Shown here: one piece after another, positions 1 to 64,000 of the stretch | How positions within the stretch are numbered: the first letter of the stretch is position 1 | Layout: each line of letters opens with the position of its first letter | Source: Serratia marcescens | Lineage (GTDB): Bacteria; Pseudomonadota; Gammaproteobacteria; Enterobacterales; Enterobacteriaceae | Length of the DNA stretch: 64,000 nt | Assembly (NCBI GenBank): GCA_015548865.1 | Contig: JADMXW010000018.1 | Location: 62,001-126,000, forward strand | Direction: 5' to 3' | Translations under genes and position numbers: made by a program | The notes under the pieces: generated by a model | The model's database searches: none | The model's input: only the letters and a program-made list of their open reading frames with translations | What the model was told of the DNA's origin: nothing

Positions 1-258
1 GTCGGTGTAAGCGTGGTCTTCAACGTCCAAAATATGATGAATACCAGGAATACGGGTTAACGCATCACGAATCTCTTCGCGTTGGCTTTCCTCTTTGGCG
101 CGGACTTCGATATGATCCCAATGACGGACGACGGCCAATTGGTCGTCATATTGCTTAAGCACGTTACGAATGTTACCGGTAAGTATCTTAATAAAGCGCA
201 ACCGCACAGATTGACTCTTGATGGTGATTTCCGGGAACAATTTAATGATAAACTTCAT
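1..258 (-). CDS. thiI: ThiI N-terminal part (tRNA 4-thiouridine synthase / thiamine sulfurtransferase), cut by window edge
   Basis: ThiI activates the acceptor uridine at tRNA position 8 for 4-thiouridine formation and also relays sulfur to ThiS for the thiamine thiazole. Only the first 86 codons lie in the window. They begin [18 protein letters not shown] and continue through the N-terminal ferredoxin-like region into the start of the THUMP domain ([20 protein letters not shown], then [18 protein letters not shown]), close to the E. coli protein. The ATG at 258 matches the family start. The gene is divergent from xseB, as in E. coli. The rhodanese and PP-loop parts lie outside the window. 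Confidence 0.93.
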
Positions 259-501
259 GATGGCTGTCGTTACTTGGTCAAATGGGTGTCAGTGTTAACC
301 CGAGTGCTACATTCACGTTATCGGTAAACTCGTTCAATGGGATGATTTTACCAATAGCATCCAGGGCGCGGAGTATATCATCTTCTCGCGCACTGCGCGT
401 AGGAAGGATGCGTTTATCTGTACGGTAGGCCATACCCAGTAGTAACGATTAACGACAATAAAAGAACAGTGTCACTTAGCGATCAGGATGTAAAATACGT
501 C

Positions 502-810
502 ATGCCTGCAAAAAAGACATCGCCTCAAGCAGAGGCAAACCACGAAATGCCTAACGATGCTGATTCAGCGCTGAGTTTTGAGCATGCATTGCAACAGTTG
601 GAACAAATTGTCACCCGTCTGGAGTCGGGCGACTTGCCGCTGGAAGAGGCGCTTAGCGCTTTTGAGAAGGGCATACAGTTGGCGCGACAGGGGCAGTCGC
701 AGTTACTGCAGGCGGAGCAACGTGTGCAAATTTTGCTTAGCGACGAGCCGGATACTGCACTTTCCCCCTTTACACAGGGCACAACAAACCAGAACAGTAA
801 GCCGCTATGA
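502..810 (+). CDS. xseB: Exodeoxyribonuclease VII small subunit
   Basis: XseB is the small subunit of exonuclease VII, which degrades single-stranded DNA with the large subunit XseA (not in this window). The 102-residue product has the conserved core [19 protein letters not shown] and ends with [10 protein letters not shown], forming the expected helical hairpin. I place the start at the ATG at 502 (MPAKKTSPQ); an upstream in-frame GTG at 469 would add 11 residues not typical of the family. The N-terminus before the core is about 20 residues longer than in E. coli. The stop overlaps the ispA start (ATGA), so the genes are translationally coupled. Confidence 0.95.
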
Positions 811-1718
811 CGGAATTTGCCGCGCAATTAAGCGCCCATGCCGATCGCGTTAACCAGGCATTAAACCGTTTTATCTCAAGTTCGCCATTTCAGGGCAGCC
901 CATTGGTTAACGCCATGGCGTACGGCTCACTGCTGGGTGGCAAACGCCTTCGGCCTTTTTTGGTTTATACTACTGGACAACTTTTCGGTATTCCGCTGAC
1001 CAGTCTGGATGCTCCCGCTGCGGCGGTGGAATCTATCCATGCCTATTCGCTGATTCATGACGATTTGCCCGCGATGGACGACGATGACTTGCGCCGTGGT
1101 CAACCGACCTGCCACATTAAATTTGGTGAAGCCACTGCGGTTCTGGCTGGGGATGCGCTCCAGACGCTGGCGTTTTCCATTTTGGCCGAGGCATCAATGC
1201 CGGAGGTTGCCGAGCGAGATCGCCTCTCAATGGTCGCGGAACTAGCCCAGGCCAGCGGCGTGGCAGGCATGTGTGGTGGGCAAGCGCTGGATTTGGCTGC
1301 GGAAGGTAAGCAGGTTAGCCTGGCTGCGCTGGAGCAAATTCACCGTCATAAAACCGGCGCATTAATTCGCGCGGCGGTCAGGCTCGGCGCACTGAGTGCG
1401 GGAGCCGCAGGTCGATCAGCATTGCCCTACCTCGATCGCTATGCCAATGCTATCGGTCTGGCTTTTCAGGTGCAGGATGACATTCTTGATGTGGTCGGAG
1501 ATAGTGCCACAACCGGCAAGCGGCAAGGGGCGGATCAGCAATTGGGAAAAAGCACTTATCCCGGTTTGCTCGGGCTTGACAGCGCGCGAGCAAAAGCGCG
1601 GGATCTCTACCAGGAATCACTGGCTGCACTGGATGAACTGCAAGCAGTCAGCGCAACGCCGCTTGATACAGCGGCGCTACGAGCATTGGCGAATTATATC
1701 GTCGAACGAGATAAATAA
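807..1718 (+). CDS. ispA: Farnesyl diphosphate synthase (geranyltranstransferase)
   Basis: IspA condenses dimethylallyl/geranyl diphosphate with isopentenyl diphosphate to give farnesyl diphosphate, the precursor of undecaprenyl phosphate and quinone side chains. The 303-residue protein carries the first aspartate-rich motif ([10 protein letters not shown]) and the second (DDILD in [13 protein letters not shown]), both needed for Mg2+-diphosphate binding, plus GGKRLRPFL and the GQALD segment. The length is normal for the family. It overlaps xseB by 4 nt and lies 112 nt before dxs, giving the conserved xseB-ispA-dxs isoprenoid operon. Confidence 0.97.
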
Positions 1719-1830
1719 TTTTAACATCACCCAGTGGATTTCAAGTGTGTCGCAAGGTGATAACACCCGGATGGATACTCCATTCGCCGCTTGAGAGAGA
1801 ACGGGGATAACACCTCAGAATGAGTCGCAA

Positions 1831-3693
1831 ATGAGTTTTGATATTGCAAAGTACCCTACACTGGCTTTAGTGGAAACACCAGACGAACTGCGCATGCTGC
1901 CGCGTGACAGCCTGCCAAAACTGTGCGATGAACTTCGTCAATATCTTCTGGACAGCGTTAGCCGCTCTAGCGGTCACTTTGCGTCAGGGCTAGGAACCGT
2001 TGAACTCACTGTGGCGTTGCACTACGTCTACAATACACCGTTTGACCATCTGGTGTGGGATGTAGGCCATCAGGCTTATCCGCACAAGATCATCACTGGC
2101 CGCCGCGATCGTATTGCCACTATCCGCCAAAAGGGCGGCCTGCACCCATTCCCCTGGCGTGGCGAGAGTGAATATGACGTGCTGAGCGTCGGCCACTCTT
2201 CCACCTCGATCAGCGCCGGACTGGGAATGGCCGTAGCCGCGGAACGAGAAGGAAAAGGACGCCGCACCGTGTGCGTTATTGGTGACGGCGCATTGACGGC
2301 GGGTATGGCATTTGAAGCCATGAATCACGCAGGCGATATCCGCTCCGATCTACTGGTAGTGTTGAACGACAACGAGATGTCCATTTCCGAAAACGTCGGT
2401 GCGCTCAACAATCACTTGGCACAACTGTTGTCAGGCAAACTCTACTCCACCCTGCGTGAAGGCGGTAAGAAAGTTCTATCTGGAATCCCGCCGATCAAAG
2501 AATTAGTTAAACGAACGGAAGAACACCTGAAAGGCATGGTGGTGCCAGGCACACTGTTTGAAGAACTTGGCTTTAATTATATCGGCCCGGTGGACGGTCA
2601 CGATGTGGTCGGATTGGCACAAACCCTGAAAAATATGCGTAGCCTGAAAGGCCCGCAGTTGCTGCATATCATGACCAAAAAAGGCCGTGGCTATGCCCCC
2701 GCGGAACAGGATCCTATCAGTTGGCATGCCGTGCCAAAATTTGATCCAGCCAGCGGCACTTTGCCTAAAAGCAAAGCGGGCTTACCCACCTACTCTGCCA
2801 TTTTTGGTGATTGGCTGTGTGAAATCGCGGCTAAAGACAGCAAACTGATGGCGGTAACCCCAGCGATGCGTGAAGGTTCCGGCATGGTGCGCTTCTCGCG
2901 CGACTACCCGCAACAATATTTCGATGTTGCCATTGCCGAACAGCACGCCGTCACCTTTGCTGCCGGTTTGGCGCTGGGTGGATACAAGCCGGTCGTTGCT
3001 ATTTACTCGACCTTTCTGCAACGCGCATACGATCAGGTTATTCACGACGTCGCCATTCAGAATCTGCCAGTGCTGTTCGCTATCGATCGCGGTGGCATTG
3101 TGGGCGCTGATGGTCAAACGCACCAGGGGGCTTTTGATTTGTCCTTCCTGCGTTGCATCCCCGATCTGGTTATCATGGCACCAAGCGATGAAAACGAATG
3201 TCGCCAGATGCTATTTACCGGCTACCGCTATCAAGACGGCCCTTGTGCCGTACGTTACCCCCGAGGTACGGGGACGGGTGCCACGCTTGAGCCATTACAG
3301 GAATTGCCTATCGGCAAGGGTGTCGTGCGGCGCACAGGCGAAAAAATTGCCATCCTTAACTTTGGTACACTGCTGCCTGAAGCGCTACAGGTTGCAGAAG
3401 AACGCAACGCCACCGTCGTGGATATGCGTTTTGTCAAACCGCTCGATGAAGCACTGATTGCTGAACTGGCTCAAAACCACGATCTGCTGGTTACGTTAGA
3501 AGAGAACGCGCTGATGGGCGGTGCAGGCAGCGGCGTGAATGAAGTGGTTATGGCGAAACGACTGGCCATTCCCGTTTTGAATCTGGGGCTGCCGGACTGT
3601 TTTATCCCGCAGGGTACACAAGAAGAAATTCGCCACGATCTGGGGTTGGATGCTGAGGGAATCGAGCGTCGCATTGCTGAGTGGCTACGATAA
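1831..3693 (+). CDS. dxs: 1-deoxy-D-xylulose-5-phosphate synthase
   Basis: Dxs performs the first step of the non-mevalonate isoprenoid pathway, a thiamine-diphosphate-dependent condensation of pyruvate and glyceraldehyde 3-phosphate. DXP also feeds thiamine and pyridoxal synthesis. The 620 residues equal the E. coli length and align with it almost end to end: [15 protein letters not shown], the ThDP/Mg motif [18 protein letters not shown] with [10 protein letters not shown], the transketolase central domain ([16 protein letters not shown]) and the C-terminal domain. It is the last gene of the rightward operon and converges on pgpA. The neighbouring thiL makes ThDP, the cofactor used here. 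Confidence 0.98.
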
Positions 3694-3700
3694 GGATCTC

Positions 3701-3727
3701 ATTGACCGGGACTGCTGTTCCGGTCAA
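3701..3727. repeat. Inverted repeat in the dxs/pgpA convergent junction
   Basis: ATTGACCGG and CCGGTCAAT form a perfect 9-bp stem with a 10-nt loop just after the dxs stop. There is no T-run on either side, so it is not a textbook Rho-independent terminator. It may still protect 3' ends of the converging transcripts. Confidence 0.6.
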
Positions 3728-3750
3728 TCAGGTCAAGAAAACAGCAGTGC

Positions 3751-4272
3751 TCAGGAGAAGAGTGGCCAGTGATGACCTATCCAGTAGATAATGCCTGCTG
3801 AAATAACGCCAGCCACAATATCGTCAATCATAATGCCCATGCCGCCGTGCACATTACGATCGAACCAACGTATTGGCCAGGGTTTGAAGATATCCAGTAC
3901 ACGGAACACCAAAAATCCGGCCAGCACCCATTGCCACTGCTCATCCGGAATCGCCATCAACGTGATCCACATCCCGACAAACTCATCCCAGACGATGCTG
4001 CCGTGATCGTGCACGCCCATGTCTTTGGCCGTTTGATGGCAGAGATAGACGCCAATGCAAATGCTCAACATGATGGTCAGCGAATAAAGCTGCCAGGGCA
4101 GAAAAGAAAGCACATACCACACAGGAATCGCCGCCAGCGATCCTACCGTCCCTGGCATCCAGGGAGAGAGACCGCTGCCAAATCCCGTTGCCAGCAGATG
4201 CCATGGATTGCTAAGGCGCAAACGCTGCTTAGCTGCACGCTTTGCTTCACGTTCATTGGCTGAAGTGGTCAT
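3751..4272 (-). CDS. pgpA: Phosphatidylglycerophosphatase A
   Basis: PgpA is an inner-membrane phosphatase that dephosphorylates phosphatidylglycerol phosphate to phosphatidylglycerol. The 173-residue product contains the family signatures [37 protein letters not shown] and [14 protein letters not shown], with hydrophobic segments between them. The start overlaps the end of thiL by 20 nt, which implies coupled translation at the end of the nrdR-ribD-ribH-nusB-thiL-pgpA gene string. A polar N-terminal stretch ([17 protein letters not shown]) is variable between species. Confidence 0.97.
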
Positions 4273-5242
4273 AACCTTTCCAGTTCAGTTCCACCGCGTT
4301 ATCATCGCGGAAAAATCGCAATCCCTCGGAAGACGGGGCTATTTGACCAATACAGGTATAGCCCACGCCGAGTTGCCCCAGCGCCATGTCGATCGCCCCA
4401 CGGTTGATTTCCGGCACGGTAAAACACAGCTCGTAATCTTCTCCACCAGACAGCGCCCAACGCAACGCCTGATCGGGTTCAACGTGCTGCATCATCGCCG
4501 AAGAATAAGGCACAGCATCCAGTTGTACACGGGCACCACAATCACTGGCTGCCAGAATATGGCGTAAATCAGAGATCAGCCCATCAGAAAGATCGATAGC
4601 TGAGCTGGCAAGCATGCGCAACGCCTGACCTTGCAGAATACGCGGCTGCGGACGTAAGTGGCGTTGCACCAATGATTGGCGCGCCGCACTGTCACCGACC
4701 TGCAAGCGCTGTTGCAAAATCGCCAATCCGGCAGCACTGTCACCTAAAGTGCCTGTCACGTAGATCCAATCGCCAATGCGTGCACCCGCGCGGGTTAACG
4801 CACGGCCAGCTGGCACCAGTCCATGGATAGTCAGTGTCAGGCTCAGCGGGCCACGGGTAGTATCGCCGCCAATCAACTGCATACCGTAATAATCCAGCAG
4901 CGTGAAGAGACTGTCGCTGTAGGCCGCCAACCACGCATTATTGATTTCTGGCAACGTAATGGCCAAAGAGAGCCAGGCAGGATCGGCCCCCATAGCAGCC
5001 AGATCGCTCAGATTAACCGCCAGAGATTTGTAGCCCAAATCAGCGGGGTCAATGGTGGGTAGGAAATGCACCCCAGAAACCAAGGTATCGGTACTGACAG
5101 CTAAAAGTTGCTTTTCAGCCACCGTGAGCAACGCACAATCGTCGCCAATCCCCAACTCCACATCGCGACGAGGATTTCCCGCTTTGTACGCGTTTACACG
5201 ATTGAAATAGCGGGCAATCAGATCAAACTCACCGTAAACCAT
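4253..5242 (-). CDS. thiL: Thiamine-monophosphate kinase
   Basis: ThiL phosphorylates thiamine monophosphate to the active cofactor thiamine diphosphate, with ATP. The 329-residue protein has the AIR-synthase-like motifs [50 protein letters not shown] and AIDLSDGL, and [10 protein letters not shown] near the C-terminus. I chose the ATG at 5242 ([13 protein letters not shown]), which matches the E. coli start; an ATG seven codons upstream is in frame but adds non-conserved residues. It lies 54 nt after nusB, separated by a perfect palindrome, and overlaps pgpA. Confidence 0.96.
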
Positions 5243-5270
5243 AACCGTTTCCGTCAAAGGCAATCGCGAA

Positions 5271-5292
5271 CAGGGCCGGAATTCCGGCCCTG
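5271..5292. repeat. Perfect 22-bp palindrome between nusB and thiL
   Basis: CAGGGCCGGAA is followed directly by its exact reverse complement. In the leftward transcript this folds as a GC-rich 9-bp stem with an AAUU loop, right after the nusB stop. No U-tract follows. It could be a pause or mRNA-processing element that lowers thiL-pgpA expression relative to nusB; this is inference. Confidence 0.6.
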
Positions 5293-5296
5293 AGCG

Positions 5297-5716
5297 TTAC
5301 TTCTTCGTTTGGCGCACCGTCGGTGCTACTTTATCCAATACGCCGTTGACAAACTTGTGGCTATCTTCCGCACCAAACACTTTCGCCAGTTCAATGGCTT
5401 CGTTGATGGCAACCTTGTAAGGAACGTCGTCGCGTTTGCTTAATTCAAATAAAGCAATACGCAGCACGGCTCTCTCCACCTGCCCCAACTCTTCGAGCTG
5501 ACGTGACAGGTAAGGTGCCATCAATGCATCCAGTTTCTCTGCCTGCATGGCGACGCCCGCCAGCAACTCGCGAAAGTAGTTGATGTCGACATCTTTGACA
5601 TCCTGCTCACTCAGGAATTGCAGTTCAATATCAGCAATGTCATTCTTTGACAATTGCCAGGAATACAGCGCTTGAACCGCACATTCACGAGCGCGGCGAC
5701 GAGCAGCAGGTTTCAC
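5297..5716 (-). CDS. nusB: Transcription antitermination protein NusB
   Basis: NusB binds the boxA RNA element with S10 (NusE) in rRNA antitermination complexes. The 139-residue all-helical protein begins [20 protein letters not shown], with the basic RNA-binding patch, and includes [21 protein letters not shown] and [13 protein letters not shown], matching E. coli in sequence and length. It sits between ribH and thiL in the usual order. Confidence 0.98.
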
Positions 5717-5740
5717 GGAATACCCCTTTCTTAATAAAAC

Positions 5741-6205
5741 TTATTTGATAGCTTTCAATACGTTAATCATTTCCAGCGCGGTCAGCGCTGCTTCTGCGCC
5801 TTTGTTGCCCGCTTTGGTGCCAGCACGTTCAATGGCCTGTTCGATACTTTCAGTCGTCAACACGCCAAACGTGACCGGAATATCGCTGTTCATGGCAACA
5901 TGGGCCAATCCAGAGCTGCATTCACCTGCGACATATTCGAAATGCGCTGTACCGCCACGAATAACCGTCCCCAGTGCCACTACAGCGTCGTAGCCGCTTT
6001 TTGCCAGTGCACGCGCCGTCATCGGCAGCTCATAGGCACCCGGCACCCATACTACGGTAATGTTTTCATCTTTGACCTGACCAATACGTTTCAATGCATC
6101 AATAGCACCTTCCAGCAGGCTATCGTTGATAAAGTGGTTGAAACGGGCAATCGCAATCGCGATGCGGGCATCAGGGGTGGCAACAACACCTTCAATGACG
6201 TTCAT
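5741..6205 (-). CDS. ribH: 6,7-dimethyl-8-ribityllumazine synthase (lumazine synthase)
   Basis: This enzyme condenses 5-amino-6-ribitylaminouracil with 3,4-dihydroxy-2-butanone 4-phosphate, the penultimate riboflavin step, and normally assembles as a 60-mer. The 154 residues include [45 protein letters not shown] with the catalytic histidine region, and [16 protein letters not shown]. The ATG at 6205 ([13 protein letters not shown]) is preceded by a good AGGAA site about 7 nt upstream. An in-frame ATG six codons earlier is less likely. The 138-nt gap to ribD is larger than usual in this operon. Confidence 0.97.
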
Positions 6206-6343
6206 AGCGTTCCTTATAATCATAATCGCATGCTAATACCCCGCAGGGGGGCGGATTCTATCACATTCTTGCGACGGCGTATCCGGTTTTGTCTGCCACA
6301 TCTCGCTGAAACCCAGGCAAACCCAAACCGCACGATAGCGACG

Positions 6344-7459
6344 TCAGGATTGCGGTATCAAACGCAAACGGAGATCGGGGCCAACCTGGCTGACCTCCGT
6401 CAGGGTAAATGCAGGTGCTTGTGCCAACTGCGTCAACCCCGGCAGTACGCACAGTGCACGGGCATCTTGCCCCAACAATTTCGGGGCCATATACACGATC
6501 AACTCATCGACCACGCCCGCATTCAACAACGCCCCCGCCAACGTGGCACCGGCTTCAACCCAAACCGAATTAATCTGGCGTTTACCGAGGGTCATCATCA
6601 ATGCCACTAAATCTACGCCTCCCCCATGAGCGGGCAGAGTAAGATGCGTTACACTCTCAGGCCACGCAGTGTCATTACTTGGCTGGGTACTCGCTAGCCA
6701 GGTTTGTCCCTGCTGATGGATCAGTTGGTGCTGAGGAGTAACGCGACCGTGGCTGTCTACGATGACCCGTATCGGCTGTGAAAGGTGTGTATCAGGAAGT
6801 TGCTGTTGTGTATCGGGATCTAACGCATCCCAACGCACCGTTAATAGGGGGTCATCGGCCAGCACAGTGGCACTGCTGCTGAGAATAGCGGAACTTTGCG
6901 CGCGAAAACGCTGCACGTCCTGGCGTGCCTCGGGAGAGGTAATCCACTTACTCTCGCCAGAAGCCATTGCCGTACGGCCGTCCAGCGAAGCGGCGATCTT
7001 AAGGCGAACATACGGAACCCCTGTTCGCATCCGCTTAAGAAACCCCAGATTCACCTGCTCGGCATCCTGCATCATCAGGCCGTGGCTAACGGTGATACCC
7101 GCCTGCTGCAAACGGTGCAAGCCACGCCCAGCCACCTGTGGATTAGGGTCCTGCATGGCTGCTACAACGCGTGCCACGCCCGCCGCAATCAGTGCATCCG
7201 CACAGGGCGGGGTGCGCCCATGATGACTACAGGGTTCCAGCGTCACATAAGCGGTCGCACCACGGGCTCGTTCCCCTGCCATACGCAACGCATGCACTTC
7301 CGCATGCGGCTCACCGGCACGCAGGTGATAGCCTTCACCCACCATCTCACCATCACGCACAATCACACAACCCACGTTAGGGTTTGGAGAGGTAGTAAAA
7401 CGCCCGCGCCGCGCTAATTCAAGCGCGCGCGCCATCCAGAACTCATCTTGCCGTTCCAT
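6344..7459 (-). CDS. ribD: Bifunctional diaminohydroxyphosphoribosylaminopyrimidine deaminase / 5-amino-6-(5-phosphoribosylamino)uracil reductase
   Basis: RibD catalyses two consecutive riboflavin steps. The N-terminal CDA-fold deaminase domain (about residues 1-145) has the zinc motif HAEVHAL and PCSHHGRTPPC. The C-terminal NADPH-dependent reductase domain (from about 150) has YVRLKIAASLDGRTA, AILSSSATVLADDP and WVEAGATLAGALL. The start at 7459 (MERQDEFWMARALELA) fits the family and gives 371 residues. The start lies only 4 nt after the nrdR stop, so the two are cotranscribed. Confidence 0.97.
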   Translation of the reverse strand: MERQDEFWMARALELARRGRFTTSPNPNVGCVIVRDGEMVGEGYHLRAGEPHAEVHALRMAGERARGATAYVTLEPCSHHGRTPPCADALIAAGVARVVAAMQDPNPQVAGRGLHRLQQAGITVSHGLMMQDAEQVNLGFLKRMRTGVPYVRLKIAASLDGRTAMASGESKWITSPEARQDVQRFRAQSSAILSSSATVLADDPLLTVRWDALDPDTQQQLPDTHLSQPIRVIVDSHGRVTPQHQLIHQQGQTWLASTQPSNDTAWPESVTHLTLPAHGGGVDLVALMMTLGKRQINSVWVEAGATLAGALLNAGVVDELIVYMAPKLLGQDARALCVLPGLTQLAQAPAFTLTEVSQVGPDLRLRLIPQS

Positions 7460-7463
7460 ATGA

Positions 7464-7913
7464 CTAATCCTGTAACCGAGCGATCTCTTCGCCAAACTCC
7501 CGGATATCCTCAAAGCTGCGGTACACGGAGGCAAAACGAATATAAGCGACTTTATCCAAACGCTTCAGGGCATCCATCACCAGATTGCCAATCATCTTGG
7601 CGGTGACTTCACGTTCACCCGTGGCGCGCAACTGTGATTTGATGTGATTAAGTGCGTTTTCAACATCATCCGCGCTGACGGGCCGCTTTTCTAACGCTTT
7701 CAGCATCCCTTTACGCAATTTATCTTCGTTAAAAGGCTCGCGAACATCATTACTTTTTATCACCCGGGGCATCACCAGCTCCGCCACTTCGAACGTGGTA
7801 AAGCGCTCATTGCACACTAGACATTGACGGCGACGCCGCACCTGCGTGCCTTCGCCGACCAGACGGGAATCAATAACTTTGGTATCAACCGCGGAGCAGA
7901 ATGGGCAGTGCAT
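7464..7913 (-). CDS. nrdR: Transcriptional repressor NrdR
   Basis: NrdR senses (d)ATP through an ATP-cone and represses ribonucleotide reductase operons. The 149-residue product has the N-terminal zinc ribbon (CPFC at the start, CLVC at about 31-34), the basic [10 protein letters not shown] stretch, and the ATP-cone region ([20 protein letters not shown]). It is the first gene of the leftward nrdR-ribD cluster. The ATG at 7913 opens straight into the zinc ribbon, as in homologues. Confidence 0.98.
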
Positions 7914-8118
7914 AACGTATCCCGATGATTAGATTCTCTTGCGCCTAGTTTACCCTGAATTAGCTGACTAACCCAAATATCCAGCGCTTACAGACCGATA
8001 TTTGCACAGGAGCCAGCATAAACGCACCATGATTTAGCTCCCATTCGCCACTACACTTATACACTGCCACTTAAAGACGATACGAGAAAAGGCATAATGC
8101 AATGAGGGAAAGACCCGA

Positions 8119-8652
8119 ATGAATAACTATTATCGTACATCTGGCCTCCTGATGCTGATGTTGGCAGGCTGTTCAGCGCCTCCGCAACCCCCTACGCTGC
8201 AACGGGAAGTCGGGCAACTTAACCGGCAATTACAAACGCTGACAGCGCAGGCATTAGCGCTAGAACAGCAAAATACCTTAAACAGCCATTCGACCCACGG
8301 GGTTTATCTGATACCCGCAGCAAAAAATAGCGCAATTTTGCAAAGCAACATCGGCAAACTGAGTGTTTCATTAAGCCACGTCGAGCCCGAAGCCAACGGC
8401 ACTCAAGCACTATTGCATGTTCGTTTGCTGGAGGGCACTGCATTACCTTCGTTCCATGCACAGCTCGACTGGGGCCAGATCGACCCGATCAGCAATAAAC
8501 CATTGCAGAGCGATACACAAACTCAACCACTCACACTGGATGCCGCGCTCTTGCCCAAAACTGAAGCCGTATTCGGCGTACGCCTTAGTGGCGTCACTCC
8601 AGAACAATTAGGTTTTGTACGCTTGCATCAGGTTGAAACCACTGCACCTTAA
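8119..8652 (+). CDS. yajI: YajI-type DUF3251 lipoprotein
   Basis: A predicted lipoprotein of unknown function: a short hydrophobic signal peptide ends in the lipobox LAGC (cysteine at about residue 18), followed by SAPPQPPTLQREVGQLNRQLQTL, a Q/L-rich helical segment. The 177-residue length, the position next to nrdR and the sequence match the enterobacterial YajI family. A GAGGG sequence lies about 10 nt before the ATG. A strong terminator follows immediately. There is no aspartate at +2 after the cysteine, so outer-membrane sorting is expected. Confidence 0.85.
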   Translation: MNNYYRTSGLLMLMLAGCSAPPQPPTLQREVGQLNRQLQTLTAQALALEQQNTLNSHSTHGVYLIPAAKNSAILQSNIGKLSVSLSHVEPEANGTQALLHVRLLEGTALPSFHAQLDWGQIDPISNKPLQSDTQTQPLTLDAALLPKTEAVFGVRLSGVTPEQLGFVRLHQVETTAP

Positions 8653-8655
8653 TGC

Positions 8656-8686
8656 AAAAAAAATCCCTGCCATAGCAGGGATTTTC
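8656..8686. terminator. Bidirectional Rho-independent terminator between yajI and secF
   Basis: An A-run leads into AATCCCTGC-CATA-GCAGGGATT followed by a T-run. It has A upstream and T downstream on both strands, so it can end both yajI (rightward) and secF (leftward) transcription. Confidence 0.9.
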
Positions 8687-8706
8687 ATCAAGGTCATCGT
8701 AAAGAC

Positions 8707-9675
8707 TTAAGGCAGGAGGGAAGGCTGATCCGCCCCTTCCTTCTCGACTTTCTGCACCAGCAGATGCTCGCGTTTCATCCCGAGTTTCAGCGCCAGCGCC
8801 GAAGCCACGTAGATGGAAGAGATAGTACCGATAGACACCCCGATCAACATCGCCAGCGAGAAACCTTCCAGCATCGCACCGCCGAAAATGTAAAGCATCA
8901 GCACGACACCCAACGTGGTGCCAGACGTCATCAACGTACGACTCAATGTCTGAGTCAACGACACGTTCATGATTTCGTAAGGTGTACCACGGCGAATTTT
9001 GCGGAAGTTTTCACGAATACGGTCCGATACCACGATGCTGTCATTCAGCGAGTAGCCGATAACCGACATCAGTGATGCTACGATGGTCAAATCAATTTCG
9101 ATTTGAAACAGCGAGAACACACCCATGGTGATGATCACGTCGTGCGCCAATGCCAGCACCGCCCCCAACGCCAGACGCCATTCGAAGCGAAAACCCACAT
9201 AGATCAGGATACAAATCAACGCGGCCAACAGTGCCATCGCACCGTCCTGCGCCAAATCGTTACCTACACTAGGCCCAACAAACTCAATGCGTTTCACCGT
9301 TGCACTCTGTTCAGTGCCTTGGTTAATCACGCTGAGCACTTTGTTGCCCAGTTCCTGACCTGAGGTGCCTACGCTCGGCGGCATACGCACCATAACATCA
9401 CGGCTGCTGCCAAAGTTTTGAATCAATGGGTCGGCAAAACCGGCTTTTTCCAGTGAGTCACGAATTAAATCCAAGTCGGCCGGTTTTTCCAGGTTAATTT
9501 CAATCACCGTACCACCGGTGAAATCCAGCCCCCAGTTAAACCCACGCACACCCATAACAACCAGTGACAGGATTAACAAAGTGCCCGAAATGACGAACGC
9601 GACGTTATCCCAACGCATAAAGTCATAGACTTTACGACCATAGTTGAGCTGTTCAACAGTATATTCCTGTGCCAC
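8707..9675 (-). CDS. secF: Protein translocase subunit SecF
   Basis: SecF pairs with SecD in the inner membrane and uses the proton-motive force to pull exported proteins through SecYEG. The 322-residue protein has TM1, the periplasmic P1-like domain, and TM2-6 with conserved [19 protein letters not shown] and [21 protein letters not shown] chose the GTG at 9675 ([15 protein letters not shown]), which aligns with the E. coli start and has a GAGG site upstream; the longer in-frame extension from 9741 runs into secD and is not conserved. The gap from secD is 10 nt. Confidence 0.97.
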
Positions 9676-9685
9676 GACGCACTCC

Positions 9686-11536
9686 TCAAATAGACAGCTT
9701 GTTAACGCGTTTGCCGCCGTAAACCAGGTTAACAATCGCACGGGTGCCTACAATAGCGGTAAACATCGAGGTCGCGACCCCAATCGCCGTTGTAATGGCA
9801 AAGCCCTTGATAGAACCGGTCCCTACAGCGTACAGAATCACTGCTGTGATCATCGTTGTCAGGTTGGCGTCAACGATACTGGAGAATGCACCTTTGTAGC
9901 CTTCATGAATAGCTTGCTGAACCGTTCGGCCATTCCTGAATTCTTCTTTGATACGTTCGTTAATCAGTACGTTGGCATCCACCGCCACCGCAAGCGTCAA
10001 TACAATACCGGCAATCCCCGGCATGGTAAGCGTCGCCCCCGGCAAGAGTGACATGACTCCCACGATCAGGACTAGGTTAGCCACCAATGCCGTAGTGGCA
10101 ATAACACCAAACCCTTTGTAGAACACCACCATAAACAGGATAGAGGCCACCAGTCCCCACAAGCAGGCTTCAAGCCCCTGTGTGATGTTTTGCATACCCA
10201 GCGTAGGGCCGATAGTACGCTCTTCCACAATCTGGATCGGCGCAATCAATGCCCCCGCTCGCAGCAACAAAGAAAGTTGACGAGCTTCATTCGGATTGTC
10301 GATACCGGTAATACGAAAGCTGTTACCCAAGCGCGACTGAATGGTCGCCACATTGATCACTTCTTCGTGTTTTTCCAGAATCGCGCGGCCGGAAGTCGCA
10401 TCTTTCTTACCGCTGTCCTTATATTCCACAAACAAGGTCGCCATCGGCTTACCGATACTGTCCTTGGTGAAGTTGGACATGGCGTTACCACCCGCGCTGT
10501 CCAGCGAAATATTGACCTGAGGACGACCATACTCATCGCTGCTTGAAGTGGAATCGGTAATATGGTCACCGGTAAGGATCACGCGTTTGTACAGCACCAC
10601 CGGGGTACCGTCACGCATGTTTTTCACTTCGGAATCGGCCGGGACACGGCCATTGGCTGCTGCTGTCACGTCCGCTGAGCTATTAACCAGACGGAACTCC
10701 AGCGTTGCCGTAGCACCAAGAATCTCTTTAGCGCGCGCGGTATCCTGGATGCCAGGCAATTCAACCACGATACGATCCGCGCCTTGGCGTTGTACCAGCG
10801 GCTCGGCCACACCCAATTGGTTGACACGGTTACGCAGAATATTGATGTTTTGCTGTACGGCATATTCGCGAGCTTCACGCAGGCGTTCTGCACTCATCAT
10901 CGCACGCATCAAATTATCGCCGCTGGCATTGAATACCAGATCGCGATGACGGGTGGTGAGATACGAAATAGCCTCGTTACGCGTTGCTGAATCGCGGAAA
11001 CGTATCTCTACCGTATTGTCATCGGCTTTACGCACGGTGGCATAGGGGATGCCCTTTTCGCGCAGATCGCTGCGCAGAGAATCCATGGTCTGCTCTTGCA
11101 GTTTACCTAACGCTGTCTCCATATCCACTTCCATCAGGAAGTGTACGCCGCCGCGCAGATCGAGACCCAGCTTCATGGGTTCCGCTCGCAGCATGCGCAG
11201 CCAGTTCGGCGTAGCTGGAGCAAGGTTCAAGGCCACCACGTACTTCTCACCCAACGCGTTCACAAGCGCTTCACGAGCACGCAACTGAATATCGGGGGTG
11301 GAAAAACGGGCAAGAATCGCACCGCTTTCTAGCGCGAGCGATTTGCTGGTGATGTTTTGTTCTTGTAATACATTCTGGACTTGGATCAGCGTTGACTCAC
11401 TGGCGGCGATACCTCGCGCGCCAGTGATTTGTACCGCCGGATCCTCACCATACAGGTTAGGAAGTGCATAAAGCAGACCGATGAGCAACGCCACGGCAAG
11501 CATCAGGTACTTCCACAAAGGATAACGGTTTAACAC
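9686..11536 (-). CDS. secD: Protein translocase subunit SecD
   Basis: SecD is the larger partner of SecF. The 616-residue protein has an N-terminal TM ([20 protein letters not shown]), the large periplasmic P1 head ([37 protein letters not shown]) and C-terminal TM2-6 with the proton-path aspartate motif [18 protein letters not shown]. The GTG at 11536 ([11 protein letters not shown]) matches the family start and follows an AAGGGA site. It forms an operon with yajC and secF. Confidence 0.98.
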
Positions 11537-11563
11537 GGCAGTTCCCTTCGGGAAAATCAAAAA

Positions 11564-11896
11564 TTACAGGGCTTTGATGGTACCCTTCGGCAACACAGCG
11601 GCCACGAAGTCACGTTTGATAACCACTTCATTGGTGTCGTTCAGCGCAATCGCGATGTATCCGGTATCAGACACTTTCGTCACACGACCCACCAGACCAC
11701 CTGTCGTCAGCACTTCATCCCCTTTGGAGATAGAGTCCATCAGTTTCTTGTGATCTTTTGCGCGCTTTTGCTGAGGACGCAGAATCATGAAGTAAAAAAT
11801 CAGACCAAAAACAGCCAGCATAATCACCAGAGAGTACGGACTTCCCTGTGCCGGAGCGCCGGTTGCTGCTACAGCATCGGAAATGAAAAGACTCAT
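11564..11896 (-). CDS. yajC: Sec translocon accessory protein YajC
   Basis: YajC is a small single-span inner-membrane protein that copurifies with SecDF. The 110-residue product has one N-terminal membrane segment (YSLVIMLAVFGLIFYFMILRPQ) ending in the hallmark RPQQKR, then a soluble domain (ISKGDEVLTTGGLVGRVTKV). It is located between tgt and secD with a 27-nt gap to secD. Confidence 0.97.
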   Translation of the reverse strand: MSLFISDAVAATGAPAQGSPYSLVIMLAVFGLIFYFMILRPQQKRAKDHKKLMDSISKGDEVLTTGGLVGRVTKVSDTGYIAIALNDTNEVVIKRDFVAAVLPKGTIKAL

Positions 11897-12037
11897 TGAA
11901 ATATCCTCTTCGTTATCAAACCAAACGTGTTCAAAAAATGTAAGAAAACAGGTGCGCTTAAAAAGCTTCGCATCAAACCTTCACATCGCATGTGTTGCAC
12001 ACATTACGCGCAACGCTGCGGATGCCAAATCTGCCCG

Positions 12038-13243
<1,206 letters not shown>

Positions 13244-13304
13244 TCAGTCAACACGCCAACAAATTGTGCTCTGCGGCGCGATTATGCATTTACATATAAG
13301 GTAC

Positions 13305-14393
13305 TTAAGCGCGACTATCCGACGCGTGGTCGATCTGTTCCACCTCGGCAGCAGGATTGCGCGTGATAAACATGGCGTCACCGTAACTGAAAAAACGATA
13401 CTGCTCGGCTACCGCCGCTTGGTAAGCCACCATGGTGTACTGATAGCCTGCAAACGCGGACACTAGCATGATTAGTGTCGATTCTGGCAAATGGAAGTTG
13501 GTTACCAGTGCGTCTACCACGCGATAATGATAGCCGGGATAAATAAAGATACGGGTGTCACCGAAGAAAGGCGCAATCATAGCCTCCTTCGCTGCCTGGG
13601 CCGCACTCTCTAACGAACGCACTGACGTAGTGCCAACGGCAATGACGCGATTACCGCGTGCTTTACACGCCAGCACAGCATCGACAACATCCTGCGGCAC
13701 TTCAGCATATTCTGCATGCATGATGTGATCTTCGATAGTGTCGACACGGACTGGCTGGAAGGTACCTGCGCCGACGTGCAAGGTTACAAATGCCATCTCG
13801 ATACCCTTCTCACGCAGCGCCGCCAGTAACGGGTCATCAAAGTGCAGGCCCGCCGTCGGCGCTGCAACAGCGCCAGGACGTTGGCTATACACCGTTTGGT
13901 ACAGTTCGCGATCGGCGTCTTCATCGGGTCTGTCGATATAAGGCGGCAGCGGTATATGGCCGATGTCGTTCAATATGGTCAACACATCACGCGTATCATC
14001 AAAGTGCAGCTCAAACAGCGCATCGTGGCGCTGTGCCATGACAGCCTTCACGCTGCCGTCCTCACCGAGCAACAGCTCTGTTCCCGGCTTCGGCGCCTTG
14101 GAAGCTTTAACATGGGCTAGCACGCGGCGCGTATCCAATACACGCTCGACTAACACCTCAATCTTACCGCCGCTGGTCTTTTGGCCGAATAAACGGGCTG
14201 GGATCACACGCGTATTGTTAAACACCAGCAGATCGCCTGGAACCAGCTTTTCCAGCAGATCGGTGAAAACACCATGGGTCAGGGCTCCCGTTGGACCGTC
14301 CAGCGACAGCAATCGGCAGCCGCTGCGCTGCGCTTGCGGATAGTGCGCGATAAGCGCTTCGGGAAGTTCAAACGAAAAATCAGAGACACGCAT
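13305..14393 (-). CDS. queA: S-adenosylmethionine:tRNA ribosyltransferase-isomerase
   Basis: QueA transfers and isomerises the ribose of S-adenosylmethionine onto preQ1-34 to form epoxyqueuosine. The 362 residues start [19 protein letters not shown] and contain [46 protein letters not shown] and [17 protein letters not shown], all typical of the family. It is the first gene of the queA-tgt-yajC-secD-secF operon; the promoter should lie in the 156-bp gap shared with the divergent acpH. Confidence 0.98.
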
Positions 14394-14549
14394 AGCTATT
14401 CACTTGGTTGAGCTGTTTATAAAATTGTTTCTGGCTTACTAACGGGTAAAGAACAGAACAGGTAAAAAACGGCGGTCTAGTCTAGGGCCGTGAGCGCATT
14501 GCTGCAACAAATAAGCGAACAGAGCACAAAATTGATGTAAACTGGCAGA

Positions 14550-15131
14550 ATGAATTTTCTTGCTCATCTTCACTTGGCCACGCTAGCCGATAGCTCGCTC
14601 CTCGGCAACTTGATGGCAGACTTTGTGCGCGGTAACCCGCAACAAGGCTTTAGCGACGAGGTCGTATCCGGCATTCGTTTGCACCGCCGTATTGATGTGC
14701 TAACCGATAGCCAGACAGAAGTTAAAGCCGCAGCAGCCCATTTCAGCGCGGGTTACCGCCGTGTGGCCCCTATCACGCTGGACGTGCTGTGGGATCATTT
14801 TCTTGCCCGCCACTGGTCGCGAGTGCACCCACAGCAGTCGTTAGGGGCGTTTGTTGATTCAGCCCGCGCACAAATCGAACCCCATTTGGCACACACACCA
14901 GAACGGTTTCAGAACCTGAACCACTATCTGTGGCGTGAACGCTGGCTGGAGCGCTACGCCGAATTGCCTTTTATTGCCGATGTGCTAAAACGCATGGCGA
15001 TAAGACGCCCTCGACTGGCGGCTTTGGCGGGTTCATTTGATGACATAGAGCGCCACTACACCGCCTTTGAAAACCATTTCTGGCGCTTCTATCCACACAT
15101 GATGGAACAGGCGCGCTTGCAACAGCTGTAA
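14550..15131 (+). CDS. acpH: Acyl carrier protein phosphodiesterase
   Basis: AcpH removes the 4'-phosphopantetheine group from holo-ACP. The 193-residue protein begins [28 protein letters not shown], the HD-like metal-binding start typical of the family, and has [16 protein letters not shown] and [10 protein letters not shown]. The length and its divergent position beside queA match E. coli. Confidence 0.95.
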
Positions 15132-15168
15132 ACCTAGTGATATCTGTTGGGTATCACCAATCAATTCA

Positions 15169-15194
15169 ATAGACAAAACCTATATCATCAATCG
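15169..15194 (+). promoter_or_regulatory. Possible OxyR-binding site upstream of the peroxiredoxin gene
   Basis: ATAG, 7 nt, CTAT, 7 nt, ATCG reproduces the first three of the four tetranucleotide elements (ATAG-N7-CTAT-N7-ATAG-N7-CTAT) of an OxyR site; the fourth (GGTC, 15202-15205) is poor. A TATACT -10 candidate lies at 15229-15234 with a weak -35 around 15206-15211. The site would therefore sit just upstream of -35, where OxyR activates. Pattern match only. Confidence 0.4.
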
Positions 15195-15286
15195 GTTTGT
15201 TGGTCTGTATTCGTAGAAGAAGAAACCCTATACTACTTGTTGTTTTTGGTTTCTCTTCCCTCTTAATCACTTTTACAGGAGTTATT

Positions 15287-15889
15287 ATGGTCCTGGTAAC
15301 GCGTCAAGCCCCTGACTTCACCGCTGCTGCCGTATTGGGCAATGGCGAAATCGTTGAAAACTTCAACCTGAAAAAACACATCAGCGGTAAAGCGGCAGTG
15401 ATTTTCTTCTGGCCGATGGACTTTACCTTCGTCTGCCCGTCAGAACTGATCGCCTTTGACCACCGCTACAAAGAGTTTCAAGATCGCGGTGTGGAAGTGG
15501 TTGGCGTCTCTTTTGACTCCGAATTCGTGCATAACGCCTGGCGTAACACGCCGGTGAAAAGCGGCGGTATCGGCCCAGTGCAATATGCGATGGTCGCCGA
15601 TGTGAAACGTGAGATCCAAAAAGCTTACGGCATTGAGCACCCAGACGCTGGCGTTGCGCTGCGCGGCTCTTTCCTTGTCGACAAAGAAGGCGTTGTACGC
15701 CATCAGGTCGTAAACGATCTGCCGCTGGGCCGTAACATTGATGAAATGCTGCGTATGGTTGACGCCCTGCAATTCCACGAAGAGCACGGCGAAGTGTGCC
15801 CGGCTCAGTGGGAAAAAGGCAAATCCGGTATGGGTGCTTCTCCAGATGGCGTCGCCAAATACCTGACGGAAAACGCAGACAAGTTGTAA
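15287..15889 (+). CDS. 2-Cys peroxiredoxin (AhpC/Tsa family)
   Basis: A thiol peroxidase that reduces H2O2 and organic peroxides. The 200-residue protein has the peroxidatic cysteine in DFTFVCPSEL (Cys50) and the resolving cysteine in HGEVCPAQW (Cys171), so it is a typical 2-Cys enzyme. The ATG at 15287 follows a strong ACAGGAG site; upstream in-frame codons from 15197 form no conserved sequence. It carries GGIG (93-96) and a C-terminal YL pair (192-193), a partial version of the GGLG/YF pair linked to overoxidation sensitivity. It is closer to Tsa-type Prx1 than to E. coli AhpC, with no AhpF nearby. A terminator follows, so it is probably monocistronic. Confidence 0.93.
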   Translation: MVLVTRQAPDFTAAAVLGNGEIVENFNLKKHISGKAAVIFFWPMDFTFVCPSELIAFDHRYKEFQDRGVEVVGVSFDSEFVHNAWRNTPVKSGGIGPVQYAMVADVKREIQKAYGIEHPDAGVALRGSFLVDKEGVVRHQVVNDLPLGRNIDEMLRMVDALQFHEEHGEVCPAQWEKGKSGMGASPDGVAKYLTENADKL

Positions 15890-15908
15890 TTGCTCTCTTT
15901 TCCGCAAC

Positions 15909-15940
15909 AAAAAGCCGACTTCATACAGTCGGCTTTTTAT
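15909..15940 (+). terminator. Rho-independent terminator after the peroxiredoxin gene
   Basis: AAAAAGCCGACT-TCATAC-AGTCGGCTTTTT is a strong stem with A upstream and T downstream, 20 nt after the stop codon. It could act in both directions and so also end proY. Confidence 0.92.
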
Positions 15941-16011
15941 TCTCTATGCTCGATGGCGGAAATAAACGGAGCCTTCTAGCACCGTTTTATCTCAACATTT
16001 TCCAACCCCGC

Positions 16012-17388
16012 TTACACGTTGTCATTCGCCAGCTGTTGCCGTTTCTGTTTGAAGGCATAGCCCAGCAGAAGCAGAGCAATCCACAGTACGCCTACGTAGA
16101 GGGAAATACGCGTTTCTTCGAAGTAGCCAATCAGCCCGATAATGAACACCAGGAACACGATACCCACCACGGAAGAAGCCACGCCGCCTGGCAACGGAAA
16201 GGCGAGAGCCTTCACCTCGTTTTCGTTCAAACGACGGCGAAACGCGATTTGTGAGCAGAGGATCATGATCCACACCCACACGGTCGCGAACGTCGCCAGC
16301 GATGCAATCACCAGGAACACTTTACCCGGCATAATATAGTTGAGGTAAACCGCCACCAGTAGCGCTGCCATCATCACGACAACCGTGACCCACGGAATAC
16401 CACGCTGTGACACTTTAGCAAATACCTTGGGTGCATTGCCCTGCTCTGCCATGCCGTGCATCATGCGGCCCACGCCAAATACATCGCTATTGATGGCAGA
16501 CAAGGAAGCCGTAATCACCACAAAATTCAGAATGCCCGCAGCCGCCGTGATACCAAGGTGCTGAAACGTCAGCACAAAAGGACTGCCGTTGGTACCGACC
16601 TGATTCCACGGATAAATCGACATAATGACAAACAGCGTGCCGACGTAGAACACCAGAATGCGCCACGGTACTGAGTTAATCGCGCGTGGAATCGATTTAT
16701 GCGGATCTTTGGCCTCGCCTGCGGTGATACCGATAATTTCAATACCGCCATAGGCGAACATCACCAGTTGCAGCGATAGGACCATACCCATCACACCGTT
16801 ACTGAAAAAGCCGCCGTGGTTCCACAGGTTGCTGATCCCAGTTGGCTGACCGCCATTGCCGATACCCCAGACGATAATCCCGATACCTGCTACGATCATG
16901 ATGATGATGGTGGCAACCTTGAAGAAGGAAAGCCAAAACTCCAGTTCACCGAACACCTTCACGCTCATCAGGTTGATAGCGCCAATAATCAGCACCACGC
17001 TCAGCACCCAGATCCAGTGTGGCACGTCAGGGAACCAGACGCTCATATAGATGCCAAACGCAGTCACATCAGCGATCGCAACAATGAGAATCTCAAAGCA
17101 GTAGGTCCACCCAGTGATGTAGCCCGCCATTGGCCCCAGATAATCCTGCGCATAGCGCGAGAAGGAGCTGGCTTGCGGGTTGTTAACAGACATCTCTCCC
17201 AACGCACGCATAATGATATAAGCGATAACGCCGCCAATGATATAAGCCAATAGCACACTCGGCCCGGCCATTTGAATTGCACTGGCCGAACCATAGAACA
17301 GCCCAGTACCAATAGCTGATCCAAGTGCAATGAAGCGGATATGTCGCGTGCTTAACCCACGCTTTAGCTTAGTGGATTGTCGTTCCAT
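16012..17388 (-). CDS. proY: ProY-like amino acid permease (APC family)
   Basis: An inner-membrane amino acid:proton symporter of the APC superfamily. The 458-residue protein aligns along its length with E. coli ProY ([64 protein letters not shown]) and has about 12 hydrophobic segments. ProY is described as a cryptic proline transporter, but substrates differ between close relatives (histidine for some), so the exact substrate is open. It lies 74 nt downstream of brnQ behind a terminator-like hairpin, suggesting partial readthrough from brnQ. Confidence 0.9.
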
Positions 17389-17412
17389 AAATTAAGCAGC
17401 CCTGTCTTACAA

Positions 17413-17440
17413 AAGAAAAACCACAGGCGGTAGCCTGTGG
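17413..17440 (-). terminator. Intercistronic Rho-independent terminator between brnQ and proY
   Basis: In the leftward transcript CCACAGGC-TACC-GCCTGTGG is followed by TTTTTC. It sits after the brnQ stop and about 25 nt before the proY start, so it should end most brnQ messages and leave proY dependent on readthrough. Confidence 0.82.
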
Positions 17441-17462
17441 TGAAAAATACCGCGTTACTGCG

Positions 17463-18782
17463 TTATTGGTGCGCAGCCACTTCTTGACGCCCGCTCAGTC
17501 GGTCATAAATAACCGCAGCCAGCAGCACCACCAGTGACGGTGGCAGCCAGGCCAATCCCTGTTCACCCAAAGGCAAGTTCAAGCTCCAGGCTGGCAACAA
17601 TGCCGCAAAGGTCGATGATTTTACCCCATCAATCAGGCCGAATAACAGGCTGATTAGCATGACCGGGGCCACAATACGCGAAGACTGATTCCACCAACGC
17701 AAGGTAAAACTCAGTAAAACCAGAATGATACAGGGCGGATAAATCGCTGTCAGCACCGGAATGGAAAGCTGAATCAAATGGCTTAATCCCAGATTGGCAA
17801 CTAACGCAGAGAAGCCCCCCAGAACGAACACCAAGGTACGATACGAAAACGGCAAATACTGGGAGAAAAATTCGGCACAGGCGCAAGTAAGACCAACGGC
17901 GGTTACCATACAGGCGATAAAAATCAGCAGTGCCAGAAAGCCGCTGCCCATGCTGCCAAAGGTGTGTTGCACGTAAGCGTGCAAGATTTCTGCGCCGTTT
18001 TGCGCATGGGGAATCAATTCACCGCTGACGGAACCCAATTTGAACAAGCTCAGGTAGACCAACGTCAACCCAACACCGGCGATCAACCCAGCCCAAATGG
18101 TATAACGGGTCAACAGCGTTGCATCGCTAACACCGCGTGAACGCGCGGCGTTGACGATAACGATACCAAACACCATCGCACCCAAGGTATCCATCGTCAG
18201 GTAACCGTTCACAAAGCCATTCGAAAACGGTACGGTTTGATAGACATCTGTCGCCGGGATCGGCGAACCCGCTGGCCATAACAGTGCAGCAAACCCTAAC
18301 ACTGCGAGCGCCAGAATTTTTAACGGTGCCAGCACATGGCCGACCGTATCGAGCAGGCGTCCCGGATAGAGAGAAACACCGATCACCAGCGCAAAATAGA
18401 CCACGCTATAGATCAACAAGGGCGTGGCCGCGTCGCCAAACAACGGAGCCAGTCCCACTTCGAAGGATACAGTGGCCGTACGCGGCGTAGCAAATAGCGG
18501 TCCGACGGCCAGATAACATACCGTCGCCAGCAAAACACCTGCTTTTTGGCCGATGGGAGAGCTTAAGGCATCCACGCCACCGCCCACGCGCGCCAGCGCC
18601 ACCACGGTCAACACCGGTAAGCCAACAGCGGTGAGCAGAAAGCCGAGCGCCGCCGTCCAGACATGTTCACCGGCTTGCAGACCAACAATCGGCGGGAAAA
18701 TGATGTTCCCTGCCCCCACAAACAGCGCAAAGGTCATAAACCCCAGCGCGACAATATCTTTGGATGTTAAACGATGACTCAT
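17463..18782 (-). CDS. brnQ: Branched-chain amino acid transporter BrnQ (LIVCS family)
   Basis: BrnQ takes up leucine, isoleucine and valine with a cation. The 439-residue protein starts [31 protein letters not shown] and continues with [18 protein letters not shown], both diagnostic for the family, and has about 12 membrane segments. The gene order phoBR-brnQ-proY is that of E. coli, except that here a phosphate-binding-protein gene and a MetE-like gene are interposed. Confidence 0.97.
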
Positions 18783-19248
18783 AGTTACGTTGTGTTGCCT
18801 GTATAAAAATGCGACAAAATGAGAAGGCGAACCGCAGCATGGTATAATTTATTCTTATTGCGCAGTCGTTATAGGGCGCCAAGTAAAACGTTTATAGTAG
18901 TAAAAGACAAGTAGCGATCCAAAATGCGGAGTATTACGCCGATCTAACAACAAGAGTTAGATAATAATATTACCACTCGCACGACCTTCCGCACATGATT
19001 TGTGCATTTAACGTCTTTTCCTTGCATTAAAACCAGAATAAAAACGCGTTACACGCGCAAAACGGACACAAAAGAGACTATGCAGCAGCATAAGAAGCGT
19101 TTTTTGCTGGAAGGGGAAAGAGGAAGCGGGAAATTGCGTGGTAAACAATGTGTGCACAGCGTTCAGATTTTGACGCCCTCATAACGGGGCGTCAAAAATA
19201 AGCTAGGGATAGCGGATGAACCTTCCCCCAGCGTTACGCAACGGAACC
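18783..19248. other. Intergenic spacer with an inverted repeat, brnQ upstream region
   Basis: No convincing gene is visible in these 466 bases. The spacer should hold the brnQ promoter near 18790-18960. At 19168-19197 a 10-bp stem (TTTGACGCCC / GGGCGTCAAA) lies downstream of the MetE-like gene. Its T's come before and its A's after the stem on both strands, the reverse of a terminator. Confidence 0.5.
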
Positions 19249-20361
19249 TTAATTAGCCCAGACTTCACGGGCAGTATTCACGACCAGACGCAGCTTGGCC
19301 CACTGTTGTGCTTCCGTCAGGCTGTTACCCTCTTCCGTAGAGGCAAAGCCGCACTGCGGACTGAGGCAGAGTTGTTTGATATCTACATATTTCGCGGCTT
19401 CCGCGATGCGCGCCTTCAGCAATGCCGGATCTTCCAACTCGCCAGTTTTAGTGGTTACCAGACCCAGTACCACTTGCTGATGTCCCGGTTTGATGAAACG
19501 CAGTGGCTCGAATCCACCAGAGCGATCGTTATCATACTCAAGGAAGAACTCATCTACATTCACTTCGCCAAACAGGATCGGGGCGACAGGCTCATACCCG
19601 CCTTCAGAAATCCACGTAGAGCGGAAGTTACCGCGACATACGTGCAAACCGATCACCAGATCTGCGGGTTTACCCACCAATGCTTTATTCAATACGTCGG
19701 CATAGGTACGGGCCAGTTGTTCAGGGTCTTCACCGCGTTCACGAATTTGACGCTTTTGATCGTCTGAGCACAGGTAAGCCCACACGGTATCATCAAGTTG
19801 AAGATAGCGGCAGCCTGCGGCATAGAAAGCATGGATTGCATCGTGCCAGGTCTGTGCCAGATCGTCAAAATAGGCATCCAGGGTTGGATAAACCTGACTG
19901 TCGATGGCCTTACGCCCACCGCGGAAATGGAACACGCTCGGGCTGGGAATGGTCATCTTGGCTGTCACATCACCTGCAATACTGTTTAGGTAACGAAAAT
20001 GCGCCAGCATCGGGTGCTGTGGGTTAAAGCTGACCTTCCCTGTCACCTTGATGGCACGAGATTTAGTTTGAATACCATTAAACTGAATACCGTGATCCGC
20101 TTCGTAAGGTTCCACGCCGTTCAAACCTTCGAAAAAGTCGAAGTGCCACCAGGCACGACGAAATTCCCCATCGGTGACAACCTGCAACCCTGCCTCACGC
20201 TGCAACTCAACCGCACGCAGAATTTCTGCATCTTCAATATTGCGCAGCTGCTCTGCATTAATGGCGCCAGACTGAAATTGTACGCGAGCTTCTTTGATTG
20301 CCGCAGGGCGCAGCAGGCTGCCGACCACGTCAGCGCGAAAAGGGGGAAGTGCTTTAGCCAT
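19249..20361 (-). CDS. MetE C-terminal-domain-like protein (YxjG/YxjH family), first copy
   Basis: A cobalamin-independent methionine-synthase-like protein made only of the catalytic barrel: 370 residues against about 750 for MetE. The zinc ligands of that domain are in place: HxC in IGLHVCRGN, Glu in FFLEYD and Cys in LSPQCGFAS. The N-terminus (FRADVVGSLLRP, then VTDGEFRRAWWHFDFFEGL) is typical of YxjG/YxjH. It probably methylates homocysteine or a related thiol, but the methyl donor is unknown because the folate-tail-binding N-terminal domain is absent. A tandem MetJ-like operator lies about 120 nt upstream. A paralogue is at 38051-39172. Confidence 0.85.
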   Translation of the reverse strand: MAKALPPFRADVVGSLLRPAAIKEARVQFQSGAINAEQLRNIEDAEILRAVELQREAGLQVVTDGEFRRAWWHFDFFEGLNGVEPYEADHGIQFNGIQTKSRAIKVTGKVSFNPQHPMLAHFRYLNSIAGDVTAKMTIPSPSVFHFRGGRKAIDSQVYPTLDAYFDDLAQTWHDAIHAFYAAGCRYLQLDDTVWAYLCSDDQKRQIRERGEDPEQLARTYADVLNKALVGKPADLVIGLHVCRGNFRSTWISEGGYEPVAPILFGEVNVDEFFLEYDNDRSGGFEPLRFIKPGHQQVVLGLVTTKTGELEDPALLKARIAEAAKYVDIKQLCLSPQCGFASTEEGNSLTEAQQWAKLRLVVNTAREVWAN

Positions 20362-20479
20362 GATAAACTCCTAATACTTCACAATAAAACGCAGCGCACT
20401 AACGTCGTGCAAGCGGTATCGCAAAATAGTTTCAAAATAAATAGTCACGCCGTTCAGTAATCACGCCTTATACTTATTT

Positions 20480-20495
20480 AGACATCTGGACGGCT
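20480..20495. promoter_or_regulatory. Tandem MetJ-box-like operator upstream of the MetE-like gene
   Basis: AGACATCT directly followed by GGACGGCT matches two adjacent 8-bp met boxes (consensus AGACGTCT) at 7/8 and 6/8 positions. MetJ binds such tandem boxes. The distance to the start codon at 20361 is about 120 nt. The site supports methionine control of this gene. Confidence 0.5.
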
Positions 20496-20610
20496 AAAAA
20501 GTAAATTCATCCTGTCATGGCTAACGATTGAGGGCAATAGAATAATTTTCACTTTTCACCACTAACGTGAATAAAATTCATGTCACACTGATGACAAAGT
20601 CACCTTTTCC

Positions 20611-20700
20611 CCTCGTCATCCTCGGCGAAAACCGGGGATCTCTGACAGAATGAACGCGTTTCGCCTGCAGGAAATTCCCGCTTTCGCTGGAGTGACGATA
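20611..20700. repeat. Dispersed intergenic repeat, copy A
   Basis: The first 70 bases (CCTCGTCATCCTCGG... to the CCTGCA...TTCCC part) align well with the segment starting at 62538. Shared blocks include TCCTCGG, CCGGGGA, ACAGAA and GCCTGCA. Copy A continues with ATTCCCGCTTTCGCTGGAG, a typical extragenic palindromic half. It lies downstream of the phosphate-binding-protein gene. Confidence 0.6.
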
Positions 20701-20763
20701 GTGAACGAATCTGGAATACAACAACAGGTTTTGATCTTATACAGCAATGAGGGTGATGGCGTG

Positions 20764-21711
20764 TTATAGACCGAGTTGCTGGCGTGCATTAACTCGTACA
20801 TTCTCAGGCAAGGGAAGATAACCGTCCTGACTTACCAGATTTTGCCCGCTGGTTGAGAGCACCCGATCCATAAAAGCAGCCGTCAGGCTATCCAGAGGGC
20901 GCTCTGGCGCTTTGTTCACATAGATATAAAGATAACGCGCATAGGGATAACGCCCACTGCGGATATTGTCCACTGTTGGCGCGACATATGCGTCACCTTG
21001 TGCCGCCAGTGGCAGCATTTTCACACCGCTGGCACGAAAACCGATGCTGGCATAACCAATCGCCTGTGTCGACGTTGCCACCGCCTGCACCACAGAGGCA
21101 GAACCAGGCAACTCATTTACCTGAGGTAAAAAGTCTCCACCGCACAACGCCTGTTGCTTGAAAAAGCCGTATGTGCCTGACGCTGAGTTACGCCCATAGC
21201 GCAGCACGCGGCGCGAAGCCCACTCCCCCGTCAACTCAAGATCGCGCCAATGGGTAACGGTTTGCGTTGCCCCACAGCGGTGGGTAATAGAGAAAAGCGC
21301 ATCGAGTTGTTGCAAATTGAGCCCCGACAGTGGGTTATCTTGGTTGACCAACACCACCAGCGCATCCATAGCGACTGGAATCGCAAGCGGGGGATAACCA
21401 TAGCGTTGCACAAACGCGTCAATTTCACTCGCTTTCATGGCACGGCTCATGGGGCCCAGTTGTGCCGCCCCTGAGGCTAATGCCGTTGGCGCCGAGGACG
21501 AGCCCGCCGCCTGCATCTGTACATTGACACTGGGATAATGCTGATTGAAATCCGCCGCCCAAAACGCCATCAACGTCGCCAAAGTATCGGAGCCAGCACT
21601 GGAGAGATTGCCTGCCAGCATTTGCTCGCTGCGCGCACTGAGACTCCAGGCGCAGAGTAATAGCAACACCGTACAGAGCAATAAGCCCGAAAAACGCGGG
21701 GCTGGCGTCAT
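20764..21711 (-). CDS. PstS-like periplasmic phosphate-binding protein
   Basis: A periplasmic solute-binding protein of the PstS/PBP-like family, 315 residues. It has a signal peptide (LLLCTVLLLLCAWSLSARS) and phosphate-binding loop motifs: SSAGSDTLATLM, AGSSSAPTAL and GRNSASGTYGFFKQQ. No ABC permease or ATPase lies beside it. The start is 14 nt after the phoR stop, so it is in the phoB-phoR operon. It may deliver phosphate to a Pst system encoded elsewhere or act as an accessory sensor. True PstS is encoded with pstCAB in enterobacteria, so this is a second, orphan protein. Confidence 0.8.
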   Translation of the reverse strand: MTPAPRFSGLLLCTVLLLLCAWSLSARSEQMLAGNLSSAGSDTLATLMAFWAADFNQHYPSVNVQMQAAGSSSAPTALASGAAQLGPMSRAMKASEIDAFVQRYGYPPLAIPVAMDALVVLVNQDNPLSGLNLQQLDALFSITHRCGATQTVTHWRDLELTGEWASRRVLRYGRNSASGTYGFFKQQALCGGDFLPQVNELPGSASVVQAVATSTQAIGYASIGFRASGVKMLPLAAQGDAYVAPTVDNIRSGRYPYARYLYIYVNKAPERPLDSLTAAFMDRVLSTSGQNLVSQDGYLPLPENVRVNARQQLGL

Positions 21712-21725
21712 AGGTTAGATATCCA

Positions 21726-23048
21726 TCAAGACGAAGGGGTGGCGCTATTCTCAGACAGAGAGGTGGGTACAATCAACCGATTCGGCAGGGTAAACATAAA
21801 ACGCGCTCCAGCACCCGGCTCACTGAGGATCTCCAGACGAGAATCATGGTGGCTGAGCGCATGTTTAACAATCGCCAGCCCCAACCCGCTGCCACCCGTT
21901 TGACGTGAACGCGCCTTATCAACGCGGTAAAACCGCTCCGTTAAACGCGGGATGTGCTCAGCAGCAATACCTAGGCCGTTATCGCTGACCTGGAACTGCG
22001 CGCCCTGAGCGGTTTTTTGCCAGCACACTTCAATACGCGTACCTTCCGGTGTGTGATTAACCGCGTTGTATACCAGGTTGGAGAAGGCGCTGTGTAACTG
22101 TTCTTCATTACCATAAACGCGCAAACCATCATTGATACGGAATACAATCTCATGGCGATCCTGGCTCAATGTCTGCGCCTCACGTTGCAGTATGCGCAGC
22201 ATGCGTGGCACATCCACTTTCTCAGACAGGTTAATCGGCGCCGCCGCTTCGATTTTTGACAACGTGAGCAACTGTTTCACCAGCCCATCCATGCGCCGCG
22301 TCTGTTCCTGCATGGTCCCAAGTGCTTTGTCTCGTAAAGCGCTATCCAGTGAGTCGTCTTGCATCATCTCTAGATAGCCCTGCAATACGGTAAGCGGCGT
22401 GCGTAATTCATGGCTGACGTTGGCAAAGAAATTACGCCGCGCTCCTTCCAACTGGTGCATCTGCGTAATATCGCGTACCACCATTAATAATTGCCCTTCC
22501 GAATAGGGCATGACGCGAAACTCAACATGGTGTGAATTGATCAATTGCAGGGTCAAAGCCCGGCTGAAATCTTGCTGACGCATGTATTGAGTGAACTCGG
22601 GATAGCGCAGCAAGTTGAGGATATTCTGGCCGTTATCTTCCGGCCAACGCAGGCTAAGCAAATGCTGAGACAAGCCGTTGCACCAGATAATGGTGCCCTC
22701 TTCTGTGGTGATCACCACACCGTCCGGCAACGACTCGGCACCACTACGAAACCGTTTTATCAGCAAGGCCAACTCACGTCGCCGACGCCGATTTCGCAGT
22801 TGCATCTGATACAGCCCGTAAAACAACGGCTCCCAACTCCAACGTCCGGGCGGCGGCGTCATGCTACGATCAACCCATAACCAGTAGGACAGCTTGAGCT
22901 GGTTATAATAATTCCAGCCAAGCACCCCCAGCACCGCCACCAGCATAAACCAGGGCAGATAGCCGAAAATCAGCCCAAGCAACAGGGCAGGCAAGCAAAA
23001 AAAAGCCAGCTCCGATGCCAGCTTTTTCCATGATAGACGTTCTAGCAC
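21726..23048 (-). CDS. phoR: Phosphate regulon sensor histidine kinase PhoR
   Basis: PhoR phosphorylates PhoB under phosphate limitation. The 440-residue protein has two N-terminal membrane segments (residues about 10-50), a basic linker ([19 protein letters not shown]), a PAS domain ([19 protein letters not shown]), the phosphorylation site in [16 protein letters not shown], and ATPase boxes N ([11 protein letters not shown]), G1 (VSDNGLGIA) and G2 ([14 protein letters not shown]). There is a 66-nt gap after phoB. The C-terminal tail is slightly longer than in E. coli. Confidence 0.98.
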
Positions 23049-23114
23049 GTTGAAAAATCTCCGCTCTGGCGATATTCAGCCACGATGTCGCGCACTATAT
23101 CACTCACGCGCACA

Positions 23115-23804
23115 TCAATAACGCGTAGAAAAACGATACCCAGTTCCTCGGACCGTTTGCACCATTTTATCATGTCCACTGGTTTCCAACGCCTTGCGCA
23201 GGCGGCGGATATGCACATCTACGGTGCGATCCTCAACATAAACGTTAGTTCCCCAAACGTTATTGAGCAACTGTTCGCGACTGTATACGCGTTCAGCGTG
23301 TGTCATAAAGAAATGCAGTAGCTTAAATTCGGTCGGCCCCATCTCCAGTGCATGCTGTTCAGTGGTGACACGATGAGAGGTAGGGTCCAGACTCAGCCCC
23401 CGCATTTCGATGACCTCTTCCACCGCCATGGGTGAAATACGGCGCATAACTGCTTTGATGCGTGCAACCAGCTCTTTGGGCGAGAAGGGTTTGGTGATGT
23501 AATCATCCGCACCGACCTCAAGCCCGCGCACCCGATCTTCTTCTTCTCCGCGTGCAGTCAGCATCATGACGGGTATATCCCGCGTCAGTGCCTCGCGCTT
23601 CATGTGCTTGATAAACTGCAACCCGGAGCCACCTGGCAGCATCCAGTCCAGCAGCACCAGATCAGGATAGGGCTCAGACAAACGCGTTACTGCGCTGTCA
23701 TAATCTTCAGCTTCAACGGACTGATAGCCGTTTTGCTCTAACACGAAGCACACCATTTCACGAATCGGCGCTTCATCTTCCACGACCAGTATGCGTCTTG
23801 CCAT
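23115..23804 (-). CDS. phoB: Phosphate regulon response regulator PhoB
   Basis: PhoB is an OmpR-family activator of phosphate-starvation genes. The 229 residues comprise a receiver domain (acidic pocket VVEDEAP, phospho-acceptor Asp in [13 protein letters not shown], conserved Lys in [13 protein letters not shown]) and a winged-helix DNA-binding domain ([37 protein letters not shown]). A Pho box lies about 180 nt upstream, so the operon should be autoactivated. Confidence 0.98.
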
Positions 23805-23867
23805 TGTTCATCCTGCCGTTAATCAGCGTGTGCAACGCGTCAACCAATAACGAAATCTCACGATATC

Positions 23868-23903
<36 letters not shown>

Positions 23904-23984
23904 ACTTGAAGTATTTTGAGTATCGCCCGCGTTAGGTAAAACACATGAGCCTTAATGGCTAATTTCTGCGAGCGAGAGCAGTAT

Positions 23985-24013
23985 GCGTCAGTTTTATGAC
24001 AGATTTATGAAAA
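23985..24013 (-). promoter_or_regulatory. Pho box upstream of phoB
   Basis: Read leftward, CTGTCATAAAACTGACGC is a two-half-site Pho box (CTGTCAT-A4-CTGACGC). It is preceded by a further TTTCATAAAT half-site, giving three 11-bp-spaced PhoB half-sites. The layout is almost the same as at E. coli phoB. The 455-bp region 23805-24259 also has to hold the divergent sbcD promoter; no other gene is evident there. Confidence 0.85.
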
Positions 24014-24259
24014 CGCAACCCGAGAGTAACATCCTATTTAAGCGTTGTTTTCACTATTTCCGCTGTTATATCCCCAAACTTATTTGCGTTGCAAAAAGGC
24101 GACGACACAGTGAACCCCTGGGCTTACGGGAGTATGTGGCCTGGGTGAGCGAAGAAAGCCAATGCACTTGCAACATGGGGGTGAGAGGTATAGCGACAGT
24201 TGCCGTTATCACTGCTTATAATCGCCCTACATTAGATAGCACGCTTCACAGGAAACGCC

Positions 24260-25483
24260 ATGCGCATCATTCACACCGCAGACTGGCATCTGGGCCAATA
24301 TTTTTATACCAAAAGCCGCGCACCGGAACATCAAGCCTTTCTCGACTGGCTGATTGAGCAGATTACCCTGCATCAGGTCGATGCGCTGATCGTAGCGGGT
24401 GATATCTTTGATAACGGCTCGCCACCTAGCTATGCCCGTGAGATGCTAAACCGCTTTGTGGTCGCACTGCGCACCACCGGGTGCCAGTTGGTGCTGTTGG
24501 CCGGTAACCATGACGCGGTCGCTACGTTGAATGAATCTCGGGATCTATTGGCTTGCCTTAATACGCGCCTTATCGCCAACGCGGGCGACGACCCAAACCA
24601 GCAGGTATTTTCGCTAAATACCCGTCAGGGCATACCTGGCGCTATTTTGTGTGCTATTCCTTTTCTGCGCCCGCGAGACATCCTGCGCAGCCAGGCAGGC
24701 CAATCCGGCTCGGAAAAACAGCTCGCGTTGCAAGACGCCATCAGCGGACACTATGCGCAATGCTACCAACACGCCTGCTCATTGCGAGAAACGCTTGGGC
24801 TACCCCTGCCGATTATTGCCACCGGACACCTGACCACCGTGGGCGTTACCGCTTCGGAAGCAGTCCGCGATATCTACATCGGTTCGCTGGATGCCTACCC
24901 GGTGCAGGCATTCCCACCCGTAGATTATATCGCGCTCGGACACATCCACCGTCCTCAGCGTGTGGGGCACAGTGAACACATTCGCTACAGCGGTTCTCCC
25001 ATTGCCCTGAGTTTTGATGAGTTGGGCAGTGAAAAATCTGTCGCACTGATCGAATTTCAGCAAGGCACGCTTACACAGATAACACTGCTGCCTATTCCCG
25101 TGACACAACCAATGCGTCTTATCAAAGGGAGCCTGACAGAGATAGAGCAGCAACTGCAAGCCCTCCCAGTACCCGAAAAAGAGCAACGCATCTGGCTGGA
25201 TATTGAAATCTCTACCGACACGTATCTTAGCGATATGCAGCAGCGTATCCAGCAGTTAGCACAAGCGTTACCCGTCGACGTGTTGCTGATGCGGCGCAAT
25301 CGCGAACAACGTTTACAGGCCATTACACGCGAGAAAAAAGAAACGCTGGATGAGCTATCACCACGCGACGTATTCGAACGTAGGCTAGCGTTGACTGACA
25401 TCGAATCCGAACAACAGGAACGATTACGCCCATTGTTCGATGGCATAGTGCTTGATGTAAAAGAAGGAGAGCCGCAAGCATGA
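24260..25483 (+). CDS. sbcD: Exonuclease subunit SbcD (Mre11 homologue)
   Basis: SbcD is the Mn2+-dependent nuclease of the SbcCD complex, which cleaves DNA hairpins and protein-blocked ends. The 407-residue protein shows the metallophosphoesterase motifs in order: DWHLGQ (8-13), [21 protein letters not shown] and GHIHRPQ. The C-terminal part contacts SbcC. The stop overlaps the sbcC start (ATGA). It is divergent from phoB, as in E. coli. Confidence 0.97.
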
Positions 25484-28400
25484 AAATCCTTAGCTTACGG
25501 TTAAAAAACCTCAACTCGCTCAAAGGCGAATGGAGAATTGACTTCACTCAGGAGCCCTTCGCCAGTAATGGCCTGTTTGCCATCACCGGCCCGACCGGTG
25601 CAGGAAAAACTACGCTGCTGGATGCTATTTGTCTGGCGCTTTATCACAAAACGCCACGACTGGATACGCTCTCAGCCACACAGAATGAGCTGATGACGCG
25701 TAATACGGCTGACTGTCTGGCTGAAGTGGAGTTCGAGGTTAAGGGCGTAGGCTATCGCGCTTTCTGGAGTCAACGCCGGGCCAAAAATAGCGCAGACGGC
25801 AACCTGCAAACGCCAAAGGCCGAACTGGCACTGATCGAAGACGGTAAAATACTGACGCAGCAACTGCGGGAAAAACTTGAACTGACTACCAGCATCACCG
25901 GGTTGGACTTTGAACGCTTTACTCGCTCAATGATGCTTTCGCAGGGGCAATTTGCTGCCTTTCTCAATGCAGAGCCTAACAAGCGCGCCGAACTGTTGGA
26001 AGAACTGACAGGTACAGTTATCTATGGAGAAATATCCAGCCGGGTCTATGAGCGTCATAAAGAAGTCAAGCTGGCATTGGATACGCTAAAAGCACGCGCA
26101 TCGGCCATCGCATTATTGGATGACGACGAACGACAAGCAGTGCAAACGGCATTGTCGCAACTACGGCAGGAAGAACAACAGTTACGAGAGCAACGTGAGC
26201 AAGCGCTGACACACCAGCAATGGCTGACTCGGGAACGGCATCTGCAGCAAGATATACTACAAAAGCAGCAACAGGCAGAGGCAGCCGAGCAAGCACTACG
26301 TGACGCAGAGCCCGATCGATTACGGCTGGAACGCGATGAGCCCGCGGAGAAACTGCGCCCATTACAACAAGAGCGTGAGCGTTCAAAGTTGGCTCGGGTT
26401 ATGGCACAAACACGGGAAACCGAGTTGGCGCAGCAGCATTCTTCCTGCAAGGCAACACATGAACACCAACAGCAGTTGTTGCTGGAAGCACAGCTTGCAC
26501 AAAAAGAGCACAGTGCAGCACGCCAACAGGAAGAGGTGTTGATCGACCAACGGGTAGCACCACTTGACCAGCAGATTGCAACACTCAGTGAGCGCTGCTC
26601 ACAACAACGTCTGGCGTTAAGCCAAACTCAAGCACAGAGAAATAAAGAACAGCAGCAACTGGCCGAACTGTTTCGCCAGCGCGACGTTGCTCAAACACAG
26701 CGAGAAGCCATCCTCAACTACCAGCAGCAGCATCCTCACCACCGTCACTGGGGAGAGCAATTGGGTAGTTGGCGTGCAGCATTCCAGGATCAGCAGCGCC
26801 TGTCCGATGAATTGGCTGTCCTGGTTTCGCAACAACAGAGACTGACGAACGAAGAACAAGAGACGGCACGCAAACAGCGGGAACTGAGTGAGCAACTTAC
26901 CGCACAACAACAGCGTTACGACACCTTACAGCGTCAATGCGAGCAGCAGCAACAGGTGTGGCAGCAAGCAGAAACGGCGAATCCAATTGCACACTTACGT
27001 GAGCGCTACACTGCACACCTACATGCTCGTCAAGACAGAAGACGACTTGGTGAATTAACCCATTCTCTCAGTGAGCAACGCCAACAGCAGCAAAAAAACG
27101 AAAAAAAATGGCACACGCTGAATCAACGCTACCAAGCCGACGCGCAGAGCAATAAAGCGCACCTTGCTGACTGTCAGCGTTTGGAACAACAATTAAACGA
27201 TGTCGAACAACGCGTCGAACTGGAAAAACGGATCGTTAGTCTTGAGGCCGAACGTGCACAGTTGCAACCGGGAGAAGCTTGCCCCTTGTGTGGTTCCACG
27301 CACCATCCTGCCATTGCGCAATATCAGGCTTTGATTACTTCCGATGCCCAAACCCGTATGGCAGAACTGCGCACGCTGAGTCAACAGGCCCGTAGCGCGC
27401 TGGCACAACGGGAGGGTGTACTCGCCGCGCTTGCCAAACAGCGTGACGAGCTTCAGGCTGAACGTGCAGAGCAGGAAAATCTGTATCAAACGCAATATAC
27501 TGCATGGCGACAAGTGAGTGAGCGTTTACACGTCACCTTCATGCCAGAGCAAGAACAAGAGATTGCTGAGTGGCTGACAGCCTGCGATCGCGAAGCAGAT
27601 ACCCTGTTCAGCCAAATAGAAGCGCAAGAACAGCTGCAACGGCGCTGGCAGGAAAGTAAGGATTTACTGGCAGCAGCACAGTATCAGCGCCAAGAAACGG
27701 AACAACAACTCGCACTGCTACAACAACGCATTACTGCACAGCGGGAGGGGCTTGCAGAGACCGAACGGAAACAACAGCAGATCATTGTGCAACTGACTCA
27801 ACAACAAGAAACACTGGCTGCTACGCTCGCCCCCTACGATCTGAAACAGCCTCCCTTTGACGAACACCAACGCTGGCTGGCTGCACGCACCGCCGAGGCT
27901 GAACGTTGGAAAAATGCCGAACAGCAGTTACAACAACACGACCATACGCTGACCTCACTCCACGCTACGGTACAAGGGATTGAAAAAAATTTGCAATTGC
28001 TTGAGACCAACGCCGCTCAGCAGCAAAACTTGTGGGAAGATGGGGAAAAACAGCTGGCGGTTCTGCGCCAACAACGCCATGAATTATTTGGCGATCGCGA
28101 CATACAGCAAGTACGGCAGGCATGGCGGCAACAAGGTGAACAACACCAGCACAATGTCGAAAAGCTCACCGCATCAGCGCAAGATACTGTGGCACAGCTC
28201 GCCAGGCTGGCTGGCGAATTAGCGGCACAACGCACACAACGTGAACAGTGTGTAGATAATGAGCAATGCGCAGAGGCGCAGTTCGCCGCTGCACTAGCCA
28301 GTAGCCCGTTCATTGACGAAGCCGCATTTCAGCAAGCACTATTGGATGACGACACGCGTCAGATGCTTCGAGCAAAAATCGACGCCGTTCGCCAGGCTGT

Positions 28401-29163
28401 AACAGAGACAAAAGCATTGCTACAGCAGGCCACGGCCGTGTTAAACGCGCATCTAACACAGCGCCCTGCAGCCGACACTGAGGGGGATGATGCCCAAACA
28501 CCAGAGCAACGGTTGGAACTGCTTGATACCGCATTGAAAACCAATCTGTATCAACAGGGAGAGCAGCAACAGCGGTTACGGGACGACAGTGCCCAGCGAG
28601 ATAAGCAACAAGCGCTGCTACACGATATTGAGCAGCAAAACCAGCAGTATGCAGACTGGAGTTGCCTCAATGATCTTATTGGTTCACAAAGCGGCGATAA
28701 GTTCCGTAAGTTCGCACAGGGGTTAACGCTCGATCATCTGGTTTATCTGGCTAATCTGCGCCTGGCCCGCCTGCATGGTCGTTATCAACTGCAGCGTAAA
28801 ACTGAAGATGAACTCGGCCTGCATGTGCTTGACACCTGGCAGGCGGACGCGGTGCGCGACACCCGAACCCTATCTGGTGGCGAAAGCTTTTTGGTCAGTC
28901 TGGCGTTAGCGTTGGCACTCTCCGATCTGGTGAGTAACAAAACCCGAATCGACTCACTGTTTCTTGATGAAGGGTTCGGCACGCTGGACGCAGATACCCT
29001 GGACAGTGCGTTGGACGCGCTGGATAACCTTAATGCAACGGGAAAAACCATTGGCGTCATCAGCCACGTGGAGGCGATAAAAGCGCGTATCTCGACGCAA
29101 ATCAAGGTTAAAAAAGTTAATGGGCTGGGTGTTAGCCAGCTTGATGAGCGCTACGCACTGTAG
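25480..29163 (+). CDS. sbcC: Exonuclease subunit SbcC (Rad50 homologue)
   Basis: SbcC is the SMC-like ATPase of the SbcCD nuclease. The 1227-residue protein has Walker A ([13 protein letters not shown]) near the N-terminus, two very long Gln/Glu-rich coiled coils, the zinc hook CPLC at residues 601-604 in the middle, the signature [17 protein letters not shown] and Walker [17 protein letters not shown] at the C-terminus. The length is larger than E. coli SbcC (about 1050), mostly from extra coiled-coil sequence rich in glutamine. A 10-bp palindrome covers the stop codon. Confidence 0.97.
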
Positions 29164-29169
29164 CGCTCA
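29145..29169. repeat. Perfect 10-bp inverted repeat spanning the sbcC stop codon
   Basis: TGAGCGCTAC-GCACT-GTAGCGCTCA forms a 10-bp stem with a 5-nt loop. It sits between the convergent sbcC and mak genes, with the sbcC stop inside the right arm. No T-tract follows, so it is more likely an RNA-stabilising hairpin or Rho-dependent end. Confidence 0.65.
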
Positions 29170-29193
29170 GCATGCAGTGTGTAAGTCGACAAA

Positions 29194-30102
29194 TTACTCT
29201 GCTGGCCACAGCCAGGCCGCACCGCGAACGCCGCTTGAGTCACCGTGTGTCGCCTGGCGAATAGGTGTAGTGCACTCCAGGCCAAATATCCATGGGGTAA
29301 TCAACGCGGGCAACGTCTGGTATAAACGCGGGACATTGCTCATCCCGCCTCCCAGCACGACCACATCTGGATCTAATAAGTTAATCACGTGCGCAATGGA
29401 TTTCGCCAGTCGCTTCTCATAGCGTTGCAGCGTTTGTTCCGCGGCACTGTCACCTTGACGCGCCAGTGAGACGATCGTTTCGCCGTTGCAGGCGTGGCCG
29501 GTGATATGGCGATAGTCGGCAGTGAAACCCGTGCCGGAAATAAAGGTTTCAATACACCCAGTTTGACCACAGTAGCAAGGCATCGCTTGCGAATGCCGAC
29601 GTTCTTCCTCATCCATCCAGGGTAAAGGGTTATGTCCCCATTCACCGGCAATACCATTGCGCCCAGCATGCGCACGCCCATTAAGCGCGATACCCGCACC
29701 ACACCCCGTGCCAATAATAATCGCAAACACTACGCTATGCCCAGCACCTGCGCCATCCACAGCTTCTGACACAGCCAGGCAATTGGCATCATTGGCCAGG
29801 CGCACCGGACGTTCCAACAGCGCAGAAAGATCCCTATCCAGCGGCCTGTCGTTCAACCATACCGAATTGGCATTTTTTACGTTGTGTGACAACGGCGACA
29901 GGGTGCCCGGAATACCCACGCCGACGCTCCCCGTCATGCCAGTTGCTTTTTCAGCTTCATTGACTAGCGTGACAATGGTTTTCAACGTCCCTTGATAGTC
30001 ATCACGGGGAGTTGGTATGCGATGGCGGAACAATGTTTCTCCATTATCCCCCAGTGCGATGACTTCCGTTTTGGTTCCACCCAAATCAATTCCAATACGC
30101 AC
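29194..30102 (-). CDS. mak: Fructokinase Mak (ROK family)
   Basis: Mak phosphorylates fructose (and mannose) with ATP. The 302-residue protein begins with the phosphate-binding motif [18 protein letters not shown] and has the ROK consensus and zinc site ([30 protein letters not shown]) and VVLGGGMSN. It aligns over its full length with E. coli Mak and keeps the neighbourhood sbcC-mak-rdgC, without the araJ gene found there in E. coli. Confidence 0.95.
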
Positions 30103-30291
30103 ACCGCCTCCTCAAAAAATCCCCATCGGGAATGAGCAAATATCACAATTATCACACGCCTGGCACAAGACGACCCTACTCAAGTGTATACCGAATCCAC
30201 CATTACGCGCTGCACTCGCGCGCCAAATCCGCTATCATGCGTCCCACCCATTTCATCCGCGTGCCGCGCACGCACCGCCAGAGATAACACC

Positions 30292-31203
30292 ATGTTGTGG
30301 TTTAAAAATGTTATTATTTATCGCTTGAACCGCGATATAGCACTTTCCACCGACGCGCTGGAAAAACAGTTAAGTGAGTTCTCCTTTACGCCATGCGGCA
30401 GCCAGGATCTTTCTCGAACGGGTTGGGTATCCCCCATGGGTTCTCACAGCGATGCACTGACCCACAGTGTCAATGGTCAGCTACTTCTTTGCGCGCGCAA
30501 AGAAGAAAAGATGTTGCCATCTCCAGTCATTAAGCAAGCTCTTCAGGCAAAAATTGACAAGCTGGAAGCCGAGCAACATCGCAAGTTGAAAAAAACCGAA
30601 AAAGACACGCTGAAAGATGAAGTACTTCATACGCTACTCCCACGCGCATTCAGCCGTTTCAGTCAAGTATGGCTATGGATTGATACCGTCAATCAATTGA
30701 TTATGGTCGATGCCGCCAGTGCCAAAAAGGCCGAAGATACTCTGGCGTTGTTACGTAAAACACTGGGGTCGCTACCCGTAGTACCACTGGCGCTGGAAAA
30801 TCCGATTGAGCTGACACTGACTGAATGGGTACGCTCTGGCGATGTCCCCGCTGGCTTCACCCTGCAAGATGAGGCCGAATTGAAAGCCATTCTGGAAGAT
30901 GGCGGCGTGATCCGCTGTAAGAAACAAGACCTGGTGAGCGATGAAATCGCCGTGCACATTGAAAAAGGTAAAGTCGTAACCAAACTTGCTCTGGATTGGC
31001 AAGAACGGATCCAATTGGTGCTGGCAGAAGATGGCACGCTGAAACGACTGAAGTTCGCCGATACGCTGCGTGAGCAGAACGATGATATCGACAGGGAAGA
31101 TGTGGCTCAGCGCTTTGATGCCGATTTTATTCTGATGACCAGCGAACTTTCCGCATTGACAACCCATTTGGTAGAAGCGCTGGGTGGCGAAGCGCAGCGG
31201 TAA
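30292..31203 (+). CDS. rdgC: Recombination-associated protein RdgC
   Basis: RdgC is a ring-shaped DNA-binding protein that limits RecA filament activity. The 303-residue product starts [16 protein letters not shown], the family N-terminus; an in-frame ATG at 30184 would add 36 unconserved residues. [25 protein letters not shown] and GNLL-like regions of the ring-forming domain are recognisable. The length equals that of E. coli. It is divergent from mak. Confidence 0.97.
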
Positions 31204-31237
31204 ACCTCAATCAGGCAAACGGAAAATGGATTGCGCA

Positions 31238-31711
31238 ATGAGACATGAAATCCCGGTACGCTGTTTTTCTATTGCGCTTTATATACTGCGCCCAGCGCAG
31301 AGGGGTTATCAGGTGCTGCTGCTGCGCCGTAACGGTCATACCCAACCAGGCCAATGGTGCCAGATAGCCGGGGGGATTGAGGCTGGAGAAACCGCCTGGC
31401 AAACGGCGCAGCGTGAAGCCGAAGAAGAGACGGGATTACAGTTAACAGACCTCTATTCAGCAGATCGTTGCGAGCAGTTTTACGAGGCGGATAACAACGG
31501 TATTACGCTGGTGCCCGTATTTGTTACTTATGTCGCCGCTGATGTGGAGATTGTGCTCAACGCTGAACACAGCGAGTTTCAATGGGTAACATTTGAAGAA
31601 GCGGAGCAAATGTTACCCTTCCCCGGTCAGCGTGAAATGCTAAATCACATTCAACGCTACTTTGCTGAACAACAGCCACACTCCATGTTACGTATGCCGT
31701 TGGACGCTTAG
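31238..31711 (+). CDS. Nudix hydrolase
   Basis: A Nudix-fold pyrophosphohydrolase of about 157 residues. The Nudix box GX5EX7REUXEEXGU is complete in GGIEAGETAWQTAQREAEEE followed by TGL, so the metal-binding glutamates are present. The sequence before it (VLLLRRNGHTQPGQWCQIAGG) resembles NudB-like dNTP or dihydroneopterin triphosphatases, but the substrate cannot be named from sequence alone. The start is uncertain: ATGs at 31184 (inside rdgC), 31226 and 31238 are in frame. I prefer 31238 because the domain begins a few residues later. Confidence 0.85.
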   Translation: MRHEIPVRCFSIALYILRPAQRGYQVLLLRRNGHTQPGQWCQIAGGIEAGETAWQTAQREAEEETGLQLTDLYSADRCEQFYEADNNGITLVPVFVTYVAADVEIVLNAEHSEFQWVTFEEAEQMLPFPGQREMLNHIQRYFAEQQPHSMLRMPLDA

Positions 31712-32075
31712 GGCCGATTCCGACAGGTATAATTGACTCAGGCAATATAGCCCTGCATAGCGCTCAGAAAGTGGAGCATACACAGAGTACGTAAGGATGT
31801 TGAGCATCGCTTAATAGCAAAATAGCCAAAAAAATAGCGCTAATGGAACAGGTTCTTGGACGACACAATACACTTTTCATCACTCAGGTAACGGGTAGCG
31901 GTGCAGATCCTGTCTGCACCGCCTGCTAAACAAACACGCAATGGCCCATTCTCAAACCCAGCACAGGTTTGCTTTCCCCTATGAGGCATGCTACAAATAC
32001 ACCAGCGTAATATTCTTTTAATTCCGAGGAATGTGGACAAATCGCATCATTTGCGGCGGGTAATAGAGTATCATC
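31712..32075. other. Intergenic region with a strong hairpin upstream of the mdtJI leader
   Basis: No gene is recognised in these 364 bases. At 31898-31922 GCGGTGCAGA-TCCTG-TCTGCACCGC forms a perfect 10-bp stem with a 5-nt loop and no T-tract. The promoter of the mdtJI transcript should lie in the last 150 bases of the region. Confidence 0.5.
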
Positions 32076-32174
32076 ATGAAGAAAATACATAACAAAACCA
32101 TCATTACTTCTATCTACATGTTATTCCTTTCAGCAATCCTTGCGAGTGAGCACCATTGGTGTAGCGAACTTTAG
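32076..32174 (+). CDS. mdtU: Small leader ORF upstream of mdtJI (MdtU-like)
   Basis: A 32-codon ORF begins [12 protein letters not shown], continues with a hydrophobic stretch ([11 protein letters not shown]) and ends HHWCSEL. It stops 181 nt before mdtJ. In E. coli a short upstream ORF named mdtU in the mdtJI leader is needed for spermidine induction of the exporter. The position and size here agree, but I cannot compare the peptide sequence with certainty. A basic start plus a hydrophobic core may simply make it secreted or membrane-bound; a nascent-chain sensor is the more interesting reading. Confidence 0.5.
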
Positions 32175-32355
32175 GTCTCTCCCTGAATTTGGCGATAGCA
32201 GCACATTGTTATGCCTTTGTCTGCTCATGCCTTACTCCCCTTTATTTATCGCATATGGGAACAGATATCCCCGGCATCGTTGTACCTTGTTTTCATCGAC
32301 AGCATTGTCTGGTTTCACCCACATGCTACGAATCACCCTATCAGGGAGAAGAGTA

Positions 32356-32724
32356 ATGATTTACTGGATCTTTTTAGTCTGCGCGATTGCAGCAGAAATT
32401 ATCGGCACCTTAAGCATGAAATACGCCAGCATCAACGGTAGTCCGCTAGGCCATCTGGTGATGTATGGAATGATTGCGCTTTCTTACCTTTTGTTATCAA
32501 TTGCCATAAAGCGCGTTGCTCTGGGCGTGGCTTATGCCCTTTGGGAAGGTATTGGCATTCTCCTCATTACGCTGTTTAGCGTCATGCTGTTTGATGAATC
32601 TCTCTCGGTGTTAAAGGCCATCGGGCTTGCAATATTGTTGGTGGGTATCCTGCTGGTGAAGTCGGGCGTACACAAAGCCCCTGCGACCCACTCAACGCGA
32701 GGTAACCATCATGCTACCATTTGA
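32356..32724 (+). CDS. mdtJ: Spermidine exporter subunit MdtJ (SMR family)
   Basis: MdtJ and MdtI form a paired small-multidrug-resistance exporter for spermidine. The 122-residue protein has four membrane segments, the essential membrane glutamate in [15 protein letters not shown], and [21 protein letters not shown] with VMLFDESLS, close to E. coli MdtJ. The ATG at 32356 follows an AGGGAGAAG ribosome site; the longer in-frame reading from 32140 is leader sequence. It overlaps mdtI by 14 nt. Confidence 0.95.
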
Positions 32725-33040
32725 GTGGCAGCACGCTGCGTTCCTGGCATTGGCGATTGTGTTAGAGATTGCAGCCAACATTTTCCTTAAACTGTCTGAT
32801 GGCTTTCGCAATGTTTGGCTTGGTGTTTTATCGCTAATAAGCGTATTGGCCGCATTTAGCGCATTGGCGCAAGCCGTAAAGGGCATCGAGCTCACCGTCG
32901 CTTACGCGCTGTGGGGCGGGTTTGGGATAGCTGCCACAGTGGCCGCAGGGTGGATATTGTTCGGTCAGCGTCTAAACAAAAGCGGCTGGGTAGGATTGGG
33001 ACTGCTATTGCTGGGAATGGTGCTGATTAAATTGGCGTAA
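32711..33040 (+). CDS. mdtI: Spermidine exporter subunit MdtI (SMR family)
   Basis: Partner of MdtJ in polyamine export. The 109 residues equal the E. coli length, with four membrane segments and the conserved [15 protein letters not shown] (membrane glutamate) and [20 protein letters not shown]. The overlap with mdtJ indicates translational coupling, giving matched amounts of the two subunits. A strong terminator follows. Confidence 0.96.
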
Positions 33041-33044
33041 TGAA

Positions 33045-33073
33045 ATGAGCGCCTGACGGCGCTCATCGTTTTT
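33045..33073 (+). terminator. Rho-independent terminator after mdtI
   Basis: ATGAGCGCC-TGAC-GGCGCTCAT is followed by CGTTTTT. It ends the mdtJI transcript before the convergent chemoreceptor gene. Confidence 0.88.
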
Positions 33074-33089
33074 ACATCGCAGCCGTTCG

Positions 33090-34880
33090 TTATACTTTGA
33101 AGTGCCCCACCGTGGAGTGCAGCTCTTCCGTTTGTGCAAGCAGAGCTTCAGTGGCGGCCGTGGATTCCTGCACCAACGCTGCATTTTGTTGCACCATGGA
33201 ATCCAACTGTGCCATCGCCTTGTTAATCTCCTGAATACCGCGCATCTGTTCATCTGCCGCGTGGGTAATCTCCGACATTACCGTGGTTACGGTGGAAACA
33301 CCGCCGACAATCTCTTGCATAGTGCTGCTCGCCTGGCGCACTTGCGTGGAACCAGAAGTTACGCTGACCACAGTCGCTTCAATCAACGTCTTAATCTCTT
33401 TTGCCGCCTGCGCACTACGCTGTGCCAGAGCGCGAACCTCAGAAGCAACAACGGCAAAACCACGCCCTTGCTCGCCTGCTCTTGCTGCTTCCACCGCCGC
33501 ATTCAGAGCCAGAATATTCGTTTGGAAGGCGATGCCGTCAATAACGCCGATAATATCGCCAATCTTACCGGAAGCCGCGACAATATCTTCCATCGTAACA
33601 ATAACATCAGAAACCACTTTACCACCGGTGCTGGCATCGGCAGACAGGATACGCGCCTGATTATTCACATGTTGTGCAGAACTGGCCGACTCCGTGACAG
33701 CCGCCGAGATTTGCTCCAGCGAGGCTGCGGTTTGTTGAATACTTGCTGCCGCTGACTCAGTACGCACAGAAAGGTCGTTGTTGCCCAACGAGATTTCGTC
33801 CACAGCCACTTTCACTGAGGCGCTGATATCCCGAATCTGAATCATCACCATGCTGAGTTTGTCGATAAAGACGTTGAACGAACGGGCGATTTGCGCCACC
33901 TCGTCATGACCTTCGTCTGGCAAACGCTGGCTTAAATCATTAGTACCGTTGCTGATGTCATCCATCGCATCGCGTACTTGCAGCAGACGCTTAAGGGTTT
34001 TTGTGATAATAACACCCACGATCAGCGAGCCAAGCAGTGAAATAATCACCAGCGTTATCACTGACGTCGTCAGCAGCGAACGCATGCCTGCTTTAGCCTC
34101 TGCTCTGTCGAGCGCAACCAGAATATACCAGTCAGTCCCCGCAATAGGGGACGCTCGTACCATACGCTCTGCACCATTCATCTCCACGGTCACAGGATGC
34201 TGTGCTGTCAGTAATTCGCTAAGCACAATGCCCGGAGCAATATCTGCGATATTTTTCAACGTCAGATTTTCATCCGGGTGCGCAATAATCACACCGGATT
34301 TATCAATCAGTACGCCAAAGCTTGCCGGAGTGGGATTAATAGAACGCACGTTGGCGATAACATTTTCCATCGTTACATCACTGCCCAATACGCCTTTAAC
34401 GCTGGAACCAGAAACGACAGGAGAAACAAACGACACCACCAGCTTATTCGTCACCATATCAATATAAGGGGTCGTAGCCACAGGCTTACCCATCTGCACG
34501 GCCTGTTTATACCAAGGGCGTATTGTCGGGTTGTAATCAGGGGGAATACCGCCTGGATCGGCAAACTTCGCCGTGCCATCAGCATATCCCATATACACGT
34601 TCAAAAATTTCCCTGCCGATACCATCTGTTTAAACAGAGGAATCGGATCCTCATGGGTCAATACCCAGTCGTTCATAGAGGAGATCATCTGAATTTTTGA
34701 CGCTACCCAGTCACTGATTGCCATGCTGTGACTCGTGGTCACCGAATCCAGCGTGTCTTCGATAGAAGACTCATTAGCATTATTGGCAATGGTGTAATTC
34801 AGGTAGGTATTCACAGCAAGGGAAAAAACTACAATAGATGCGCATACCGCCAATATGCGCGCTCGCGTTGTTTTCAGCAT
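33090..34880 (-). CDS. Methyl-accepting chemotaxis protein with an amino-acid-type dCache sensor
   Basis: A transmembrane chemoreceptor of 596 residues: TM1 (about 7-29), periplasmic dCache_1 sensor (about 35-268), TM2 (about 270-293), HAMP (about 294-346) and the cytoplasmic signalling hairpin with the canonical tip [20 protein letters not shown]. The sensor has Tyr116, Arg121, Trp123, Tyr124, Tyr139 and Asp168 ([27 protein letters not shown]). These match the spacing of the amino-acid-binding motif of dCache receptors such as PctA, so an amino acid ligand is likely. There is no C-terminal NWETF pentapeptide (it ends HFKV), so CheR/CheB are not tethered. A FliA promoter lies upstream. Confidence 0.92.
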
Positions 34881-34914
34881 AAATGACTCTTAGTAGAAGA
34901 TAGCTATATATTCT

Positions 34915-34941
34915 ATAACGACAGAATAAAATCAAACTTGA
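34915..34941 (-). promoter_or_regulatory. Sigma-28 (FliA) promoter of the chemoreceptor gene
   Basis: Read leftward, TCAAGTTT, 11 nt, GTCGTTAT fits the FliA consensus TAAAGTTT-N11-GCCGATAA: 7/8 in the -35 element, exact spacing, 5/8 in the -10. It ends about 35 nt before the ATG. This places the receptor in the late flagellar class. Confidence 0.65.
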
Positions 34942-35368
34942 GCACGAATTGTGACGTCAAAGAAGATGCATAACAGGAAAATAGAACTTAGTGTGATATT
35001 TTTCACTAAATTAAGCGTTAGCTTCACGGTTCATTACCAGATTGGCATAAAAAATCAGTTTATTTTATCAAATAAAATGATATCACTGGGATAGTGTGCT
35101 TATTAACAAACATAAGAAAAAAATATGAAAAATACGTAAGTTATTCGCGGTTCAACCGCTGAATAGGCGGCCCGAGCGATACCGTAATTATTTCTTGTTG
35201 TGACAATCGACCAGCACAATAAAGAAATTACTGACGGAAAAGTAACCGAATAAAAACCTGGCTAACAGAGATTTCACACAATAAAGATGCTTTATTCTCT
35301 TCCTATTTTTCCTGGTGGGTATGTTGGGTGAGAATGATATGTTTGCCCCCGCATGCAGGGGCAAAAGA
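34942..35368. other. AT-rich spacer between the chemoreceptor gene and ppnP
   Basis: No gene is seen in these 427 bases. They are AT-rich with several poly-A/T stretches. An inverted repeat (TTTGCCCC / GGGGCAAA) lies at 35342-35365, just beyond the ppnP stop. Its T's come first on both strands and no T-tract follows, so terminator function is doubtful. Confidence 0.5.
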
Positions 35369-35653
35369 TCAGAGGTATTTGCAGAGATAAGAGGTCGGCT
35401 CAGCCACTTGTAGTTGGAATTCACTGTTGCCAGGAACAGAGAATACAGCTCCGGGTCCAAAAACCTGCCATTCGTCACTACCCGGCAGCTTTACCGTGAG
35501 CACACCGCTGACAACGGTCATCTCTTCCGGTTGCCCCGTACCAAAGGTGTACTCTCCCGCTTCCATCACGCCCACACTGGCACGGCCAATGGAGTCACTG
35601 TCAAAACCGATAGACTTCACTTTTCCAGAAAAATACTCATTAACATTCAACAT
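35369..35653 (-). CDS. ppnP: Pyrimidine/purine nucleoside phosphorylase PpnP
   Basis: A small cupin-fold nucleoside phosphorylase (formerly YaiE) that splits several nucleosides with phosphate. The 94 residues begin [17 protein letters not shown] and contain [27 protein letters not shown] and [10 protein letters not shown], identical in layout to the E. coli protein. The ATG at 35653 is the family start. It lies 55 nt downstream of aroL. Confidence 0.96.
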
Positions 35654-35708
35654 AGTACAGCACCTGTGATCAGAAACGAGAAGAAATGAATAACAAACGA
35701 AAAGCCGC

Positions 35709-36233
35709 TTATGAGGCGGCTGAAACACGTAATATTTGCAGGATCTCTGCCACAATAGCATCCGGAGCAGCAGAAGCGGTGACGACATGATGTGCAACAT
35801 CGCGATACAACGTTTCCCGCGCAGCGAGCACATCCGCCATTTCATCGACAATCGGACGTCCGGTCAAGGTGGGGCGTTGGTGTGACTCAGGGCAGGCTTC
35901 CAGACGCTCACCCAACAACGAGGCTGAGGCGAACAAATAAACAACAATCCCCTGCGCACGCATAAATTGGCGGTTTTGCGGCGAAAGTACCATACCGCCG
36001 CCGGTGGCAATGACACAGCGCGACTGCGTTACCTGTTGCAGGGCGACGCTTTCACGCTGACGAAAACCATGCCACCCTTCATTCGCAACCACGTCCGCCA
36101 CGCTCATTTTGCTGGTTTGCTGCATAAACAGATCGGTGTCGGCAAACTGATAACCCAACGCACTCGCCAGCGCATTGCCAACGGTGGTTTTACCGCATCC
36201 TCTGGCCCCAACCATAAAAATGGGCTGTGACAT
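35709..36233 (-). CDS. aroL: Shikimate kinase 2
   Basis: AroL phosphorylates shikimate in aromatic amino acid synthesis. The 174-residue protein has Walker A in [11 protein letters not shown], the shikimate-binding ADTDLF and GFRQRES, GGGMVLS, and the lid RPTLTGRP. The start at 36233 (MSQPIFMVG) matches E. coli; seven upstream in-frame codons are unlikely. No clear TyrR or TrpR box was found upstream, unlike E. coli aroL. The E. coli neighbours yaiA and aroM are absent between it and ppnP. Confidence 0.96.
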
Positions 36234-36446
36234 GTAATGACCTACCCTTCTCACTTTCCCGGTGACTTCCGGTACGCATTAATCGATATCAGCGGGCATC
36301 ATACCGATAAAGCATGACAACAAGAAAGCCTCTATGCGCGAATCCGCATATCTATCCTGATTTACGTCATATCACCGCCACGTTGTTTGCTATTTATCAC
36401 CAAATGCACGATTTCATGAAATAAATGAAGAGGGAAGAAGCAGGAA

Positions 36447-36474
36447 AGGCTACCGCACTGAGTGGCGGCAGCCT
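36447..36474 (-). terminator. Probable terminator after the asparaginase gene
   Basis: In the leftward transcript AGGCTGCCGC-loop-GCGGTAGCCT, a stem of about 10 bp with one mismatch, is followed by TTCCTGCTTCTTCCC. It lies about 55 nt beyond the asparaginase stop. The tail is pyrimidine-rich rather than pure T. Confidence 0.55.
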
Positions 36475-36529
36475 GCTATACGCTATTCACGCGTGGTGGG
36501 GGATATTTTATCCGCCTACTACTCGGGCA

Positions 36530-37579
36530 CTAATAGGTATGGAAATACGACTGAATAACATCGGTATTCTGGGTTTTGCTCAGCGCCAACATCAGTAAAA
36601 TACGCGCCTTAGCCGGATTGAGTGAATCAGAAACCAGACCAGGTTGACTGGCATCAGGTGGAACAACACCACTCCCGGTACGCGTAGAACGCACCACAAC
36701 GATCCCTTTATTGAGTGCTTTACGAATGCCCGCATCACTACGCTTGGATACGCTGCCCGCCCCCATACCAGCATAGACGATACCTTTTACGCCATGAGCA
36801 ATGGCTGCGTCATACATGTACTCGGGATCATCCTGATAACCATAAATGATATCGACGCGCGGCAATGTTTTCACCCCGGCAATATCGAACACCGAACGGG
36901 TTGTGTGGATTTTATCCAAACGATTGTTGAAATAAACGCGATCGCCAATGATCACACCCAGATACCCCTCCTCAGGCGCTTTGAACGTATCCAGCGTCGA
37001 TGCATTAGTTTTACTGATAAAACGCGCGGAACCGATGCGATCGTTCAACACCACCATAACCCCGCGACCACGCGCATTTTTATCCGCTGCGACTTTGACC
37101 GCGCCGTACAAATTCATGGGACCATCAGCGCTGATGGCAGTAGCAGGGCGCATCGCCGCGGCGAACACCACCGGCTTATCGCTTTTCACCGTCAGTTGCA
37201 GAAAATAGGGGGATTCATCCAGTGTGTCCGTACCGTGAGTAATGACAACACCATCCACATCATCGCGCGCCAACAGCGTATTGACACGGTTACTCAACGT
37301 CAGCAAGACATCACTGGTCATATTCTCACTGCCAATATTTGCCACCTGCTCACCGCTAATCGTCGCTAATGCCTTTAACTCCGGCACAGCGTTAATCAGG
37401 GTATCAACCCCCAATGCACCCGCCTTATACCCTGTTGTTTGCGTATTCGCCGCAGCGGAGCCAGCAATGGTGCCGCCCGTCGCCAGGATCACGATATGGG
37501 GTAACTTTTCCGCCGCACCCGCTAATGCAGAAAAACACACCACTATCACTACCAAAAGCGATCTCATTATCCTTTTCAT
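36530..37579 (-). CDS. ansB: Periplasmic L-asparaginase (type II), Erwinia-type
   Basis: It hydrolyses L-asparagine, and probably glutamine more slowly, in the periplasm. The 349-residue precursor has a signal peptide ([18 protein letters not shown], cut before AEKLP). The mature part follows the Dickeya (Erwinia) chrysanthemi enzyme closely. Catalytic elements are intact: ATGGTIAGS (Thr), [20 protein letters not shown] (Tyr), GSENMT (Ser-Glu), [10 protein letters not shown] (Thr-Asp) and [11 protein letters not shown] (Lys). I chose the ATG at 37579 with GGAT upstream; an ATG four codons later would also leave a full signal peptide. The C-terminus IQSYFHTY is typical. Confidence 0.95.
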
Positions 37580-38050
37580 CACGGTTATCCAAATTTTCAA
37601 TACATGAACGATAAAATGCCACTTACTGCCTGCCACAGCAGCATTTCCCTATAGTTTGCATGCGTTTATCGCGTATAAACGTTGCTTTACCTAGCATTCT
37701 CCTCTCAGTTATTCCGCGAAAAAGCATCATGCCCGAGCAACGAAAAAGGTATCGTTTGCGGGATCGCAAAACTGCAATAACTCAATGAAAAAAATGCAAA
37801 AGAAAGTAAATCAGACCGATGACAAAGTCCGTGATTAGGCGAAGTACGTCGATGGGGTCGTAGCGGCGCAAGCGCTGGCCCGTAGGGTGGGGCGCCCCTC
37901 GTCGTGATTCGCCGGCAAACACGGACATGCCGAAAAGGGTTTGCCAGCAATATCTAAATGGACGGGCATACACATTCCATAGCAGCCAAATGAAGCGGTG
38001 TCTGCTGCCTGCCGGAATGCGCAGTTGATATCAAGGGGGAGTGAGACGTT
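37580..38050. other. Spacer with a GC-rich island, possible gene remnant
   Basis: The 471 bases upstream of ansB hold its promoter and then, at about 37805-37970, a GC-rich block flanked by AT-rich sequence. Read leftward it gives an open frame of 63 codons (GAPHPTGQRLRRYDPIDVL, then a hydrophobic tail) without a convincing ribosome site. I do not recognise a family. It could be a relic or a dispersed element. Confidence 0.35.
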
Positions 38051-39172
38051 TTACTCTGACATCACCCATATTTCATGAGCGAGATTGACCACGTGGCGCA
38101 GCTTGTTCCATTGCTGCTCTTCCGTAATCCATTGCGCGCTTTCAACTGAAGCAAAGCCACACATCGGGCTTAGCGCCAATTGATTCAGAGGTAAGTAGAG
38201 TGATGCATCATTAACACGGCGCTTAATGCTGCGCGCGTCCTCCAGTTCTCCGGTTTCAGAGGTGATGACGCCAAGTACCACAGTTTGTTTGCCAATAGCA
38301 CGCAGCGTCTCCAGACCACTGAAATGCGCATCAACATACTCAAGAAAAAGACTGTTCACGTTCAAACGACCGAGCGCTTTGGCGATAACATCAGCAAAGG
38401 GATTACGGTGCAGGGCTTTGGTGTCAAGATCGCCACTGCATACATGCAGGCTGATGTACATGTCTTCCGGTTTATCCTGCGTGATACGATTAAGCAGTGA
38501 AACGCAGTGCTCAATAAGCTGATAGGGATCGGTGCCCTCGTCTTGCTCGGCACGGATTGCGGTGACATCGCCAAACAGGCTCCAGAATGTGTCGTCCAAC
38601 TGCAAATAGCGGCATCCCTGAGCATAAAAAGCATGTAGCGCCTGAACGTATACCTGCGCCAAATCATCGCAGTAGGCATCAAGCTTCGAGTAAACGCCGT
38701 TTCGGCGTAAAGAGCGATACATCAGCATACAAGGGCTTGGCAGCGTCTGTTTGGCGACAGCCTGAGGATCGTTGCCTACGGCCTGATGCAGAAAACGGTA
38801 ATGCGCCAGAAAGGGATGATCGAGGTTAAAAGAGAGGGAGCCCACCACCTGAAGATCACAAGCCACCATTTCCTGGCGCGTTATGCAATAATCCTGCTCC
38901 TTATTTGGCCCAGAGATACCGTGCAAATAGGAAAAAAAATCGTAATGGCCGCCGGTACGGCGCAACATGCCATCGGTTATGACATGAATACCACAGGCCT
39001 TTTGCTGCTCCACGATCCGTCTAACTTCGTTATCTTCCATCGTTGTCAGTTGCTGACGCGTTAACTTGCCCGCCACGAACGCAGAGCGCGCATGCTTCAA
39101 ACAGGCAGGACGAAGAAGGCTACCAACATGATCTGCATGAAACGGCGGGTATTTTTGTATCGTACGACGCAT
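38051..39172 (-). CDS. MetE C-terminal-domain-like protein (YxjG/YxjH family), second copy
   Basis: A 373-residue paralogue of the protein at 19249-20361, clearly diverged but with the same plan: FHADHVGSLLRP start, VITDGMLRRTGGHYDFF, CRYLQLDDTFWSLF, and zinc ligands in SLHVCSGD, LFLEYVD and LSPMCGFAS. It therefore should be an active thiol methyltransferase-like enzyme. The conserved GEFRRAWW of the first copy is replaced by GMLRRTGG, so substrate contacts differ. No MetJ-box pair was found upstream. It has a long spacer on both sides and is probably transcribed alone. Confidence 0.82.
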   Translation of the reverse strand: MRRTIQKYPPFHADHVGSLLRPACLKHARSAFVAGKLTRQQLTTMEDNEVRRIVEQQKACGIHVITDGMLRRTGGHYDFFSYLHGISGPNKEQDYCITRQEMVACDLQVVGSLSFNLDHPFLAHYRFLHQAVGNDPQAVAKQTLPSPCMLMYRSLRRNGVYSKLDAYCDDLAQVYVQALHAFYAQGCRYLQLDDTFWSLFGDVTAIRAEQDEGTDPYQLIEHCVSLLNRITQDKPEDMYISLHVCSGDLDTKALHRNPFADVIAKALGRLNVNSLFLEYVDAHFSGLETLRAIGKQTVVLGVITSETGELEDARSIKRRVNDASLYLPLNQLALSPMCGFASVESAQWITEEQQWNKLRHVVNLAHEIWVMSE

Positions 39173-39926
39173 GATAACGGATCCTGTTATTCAAATAACG
39201 TTTCTTCCAAACGTGTGTTACTGCGACCTTAGGTTGTACAAATATAGCCGCACACAAACGGCATCATTCCTACCATGCCCCCCACGGAGCAGCAAATGCA
39301 AAATTCACTTTCCATGCAAAAAAAATGCATATTGCATCAAATTTCAGCAAGGGATGACGTCAAACCAAGATTCAAGACTAAACAGGATGGTCACTACAGA
39401 TAATCACAATGCTAGACAATTTTCATCAACACACCAAATGAGAAACAAAAAACCAACACAGACCAAGTATTAACATTCGTTATCTATACACGGCATTAAC
39501 ATCATCAAAAGTGCCATGTATCAACAAGGTGGCTTCTTCCTTCCTAAGCTAACAGAGTGAAATCATTAAAAAAATCACATTAAAAATAGAAAATCCTCGC
39601 CAACGTTGTTTAACAAAATGTTCAGAAATAACTTACATTTCGATGTCGAATTATTTCTAACCGTGTGGATTTTTACAAAAAGCACACCTATACCTATATG
39701 CATAAAACCCACAGCAATGAATAACAAAAAACAATCAAAAATAAGAAACGAGCTTTTTTCTCACGAGACATCTCCTGACTCGTGCACGCCGTTGGCGTGA
39801 TTTTGTTTCACCCTTTCTCAACCAGGTAACGCTTTAGTGCTCCCCCCTTTCCTGGAGCCCCGCACTGAATAGGCCATATGCATGTGTCTGTTCAAACAAC
39901 AGTGACGAGCGAGAAAAAGGTGAATC
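39173..39926. other. Long AT-rich regulatory region upstream of the giant adhesin
   Basis: 754 bases separate the divergent MetE-like gene from the adhesin. From about 39300 to 39780 the sequence is strongly AT-rich, as expected for an H-NS-silenced promoter region. A 64-codon reading frame (39606-39800) has no visible ribosome site and ends inside a hairpin at 39785. The adhesin start has a good AAGGTG site 6 nt upstream. Promoter elements could not be assigned with confidence. Confidence 0.5.
39785..39808 (+). terminator. Attenuator-like hairpin in the adhesin leader
   Basis: CACGCC-GTT-GGCGTG followed by ATTTTGTTT resembles a short intrinsic terminator 120 nt before the adhesin start. The stem is only 6 bp, so it would be weak. 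It may be a premature stop point that regulation relieves. Confidence 0.35.
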
Positions 39927-42900
39927 ATGTCAGAGAGCAACGTTGTCCAAGGGTATATCAGTATCATCGATCGTCGCGGCAGTGGAAATGTAGCTCAGTA
40001 CGTTTCACCTAACGCAACAGATATCTTACTGCAGCGCAGCAGCACAGTTAAAATTTCCGGTTCCCCAGACAGCGTGGCTCGTTACGAACGCCAAGGCGAC
40101 GATCTTATCTTGCACATGCGGGATGGTACAGTAGTGCGCTACCAGCGTTTCTTCTTGCTTGATGCAGAGGGTTACCACAGCGAATTGGTATTTGATGACG
40201 GAACGCGCCTGACACATGTCAATTTCGCCACCAATCCCGAGGATGCGGCAGCGTTGAGTGCGGGGGAGGCAGCGGCCCTTATTCCCCAGTACGAGTATCT
40301 GCCCAATATTACCCCGTTACTGTTGCACAATGCCTCGCAAAGTGGGCTATCGGCCGCAGCCATCGGTAGTATTCTTGGTGCCCTGGCGCTAGGAGGTGGC
40401 GTGATTGCTGCTACAGCATCCAACAGCAATGATGACAACAGGCCGTCTACACCGCCCTCAACACTCGCTTCGCTTACGGTAAATCCCCTGGCAAATGACA
40501 ATATCCTTAATCGCGAGGAATTCGGTCAATCACAGGTACTCAGTGGTAGCACCCAGGATGTAACACCAGGATCGGTGGTAACCATCACATTTAACGGCCT
40601 GACCTATACCACGCAGGTCGCACAAGATGGCACCTGGCAAATCACCTTGCCACCTAGCGTATTTGCCGGTCTGGAAGATGGAACTTATCCCCTTCTGGTG
40701 AGCGTCACAGATACTCAGGGTAAAGCACATCAACAAACGGTAGAGCTCGGAATAGACACGCTGCCCCCGTTCCTGACAGAAAATATGCTCACGGGGGATA
40801 ACATCCTCACCGCAGCCGAACAAGCACAGCCACAAACGTTAAGTGGCCGTGGTGAAGTTGGGCTGACCATTACCGTGACGCTCAACGGCAAGACCTATAC
40901 CACTACCGTCGATAACGACGGTAAATGGCAGTTGCCGCTTTCCAGCACCGATCTGCAAGCACTCAGCGAAGGCGCTCATACCCTGACCATCGTAACCGTG
41001 GACAAAGCCGGTAATACTACCAGCATCACACGCGAACTGATTGTGGATACCACACCGCCCCCCTTGACGGTTCAACCACTTACCGGCGATGATTTGCTTA
41101 CTGCCGACGAGGTAAAGAGCACGCAGACCTTGTCAGGCACCACCTCACCCAGCGAGGCTGGACAGACCGTTACCGTAACCTTGAACGACAAAACGTACAC
41201 TGGAACCGTCAATAGCGATGGCTCCTGGCAAATCTCGTTACCCAGCGCAGATTTGCAGGCACTTACCAACGGCACCTACGCGTTGGTGGCCTCGATTACC
41301 GATAAGGCAGGCAATACCACCACGCTGCCGGCACACTCCATCACGGTAGACAGCGTGGCAGAAGCCATTAACATCAACACGCTTTCTGGTGACGATCGCC
41401 TGAATGCCGTTGAGGCTACACAACCCTTAGTGCTCTCGGGCACGACGGCAAATGTAGCGGCGAACCAAACGGTGACCATCGCCTTTAACGGGCATGTTTA
41501 CACCACGACCACCAACAGTAACGGCAGTTGGAGTGTCAGCGTCCCCAGCAGCGATTTGGTATTTAGTCACGACGGCAGCTATAACGTCAGCGCCAGCGTG
41601 ACTGGGCTGAGCGGCACCACCATTACCGCAACACATGCACTCACGGTTGTCGTCAATACGCTGCCTGTGGCAACACTGGAACCTCCCTTTGGCGACGATG
41701 TACTCAACGGCACAGAAGCCGGTCAGGATCAAACGCTGAAAGGCACCACTGGCGTCAGCGGCCCAGGGCAGAGCGTCACCGTCAGCATCGGCGGTCATGC
41801 CTACACGGGCACCGTTGATAACAACGGCAATTGGCAAGTGACGCTCCCCAGCAGCGTATTGCAAACGCTGCCTTCTGGCAGCAACAGCACTGTAACGGTT
41901 GAAGTGGGCGATGCCGCAGGCAATAAAAACGTTCTGAGCAAACCGGTGCTGGTAGACACCACTGCGCCCACACTGACCCTTTCCCCCGTAGGGCAGGATG
42001 ACATACTTAACAACAGCGAGCTTGTCGTCAATCAAATCATCAACGGCACCGCCTCTCAAAGCGAAGAAGGGCGTACCGTTACCGTGACCTTGAATGGGAA
42101 AACCTATTTCGCAGTCATTGATGCCAGCGGCAATTGGCAAATCACGTTGCCGTCAGCCGATCTGGGTAATCTGGCAAATGGTCTCCACACGCTCGTTGCA
42201 ACCTTGAGCGATGCTGCGGGAAATACCCGAACCCTCCCCCATACATTTACCGTCGATAACGGTGCGGCTTCCCTGCCGACGATAGCCATTAACACGTTCG
42301 CGGGTGATGACATCGTTAACGGGGCGGAAATCAAAGTCAGTCATCAACTCAGTGGCACCACAACACATGTTGAAGCTGGCCGCACCGTAACACTGACATT
42401 GAATGGGAAAACCTATTTCGCCGTTGTGGAAAGTGGTGGCACCTGGCACGTCACCCTTCCGAGCACGGATATGGCATTATTGCCTTCAGGCTCTTCTACC
42501 ATCACTGCAAGCGTCAACAACCAATCCGGCTATAGCACCAGTACCAATAAAGAGATTGAGGTTGATACCACCGGTAATGCTATCGCCATTAACATCATCG
42601 CCAGCGATAATCTGATCAATCAAGCAGAAGCGGCTCAGCCCATGGCCGTCAGCGGCAACACCGCCAATGTGCCTGCGGGACAAACCGTAACCGTAACGCT
42701 GAACGGCAAGCAATACGCCACGCAAGTTCAAGTAGATGGCTCCTGGACGCTGCAGATCCCAAGTGTGGATCTTCAGGCACTCAGTGACGGCAATACCACC
42801 ATTACAGCGACGGTCAGCGACCCTCAGGGCCAAACCGCCAGCGATCAACACGATGTTGGTGTATATATTCACTCACTGCCCGCACCAACCATCGACATCC

Positions 42901-45900
42901 CCTTTGGCAACGGCTCTCTGAATCTCAACGAAACGCATATAGACCAAGTTATCACAGGCAAAACAGGTATCACCGGTAACGGGCAAACCGTGGTGGTAAC
43001 GTTCGGAGGAAAGAGCTACAACGCCACGGTGGACGTCAGCGGAAACTGGCGTGCCACGCTTCCTACTGCCGATCTGCAACAGTTACCGGAAGGCAACGCC
43101 GCGATTCAGGTTACTGCAACGGATATCGCTGGCAATCACGGCGCCAACAGCCTCAATAGTCTGGTTGATGTCACCCCGCCCACGTTGACGCTGGGCACCA
43201 TCGCCACCGACGACATCATCAATATTCAGGAAGCACAAAGCACGCAAACCCTTAACGGAACCGCTTCCATCAGTGAAGCCGGACGAACCGTTACAATCGC
43301 TTTAGGCGGGCAGTTTTACACCGGGAAAGTCGGTAACGACGGTAACTGGAGCATCGATCTGCCTTCCCATGCCCTTCTGTCACTGCCTAACGGCATTTAC
43401 GCTCTGGTAGCCAGCCTGAGCGATGCCACGGGCAACGTCACTCAAGTGACGAAAACCATCAAACTCGATGCCGACAGCGCGATGCGCCCGACCATTACGG
43501 TGAATCCGTTTGTGTCGGAGGACAACACCATCAGTGCCGCGGACACTCAAGTCAGCCAAATCTTAAGCGGCACCACGACCAATGTCGAAGCGGGACAAAC
43601 GATTACCATTCAGTTAAATGCCAAAACGTACTTCGCTACCGTCAACAATGAAGGTAAGTGGTGGGTAAGTATTTCAGCAGATGACATGAAGGCGTTACCT
43701 GAAGGACCGCTCGAGATCAGCGCATCCGTGAGCGACACCTCAGGCAATCAAGGTAGCGGCACATCCTGGAGTGATGTAGATATCAATAGCGACAGTATAT
43801 CCATCAGCATTATCGCAATGGATAACCAGCTCAACCGGGTTGAGGCGGCACAACCGTTGACGGTCAGTGGCGCCACCGTAAATGTGGATACAGGTCAAAC
43901 CGTGACCGTAACGCTGAATGAAAAAACCTACACAACCACCACAGCCGCAAATGGCAGTTGGAGTTTGTCTATCCCCAGCGCCGATCTGTTGCTGCTTCAA
44001 GATGGAACGACCGTTATCCGCGCCAGCGTGGCCAACCCGAATGACGATCCCATCTCGGCCCAACGCAATCTGGATGTACACATCAACAATCTGCCCCATC
44101 CTTCACTGGAAACGCCCTTTGGCGATAACGTGCTCAATGCCGCCGAAGCAGCAAGCGGTCAAACGGTGATCGGCAAAACGGGCGTCAGCGGTGCCGGGCA
44201 GAGTGTGGTTATTACCTTGAACGGGAAAACCTACCAGGCGACAGTAGATGCACAAGGCAACTGGCATGTGGCTCTTCCTGCAGCTGATCTTCAAGTGCTT
44301 TCTGCCGGAGCACAGCCTTTGCGCGTTACTGCAACAGATGTGGCTGGAAACAGCAGCGAAATCACCCACGCCGTCACTGTCGATCGGGTACCCCCTACCC
44401 TGACGTTAAAACCCGTGACCAGCGACGGCGTCATTAATCATGCCGAGAGCCAAATCGATCAGGTTATTTCAGGCAATGCCTCGCTAACCGAAGCGGGGCG
44501 TAATGTGCTGGTCACGTTCAATGGCAAGCTGTACACCGCTGCCGTTCAAGCCGATGGAAGCTGGAGCGTTACCGTACAAAGTGCCGACCTGCAAGCCATG
44601 GGCGACGGTACCTACAGCTACAGTGCCACGCTCTCCGACACGGCGGGAAACAGCACGACCACAACCGGACAGGTTACCCTTGATGCGAGCATAGCCAACC
44701 TTCCTGTACTCACTGTCAATGCGGTTACCGAGAATAACATCATTGACGGTGCTGAAATCAAAGCGACACAAACCCTGAGCGGAACCAGCCTCAATCTGGA
44801 AGTGGGGCAAACTGTCACCGTAACCTTAAATGGAAAAACCTACACCACTACCGTGGACAGTCAGGGGCACTGGCAGGTCAACGTCCCCGATATCGATTTA
44901 GCGCAACTGGCGCAAGGGCAGCACACGCTGGATGTCAGTTCACAAGACAAGAGCGGCAACCCAGCAGCATCAATCCATACCTTCGTGGTAAATACCGCGC
45001 TGAGCGGTATCACCATTGACCCCGTTACCGGAGATGACAAACTCAGCCAAAGTGAAGTAGCGAATGACCTCATCGTCACTGGCTCCAGCCAAAATGTGGC
45101 AACAGGCACCACAGTCACGCTCAACCTGCACGGCAAAACCTATGCGGGCACGACCGATGCAACGGGCAAATGGCACGTTACTGTTCCGGCATCGGCCCTG
45201 CAACAATTGGCTGACGGTAACACTACCTTGACCTTTAGCACCGTTGACAGTGCCGGTAATGCACTCAGCGGCAGCCACACGATCGGTGTATTTATCCATA
45301 CTCTGCCTAACGCCACGCTTGACCCGGTGTTTGGTGACGGCGTACTGAATGCGATCGAGGCCGGAAGTACGCAAACCCTGAGTGGCACTACCGGGCTTAC
45401 CGCCCCCGGACAAACCGTGACGGTTACACTGGGGAATATTCCCTACTCAGCCACCGTAACGTCCTCAGGGAGCTGGATCCTGACGCTGCCACCTTCTACG
45501 TTGCAGGCACTGCCAGAGAACAGTTCTCAGGTATCCGTGGTCGTCAAAGACGCGGCGGGCAACCAGAGCACTGTCACACAAACAGTGACAGTCGATCTTA
45601 CCCCGCCGACGTTAACGCTGGGCAATCTCGCCACGGATAATATCCTAAACCAGAGCGAAGTTCTGACCACACAAACCCTCACCGGCGGTGCCTCCACATC
45701 GGAAGCGGGTCGAACTGTCACCGTAATGTTTAACGGCAAATCGTATACTGGCACTGTCGGCAGTGACGGCAGTTGGTCTGTTGCTTTGAGCGCCACCGAT
45801 CTGGGAGCATTGAGCGACGGTATCTACACGCTGAGCGCCACGCTGAGCGATGCCGCAGGTAACAGCAGCAGCGCAACCCGAACCATCACGGTGGATGCCA

Positions 45901-48900
45901 GCGCACAGCATGCTCCGCGCATCACGTTGAGCAATGTAGCATCCGATAACATTATCGATGGGGCAGAAATTCAAAGCAGTCAGACGCTCAGCGGTACCAC
46001 GCTTAATGTGGAGGCAGGGCAAACGGTAACGCTGACATTTAATGGCAAAACCTACAGCGCGATCGTGCAGGCCAATGGCACCTGGAGTACGGCCATTCCT
46101 TTGCAAGACATGAACCAATTGGTTAACGGAACGCAAACGCTCACCGCCAGCGTTTCGGATACATCAGGCAACTCAGCCAGCGCTAATCAAACCGTTACCA
46201 TTAACACCAATACCAGCGCACTCTCGATAGCCGCTATCACAGGGGATAATCTGCTCAATGCTCAAGAGGCAGCAGCAGGCATAACTGTCAGCGGAAACAG
46301 CAGCAATATTGCCTCAGGGACCAGCATCACCGTATTGCTTAATGGTAAAACATACTCGGCTACCGTGGGCGCTAACGGCAGTTGGAGTACCCTTATTGCT
46401 CCAACCGATTTACTTGCGTTGTCCGATGGGCCAATAAGCGTAAGCGCTATCGCTACCGATCAGGTGGGAAAAATAATTACCAACAGCCAGACATTACAGG
46501 TCATTGTCAATCATCTGCCGCAAGCGACATTGGATGCGCCATTTGGTAACGGCTATCTCAACCAGAGTGAAGCACAAGCTGGACAAACATTGACGGGTAC
46601 CACCGGCGTCAGCGGCGCAGGCCAAACCGTCAGCGTGACCATCGGTTCTCAAACCTTTACGGGCACGGTGAACAGCAACGGTCATTGGCAATTGCCGTTA
46701 CCCCCCAACGTACTGACGCAACTCAGCGATGGCATAACGCAAATATCCGTCACTGTAGGTGATGTGGCGGGAAATACCTCTACCACTGACGGTAGTGTTA
46801 ACATTGATTTGACGCCCCCAGTGCTGACTATCAATACCGTCAGCCTTGATGACACCATCAATATCGCCGAAAGTCTGCAACCACTGGTGATAAGTGGCAC
46901 CGCCTCTGTTAACGACAGCGGACAAACCGTGGTGGTGCGTATTACGTTCAACGGACAAATCTACCAAGGCACAGTCCTGAGTGATGGCTCCTGGCAAATA
47001 ACGGTTCCCGAGGGCGATCTGGCGGGAAGTGCCAATGGCATTACTACTCTTGTCGCGACCATGGTCGATGCGGCAGGCAATACTGGCAGCGCCACGCGTA
47101 ATATCACGCTGGATACCGATCCTGCACAGGCACCGACAATCATCATTGGTACGCTGTCCAGTGATGACTACCTCAATGCGCAAGAGGCCACACAACCGTT
47201 AACCTTAAGTGGCACAACCACACACGTTCAACAAAATCAGCTTGTCACCCTGACGCTGAATGGGAAATCCTACACGGCCACGGTACAAGCAGATGGAACA
47301 TGGCATGCGGATGTGCCGGCAATAGACGTTGGCGCGCTACCGGATGGAAAACTGATTGTCAATGCCAGCGTCAGTGATACAGGCGGTAACCCTGCCAGCA
47401 ACAGACATACGTTGAACGTTATCGCACACCCCGCAGACCTGCCCACCATCGATATCGCCACTGTGTCCGGTGACGATGTTATAAACGCGCAGGATGCAAA
47501 CAGCCCGATGACTGTCAGTGGCTCAACCACCCACGTCACGCCCGGACGCACTGTAACCGTCTCTCTGAATAATAAAACCTATCAGGCGACGGTAGGGAGC
47601 GATGGAAGTTGGAGTACTACGGTCCCTGCAAATGATGTCCAGGCGTTGCCACAAGGTCAGCAATTCATTACTGCCAACGTCAGTGATATCGCCCAAAATC
47701 CGGCGAGCAACACCCACACTATCTCGGTCGATACAACACCACCGCTGTTGGAAATCGATGCCTTGGCGACGCCCGGCGATATTGGTCTGGCAGCCGCGCT
47801 GGCCGGGTTACCTATCACAGGTAAAGGTGAAGCTGGGCTACACGTCACCCTCACCGTGGGCAATGCCACCTATACCACTGTCACGGACGGAAACGGCGTA
47901 TGGAAAGTCACACTTTCCGCTAACGATTTGCTGGCACTGGGGGATGGCTCAGCAACTCTGACGGCAAAAGCCACCGACAGCGCTGGTAACAGTAGCAGTG
48001 ATACGCTGAGCATCGCATTAAAAACTCAGGCGCTGCCTACACTCACCGTCAACGCGCTGTTTACGGATAACCAGCTAAACCTGACAGAATTGCAAGCGGG
48101 AGGAACGATTGGCGGCACCTACACCAACCTGCCTGCTGGCACAACATTGACCATTACCATTGGCAGCTACACCACCACCGGTACAACATTAGCCGGCGGG
48201 CAGTGGAGTGCAACCATTCCTGCCAATGCACTGGCAAGTTTAAATGATGGTAGCGTACAGGTCAGCATCAACGCCGTGGACAGCGCCGGTAACCCCGCCA
48301 GCGCCAGTGGCTCACTGGAGATTGTCACCCATACCACCTTTAACCTGACGTTGAATACGCCGTTCACTGACGGCAAGCTCAATGCGGCAGAGGCGAGCGT
48401 AGATCAGGTGCTGAACGGCAGTACCGGCGTTAACGCTGCGGGACAAAAGGTCACGGTGACTATCGATGGAAAACCCTATATCGCCACGGTAACTGATACA
48501 GGGCTTTGGAGCGTGACATTGCCCGCCACCGACCTGCAAGGCCTGAATGATGGCACTCACACACTCGTTGTGACAGCGCAAGACAAAGCAGGCAACGCCA
48601 GCGCCCCCATTAATAGTGGTTTTAATAGCATCGTTGAAGGCGTGCCCTCTGCCGGGTTAACACTTCCGTTATTCTCCGACGGTTTCCTCAGCAACAGCGA
48701 AGTCGTCAATGGCGTTACGCTCAATGGGCAAACCGGGCTTACCAGCAACAGCGGACAAACTGTCAGCGTCAGCATCAACGGCACAGTCTATAACGCCACC
48801 GTGAACGCCAACGGCAATTGGTCATTACCGCTCACTACCGCCGATCTGTCGGCGTTGCCGGATGGCACCGTTAGCGTCATTGTCACCGTGACAGATAGCG

Positions 48901-51900
48901 TCGGTAACAGTAACACCACCAATGGCAGCGCAGAGGCGCTGTTCCATACGTTGCCAAATGCTACGTTGGTGCTGCCTTTCGGCGATGGCTACCTCAATGT
49001 GGAGGAATCAAAGCAGCCGCAGACACTGAGCGGCAAAACCGGGATCAGCGGCATAGGGCAAACCGTAACGGTCACGCTGGATGCAGGAACAGCAAACGAA
49101 ACGGTATTGACCGGCGTGCAAGTGGACGGGCTGGGCGGCTGGTCGCTGCCACTGTCTTCCTCGCAATTGGCCGCATTTACGCAAGGCGGTCATACGTTAG
49201 TGGTCACGGTGACAGATCGGGCAGGAAACAGCAGTACCTCAACCCCCACCACTGTGACGGCCGCGTTAACGCTGCCTGCTCCAGAGATCACGGAGCCACT
49301 GTTCGACAGCGATAACATCCTCAATATCGCTGAAGCCAGCGGCCCCATTACCCTCTCGGGCACCACCAATAACACAGGCAGCACACAAAATATTAGGGTC
49401 GAAATTGACCTTAACGGCGTGATTTATCAAGCTCAGGTCACGGGGACTACCTGGAGTGTCACCCTGCCAGCAAATGCGTTAAGTTCGTTAGCTGAACGCA
49501 ATGACCACACGCTTGTGGTCACCGCGACCGATCAAGCGGGCAACGCCTCCAGCAACACAGTCACCTTCGGAAATGATTTCCATGCCCCTGCCGTTACGTT
49601 GAATACCCCGTTTGGTGATGGCTATCTCAACGCAACAGAAGTCGCATCATTGAGCGGCAATGCGGGCGATGCGACCAGCGTGACGGTCACTATTGGTAGT
49701 AACCCGCCACGGACTGCCACGGTAACAAACGGCCAATGGTCGCTTGACGCGAGCCAGTTGTCCGGATTGGATGATGGAACACAAACCGTGACGGTCACCG
49801 CGACCGATACGGCAGGAAATAGCGCCAGCGTCAGTGGGCAGGTACATATTGTTGTCAATACGCTTCCCACCCTCGCACTCAACCCCTTTGTTGGGGGAGA
49901 TGGCCTGGACTATCTAGAAAGTCGTACCGCACAAACGCTGAGCGGAACGTCAAGCGGAATAGAAGTTGGACAAAAAGTGACCGTCACTATCAATGGTCAT
50001 GAATATGACACCAATATTGGCGTCGGAGGAAGCTGGTCGATATTAATTCCAGCGTCGGAGTTGCAGCAATTCAGCAACCCGACAGCTATCACAATACAGG
50101 CGCAGGACAAGGCGGGCAACGTGGTTAACGATGCACTAAGTGTTTCTGTTGACCTCACCCCGCCGCCCAACCCGACACTGGTGATCAATGCTGTCACGGA
50201 TGACAACGCGATCAATCTGTCTGAATCGCAGGGCACCATTACGCTTTCCGGCGTGTTGCATCACGGCAATAACCCGCAAACCATCAGCCTATTGATTGAC
50301 AATGTACCGCTGACGGCAACCGTGACAACCGACGCGAATGGCATCTGGAGTGTGGGTATTCCAGCACCTTATGCCGCCTTTATTGTGGATGGCACCGTCA
50401 CGATAACCGCATCGACTACCGTAGGCACCACTGCCGTTAGTGCGACCACCGATGTGCATGTGGATGTTACTCCGCCCTCTGTGACCATCCTCACCTTCGC
50501 CGGGGATAACACATTGGATAACAGCGAACTGGCAACCGCTCAGGCTATCACGGGCTCGGCTTCGGTTGCAGATGCAGGACGCTTCGTTGCCGTCACGCTA
50601 AACAACAAAACCTATCAGGCTCAGGTGCAAATTGACGGCTCGTGGACCGTTAATGTCCCGACGGCGGATCTCAATGCACTTAGCCAAGGGTCGCATAGCA
50701 TCACTGCAATATTGAAAGATGCTGCTGGCAACATCAGCACCACAGCACAACTCAATATCATCGTCGATACGGAAATCCCGCTGCTGACCATCGATGCTTT
50801 TGCAGGCAATAACATATTAACGATGGCTGAAGCGCTACTGGGGCAAGTTCTCAGCGGTAAAGGAGAGAAAGGTGCAACAGTAACGCTGACGGCGGGCCCG
50901 CTCACGGGTAGCGTCGTGGTGGATAACGATGGAAACTGGCGTATCCCCTTCCCTGACACCGATCTTACCCGTCTCACCGATGGCCCGCAGGTAATCGGTC
51001 TGACCATTACCGACGCTGCTGGCAACAGCAGCAGCACCAGCGTTACCTTGAACGTCACGCTCAACAGCACTCTGGGAGCGGGTATTGAGGATATTTTCGG
51101 TAACAATGGCATCCTTAACTACGCAGAATCGTTGATCACACAGGTCATCAGCGGTCACGCCACCGGCAACGCCCTCGGCGCCAAAGTCAGCGTGACCATT
51201 GCAGGAACCACACTGGAAACCACCGTGGGTGCGGGCGGTGCCTGGAGTGTATCATTCCCGCCCTCTCTGCTTTCTGGGCTTTCCGACGGACTGCTGCAAG
51301 TGGAAGTCGGCATCGTCGATGTGAATGGCAACAGTAAGAATGAGCTGATCGATATCGATGTACTGCGTACCGTCCCGACGATCGATTCTGTTCTTGCCTT
51401 CGGCAATAATGGCCTTAATGCGCTTGAAGCCGCAGCCGATCAGATCATTAGTGGTGTAGTAAGTCACATCGATCTCAACAAAGGCGCCTTTAACGTCGCC
51501 GTTACGCTGGGCACCAAAACCTACACCACCACCGTGGGTGCCGGAGGTGCATGGAGCCTCACTATTCCAACGCTGGATTTAAAAGCTTTACAGGACGGCA
51601 CACTGGCGCTGGGCGTGTCCGTTACCGATTACGGCGGTAACGTGGTCAGCAAAACCATCAACGTCCCGACCATCATTCACGACCTGCCTAGCCTGACGCT
51701 CGATCCGATATTCGGTGACGGTTTGCTCAATCTGGCCGACCTGCTGGTCAATCAAACGGTGAGTGGTACGGCGCTAAATCTGGTATCTGGAACCCAACTG
51801 TCCATCGACGTGGCTGGCGTGAGAACCCTGAATACAACGGTCGGTACGGACGGCAAGTGGAGTGTAAACGTCGCCCCAGACGTATTGGCACTGCTACAAA

Positions 51901-54524
51901 ATCTGGGCAACGGTAATGTCACCGTCACGGTGAACGCCAGCGACAGCGTCGGCAACACCGTCTCGCTCGGCGGTGGATTAACGCTGGGCTTCTCCCTGCC
52001 AGCGGTGACGCTCAACCCCATTTTTGGAGGCGATGGCTTCCTCAATGCCGCAGAAGCGCTGGTGGCACAAACGCTAAGCGGCGTGGCAACCAACGCAGCC
52101 GTTGGATCTCAAGTTTCTGTCACGCTGGGAAGTAAAACGTTCCAGACCACAGTGGGGGCTGGAGGCGCATTTAGCCTTGTTCTGCAACCGTCCGATCTTG
52201 CGGCACTGGTTGATGGCAGCGTCTCGGTTAACGTTGCTGTGACCAACGCGAGCGGCAACACCGGTTCAATCAGCCAAACCATCACTGCTATTACTAAAAA
52301 TCTGCCGACTATCAGTCTTAACCCACTGTTTGGCGGAGATGGCTACCTCAATGTGGCGGAGGCCGCATTGAGCCAAACCCTGAGTGGTACCACAACGCAG
52401 GCGGCAGTAGGATCAACCATCTCTGTCACGCTAGGTGGGCTCGCGTTAAGCACTACCGTGGGCGCAGGGGGAACCTGGAGCATTCCCGTTACCTCAACAC
52501 AATTGCAATCATTACTGAACGGTAACCTGACGGTGAATGCTACGGTCACCGATGCGGCGGGCAACAGTAACAGTGCCAGTGCAGGACTGACCGTTGCTCT
52601 CACCCCGCCAACCATTAGTTTCAACCCACTGTTCGGTAACGGCATTCTGGATTTGAACGACCTGCTCAGCGCACAGGTTCTGAGTGGGACTTCCACACAG
52701 GCGGCATCGGGCACCACACTCACGGTCACACTTGGCAGTAAAACCTACACGACGACCATCAATGCGGGCGGCAGTTGGTCATTGCCTATCCCCATCCTGG
52801 ATCTGCAAGCGCTGGCAGATGGAACCCTGACGGTGAATGCGAGATTGACTGATGCCGCAGGAAACAGCGCCAGCCTGAACAGCCCGATTACTGTCGCGAT
52901 TAATGCCACACCGACGATCGCACTCAACCCACTGTTCGGGGGGGATGGACTGTTGAATGCTGTCGAGGCAGCGACCAATCCCATCATCAGCGGCACCACG
53001 ACCAACGCGGCAGGTTCAACGCTGCGTGTTACGCTGGGAAGTAGAACGCTGACTACCGTCGTACAAACCGATGGCAACTGGTCGGTTAATTTGTCCACTG
53101 CCGATCTTAATGTACTCACAGACGGCAACCTGACGCTGGGCGCCTCACTGACCAACCCAGCGGGCAAAAATGCCAGTGCCAGTGTTGGTGTGGGTATCGG
53201 TATCCATAATCTACCGTCGCTTTCACTGGACTCCCTGTTTGGTGACGGCTATCTCAACCTGACAGAAGCACAAGTCAATCAAACCATCAGTGGAACCACC
53301 AGCAACGCCGTAGGTGGCAGCGTGCGCGTCAACGTGGGGGGACTGGTGTTGACCGCCACCGTCGCCGCCAATGGTAGCTGGAGCGTAACGGTGCCAACAG
53401 CCAACCTGCTAAACGTTGCCGACGGTAACCTGAACGTGGGCGTAATGGTGACCGATCGCTATGGCAACAGCACGAGTGCCAATAGCACGGCCATTGTCAA
53501 AACCCACGCGCTGCCGCAATTGGGTATCGACCCCACCACGCTGCTGAGCGCACTGAGTATTATCACCAATGGCCTGGCTATCCATGGCGAAAGCCGTAAC
53601 GTGCAGACTGGAGCGCAGGTATCCGTTTCGTTGCTCAAAACGAATTCCGTGCTTAATGGCATTACCCTGACTGGCGCAGTGCAAGCCGATGGCAGTTGGA
53701 CAGCTCGGCTTGAAAGCTCGCTGCTCGCGACGCTTGGGCTGACGGTGCTGAACATCCTCTCTGTCCTGACGGGCACGCTGGTAGAAGCATCCGTGACAGA
53801 TATAGCAGGAAACAGTATCGGTGTTTCTGCCGGGCTGACAACCGGCATATCGCTCCCCGTCACAGTTGCCAGTATCGAGAGCCACAGTCTGACACTGGAG
53901 GAAAGCAGCGTGCTGGAAACCAGCCACACTGCAGCGGCGACGCTCGAAATCAGCACCGTGAGTGATGACAGCGCATTAACGCTCGCCAGCCTGAACGAAA
54001 CGCAGAACACGGGAGCAAGCGCCACGGTAACCACACCGAGTGATATCAGTTACAGCATCGGCGGCGTCGTTATCGTGCCAAATGAAACCGACACGTTAAC
54101 GGGCAGCAGCGGAGACGATCAGTTTCAGATCTCTGCTCTTGATGTGTTGCATATCGACGGCGGCGCAGGGACCGATACGCTGGTACTGAATGGCGATCAT
54201 CTCGCACTGGATCTCACCGCGCTAGGGCTCAGCATCGACAACATCGAAATCTTTGATCTCGGCGGATCGGGCACCAACAGCATCACGCTCGATTTAACGC
54301 ATGCGCTGTCGGTTACCGACAAACCCGAAGACGATTTGCGCATCCTGGGTGCGGCGGGGAATGAGGTCAATTTAATCCCCGATCCGAGCGGTATCTGGAC
54401 CTTGGCCGGGCAACGCGCGTTGGATGGCATCGTGTTCGATGTGTACCACAACTCAGCACTGGAGAGCAGCAACACACTGGGAGATGTTCTGGTGCAGCAA
54501 GGGTTGCACGTCAACATGGCATGA
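39927..54524 (+). CDS. Giant BapA-like type I-secreted adhesin with about 44 Ig-like repeats
   Basis: A 4865-residue surface adhesin, expected to mediate cell-cell or cell-surface attachment and biofilm. Residues 1-130 form the BapA N-terminal domain (VKISGSPDSVARYERQGDDL, DGTVVRYQRFFLLDAEG). A hydrophobic Ala/Gly-rich segment (about 139-165) and a Pro/Thr linker follow. Residues about 180 to 4640 are Ig-like repeats of roughly 100 residues. Each opens with a G-D-x-x-L-N-x-x-E calcium-type linker and has T-V-T-V-T-L-N-G-K-x-Y and G-x-W-x-V-x-L-P motifs. Near the C-terminus are one RTX-like repeat (HIDGGAGTDTLVLNG) and an uncleaved secretion signal. I noticed no cysteine, as is usual for such substrates. 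The frame is intact. The three genes downstream encode its export system. BapA is the closest named family; LapA and SiiE are functional analogues. Confidence 0.92.
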   Translation: MSESNVVQGYISIIDRRGSGNVAQYVSPNATDILLQRSSTVKISGSPDSVARYERQGDDLILHMRDGTVVRYQRFFLLDAEGYHSELVFDDGTRLTHVNFATNPEDAAALSAGEAAALIPQYEYLPNITPLLLHNASQSGLSAAAIGSILGALALGGGVIAATASNSNDDNRPSTPPSTLASLTVNPLANDNILNREEFGQSQVLSGSTQDVTPGSVVTITFNGLTYTTQVAQDGTWQITLPPSVFAGLEDGTYPLLVSVTDTQGKAHQQTVELGIDTLPPFLTENMLTGDNILTAAEQAQPQTLSGRGEVGLTITVTLNGKTYTTTVDNDGKWQLPLSSTDLQALSEGAHTLTIVTVDKAGNTTSITRELIVDTTPPPLTVQPLTGDDLLTADEVKSTQTLSGTTSPSEAGQTVTVTLNDKTYTGTVNSDGSWQISLPSADLQALTNGTYALVASITDKAGNTTTLPAHSITVDSVAEAININTLSGDDRLNAVEATQPLVLSGTTANVAANQTVTIAFNGHVYTTTTNSNGSWSVSVPSSDLVFSHDGSYNVSASVTGLSGTTITATHALTVVVNTLPVATLEPPFGDDVLNGTEAGQDQTLKGTTGVSGPGQSVTVSIGGHAYTGTVDNNGNWQVTLPSSVLQTLPSGSNSTVTVEVGDAAGNKNVLSKPVLVDTTAPTLTLSPVGQDDILNNSELVVNQIINGTASQSEEGRTVTVTLNGKTYFAVIDASGNWQITLPSADLGNLANGLHTLVATLSDAAGNTRTLPHTFTVDNGAASLPTIAINTFAGDDIVNGAEIKVSHQLSGTTTHVEAGRTVTLTLNGKTYFAVVESGGTWHVTLPSTDMALLPSGSSTITASVNNQSGYSTSTNKEIEVDTTGNAIAINIIASDNLINQAEAAQPMAVSGNTANVPAGQTVTVTLNGKQYATQVQVDGSWTLQIPSVDLQALSDGNTTITATVSDPQGQTASDQHDVGVYIHSLPAPTIDIPFGNGSLNLNETHIDQVITGKTGITGNGQTVVVTFGGKSYNATVDVSGNWRATLPTADLQQLPEGNAAIQVTATDIAGNHGANSLNSLVDVTPPTLTLGTIATDDIINIQEAQSTQTLNGTASISEAGRTVTIALGGQFYTGKVGNDGNWSIDLPSHALLSLPNGIYALVASLSDATGNVTQVTKTIKLDADSAMRPTITVNPFVSEDNTISAADTQVSQILSGTTTNVEAGQTITIQLNAKTYFATVNNEGKWWVSISADDMKALPEGPLEISASVSDTSGNQGSGTSWSDVDINSDSISISIIAMDNQLNRVEAAQPLTVSGATVNVDTGQTVTVTLNEKTYTTTTAANGSWSLSIPSADLLLLQDGTTVIRASVANPNDDPISAQRNLDVHINNLPHPSLETPFGDNVLNAAEAASGQTVIGKTGVSGAGQSVVITLNGKTYQATVDAQGNWHVALPAADLQVLSAGAQPLRVTATDVAGNSSEITHAVTVDRVPPTLTLKPVTSDGVINHAESQIDQVISGNASLTEAGRNVLVTFNGKLYTAAVQADGSWSVTVQSADLQAMGDGTYSYSATLSDTAGNSTTTTGQVTLDASIANLPVLTVNAVTENNIIDGAEIKATQTLSGTSLNLEVGQTVTVTLNGKTYTTTVDSQGHWQVNVPDIDLAQLAQGQHTLDVSSQDKSGNPAASIHTFVVNTALSGITIDPVTGDDKLSQSEVANDLIVTGSSQNVATGTTVTLNLHGKTYAGTTDATGKWHVTVPASALQQLADGNTTLTFSTVDSAGNALSGSHTIGVFIHTLPNATLDPVFGDGVLNAIEAGSTQTLSGTTGLTAPGQTVTVTLGNIPYSATVTSSGSWILTLPPSTLQALPENSSQVSVVVKDAAGNQSTVTQTVTVDLTPPTLTLGNLATDNILNQSEVLTTQTLTGGASTSEAGRTVTVMFNGKSYTGTVGSDGSWSVALSATDLGALSDGIYTLSATLSDAAGNSSSATRTITVDASAQHAPRITLSNVASDNIIDGAEIQSSQTLSGTTLNVEAGQTVTLTFNGKTYSAIVQANGTWSTAIPLQDMNQLVNGTQTLTASVSDTSGNSASANQTVTINTNTSALSIAAITGDNLLNAQEAAAGITVSGNSSNIASGTSITVLLNGKTYSATVGANGSWSTLIAPTDLLALSDGPISVSAIATDQVGKIITNSQTLQVIVNHLPQATLDAPFGNGYLNQSEAQAGQTLTGTTGVSGAGQTVSVTIGSQTFTGTVNSNGHWQLPLPPNVLTQLSDGITQISVTVGDVAGNTSTTDGSVNIDLTPPVLTINTVSLDDTINIAESLQPLVISGTASVNDSGQTVVVRITFNGQIYQGTVLSDGSWQITVPEGDLAGSANGITTLVATMVDAAGNTGSATRNITLDTDPAQAPTIIIGTLSSDDYLNAQEATQPLTLSGTTTHVQQNQLVTLTLNGKSYTATVQADGTWHADVPAIDVGALPDGKLIVNASVSDTGGNPASNRHTLNVIAHPADLPTIDIATVSGDDVINAQDANSPMTVSGSTTHVTPGRTVTVSLNNKTYQATVGSDGSWSTTVPANDVQALPQGQQFITANVSDIAQNPASNTHTISVDTTPPLLEIDALATPGDIGLAAALAGLPITGKGEAGLHVTLTVGNATYTTVTDGNGVWKVTLSANDLLALGDGSATLTAKATDSAGNSSSDTLSIALKTQALPTLTVNALFTDNQLNLTELQAGGTIGGTYTNLPAGTTLTITIGSYTTTGTTLAGGQWSATIPANALASLNDGSVQVSINAVDSAGNPASASGSLEIVTHTTFNLTLNTPFTDGKLNAAEASVDQVLNGSTGVNAAGQKVTVTIDGKPYIATVTDTGLWSVTLPATDLQGLNDGTHTLVVTAQDKAGNASAPINSGFNSIVEGVPSAGLTLPLFSDGFLSNSEVVNGVTLNGQTGLTSNSGQTVSVSINGTVYNATVNANGNWSLPLTTADLSALPDGTVSVIVTVTDSVGNSNTTNGSAEALFHTLPNATLVLPFGDGYLNVEESKQPQTLSGKTGISGIGQTVTVTLDAGTANETVLTGVQVDGLGGWSLPLSSSQLAAFTQGGHTLVVTVTDRAGNSSTSTPTTVTAALTLPAPEITEPLFDSDNILNIAEASGPITLSGTTNNTGSTQNIRVEIDLNGVIYQAQVTGTTWSVTLPANALSSLAERNDHTLVVTATDQAGNASSNTVTFGNDFHAPAVTLNTPFGDGYLNATEVASLSGNAGDATSVTVTIGSNPPRTATVTNGQWSLDASQLSGLDDGTQTVTVTATDTAGNSASVSGQVHIVVNTLPTLALNPFVGGDGLDYLESRTAQTLSGTSSGIEVGQKVTVTINGHEYDTNIGVGGSWSILIPASELQQFSNPTAITIQAQDKAGNVVNDALSVSVDLTPPPNPTLVINAVTDDNAINLSESQGTITLSGVLHHGNNPQTISLLIDNVPLTATVTTDANGIWSVGIPAPYAAFIVDGTVTITASTTVGTTAVSATTDVHVDVTPPSVTILTFAGDNTLDNSELATAQAITGSASVADAGRFVAVTLNNKTYQAQVQIDGSWTVNVPTADLNALSQGSHSITAILKDAAGNISTTAQLNIIVDTEIPLLTIDAFAGNNILTMAEALLGQVLSGKGEKGATVTLTAGPLTGSVVVDNDGNWRIPFPDTDLTRLTDGPQVIGLTITDAAGNSSSTSVTLNVTLNSTLGAGIEDIFGNNGILNYAESLITQVISGHATGNALGAKVSVTIAGTTLETTVGAGGAWSVSFPPSLLSGLSDGLLQVEVGIVDVNGNSKNELIDIDVLRTVPTIDSVLAFGNNGLNALEAAADQIISGVVSHIDLNKGAFNVAVTLGTKTYTTTVGAGGAWSLTIPTLDLKALQDGTLALGVSVTDYGGNVVSKTINVPTIIHDLPSLTLDPIFGDGLLNLADLLVNQTVSGTALNLVSGTQLSIDVAGVRTLNTTVGTDGKWSVNVAPDVLALLQNLGNGNVTVTVNASDSVGNTVSLGGGLTLGFSLPAVTLNPIFGGDGFLNAAEALVAQTLSGVATNAAVGSQVSVTLGSKTFQTTVGAGGAFSLVLQPSDLAALVDGSVSVNVAVTNASGNTGSISQTITAITKNLPTISLNPLFGGDGYLNVAEAALSQTLSGTTTQAAVGSTISVTLGGLALSTTVGAGGTWSIPVTSTQLQSLLNGNLTVNATVTDAAGNSNSASAGLTVALTPPTISFNPLFGNGILDLNDLLSAQVLSGTSTQAASGTTLTVTLGSKTYTTTINAGGSWSLPIPILDLQALADGTLTVNARLTDAAGNSASLNSPITVAINATPTIALNPLFGGDGLLNAVEAATNPIISGTTTNAAGSTLRVTLGSRTLTTVVQTDGNWSVNLSTADLNVLTDGNLTLGASLTNPAGKNASASVGVGIGIHNLPSLSLDSLFGDGYLNLTEAQVNQTISGTTSNAVGGSVRVNVGGLVLTATVAANGSWSVTVPTANLLNVADGNLNVGVMVTDRYGNSTSANSTAIVKTHALPQLGIDPTTLLSALSIITNGLAIHGESRNVQTGAQVSVSLLKTNSVLNGITLTGAVQADGSWTARLESSLLATLGLTVLNILSVLTGTLVEASVTDIAGNSIGVSAGLTTGISLPVTVASIESHSLTLEESSVLETSHTAAATLEISTVSDDSALTLASLNETQNTGASATVTTPSDISYSIGGVVIVPNETDTLTGSSGDDQFQISALDVLHIDGGAGTDTLVLNGDHLALDLTALGLSIDNIEIFDLGGSGTNSITLDLTHALSVTDKPEDDLRILGAAGNEVNLIPDPSGIWTLAGQRALDGIVFDVYHNSALESSNTLGDVLVQQGLHVNMA
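40464..53850 (+). repeat. Array of about 44 tandem Ig-like domain repeats (about 300 bp each)
   Basis: Repeats are recognised by the recurring G-D/N-x-x-L-N-x-x-E start. Most units are 300-312 bp. Adjacent units can be locally near-identical: a 22-bp stretch starting TGAATGGGAAAACC recurs at 42091 and 42400, exactly 309 bp apart. Repeats 36-43 (from about 51080) form a separate subfamily marked by TTVGAGGAWS and FGGDGxLNxxE. Three units (near 40790, 47740 and 50780) carry the variant GxGExG in place of the usual SGTT linker. Confidence 0.9.
41385..47465 (+). repeat. Five turns of a four-domain super-repeat inside the adhesin
   Basis: The first domain of each turn begins (at the GDxxLN-type motif) at 41385, 42600, 43815, 45027 and 46239: steps of 1215, 1215, 1212 and 1212 bp. 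Within each turn four domain types follow in fixed order: a type with xxxAxxxTVSG and few prolines; a type starting NxLPxATLxxPFGDxxLN; a type starting TPPTLTL with SEAGRTVT; and a type with NIIDGAEIxxxQTLSGTT and VEAGQTVT. A fifth-turn copy of the first type follows at 47466. Confidence 0.85.
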
Positions 54525-54555
54525 CAAAAACGGTGCATTCATAAATGGAAGAAGC

Positions 54556-54583
54556 TGCCCCAGGCACGTTAATGTCTGGGGCA
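54556..54583 (+). promoter_or_regulatory. Intercistronic hairpin between the adhesin and its secretion genes
   Basis: TGCCCCAG and CTGGGGCA form a perfect 8-bp GC-rich stem with a 12-nt loop, 32 nt after the adhesin stop and 23 nt before the next start. There is no T-tract, so it is more likely a processing or stabilising element than a full terminator. Confidence 0.55.
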
Positions 54584-54605
54584 CATACGACGGTCAGGGT
54601 GTTTG

Positions 54606-56009
54606 ATGTTAATAATTAAGCGGCCTTTTTTTACCAGAAATCACATTCACCAACCCTGTTCTCGTGCAGTCCTATACTGCCTGAGCGTACTTCTCCCTCT
54701 GACTGCCACATCAGGGGGATTCTCGGTATCAGCACAGCCACTGGGCGTTACCTGGCAGGCGGCCCCCAGTGAACAGCAGATCGACAGCCTGAGCCTGGAG
54801 CAGGCCATTCTGCGTGCTTTTGCCCGAAACCCACAAATCGCACAAGCCGCGGCACAAATTCGTATCGGTGCCAGCGAATTAAAACTGGCCGAAAGCGCCT
54901 GGATGCCACAGCTCGCGCTGAACGGTGGCGTTGGCAGGCAAAATCAAAGTGATACGCCCGGCACCCGAGGTCACACAACATCTGCTGGCGTCTCGTTAAC
55001 ACAGCTCATCTACGATTTTGGCAAAACCGGCGGCAGCATCGACGAACAGCACCATCTCTCGGATGCTTACCGTTACCAGCTCTACAGCATTATGACCAGT
55101 GTTGGTCAGCAAACGCTGCTCGCCTATTTACAGGTCAAGCGCTATCAAACGCTGTCAGCATCGTCAGAACGACATATCACCTCTCTCGAAGCGGTGAAAG
55201 CGATCGCCCAAATGCGTGCAGAGGCCGGACTCAATTCTCAATCCGATGTGTTACAGGCCGAGACGCGCATCGCGGGCACGGTCGCCACGCTTGAGCAATA
55301 TCGCGCACAGCAACGTTCCGCATTGGCACAATTGACCGTATTAACCGGCGTAGTCCCCGTACGACTGCCGGATTTGCCACAGGCGCTATTGCAGCAAGAG
55401 ATTACATTACAGACCTTGCCCTATGAGCAAAGTGCACTGGTACGCAGCGCACAGTCACGTCAGGAAGCAGCCCGACAACGCATTCGTCAGGCGGAAGCAA
55501 AACACTGGCCCAGCATCTCCGTGCAAGCGGCGCGCGCGCGCAACGACACCCGCAACCGCGCCTACTGGGATGACCAGGTACGACTCTTGGTAGAAGCACC
55601 GCTCTATCAAGGCGGTGCCGTCAGCGCACAAATTGACGCCGCCCAGAATGCACGCGAAGCTGCGCAGGCAGAGGTTGAAGCAGCCAAACTGGATATCAAC
55701 CAGCGTGCGGCCACGTCCTATGCCGATATGATTGGCGCACAGCAACGTCAGGCAGCCAGTGAACGCCAGCTCACTAGCGCGAATTATACCCGCGATGTGT
55801 ATCGCGACGAATATCGCTTGAGCAAGCGCAGTCTCAACGATCTGCTCAGCGTGGAACAGGATGTGCTACAGGCTGAAAATGCACGCGCTACGGCACAGTT
55901 TGACGGCTGGGATGCGACCGTCAACTACGCAGCAGCCGTCGATAATCTGCTGGATATGCTGGGTATTGAACGTCAACAAGCCAGTGGCGATCGACTGCCG
56001 TCTTTGTAA
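54606..56009 (+). CDS. TolC-like outer membrane channel of the adhesin type I secretion system
   Basis: Outer-membrane efflux protein that forms the exit duct for the adhesin. The 467-residue precursor has a signal peptide (LYCLSVLLPLTATSG, cut near SA-QPLG) and then the two OEP repeats: IDSLSLEQAILRAFARNPQIAQAAAQIR opens the first, and ALVRSAQSRQEAARQRIRQA the second. The conserved LTQLIYDFGKTGGSID and VEAPLYQGGAVSAQI lead into the beta-barrel strands, and EYRLSKRSLNDLLSVEQDVL is typical of LapE/BapB-type duct proteins. I use the ATG at 54606; a TTG one codon earlier is possible. This is a dedicated channel rather than the chromosomal TolC. Confidence 0.92.
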   Translation: MLIIKRPFFTRNHIHQPCSRAVLYCLSVLLPLTATSGGFSVSAQPLGVTWQAAPSEQQIDSLSLEQAILRAFARNPQIAQAAAQIRIGASELKLAESAWMPQLALNGGVGRQNQSDTPGTRGHTTSAGVSLTQLIYDFGKTGGSIDEQHHLSDAYRYQLYSIMTSVGQQTLLAYLQVKRYQTLSASSERHITSLEAVKAIAQMRAEAGLNSQSDVLQAETRIAGTVATLEQYRAQQRSALAQLTVLTGVVPVRLPDLPQALLQQEITLQTLPYEQSALVRSAQSRQEAARQRIRQAEAKHWPSISVQAARARNDTRNRAYWDDQVRLLVEAPLYQGGAVSAQIDAAQNAREAAQAEVEAAKLDINQRAATSYADMIGAQQRQAASERQLTSANYTRDVYRDEYRLSKRSLNDLLSVEQDVLQAENARATAQFDGWDATVNYAAAVDNLLDMLGIERQQASGDRLPSL

Positions 56010-56087
56010 CGACATGAATTGCCATTGAATGCAGGGGGACGGCACGAAAAGTGGCCGTTAACCCCGTTTTCACCCATAGGAGCTCGC

Positions 56088-58226
56088 ATGACAGCATCTG
56101 CCACCACTGAAATATGGATTGCTGCACTGGCAAGAACCGCCGCTCACTATGGGCATGTTGTCAATGTTCGTACTGTGGCCCAACAGATGCGCTGGCATGA
56201 ACAATTGCCGCTGCCGCGCAAACTGGAACAAATAGCACGCCTGATGGGCCTGCACACCAGCCTGTGTCGCTGGGATAACCTGCGCTGGCGTCCCGGTATT
56301 CTTCCGGTGCTGGCCGCATCGCATGACGGCAGCGTGCTGGTGATCGAAGCCATCGACGAAGAACAAAACCTGGTTTACTGGCGCAGCGACGGGGGCGATT
56401 TACAGCGCAAAATTGACAAAAAGACGCTGCAATCACACATTCAAGATACCCTGGTACTTACGGGCATTGCCGAGCGAGGCCGAGATGCTCGCATCGATGA
56501 TTTCGTTAAACCCTACCGGAAACACTGGTTCTGGCAGCACTTTGCCCATGCAAAACGCCAGATTGGCGAAGTAGCACTGGCTTCTATCATTGGTAATGTA
56601 CTGGCACTGGCTGGCATTCTCTTTTCGATGCAGGTCTACGATCGCGTTATCCCCTCTCAGTCCATGCCCACTCTCTGGGTATTGTTTGGCGGCGTGCTGC
56701 TGGCAGCCGCCATCGAATATGCCATTCGTTTATCTCGCACCGTTATCTCGGACCTGATGGGCAAACAAATCGATCTGAGCGTTTCCGGCATGCTGTTCGC
56801 GCGCGCGCTGGCCATCAAAAATGAAGCTCGCCCCAAGTCCACCGGTTCCTTTATTTCCCAGTTACGAGAAATTGATCAGGTGCGTGAACTACTGACCTCT
56901 ACCACCGTCGGTGCTGCGGCAGACATGCCTTTTGTACTGCTGTTTCTTGCGCTGATGTCGTTTATCGGCGGTCCGTTGGTCTTTATTCCTATGTTGGCAA
57001 TCCCACTGATTGTGATTCCCGGTATCTTGCTGCAATGGCCTATGGCAAAACTGGCTAAAGAGGGCATGCGTGAGAGCGCGCTACGCAATGCGGTGCTGGT
57101 GGAATCCATCGAGGGCGTCGAAGACATCAAAGCGCTACAGGCAGAACCCTATTTTCAGCGGCAATGGGAGCAAACTCACGAGGTGAGTGCCGCCGTCGGC
57201 ATGAAGCAGCGTCTATGGGGGGCACGTCTGACCGGTTGGGCATCAATGGTACAACAATTAACCTACGCCGGCATGTTGGTGTTTGGCAGCTATCTGGTGC
57301 TGGCCGGAGACATTACCACCGGGACGCTGGTCGCGTGTAGCTTATTATCATCACGTACCATCGCGCCGCTGATGCAACTGACCATGGTGTTCTCACGTTG
57401 GCAGCATGCCAAAAATGCCCTGACTGGCCTGGATGAGTTGCTGCAAAAACCGCTCGATACACCCGACGCACGAGAAATCGCCCACTGTCCGGTGCTACAA
57501 GGGCATTATCAGGTGACACAGGCTCAATACAGCTACGACCCAGAAAAGGGAAACAACGCTGTGTTTATCAATACGCTGGAGATCAAACCGACCGAGCGCG
57601 TCGCGATACTGGGCAAAGTGGGGACGGGTAAATCCACCCTGCTCAAATTACTTGCCGGGCAAGCAGCCGCAACACGTGGCAAAGTGACGCTGGACGGCGT
57701 AGACATGGCGCACATTGATCCGGCAGACATGCGTCGCCAGATAGGTTTTCTCTCTCAGGATTCACGTCTATTTTTCGGCAGTCTCAGGCAAAACCTGATG
57801 CTTGGGAATCCGCATGCCAGCGAGCAAGAGTTGCTGGCGGCACTGCGTATCAGTGGCGCACTCAGTATGGTGCAGCAAGATGCATCCAGTCTCGAACGCG
57901 TCATCCAGGAAGGTGGGCGCGGTCTCTCCGGTGGGCAACGCCAGATGGTGCTGCTTAGCCGCCTTATCCTGCGTAACCCGCAAATCGTACTGATGGATGA
58001 ACCTACGGCCGCTATGGATGAACAACTGGAGGAACAGGTTATTCGGCAGATGAAAAGCTGGCTGGAAGGACGCACGCTGGTGTTGGTGACACACCGACCG
58101 GCACTGCTAAAGCTGGTGGACAGGCTAATCGTCATCGATAACGGATGCATCATCGCTGATGGTCCGAAAGAGCAGATACTCAAGGCCGTCAGCAAGCCGT
58201 TCGATAGCGCACAGCAGGTTGCCTGA
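56088..58226 (+). CDS. Type I secretion ABC transporter (HlyB/LapB-like) for the adhesin
   Basis: Inner-membrane ATPase-permease that energises export. The 712 residues have an N-terminal C39-like domain (about 1-130) with no cysteine at the catalytic position, so it binds rather than cleaves substrate. A membrane domain (about 155-430) has six segments, followed by the nucleotide-binding domain with Walker A GKVGTGKS, signature GRGLSGGQRQ, Walker B IVLMDEPTAAMDE and the H-loop VTHRPAL. The ATG at 56088 has an AGGAG site; in-frame codons from 56019 are not conserved. It lies 10 nt before the adaptor gene. Confidence 0.94.
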   Translation: MTASATTEIWIAALARTAAHYGHVVNVRTVAQQMRWHEQLPLPRKLEQIARLMGLHTSLCRWDNLRWRPGILPVLAASHDGSVLVIEAIDEEQNLVYWRSDGGDLQRKIDKKTLQSHIQDTLVLTGIAERGRDARIDDFVKPYRKHWFWQHFAHAKRQIGEVALASIIGNVLALAGILFSMQVYDRVIPSQSMPTLWVLFGGVLLAAAIEYAIRLSRTVISDLMGKQIDLSVSGMLFARALAIKNEARPKSTGSFISQLREIDQVRELLTSTTVGAAADMPFVLLFLALMSFIGGPLVFIPMLAIPLIVIPGILLQWPMAKLAKEGMRESALRNAVLVESIEGVEDIKALQAEPYFQRQWEQTHEVSAAVGMKQRLWGARLTGWASMVQQLTYAGMLVFGSYLVLAGDITTGTLVACSLLSSRTIAPLMQLTMVFSRWQHAKNALTGLDELLQKPLDTPDAREIAHCPVLQGHYQVTQAQYSYDPEKGNNAVFINTLEIKPTERVAILGKVGTGKSTLLKLLAGQAAATRGKVTLDGVDMAHIDPADMRRQIGFLSQDSRLFFGSLRQNLMLGNPHASEQELLAALRISGALSMVQQDASSLERVIQEGGRGLSGGQRQMVLLSRLILRNPQIVLMDEPTAAMDEQLEEQVIRQMKSWLEGRTLVLVTHRPALLKLVDRLIVIDNGCIIADGPKEQILKAVSKPFDSAQQVA

Positions 58227-58236
58227 GGAGAAAGCC

Positions 58237-59394
58237 ATGAACAAGATGTCGTTCAGTGCAAAAGGAAGAGCATCTTCCAAGGTGATTTGGTTGACGCTGC
58301 TGGGATTAGTGGTGTTTTTCTTTTGGGCGAAAATCGCCATTCTCGATGAAGTTACCGTTGGCAGTGGCAAAGTCACGCCATCCACGCGGGCCCAAGTGAT
58401 TGAAAGCCTTGATGGTGGCGTAATCGATAATCTCTTCGTCCAACAAGGTAATATCGTTGAAAAAGGCCAGACGCTGGCACAATTGGACATCAATCGTGTG
58501 CAATCTGTATACGGTGAAGCCTTTTCGCGCATGACAACGCTGCGCGCCTCTGCGGAACGGTTGCGCGCGGAGCTAAGCGGAGAACCGCTGCGCTTTAGCG
58601 AAGAGACATTGAAAGATCCCAATCTGGCCGCACGCGAGCGCCAGTTGTATGAATCCCGCCTGCGTAACCGTGATGAAACCGTGCAGAACCTGCAACAATC
58701 CATGCGACTGGTAGAACAGGAATTGAAAATGACCGAACCGCTGGTGGCGCGCGGCGCTGCCAGCGCGGTCGAAGTGATCCGTCTGCGGCGACAAATCAGT
58801 GAAATTCGCGGCAAGATCGATGAAGCACGCAATCTGTATGCCGTCAGGGCACGTGAAGAGCAGGTAAAGAACAACGCAGATCTGGAAGCTCAGTTAGAAG
58901 TGGTCAACGGCAAGGCCGATCAGCTACGGCGCGCCACCCTCACTTCCCCCGTGCGCGGTATCGTCAAAGACATTCAGGTCACAACCGTCGGCGGCGTGCT
59001 TCAACCCGGAGGAAAGTTAATGGAAATTGTGCCACTCGAGGATAAATTGCTGATCGAAACCCGCGTTAACCCGCGTGATATCGCCTATATCCGTCCTGGG
59101 TTGCCTGCCATTGTTAAGATCACAGCCTACGACTCATCGATTTATGGCGACTTGAATGGTGAAGTCGAGAGCGTTTCACCGGACACCTTGCAGGATGAGG
59201 TGCGGCGCGATCAGTATTATTATCGGGTCTATGTGCGCACGTTGGAAAGTGGATTGACCAATAAAAACGGCGACCGGTTTGCCATCGTTCCGGGCATGAT
59301 GGCAAATGTGGAGATTAAAACCGGGCAAAAAAGCGTGCTCGATTACCTCATCAAGCCGCTGAATAAAGTGAATGAGGCGCTGCGTGAACGCTAG
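58237..59394 (+). CDS. Membrane fusion protein (HlyD/LapC-like) of the adhesin secretion system
   Basis: Periplasmic adaptor linking the ABC transporter to the TolC-like duct. The 385-residue protein has one N-terminal membrane segment (VIWLTLLGLVVFFFWAKIA), a lipoyl half-motif (IESLDGGVIDNLFVQQGNIVEKGQTLAQLD), a long coiled-coil hairpin (about residues 90-235), the second lipoyl half (LTSPVRGIVKDI), and a beta-barrel domain ending in GMMANVEIKTGQKSVLDYLIKPL. The start at 58237 follows GAGGAG. It ends the operon; no LapD, LapG or diguanylate cyclase gene follows. Confidence 0.94.
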   Translation: MNKMSFSAKGRASSKVIWLTLLGLVVFFFWAKIAILDEVTVGSGKVTPSTRAQVIESLDGGVIDNLFVQQGNIVEKGQTLAQLDINRVQSVYGEAFSRMTTLRASAERLRAELSGEPLRFSEETLKDPNLAARERQLYESRLRNRDETVQNLQQSMRLVEQELKMTEPLVARGAASAVEVIRLRRQISEIRGKIDEARNLYAVRAREEQVKNNADLEAQLEVVNGKADQLRRATLTSPVRGIVKDIQVTTVGGVLQPGGKLMEIVPLEDKLLIETRVNPRDIAYIRPGLPAIVKITAYDSSIYGDLNGEVESVSPDTLQDEVRRDQYYYRVYVRTLESGLTNKNGDRFAIVPGMMANVEIKTGQKSVLDYLIKPLNKVNEALRER

Positions 59395-59417
59395 CGCCTC
59401 ATCATGCTATCTCAACG

Positions 59418-59459
59418 TGGTACTACATCGACATGGTACTACATCAACGGGTACTACAG
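59418..59459. repeat. Short tandem repeat at the uxuA 3' end
   Basis: Three copies of GGTACTACA follow one another at 16- and 15-bp steps, the last overlapping the uxuA stop. They lie between the convergent adaptor gene and uxuA. The origin is probably slippage; no function is implied. Confidence 0.55.
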
Positions 59460-60644
59460 CAGTTCAGGGAAGAATACCTGCTTTAGCGCCAACTCCACGC
59501 CGCGCACTTCTGCCAGCCCTTTCAGGCGACCAATAGCAGAATAGCCGGGGTTGGTTTTCTTTTTCAGATCGTCGAGCATCTGGTGACCGTGGTCAGGACG
59601 CATCGGAATCGGACGCAGATCGCCCGCCGCTTTACGACGTGATTCTTCCATCAGGATCGCTTTCACCACGGCCACCATGTTCACGTCGCCGCCCAAGTGC
59701 GCAGCTTCATGGAAGGTTTTCGGGTTCTGCTCGCGACAGGTCGCACGCAGGTGTGTGAAGTGAATACGATCGCCAAAGGTTTCGATCATCTTAACCAAAT
59801 CGTTATCTGCACGCACACCGTAAGAACCGGTACACATGGTGAAACCATTGTGGATATTATCCACAGTCTCTTTCATCCATTGCATGTCTTCAATGGTAGA
59901 AACCACGCGCGGCAGCCCCAAAATCGGACGCGGCGGATCGTCTGGATGAATTGCCATGCGGATACCCACTTCTTCAGCCACCGGCACGATTTGCTTGAGA
60001 AAATAGCCGAGATGCTCACGCAGTTTGGCATGATCAATACCATCATATTCAGCCAGACGCGCACGGAACTGATCCAGGGTATAGCCCTCTTCCGCGCCCG
60101 GCAAACCCGCAATGATATTCCCGGTTAAACGCGCAATGTCCGCTTCAGTCATCGCGTCAAAGTAAGCAGCGGCCTGCGCCTGCTCTTCTTCGGTGTAATC
60201 GTTCTTTGCACCGTCACGTTTGAGAATGTGCAGTTCAAATGCAGCGAAGGCAATTTGATCAAAGCGCAGCGCTTTGGAGCCGTCCGGCAGTTGATATTCG
60301 AGATCGGTACGCGTCCAATCCAGAATCGGCATAAAGTTATAGCAGACAGTGTCGATGCCACACTGTGCCAGATTGCGCAGAGACTGCTGATAGTTGGCGA
60401 TATAGTGCTGGTAGCGACCGGTTTGCGTTTTGATATCTTCGTGGATCGGCACACTCTCAACCACAGACCACACCAGACCTTTTGCTTTCAATTCGGCTTT
60501 ACGCTTTTCGATCTCTTCAATCGTCCAGACTTCACCATTCGCAATGTGGTGTAATGCGGTTACCACTCCCGTCGCCCCAGCCTGACGGACATCGTCCAGA
60601 GAGACAGGATCGTTCGGGCCATACCAACGCCAGGTTTGTTCCAT
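59454..60644 (-). CDS. uxuA: D-mannonate dehydratase
   Basis: UxuA converts D-mannonate to 2-keto-3-deoxygluconate in glucuronate catabolism. The 396-residue protein starts [34 protein letters not shown] and contains [15 protein letters not shown]-type (here [17 protein letters not shown]), [24 protein letters not shown] and [21 protein letters not shown], all diagnostic. It is divergent from uxuB across a 402-bp region, unlike the uxuAB operon of E. coli. Confidence 0.98.
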
Positions 60645-61046
60645 CTTTATTACCCTTAATCAATAACTTGTAAAATCATGTCTTGCACTGTTTCCGGTCC
60701 CCAGACGTTGCAGTGGGACAACAGGTGACGGTATATCATCAACCAAAGCGATCAACAGGCTGACCAATTTTGTTCATCATTCCAATGACAGCCTACACCA
60801 GCCCGCAAAAAGCGCCAAGAAGAAAACAAAATAGGTTGACCAATATCACCAAAATAGTGCTTTTTGGACAAACAAATTGGCTTTTTACGTGGAAAGAAGT
60901 ACAGTTTTGCCGTGAAATTTTATACCCAAGCGTCTTTTTCCATTATTTGGTCAGGCCACTTTTCACATTACCTCCCATGATATCCAACATCAAGGGCGAG
61001 TGAATGCGGTAACGCATGATGGCCTGCCGTACTCAGGGATATTGTT
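60645..61046. promoter_or_regulatory. Divergent uxuA/uxuB control region with three operator-like sites
   Basis: Site A 60755-60768 (ACAGGCTGACCAAT) and site B 60831-60844 (ATAGGTTGACCAAT) resemble the hexuronate-repressor palindrome ATTGGT-NN-ACCAAT. Site C at 60946-60958 reads TGGCCTGACCAAA on the minus strand. A fourth similar site is in front of uxuR. UxuR and/or ExuR binding is the likely role. No clear KdgR box was identified. Confidence 0.55.
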
Positions 61047-62531
61047 ATGACAACGTCGACCACCGCCACACATCGCGCCACCCTTGCCAACACCCCGCTG
61101 CCGGACACCGTGCGCCAGCCGCAGTACGATCGCAACGCACTCACCAGCCGTATGGTACACATTGGCTTTGGTGCCTTTCACCGTGCGCATCAGGCACTGC
61201 TTACTGACCGCGTTCTGAATCAACAAGGCGGAGACTGGGGTTACTGTGAAGTGATCCTGTTTGGTGGTGAGAGCCTGATTAGCCAATTGCGCGAACAAAA
61301 TCACCGCTACACCGTGTTGGAAAAAGGAGCCGAAGGCAGCCAGGCGATTGTTATCGGTTCAGTCCACGAGTCATTGCACGCGCGTCTGGAAGGTATTTAT
61401 GCCGTGGTGGAAAAGCTGGCAGAACCGCAAGTCAATATCGTTTCACTGACCGTTACCGAGAAAGGTTACTGTATCGATCGTACCAGCGGTGGCGTGGATA
61501 TCAATAACCCACTAATTAAACAAGATTTAGAATTACCCACCGCACCGGCTTCTGCACCAGGCCTGCTCGTAGAGGCGCTGCGTGTGCGTCGTGAACGAGG
61601 TCTGCCCCCTTTTACCGTTCTCTCTTGCGATAACATGCCGGAAAACGGCAACGTGGTGAAACGTGCGGTGCTGGAACTGGCGCAGCTGCGCAGTGCTGAA
61701 CTGGCGGAGTGGATTGCTGCCCATGTTACCTTCCCCAACACCATGGTGGACCGCATCGTTCCTGCCGCCACGCCAGAAACATTGGCTGAGGTGGAACAGG
61801 CCATCGGCATCGCCGATCCGGTGGGCATCGCCTGCGAACCCTTTATTCAGTGGGTGGTAGAAGACAACTTTGTTGCGGGTCGCCCACAGTGGGAAGTGGC
61901 CGGAGCACAGTTGGTGAATGACGTTCTGCCGTTTGAAGAGATGAAGCTGCGCATGCTGAACGGCAGTCACTCCTTCCTAGCCTATCTGGGTTATCTGGCG
62001 GGTTACGAACACATTAACGACTGTATGGCTGATGCTCACTACCGCCGTGCCACTCAGCGCTTGATGCTGGAAGAACAAGCACCCACGCTGCACGTTAACG
62101 AGGATTTACCGGGTTACGCTGCACAGTTGATTGCCCGCTTCACCAACCCGGCGCTGAAACACCGTACCTGGCAAATCGCCATGGACGGCACGCAGAAACT
62201 GCCACAACGCATGGTGGAATCCGTGCGCTGGCATCTGCAAAACGGCAGTGATTACACTTGCCTGACGCTGGGTATCGCGGGTTGGATGCGCTATGTAGGC
62301 GGCGTGGATGACGCGGGTCAGGCTATCGACGTGCGTGATCCTATGGCCGATAAGCTTCGCGCTATCGTCGATGCGACACAAGACGGTGAGGCTCGGGTAC
62401 AAGGCTTGCTGGGATTGAATGCCGTTTTTGGTGATGACCTGGTGAAAAACGAAGAATTCGTGCGCCGCGTGACCAAAGCATACCTGCTGCTGAGTGAAAA
62501 AGGCGCGAAAGCGGCGGTATCAACGCTCTAA
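61047..62531 (+). CDS. uxuB: D-mannonate oxidoreductase (fructuronate reductase)
   Basis: UxuB reduces D-fructuronate to D-mannonate with NADH, one step before UxuA. The 494-residue protein has the N-terminal nucleotide-binding start MVHIGFGAFHRAHQALLTDRVL, the middle motif TVLSCDNMPENG with VVKRAVLELAQ, and the C-terminal catalytic motif EEMKLRMLNGSHSFLAYLGYLAGY. The length is normal for the mannitol dehydrogenase family. It converges on uxuR; a dispersed repeat and a hairpin fill the junction. Confidence 0.98.
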   Translation: MTTSTTATHRATLANTPLPDTVRQPQYDRNALTSRMVHIGFGAFHRAHQALLTDRVLNQQGGDWGYCEVILFGGESLISQLREQNHRYTVLEKGAEGSQAIVIGSVHESLHARLEGIYAVVEKLAEPQVNIVSLTVTEKGYCIDRTSGGVDINNPLIKQDLELPTAPASAPGLLVEALRVRRERGLPPFTVLSCDNMPENGNVVKRAVLELAQLRSAELAEWIAAHVTFPNTMVDRIVPAATPETLAEVEQAIGIADPVGIACEPFIQWVVEDNFVAGRPQWEVAGAQLVNDVLPFEEMKLRMLNGSHSFLAYLGYLAGYEHINDCMADAHYRRATQRLMLEEQAPTLHVNEDLPGYAAQLIARFTNPALKHRTWQIAMDGTQKLPQRMVESVRWHLQNGSDYTCLTLGIAGWMRYVGGVDDAGQAIDVRDPMADKLRAIVDATQDGEARVQGLLGLNAVFGDDLVKNEEFVRRVTKAYLLLSEKGAKAAVSTL

Positions 62532-62537
62532 CCCTCC

Positions 62538-62605
62538 CTTCGTCGTCCTCGGTGTAAGCCGGGGACCTCGTACAGAAGAAACGTGTGTAGCCTGCAAGAT
62601 CTCCC
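62538..62605. repeat. Dispersed intergenic repeat, copy B
   Basis: This segment aligns with 20611-20680 (copy A) across about 68 bases without a large gap; identical blocks include TCCTCGG, CCGGGGA, ACAGAA and GCCTGCA. It lies just after the uxuB stop. Confidence 0.6.
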
Positions 62606-62633
62606 CTCCTGCATGAGAATCTCTTGCAGGAGG
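62605..62633. repeat. Inverted repeat at the uxuB/uxuR convergent junction
   Basis: CCTCCTGCA and TGCAGGAGG pair as a perfect 9-bp stem around an 11-nt loop. No T-tract follows on either strand. It probably marks the common 3' end of uxuB and uxuR transcripts. Confidence 0.55.
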
Positions 62634-62650
62634 CACTGGAGCCCTTGTTA

Positions 62651-63382
62651 TTACGTTTCCTGCGGCGCAGGCACCGATTCAAACAAGTAACCATCGAACG
62701 CCGGATCGTCGACATCCGAAATTTCCAGCAGTTTGTGCTTAACATTTTCCAGGTGCTGCCACATCTCTTGGCGTGCCTGTTTGGCATCACGGCGCGTCAC
62801 CGCACGCAGAATACGCTGATGATCGTCCAACCACTGACGCTGATAGCTGAAATCCACCGTGTGCGAATGCAAGCCACGCCACATAGAACTGCGTTTGCGC
62901 GCCTGCCACACTTCATAAACCATATTGGCCAAAACGCTGTTTTGTGTCGATTGCGCTAACAGGCAGTGAAACAGCTCATCGGCACTTTCATCCACACTGC
63001 CGTTGTCCAATGCCTGACGTTCCTGATCGATAGCCTGCTTCATTTTAAGGATGTCGGTCTTGGTTGCCTGCATTGCGGCAAAAGCAGCCACTTCGCTCTC
63101 CAGCAATTGACGTGCCTGCATCAACTCAAACGGGCCGTAGCCGCTATCAGCATTACGGTTTTTATCTTCAGTTGGAATCTGAATAACATAAACGCCCGAG
63201 CCTTTACGCACTTCAATTAGTTTCTCAAGCTCAAGCATGATCAAGGCTTCGCGCACCACACTGCGGCTTACGGAAAAACTCTCTGCGATATCACGTTCGG
63301 GAGGAAGACGATCGCCCACCTGATACTTGCCATCCAGAATATCTGTCCGAATCTTGTTACCAATGTCTTGATATAATCGCAT
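62651..63382 (-). CDS. uxuR: Hexuronate-utilisation repressor UxuR (GntR/FadR family)
   Basis: A GntR-family repressor of 243 residues. The winged-helix domain (GDRLPPERDIAESFSVSRSVVREALIML) is followed by an FCD ligand domain (GPFELMQARQLLESEVAAFAA; FHCLL; MWQHLENVKHKLLE). The C-terminus ISDVDDPAFDGYLFESVP matches E. coli UxuR (VDD..FDGYLF) better than ExuR, and the location next to uxuAB supports this. Annotation pipelines may call it ExuR. It is about 14 residues shorter at the N-terminus than E. coli UxuR. A candidate operator 40 nt upstream suggests autoregulation. Confidence 0.88.
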   Translation of the reverse strand: MRLYQDIGNKIRTDILDGKYQVGDRLPPERDIAESFSVSRSVVREALIMLELEKLIEVRKGSGVYVIQIPTEDKNRNADSGYGPFELMQARQLLESEVAAFAAMQATKTDILKMKQAIDQERQALDNGSVDESADELFHCLLAQSTQNSVLANMVYEVWQARKRSSMWRGLHSHTVDFSYQRQWLDDHQRILRAVTRRDAKQARQEMWQHLENVKHKLLEISDVDDPAFDGYLFESVPAPQET

Positions 63383-63690
63383 CTTATTGTTTTTCCTTCA
63401 CAAACAACGATGGCGCAAAATTGGCCTGACCAAAGAATAAAAAATACTCAAATCTGGCGCAAGTATAACATGAACCTGTCACATAAATTGCCAATGAATG
63501 TGAATTTTAACAAACCACATCCAATGGAGCACAGCGCCCACGCAACTTAACCGACCGCTTGTGGCTGCGGTTGACCACTGTTGAAAGCGAATGCAAATTC
63601 ATTGCTGAAAAATCCGCCATTCTCTATTATCCGTCCGATAGTCTCCTGCGCTTATGCCTAAATAATGACGGGTATCTTTGGCCTGATAAA
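63383..63690. other. Intergenic region upstream of uxuR
   Basis: The 308 bases carry the uxuR promoter and no recognised gene. TTGGCCTGACCAA at 63421-63433 is a near-perfect palindrome matching site C in the uxuA/uxuB region. A partial copy (TTTGGCCTGATAAA) at 63677-63690 touches the next gene and may be chance. Confidence 0.5.
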
Positions 63691-64000
63691 ATGGATTCAC
63701 TGATGACATTTATGCGCTCTGCGCCTTTCTCTGGCTCGCTCAACTGGCGCGGCCTGTTTATGTTGATACTGCTGGCGTTTTTAACTGCCTGCAGCCATAC
63801 ACCGCCGCCTATTACACCGTTAGGCCAGCCAACTTTCGCGCTCTATCAGCAAGAAACCACCCGCTGGGTAGAGGAACATCGGCGCTTTCAAACGCTGGAT
63901 AAAGCGCTTGAATTAACCTGGAATACGCCATCAGAAAACCGACCGACAGGTACAGCACGAAAAGGCATATTGTTGGTGCATGGCTTGGGCGACTCCCCCG
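63691..64000 (+). CDS. Lipoprotein alpha/beta hydrolase, cut by window edge
   Basis: The first 103 codons of a gene running out of the window. A signal peptide (LFMLILLAFLTAC) ends in the lipobox LTAC, then a proline-rich tether SHTPPPITPLG, then a domain starting KGILLVHGLGDSP, which is the beta3-strand/oxyanion-loop HG motif of alpha/beta hydrolases. The catalytic Ser-Asp-His lie beyond the edge. ATGs at 63691, 63703 and 63712 are all possible; no clear ribosome site decides between them. The role may be an esterase or lipase anchored in the envelope; the substrate is unknown. Confidence 0.75.
   Translation, partial: MDSLMTFMRSAPFSGSLNWRGLFMLILLAFLTACSHTPPPITPLGQPTFALYQQETTRWVEEHRRFQTLDKALELTWNTPSENRPTGTARKGILLVHGLGDSP

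Follow-up and report, generated by a model that had tools for sequence, protein, structure and literature searches.

The mdtJI genes in the stretch of DNA analysed here, 64,000 nt in length and called the window below, are preceded by a leader peptide gene, mdtU, which by sequence comparison is real and conserved, and whose interest lies in the support that comparison gives to a concrete mechanism. We think it probable that spermidine causes a termination arrest at the UAG codon of mdtU, where RF1 acts, and that the arrested ribosome masks an anti-SD and frees mdtJ from both sequestration and Rho. The orthology of mdtU, selection on the C-terminus of its peptide, the fixed UAG and the covariation of SD and anti-SD all argue for this in the comparisons below.

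In Escherichia coli, mdtU is translated and its start codon is needed for the spermidine induction of mdtJ mRNA and protein; Rho terminates the mdtJI leader prematurely (Adams et al. 2021, eLife, PMC7815308). The same authors put forward a stall like that of SpeFL and remarked that a pairing with the mdtJ ribosome-binding site is predicted (PMC7815308). The 2021 work did not settle how MdtU couples spermidine to mdtJI expression; a mechanism becomes testable with the fixed UAG and the SD-matched anti-SD. In addition, mdtU is induced in mild acid (PMC10746267), and mdtJI mRNA is raised by Rof induction (PMC9765468). In the open-access literature (subscription papers and preprints being outside the scope), we found no study of MdtU arrest, of its stop codon or of the anti-SD covariation.

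In the absence of excess spermidine, ribosomes would complete MdtU and depart, the pyrimidine-rich anti-SD past the UAG would pair with the mdtJ site and prevent mdtJ translation, and the untranslated mdtJ transcript would be subject to Rho termination. With spermidine, the nascent C-terminus (SEHHWCSEL in the window, GEQHWRNAL in E. coli) would slow RF1 release at the UAG; the ribosome waiting there would cover the first 10–12 nt of the anti-SD, by which the mdtJ site would be open, translation would begin and Rho would be excluded. The action of spermidine via UAG arrest, RF1 as the inhibited factor and the masking of the anti-SD by the stalled ribosome are the elements that we infer.

The sequence-only reading had reported a 32-codon ORF 181 nt before mdtJ, proposed it as a candidate mdtU of the mdtJI leader and named its C-terminal HHWCSEL as the region to compare. 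The ORF was found as described (32076-32174, stop TAG at 32172-32174), the mdtJ ATG at 32356 lying 181 nt past its stop; synteny, length and C-terminal intermediates favour its identification, and the C-terminus was the right region to choose. The coding features are the following:

32076..32174, forward strand: mdtU leader peptide gene, 32 codons plus TAG, assigned by orthology, profile and selection
32145..32171, forward strand: conserved C-terminal segment SEHHWCSEL, a putative arrest motif (pN/pS 0.03 in the CSEL group, 34 loci)
32172..32174, forward strand: TAG stop of mdtU, an RF1-only codon (TAG in 130/131 loci)
32356..32724, forward strand: mdtJ (NCBIfam NF007767 equivalog, 156 bits versus a cut-off of 122)
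32711..33040, forward strand: mdtI (NCBIfam NF007934 equivalog, 180 bits versus a cut-off of 103)

A Nudix hydrolase gene lies ahead of mdtUJI at 31244-31711; its best NCBIfam match, dihydroneopterin triphosphate diphosphatase, is under the cut-off. The genome to which the window belongs measures 5.39 Mb, and its closest named relatives are Candidatus Symbiopectobacterium loci, with an MdtJ identity of 86–89%, suggesting that the organism is a Symbiopectobacterium-like bacterium. The segment SEHHWCSEL is the same in Serratia, Yersinia and Symbiopectobacterium loci, and a degenerate C-terminal pattern has a single match in the 5.39-Mb genome, the mdtU site itself, while the reversed control pattern has none. 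Among four intact Symbiopectobacterium orthologues, mdtU is 94% identical at the DNA level and the spacer behind it 69%, and the changes in mdtU are almost all synonymous (pS 0.24, pN 0.013); the window ORF is thus not a chance frame, and this synonymous bias suggests that it is translated. In a fifth locus, that of Candidatus Symbiopectobacterium sp. ‘North America’ (L034, 1231-1326), codon 14 of mdtU is an in-frame TAG, directly followed by an in-frame ATG from which an 18-residue peptide with the full C-terminus could be made; the anti-SD and mdtJ are retained.

The window peptide matches the MdtU profile with an E-value of 2.7e-14, being itself among the 22 profile rows, and W28 and L32 are invariant in alignment A1. 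Its identity with E. coli MdtU is 22% overall, but synteny, length (32 codons, mostly 31–38 among relatives) and a C-terminus joined through many intermediates to GEQHWRNAL indicate that the two are orthologues. E. coli MdtU (YdgV) and the window peptide share position, some 32–34 codons, the C-terminal W and L, TAG, an anti-SD past the stop and the mdtJI genes (PMC7815308 for E. coli); the E. coli gene (L001) encodes 33 aa followed by TAG, with a 106-nt spacer to mdtJ and a GEQHWRNAL end, as compared to the 181-nt spacer and SEHHWCSEL in the window, where the leader hairpin is another one. The anti-SD identified here is located 3′ of the stop. No model in NCBIfam or Pfam matches the 32-aa peptide, and Rfam gave no match up to E 5 in window positions 31650-32450 and, in the E. 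coli leader (L001, 1150-1560), only three matches, all far under the gathering scores.

The presence of mdtU here had also been taken as extending the sensor to this lineage. An orthologue is indeed present, but the spread past E. coli was already known: a 2021 paper had reported the family, its spermidine and Rho dependence and a C-terminus conserved in 17 genera or more (PMC7815308), so that the presence of MdtU in the window is not novel. For our comparisons, locus set 1 comprised 95 loci, i.e., 100 less L003, L004, L006 and L007 (same contigs as L032-L035) and L023 (a truncated mdtJ match), with 82 left after dropping identical segment pairs; these 82 served for the first anti-SD permutation and the scan. 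The 95 loci of set 1 and 36 divergent loci form an enlarged set of 131, or 117 after dropping identical pairs, from which L153 (contig end) and L161, L162 and L169 (same as L094, L050 and L105) were left out and to which the 30 profile-match loci L113-L142 were not added. A uORF ending in W-x-x-x-L-TAG occurs in 79/80 named mdtJ loci; in the exception (L073), the contig begins 157 nt before mdtJ. Among the 117 deduplicated loci, W stands at −5 in 115 and L at −1 in 113, which bears out C-terminal conservation across the uORFs of mdtJI.

We drew 295 genomes spread evenly over the GTDB family Enterobacteriaceae and screened them with a profile of 22 MdtU peptides, the window peptide included. 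The profile matches 125 genomes (63 of 154 genera) and MdtJ (E up to 1e-15) matches 145; mdtJ is present in all 125 genomes with a profile match, MdtU lying 89–392 nt upstream on the same strand. Hand reading of the other 20 mdtJ genomes revealed, in 18, a uORF that is divergent but keeps W at −5 and TAG, while the remaining two have 32-codon TAG uORFs in which W is replaced, by F in G216 or by S in G176. A uORF is therefore found ahead of mdtJ in 145/145 mdtJ genomes of the family draw. The two replacements (L182 in the normal-sized genome G216 and L180 in the 1.4-Mb genome G176) are natural tests of the need for W. In a search for MdtU away from mdtJI, part of the candidates being scored in most genomes, there was one profile match per family-draw genome, except for two in G133, both at contig ends.

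An order-wide draw of 247 genomes yielded 11 MdtU matches, of which two are outside the family, both upstream of mdtJ: G320 (SSEHHWRNAL, TAG) and G392 (AGEFLWRSSL, TAA). The MdtU of the former (L152) has 53 codons. As a negative control, 17 more distant SMR gene pairs of other families had no W-TAG uORF (0/17); two of them showed chance W...L-TGA frames. Short ORFs are common, 53 of at least 20 aa overlapping 31000-33600, and mdtU could on that ground be taken for a chance reading frame; the 145/145 occurrence, the purifying selection and the fixed stop refute this, leaving it a practically negligible probability.

Selection was estimated with Nei–Gojobori proportions, by codon segment and by clade. 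Over the last nine codons, pN/pS is 0.03 for the SEHHWCSEL (CSEL) type (34 loci), 0.05 for the CGAL type (18) and 0.29 for the E. coli type (50), and for codons −24 to −15 it is 0.42, 0.39 and 0.93, respectively. Because synonymous sites vary freely, pS remaining high (0.48–0.78), the constraint is on the C-terminus of the peptide and not on the RNA; it is concentrated next to the stop, as in a termination arrest. That MdtU serves MdtJI in trans, as a small membrane protein or an accessory one, would be consistent with the hydrophobic middle segment (12 residues) and with the western blot detection of YdgV (PMC7815308), but in the E. coli-type clade there is hardly any constraint on the N-terminal and middle parts (the value of 0.93), and stop codon and anti-SD are constrained in a way typical of cis action; we hold this role to be highly improbable. 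In four loci of one clade (L154-L157), the C-terminal residue before TAG is Arg and not Leu (LNWSTAR, LNWTNAR, LNWSAKR, LNWSAER); E. coli SpeFL likewise ends in Arg-TAG.

The stop of mdtU is TAG in 95/95 loci of set 1, where mdtJ ends in TAG in 0/95 and mdtI in 5/94 (one locus lacks a clear mdtI frame); in the window, TAG ends 4/35 ORFs of at least 150 aa. Over the 131 loci read, which are not all of the 145 mdtJ genomes, TAG occurs in 130, the exception being the TAA of G392, outside the family. UAG is read by RF1 alone, and such a stop fixed for one release factor is a feature of termination arrest. The stop of E. coli speFL is also TAG. SpeFL (E. coli b4803), the 34-aa ornithine-sensing leader of speF, resembles MdtU in heading a polyamine gene, in its UAG, in a proposed pre-release arrest and in downstream Rho control, and has been described as an inhibitor of RF1-mediated release (PMC8429421). 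The two differ in ligand, ornithine as against the reported signal spermidine; arrest by MdtU is a proposal, and we claim no sequence similarity. The operon downstream of the tryptophan-sensing leader peptide TnaC is controlled by Rho, through Rho access, and we know of no SD-matched anti-SD in that system. TnaC shares the termination-arrest logic, but it stops at UGA and inhibits RF2 (PMC8429421). A term search of the main text of the 2021 mdtU paper (PMC7815308) returned neither ‘UAG’ nor ‘RF1’. If the proposal is true, MdtU would be a second polyamine-related peptide, beside SpeFL, that blocks RF1, as well as a natural nascent-chain sensor of a polycation that itself binds ribosomes.

The sequence-only reading was right about the ORF but missed the fixed UAG, the anti-SD adjoining it and the hairpin upstream. 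The pairing partners in the window are:

32176..32186, forward strand: anti-SD TCTCTCCCTGA, pairing with 32341-32349 in the minimum-energy fold, with covariation over 117 loci
32341..32349, forward strand: mdtJ SD region TCAGGGAGA, from the fold; its duplex with the anti-SD has −20.6 kcal/mol

In both the minimum-energy and the centroid fold of the window leader, UCUCCCUGA (32178-32186) pairs with UCAGGGAGA (32341-32349); against shuffles, the gain in stability of the whole leader is only mild (z −1.30). Taking the first 22 nt past the mdtU stop as the anti-SD segment, the mean duplex of 82 loci with their own mdtJ site was −16.0 kcal/mol versus −12.8 with swapped partners, and none of 10,000 permutations was as good. 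The same holds for the 117 loci (−15.4 versus −11.8 kcal/mol with the mdtJ sites of other species; 0/10,000) and for the 36 divergent loci alone (−14.1 versus −10.2 permuted; 0/10,000). Permutations within clades reached the own score in 0 (29 loci), 0 (32), 7 (16) and 155 (5) cases per 10,000, so that the matching also holds inside the three larger clades, although all these counts overstate independence since the loci are related. Matched changes are seen in Hafnia (UUUCUCCAC/GUGGAGAGAA) and Providencia (UCUCUC/GAGAGA), and amongst the divergent loci in L177 (CUUCACAAAAC/GUUUUGUGAGG) and L160 (CCUUCUAGAU/AUCUAGAGGG).

A sliding scan of the 82 loci gave −16.0 kcal/mol exactly at the first base past the stop and about −7 elsewhere, apart from a secondary dip of −10.7 inside mdtU at about −57 (a weaker complementarity to the mdtJ SD, around −60 to −40); the single best 22-nt window lies within 6 nt of the stop in only 58/82 loci. 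This second complementarity, which in many loci spans codons about −20 to −13, might give rise to an alternative fold if the uORF were untranslated. In 111/117 loci, a whole SD-like tetramer is inside the duplex, and the median position of the first pair is +4. We also considered the C-terminal codons and the anti-SD as a single RNA constraint and dropped the idea, as synonymous sites are free and pairing begins past the stop. A ribosome holding UAG in the A site would cover about the first 10–12 nt beyond the stop. Masking +1 to +12 weakens the mean duplex from −15.4 to −4.4 kcal/mol, and that of the window from −20.6 to −3.7; part of this drop is trivial, a shorter segment having less to pair with. 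Neither of the two uORFs outside the family has a good anti-SD (−5.6 and −6.1 kcal/mol).

Alternatively, a ribosome slowed or stalled on mdtU might act on Rho alone, by hiding a Rho-loading site or supporting coupling, with the SD pairing incidental. A rho mutation strongly cuts the spermidine effect in E. coli (PMC7815308) and C exceeds G in the mdtU–mdtJ spacer of 94/117 loci, but the excess is modest (median 1.19) and such a device needs no species-matched SD and anti-SD, which are nevertheless matched even within the three larger clades. We therefore regard this explanation as rather unlikely, and prefer masking of the anti-SD by the arrested ribosome.

Upstream of mdtU, the window leader contains:

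31992..31998, forward strand: putative −10 element TACAAAT, by position relative to the E. coli TSS and by a recurring TRNTACAAAT-like sequence in related leaders
32026..32029, forward strand: conserved SD-like GAGG, 5′ of the leader hairpin, by motif conservation
32042..32056, forward strand: leader hairpin TCGCA-(TCATT)-TGCGG, ranked best among stems of the window copy; relatives show paired changes
32065..32068, forward strand: AGAG, a possible weak proximal SD of mdtU, read from the sequence

The E. coli TSS is 278 nt before mdtJ (PMC7815308), and by analogy transcription would start a few bases past the TACAAAT. This −10 element is one that we infer, because a sigma-70 consensus scan of 31900-32400 returned no promoter; no intrinsic-terminator-like site was found in the same interval. 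A GAGG/GGAG-type motif precedes the hairpin in 105/117 loci (45 nt scanned), and in 11 of the other 12 (Yersinia) a GAGG was seen by eye slightly further upstream, among the matches listed. Paired stem changes occur in relatives (TCGCAC/GTGCGG, TCACAC/GTGTGA, CCGTAC/GTACGG and TCGTG/CACGA), and the window's own leader shows no unusual stability (z −0.10).

In the E. coli-type clade, the stem ATCCGC/GCGGAT (variants ATCCAC/GTGGAT and GTCCAC/GTGGAC), with a near-constant loop GAYGAGAAGCAAY, lies between GAGG/GGAG and the mdtU ATG, and an outer stem ACAATT/AATTGT and its variants, seen by eye, spans the gap from GAGG to the start. Since none of the 53 E. coli-type loci has an SD-like tetramer near the mdtU ATG, the hairpin may bring the distant GAGG to the SD position; AGAG/GAGA occurs near the mdtU start in 24/34 loci of the CSEL clade and in 0/53 of the E. 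coli-type clade. Other clades have a stem of different sequence at the same place; the best stems of 64 loci comprise 41 distinct ones, at more than one site. The folding z averages −1.45 in the E. coli type, −1.41 in CGAL, −0.50 in CSEL and −0.33 in the others; on account of the −0.50, the evidence for a hairpin is weaker for the CSEL clade to which the window belongs. For the E. coli type, we weighed an N-terminal extension of MdtU that would begin at an in-frame ATG of the hairpin loop (MTRSNTADNCNF...) and came to prefer structured RNA, because E. coli lacks this ATG and L014 has it out of frame, although PIRT-Seq is reported to show earlier translation in the frame (PMC12350097). The PIRT-Seq data also support mdtU translation and an upstream CDS61 (PMC12350097).

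The leader RNA could itself sense spermidine, for instance by way of this hairpin, mdtU translation merely reading the state of the RNA. The paired changes across clades and the near-constant GAAGCAA loop of the E. coli-type clade, also present in L152 of another family, are coherent with such a sensor, but selection on the C-terminal peptide with free synonymous change and the fixed UAG point to the nascent chain, and the hairpin is more simply a bridge for the mdtU SD; we consider an RNA sensor quite unlikely.

The termination arrest that we favour can be put more broadly: MdtU would be a spermidine-sensing arrest peptide that needs UAG and RF1, its stall would mask a coevolved anti-SD, the mdtU SD of the E. 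coli-type clade would be positioned by the hairpin, and the same three-part device would control mdtJI in every sampled member of the GTDB Enterobacteriaceae that has the transporter, two neighbouring families having forerunners of it. To this whole we give an even chance. New here are the fixed TAG, the SD-matched anti-SD, the hairpin before the uORF, the C-terminal selection and the uORF in all mdtJ genomes. In L152 (G320), about 350 to 280 nt before mdtJ, there is an E. coli-type leader hairpin with its GAAGCAA loop and a compensatory ATCTGC/GCAGAT stem, outside the family.
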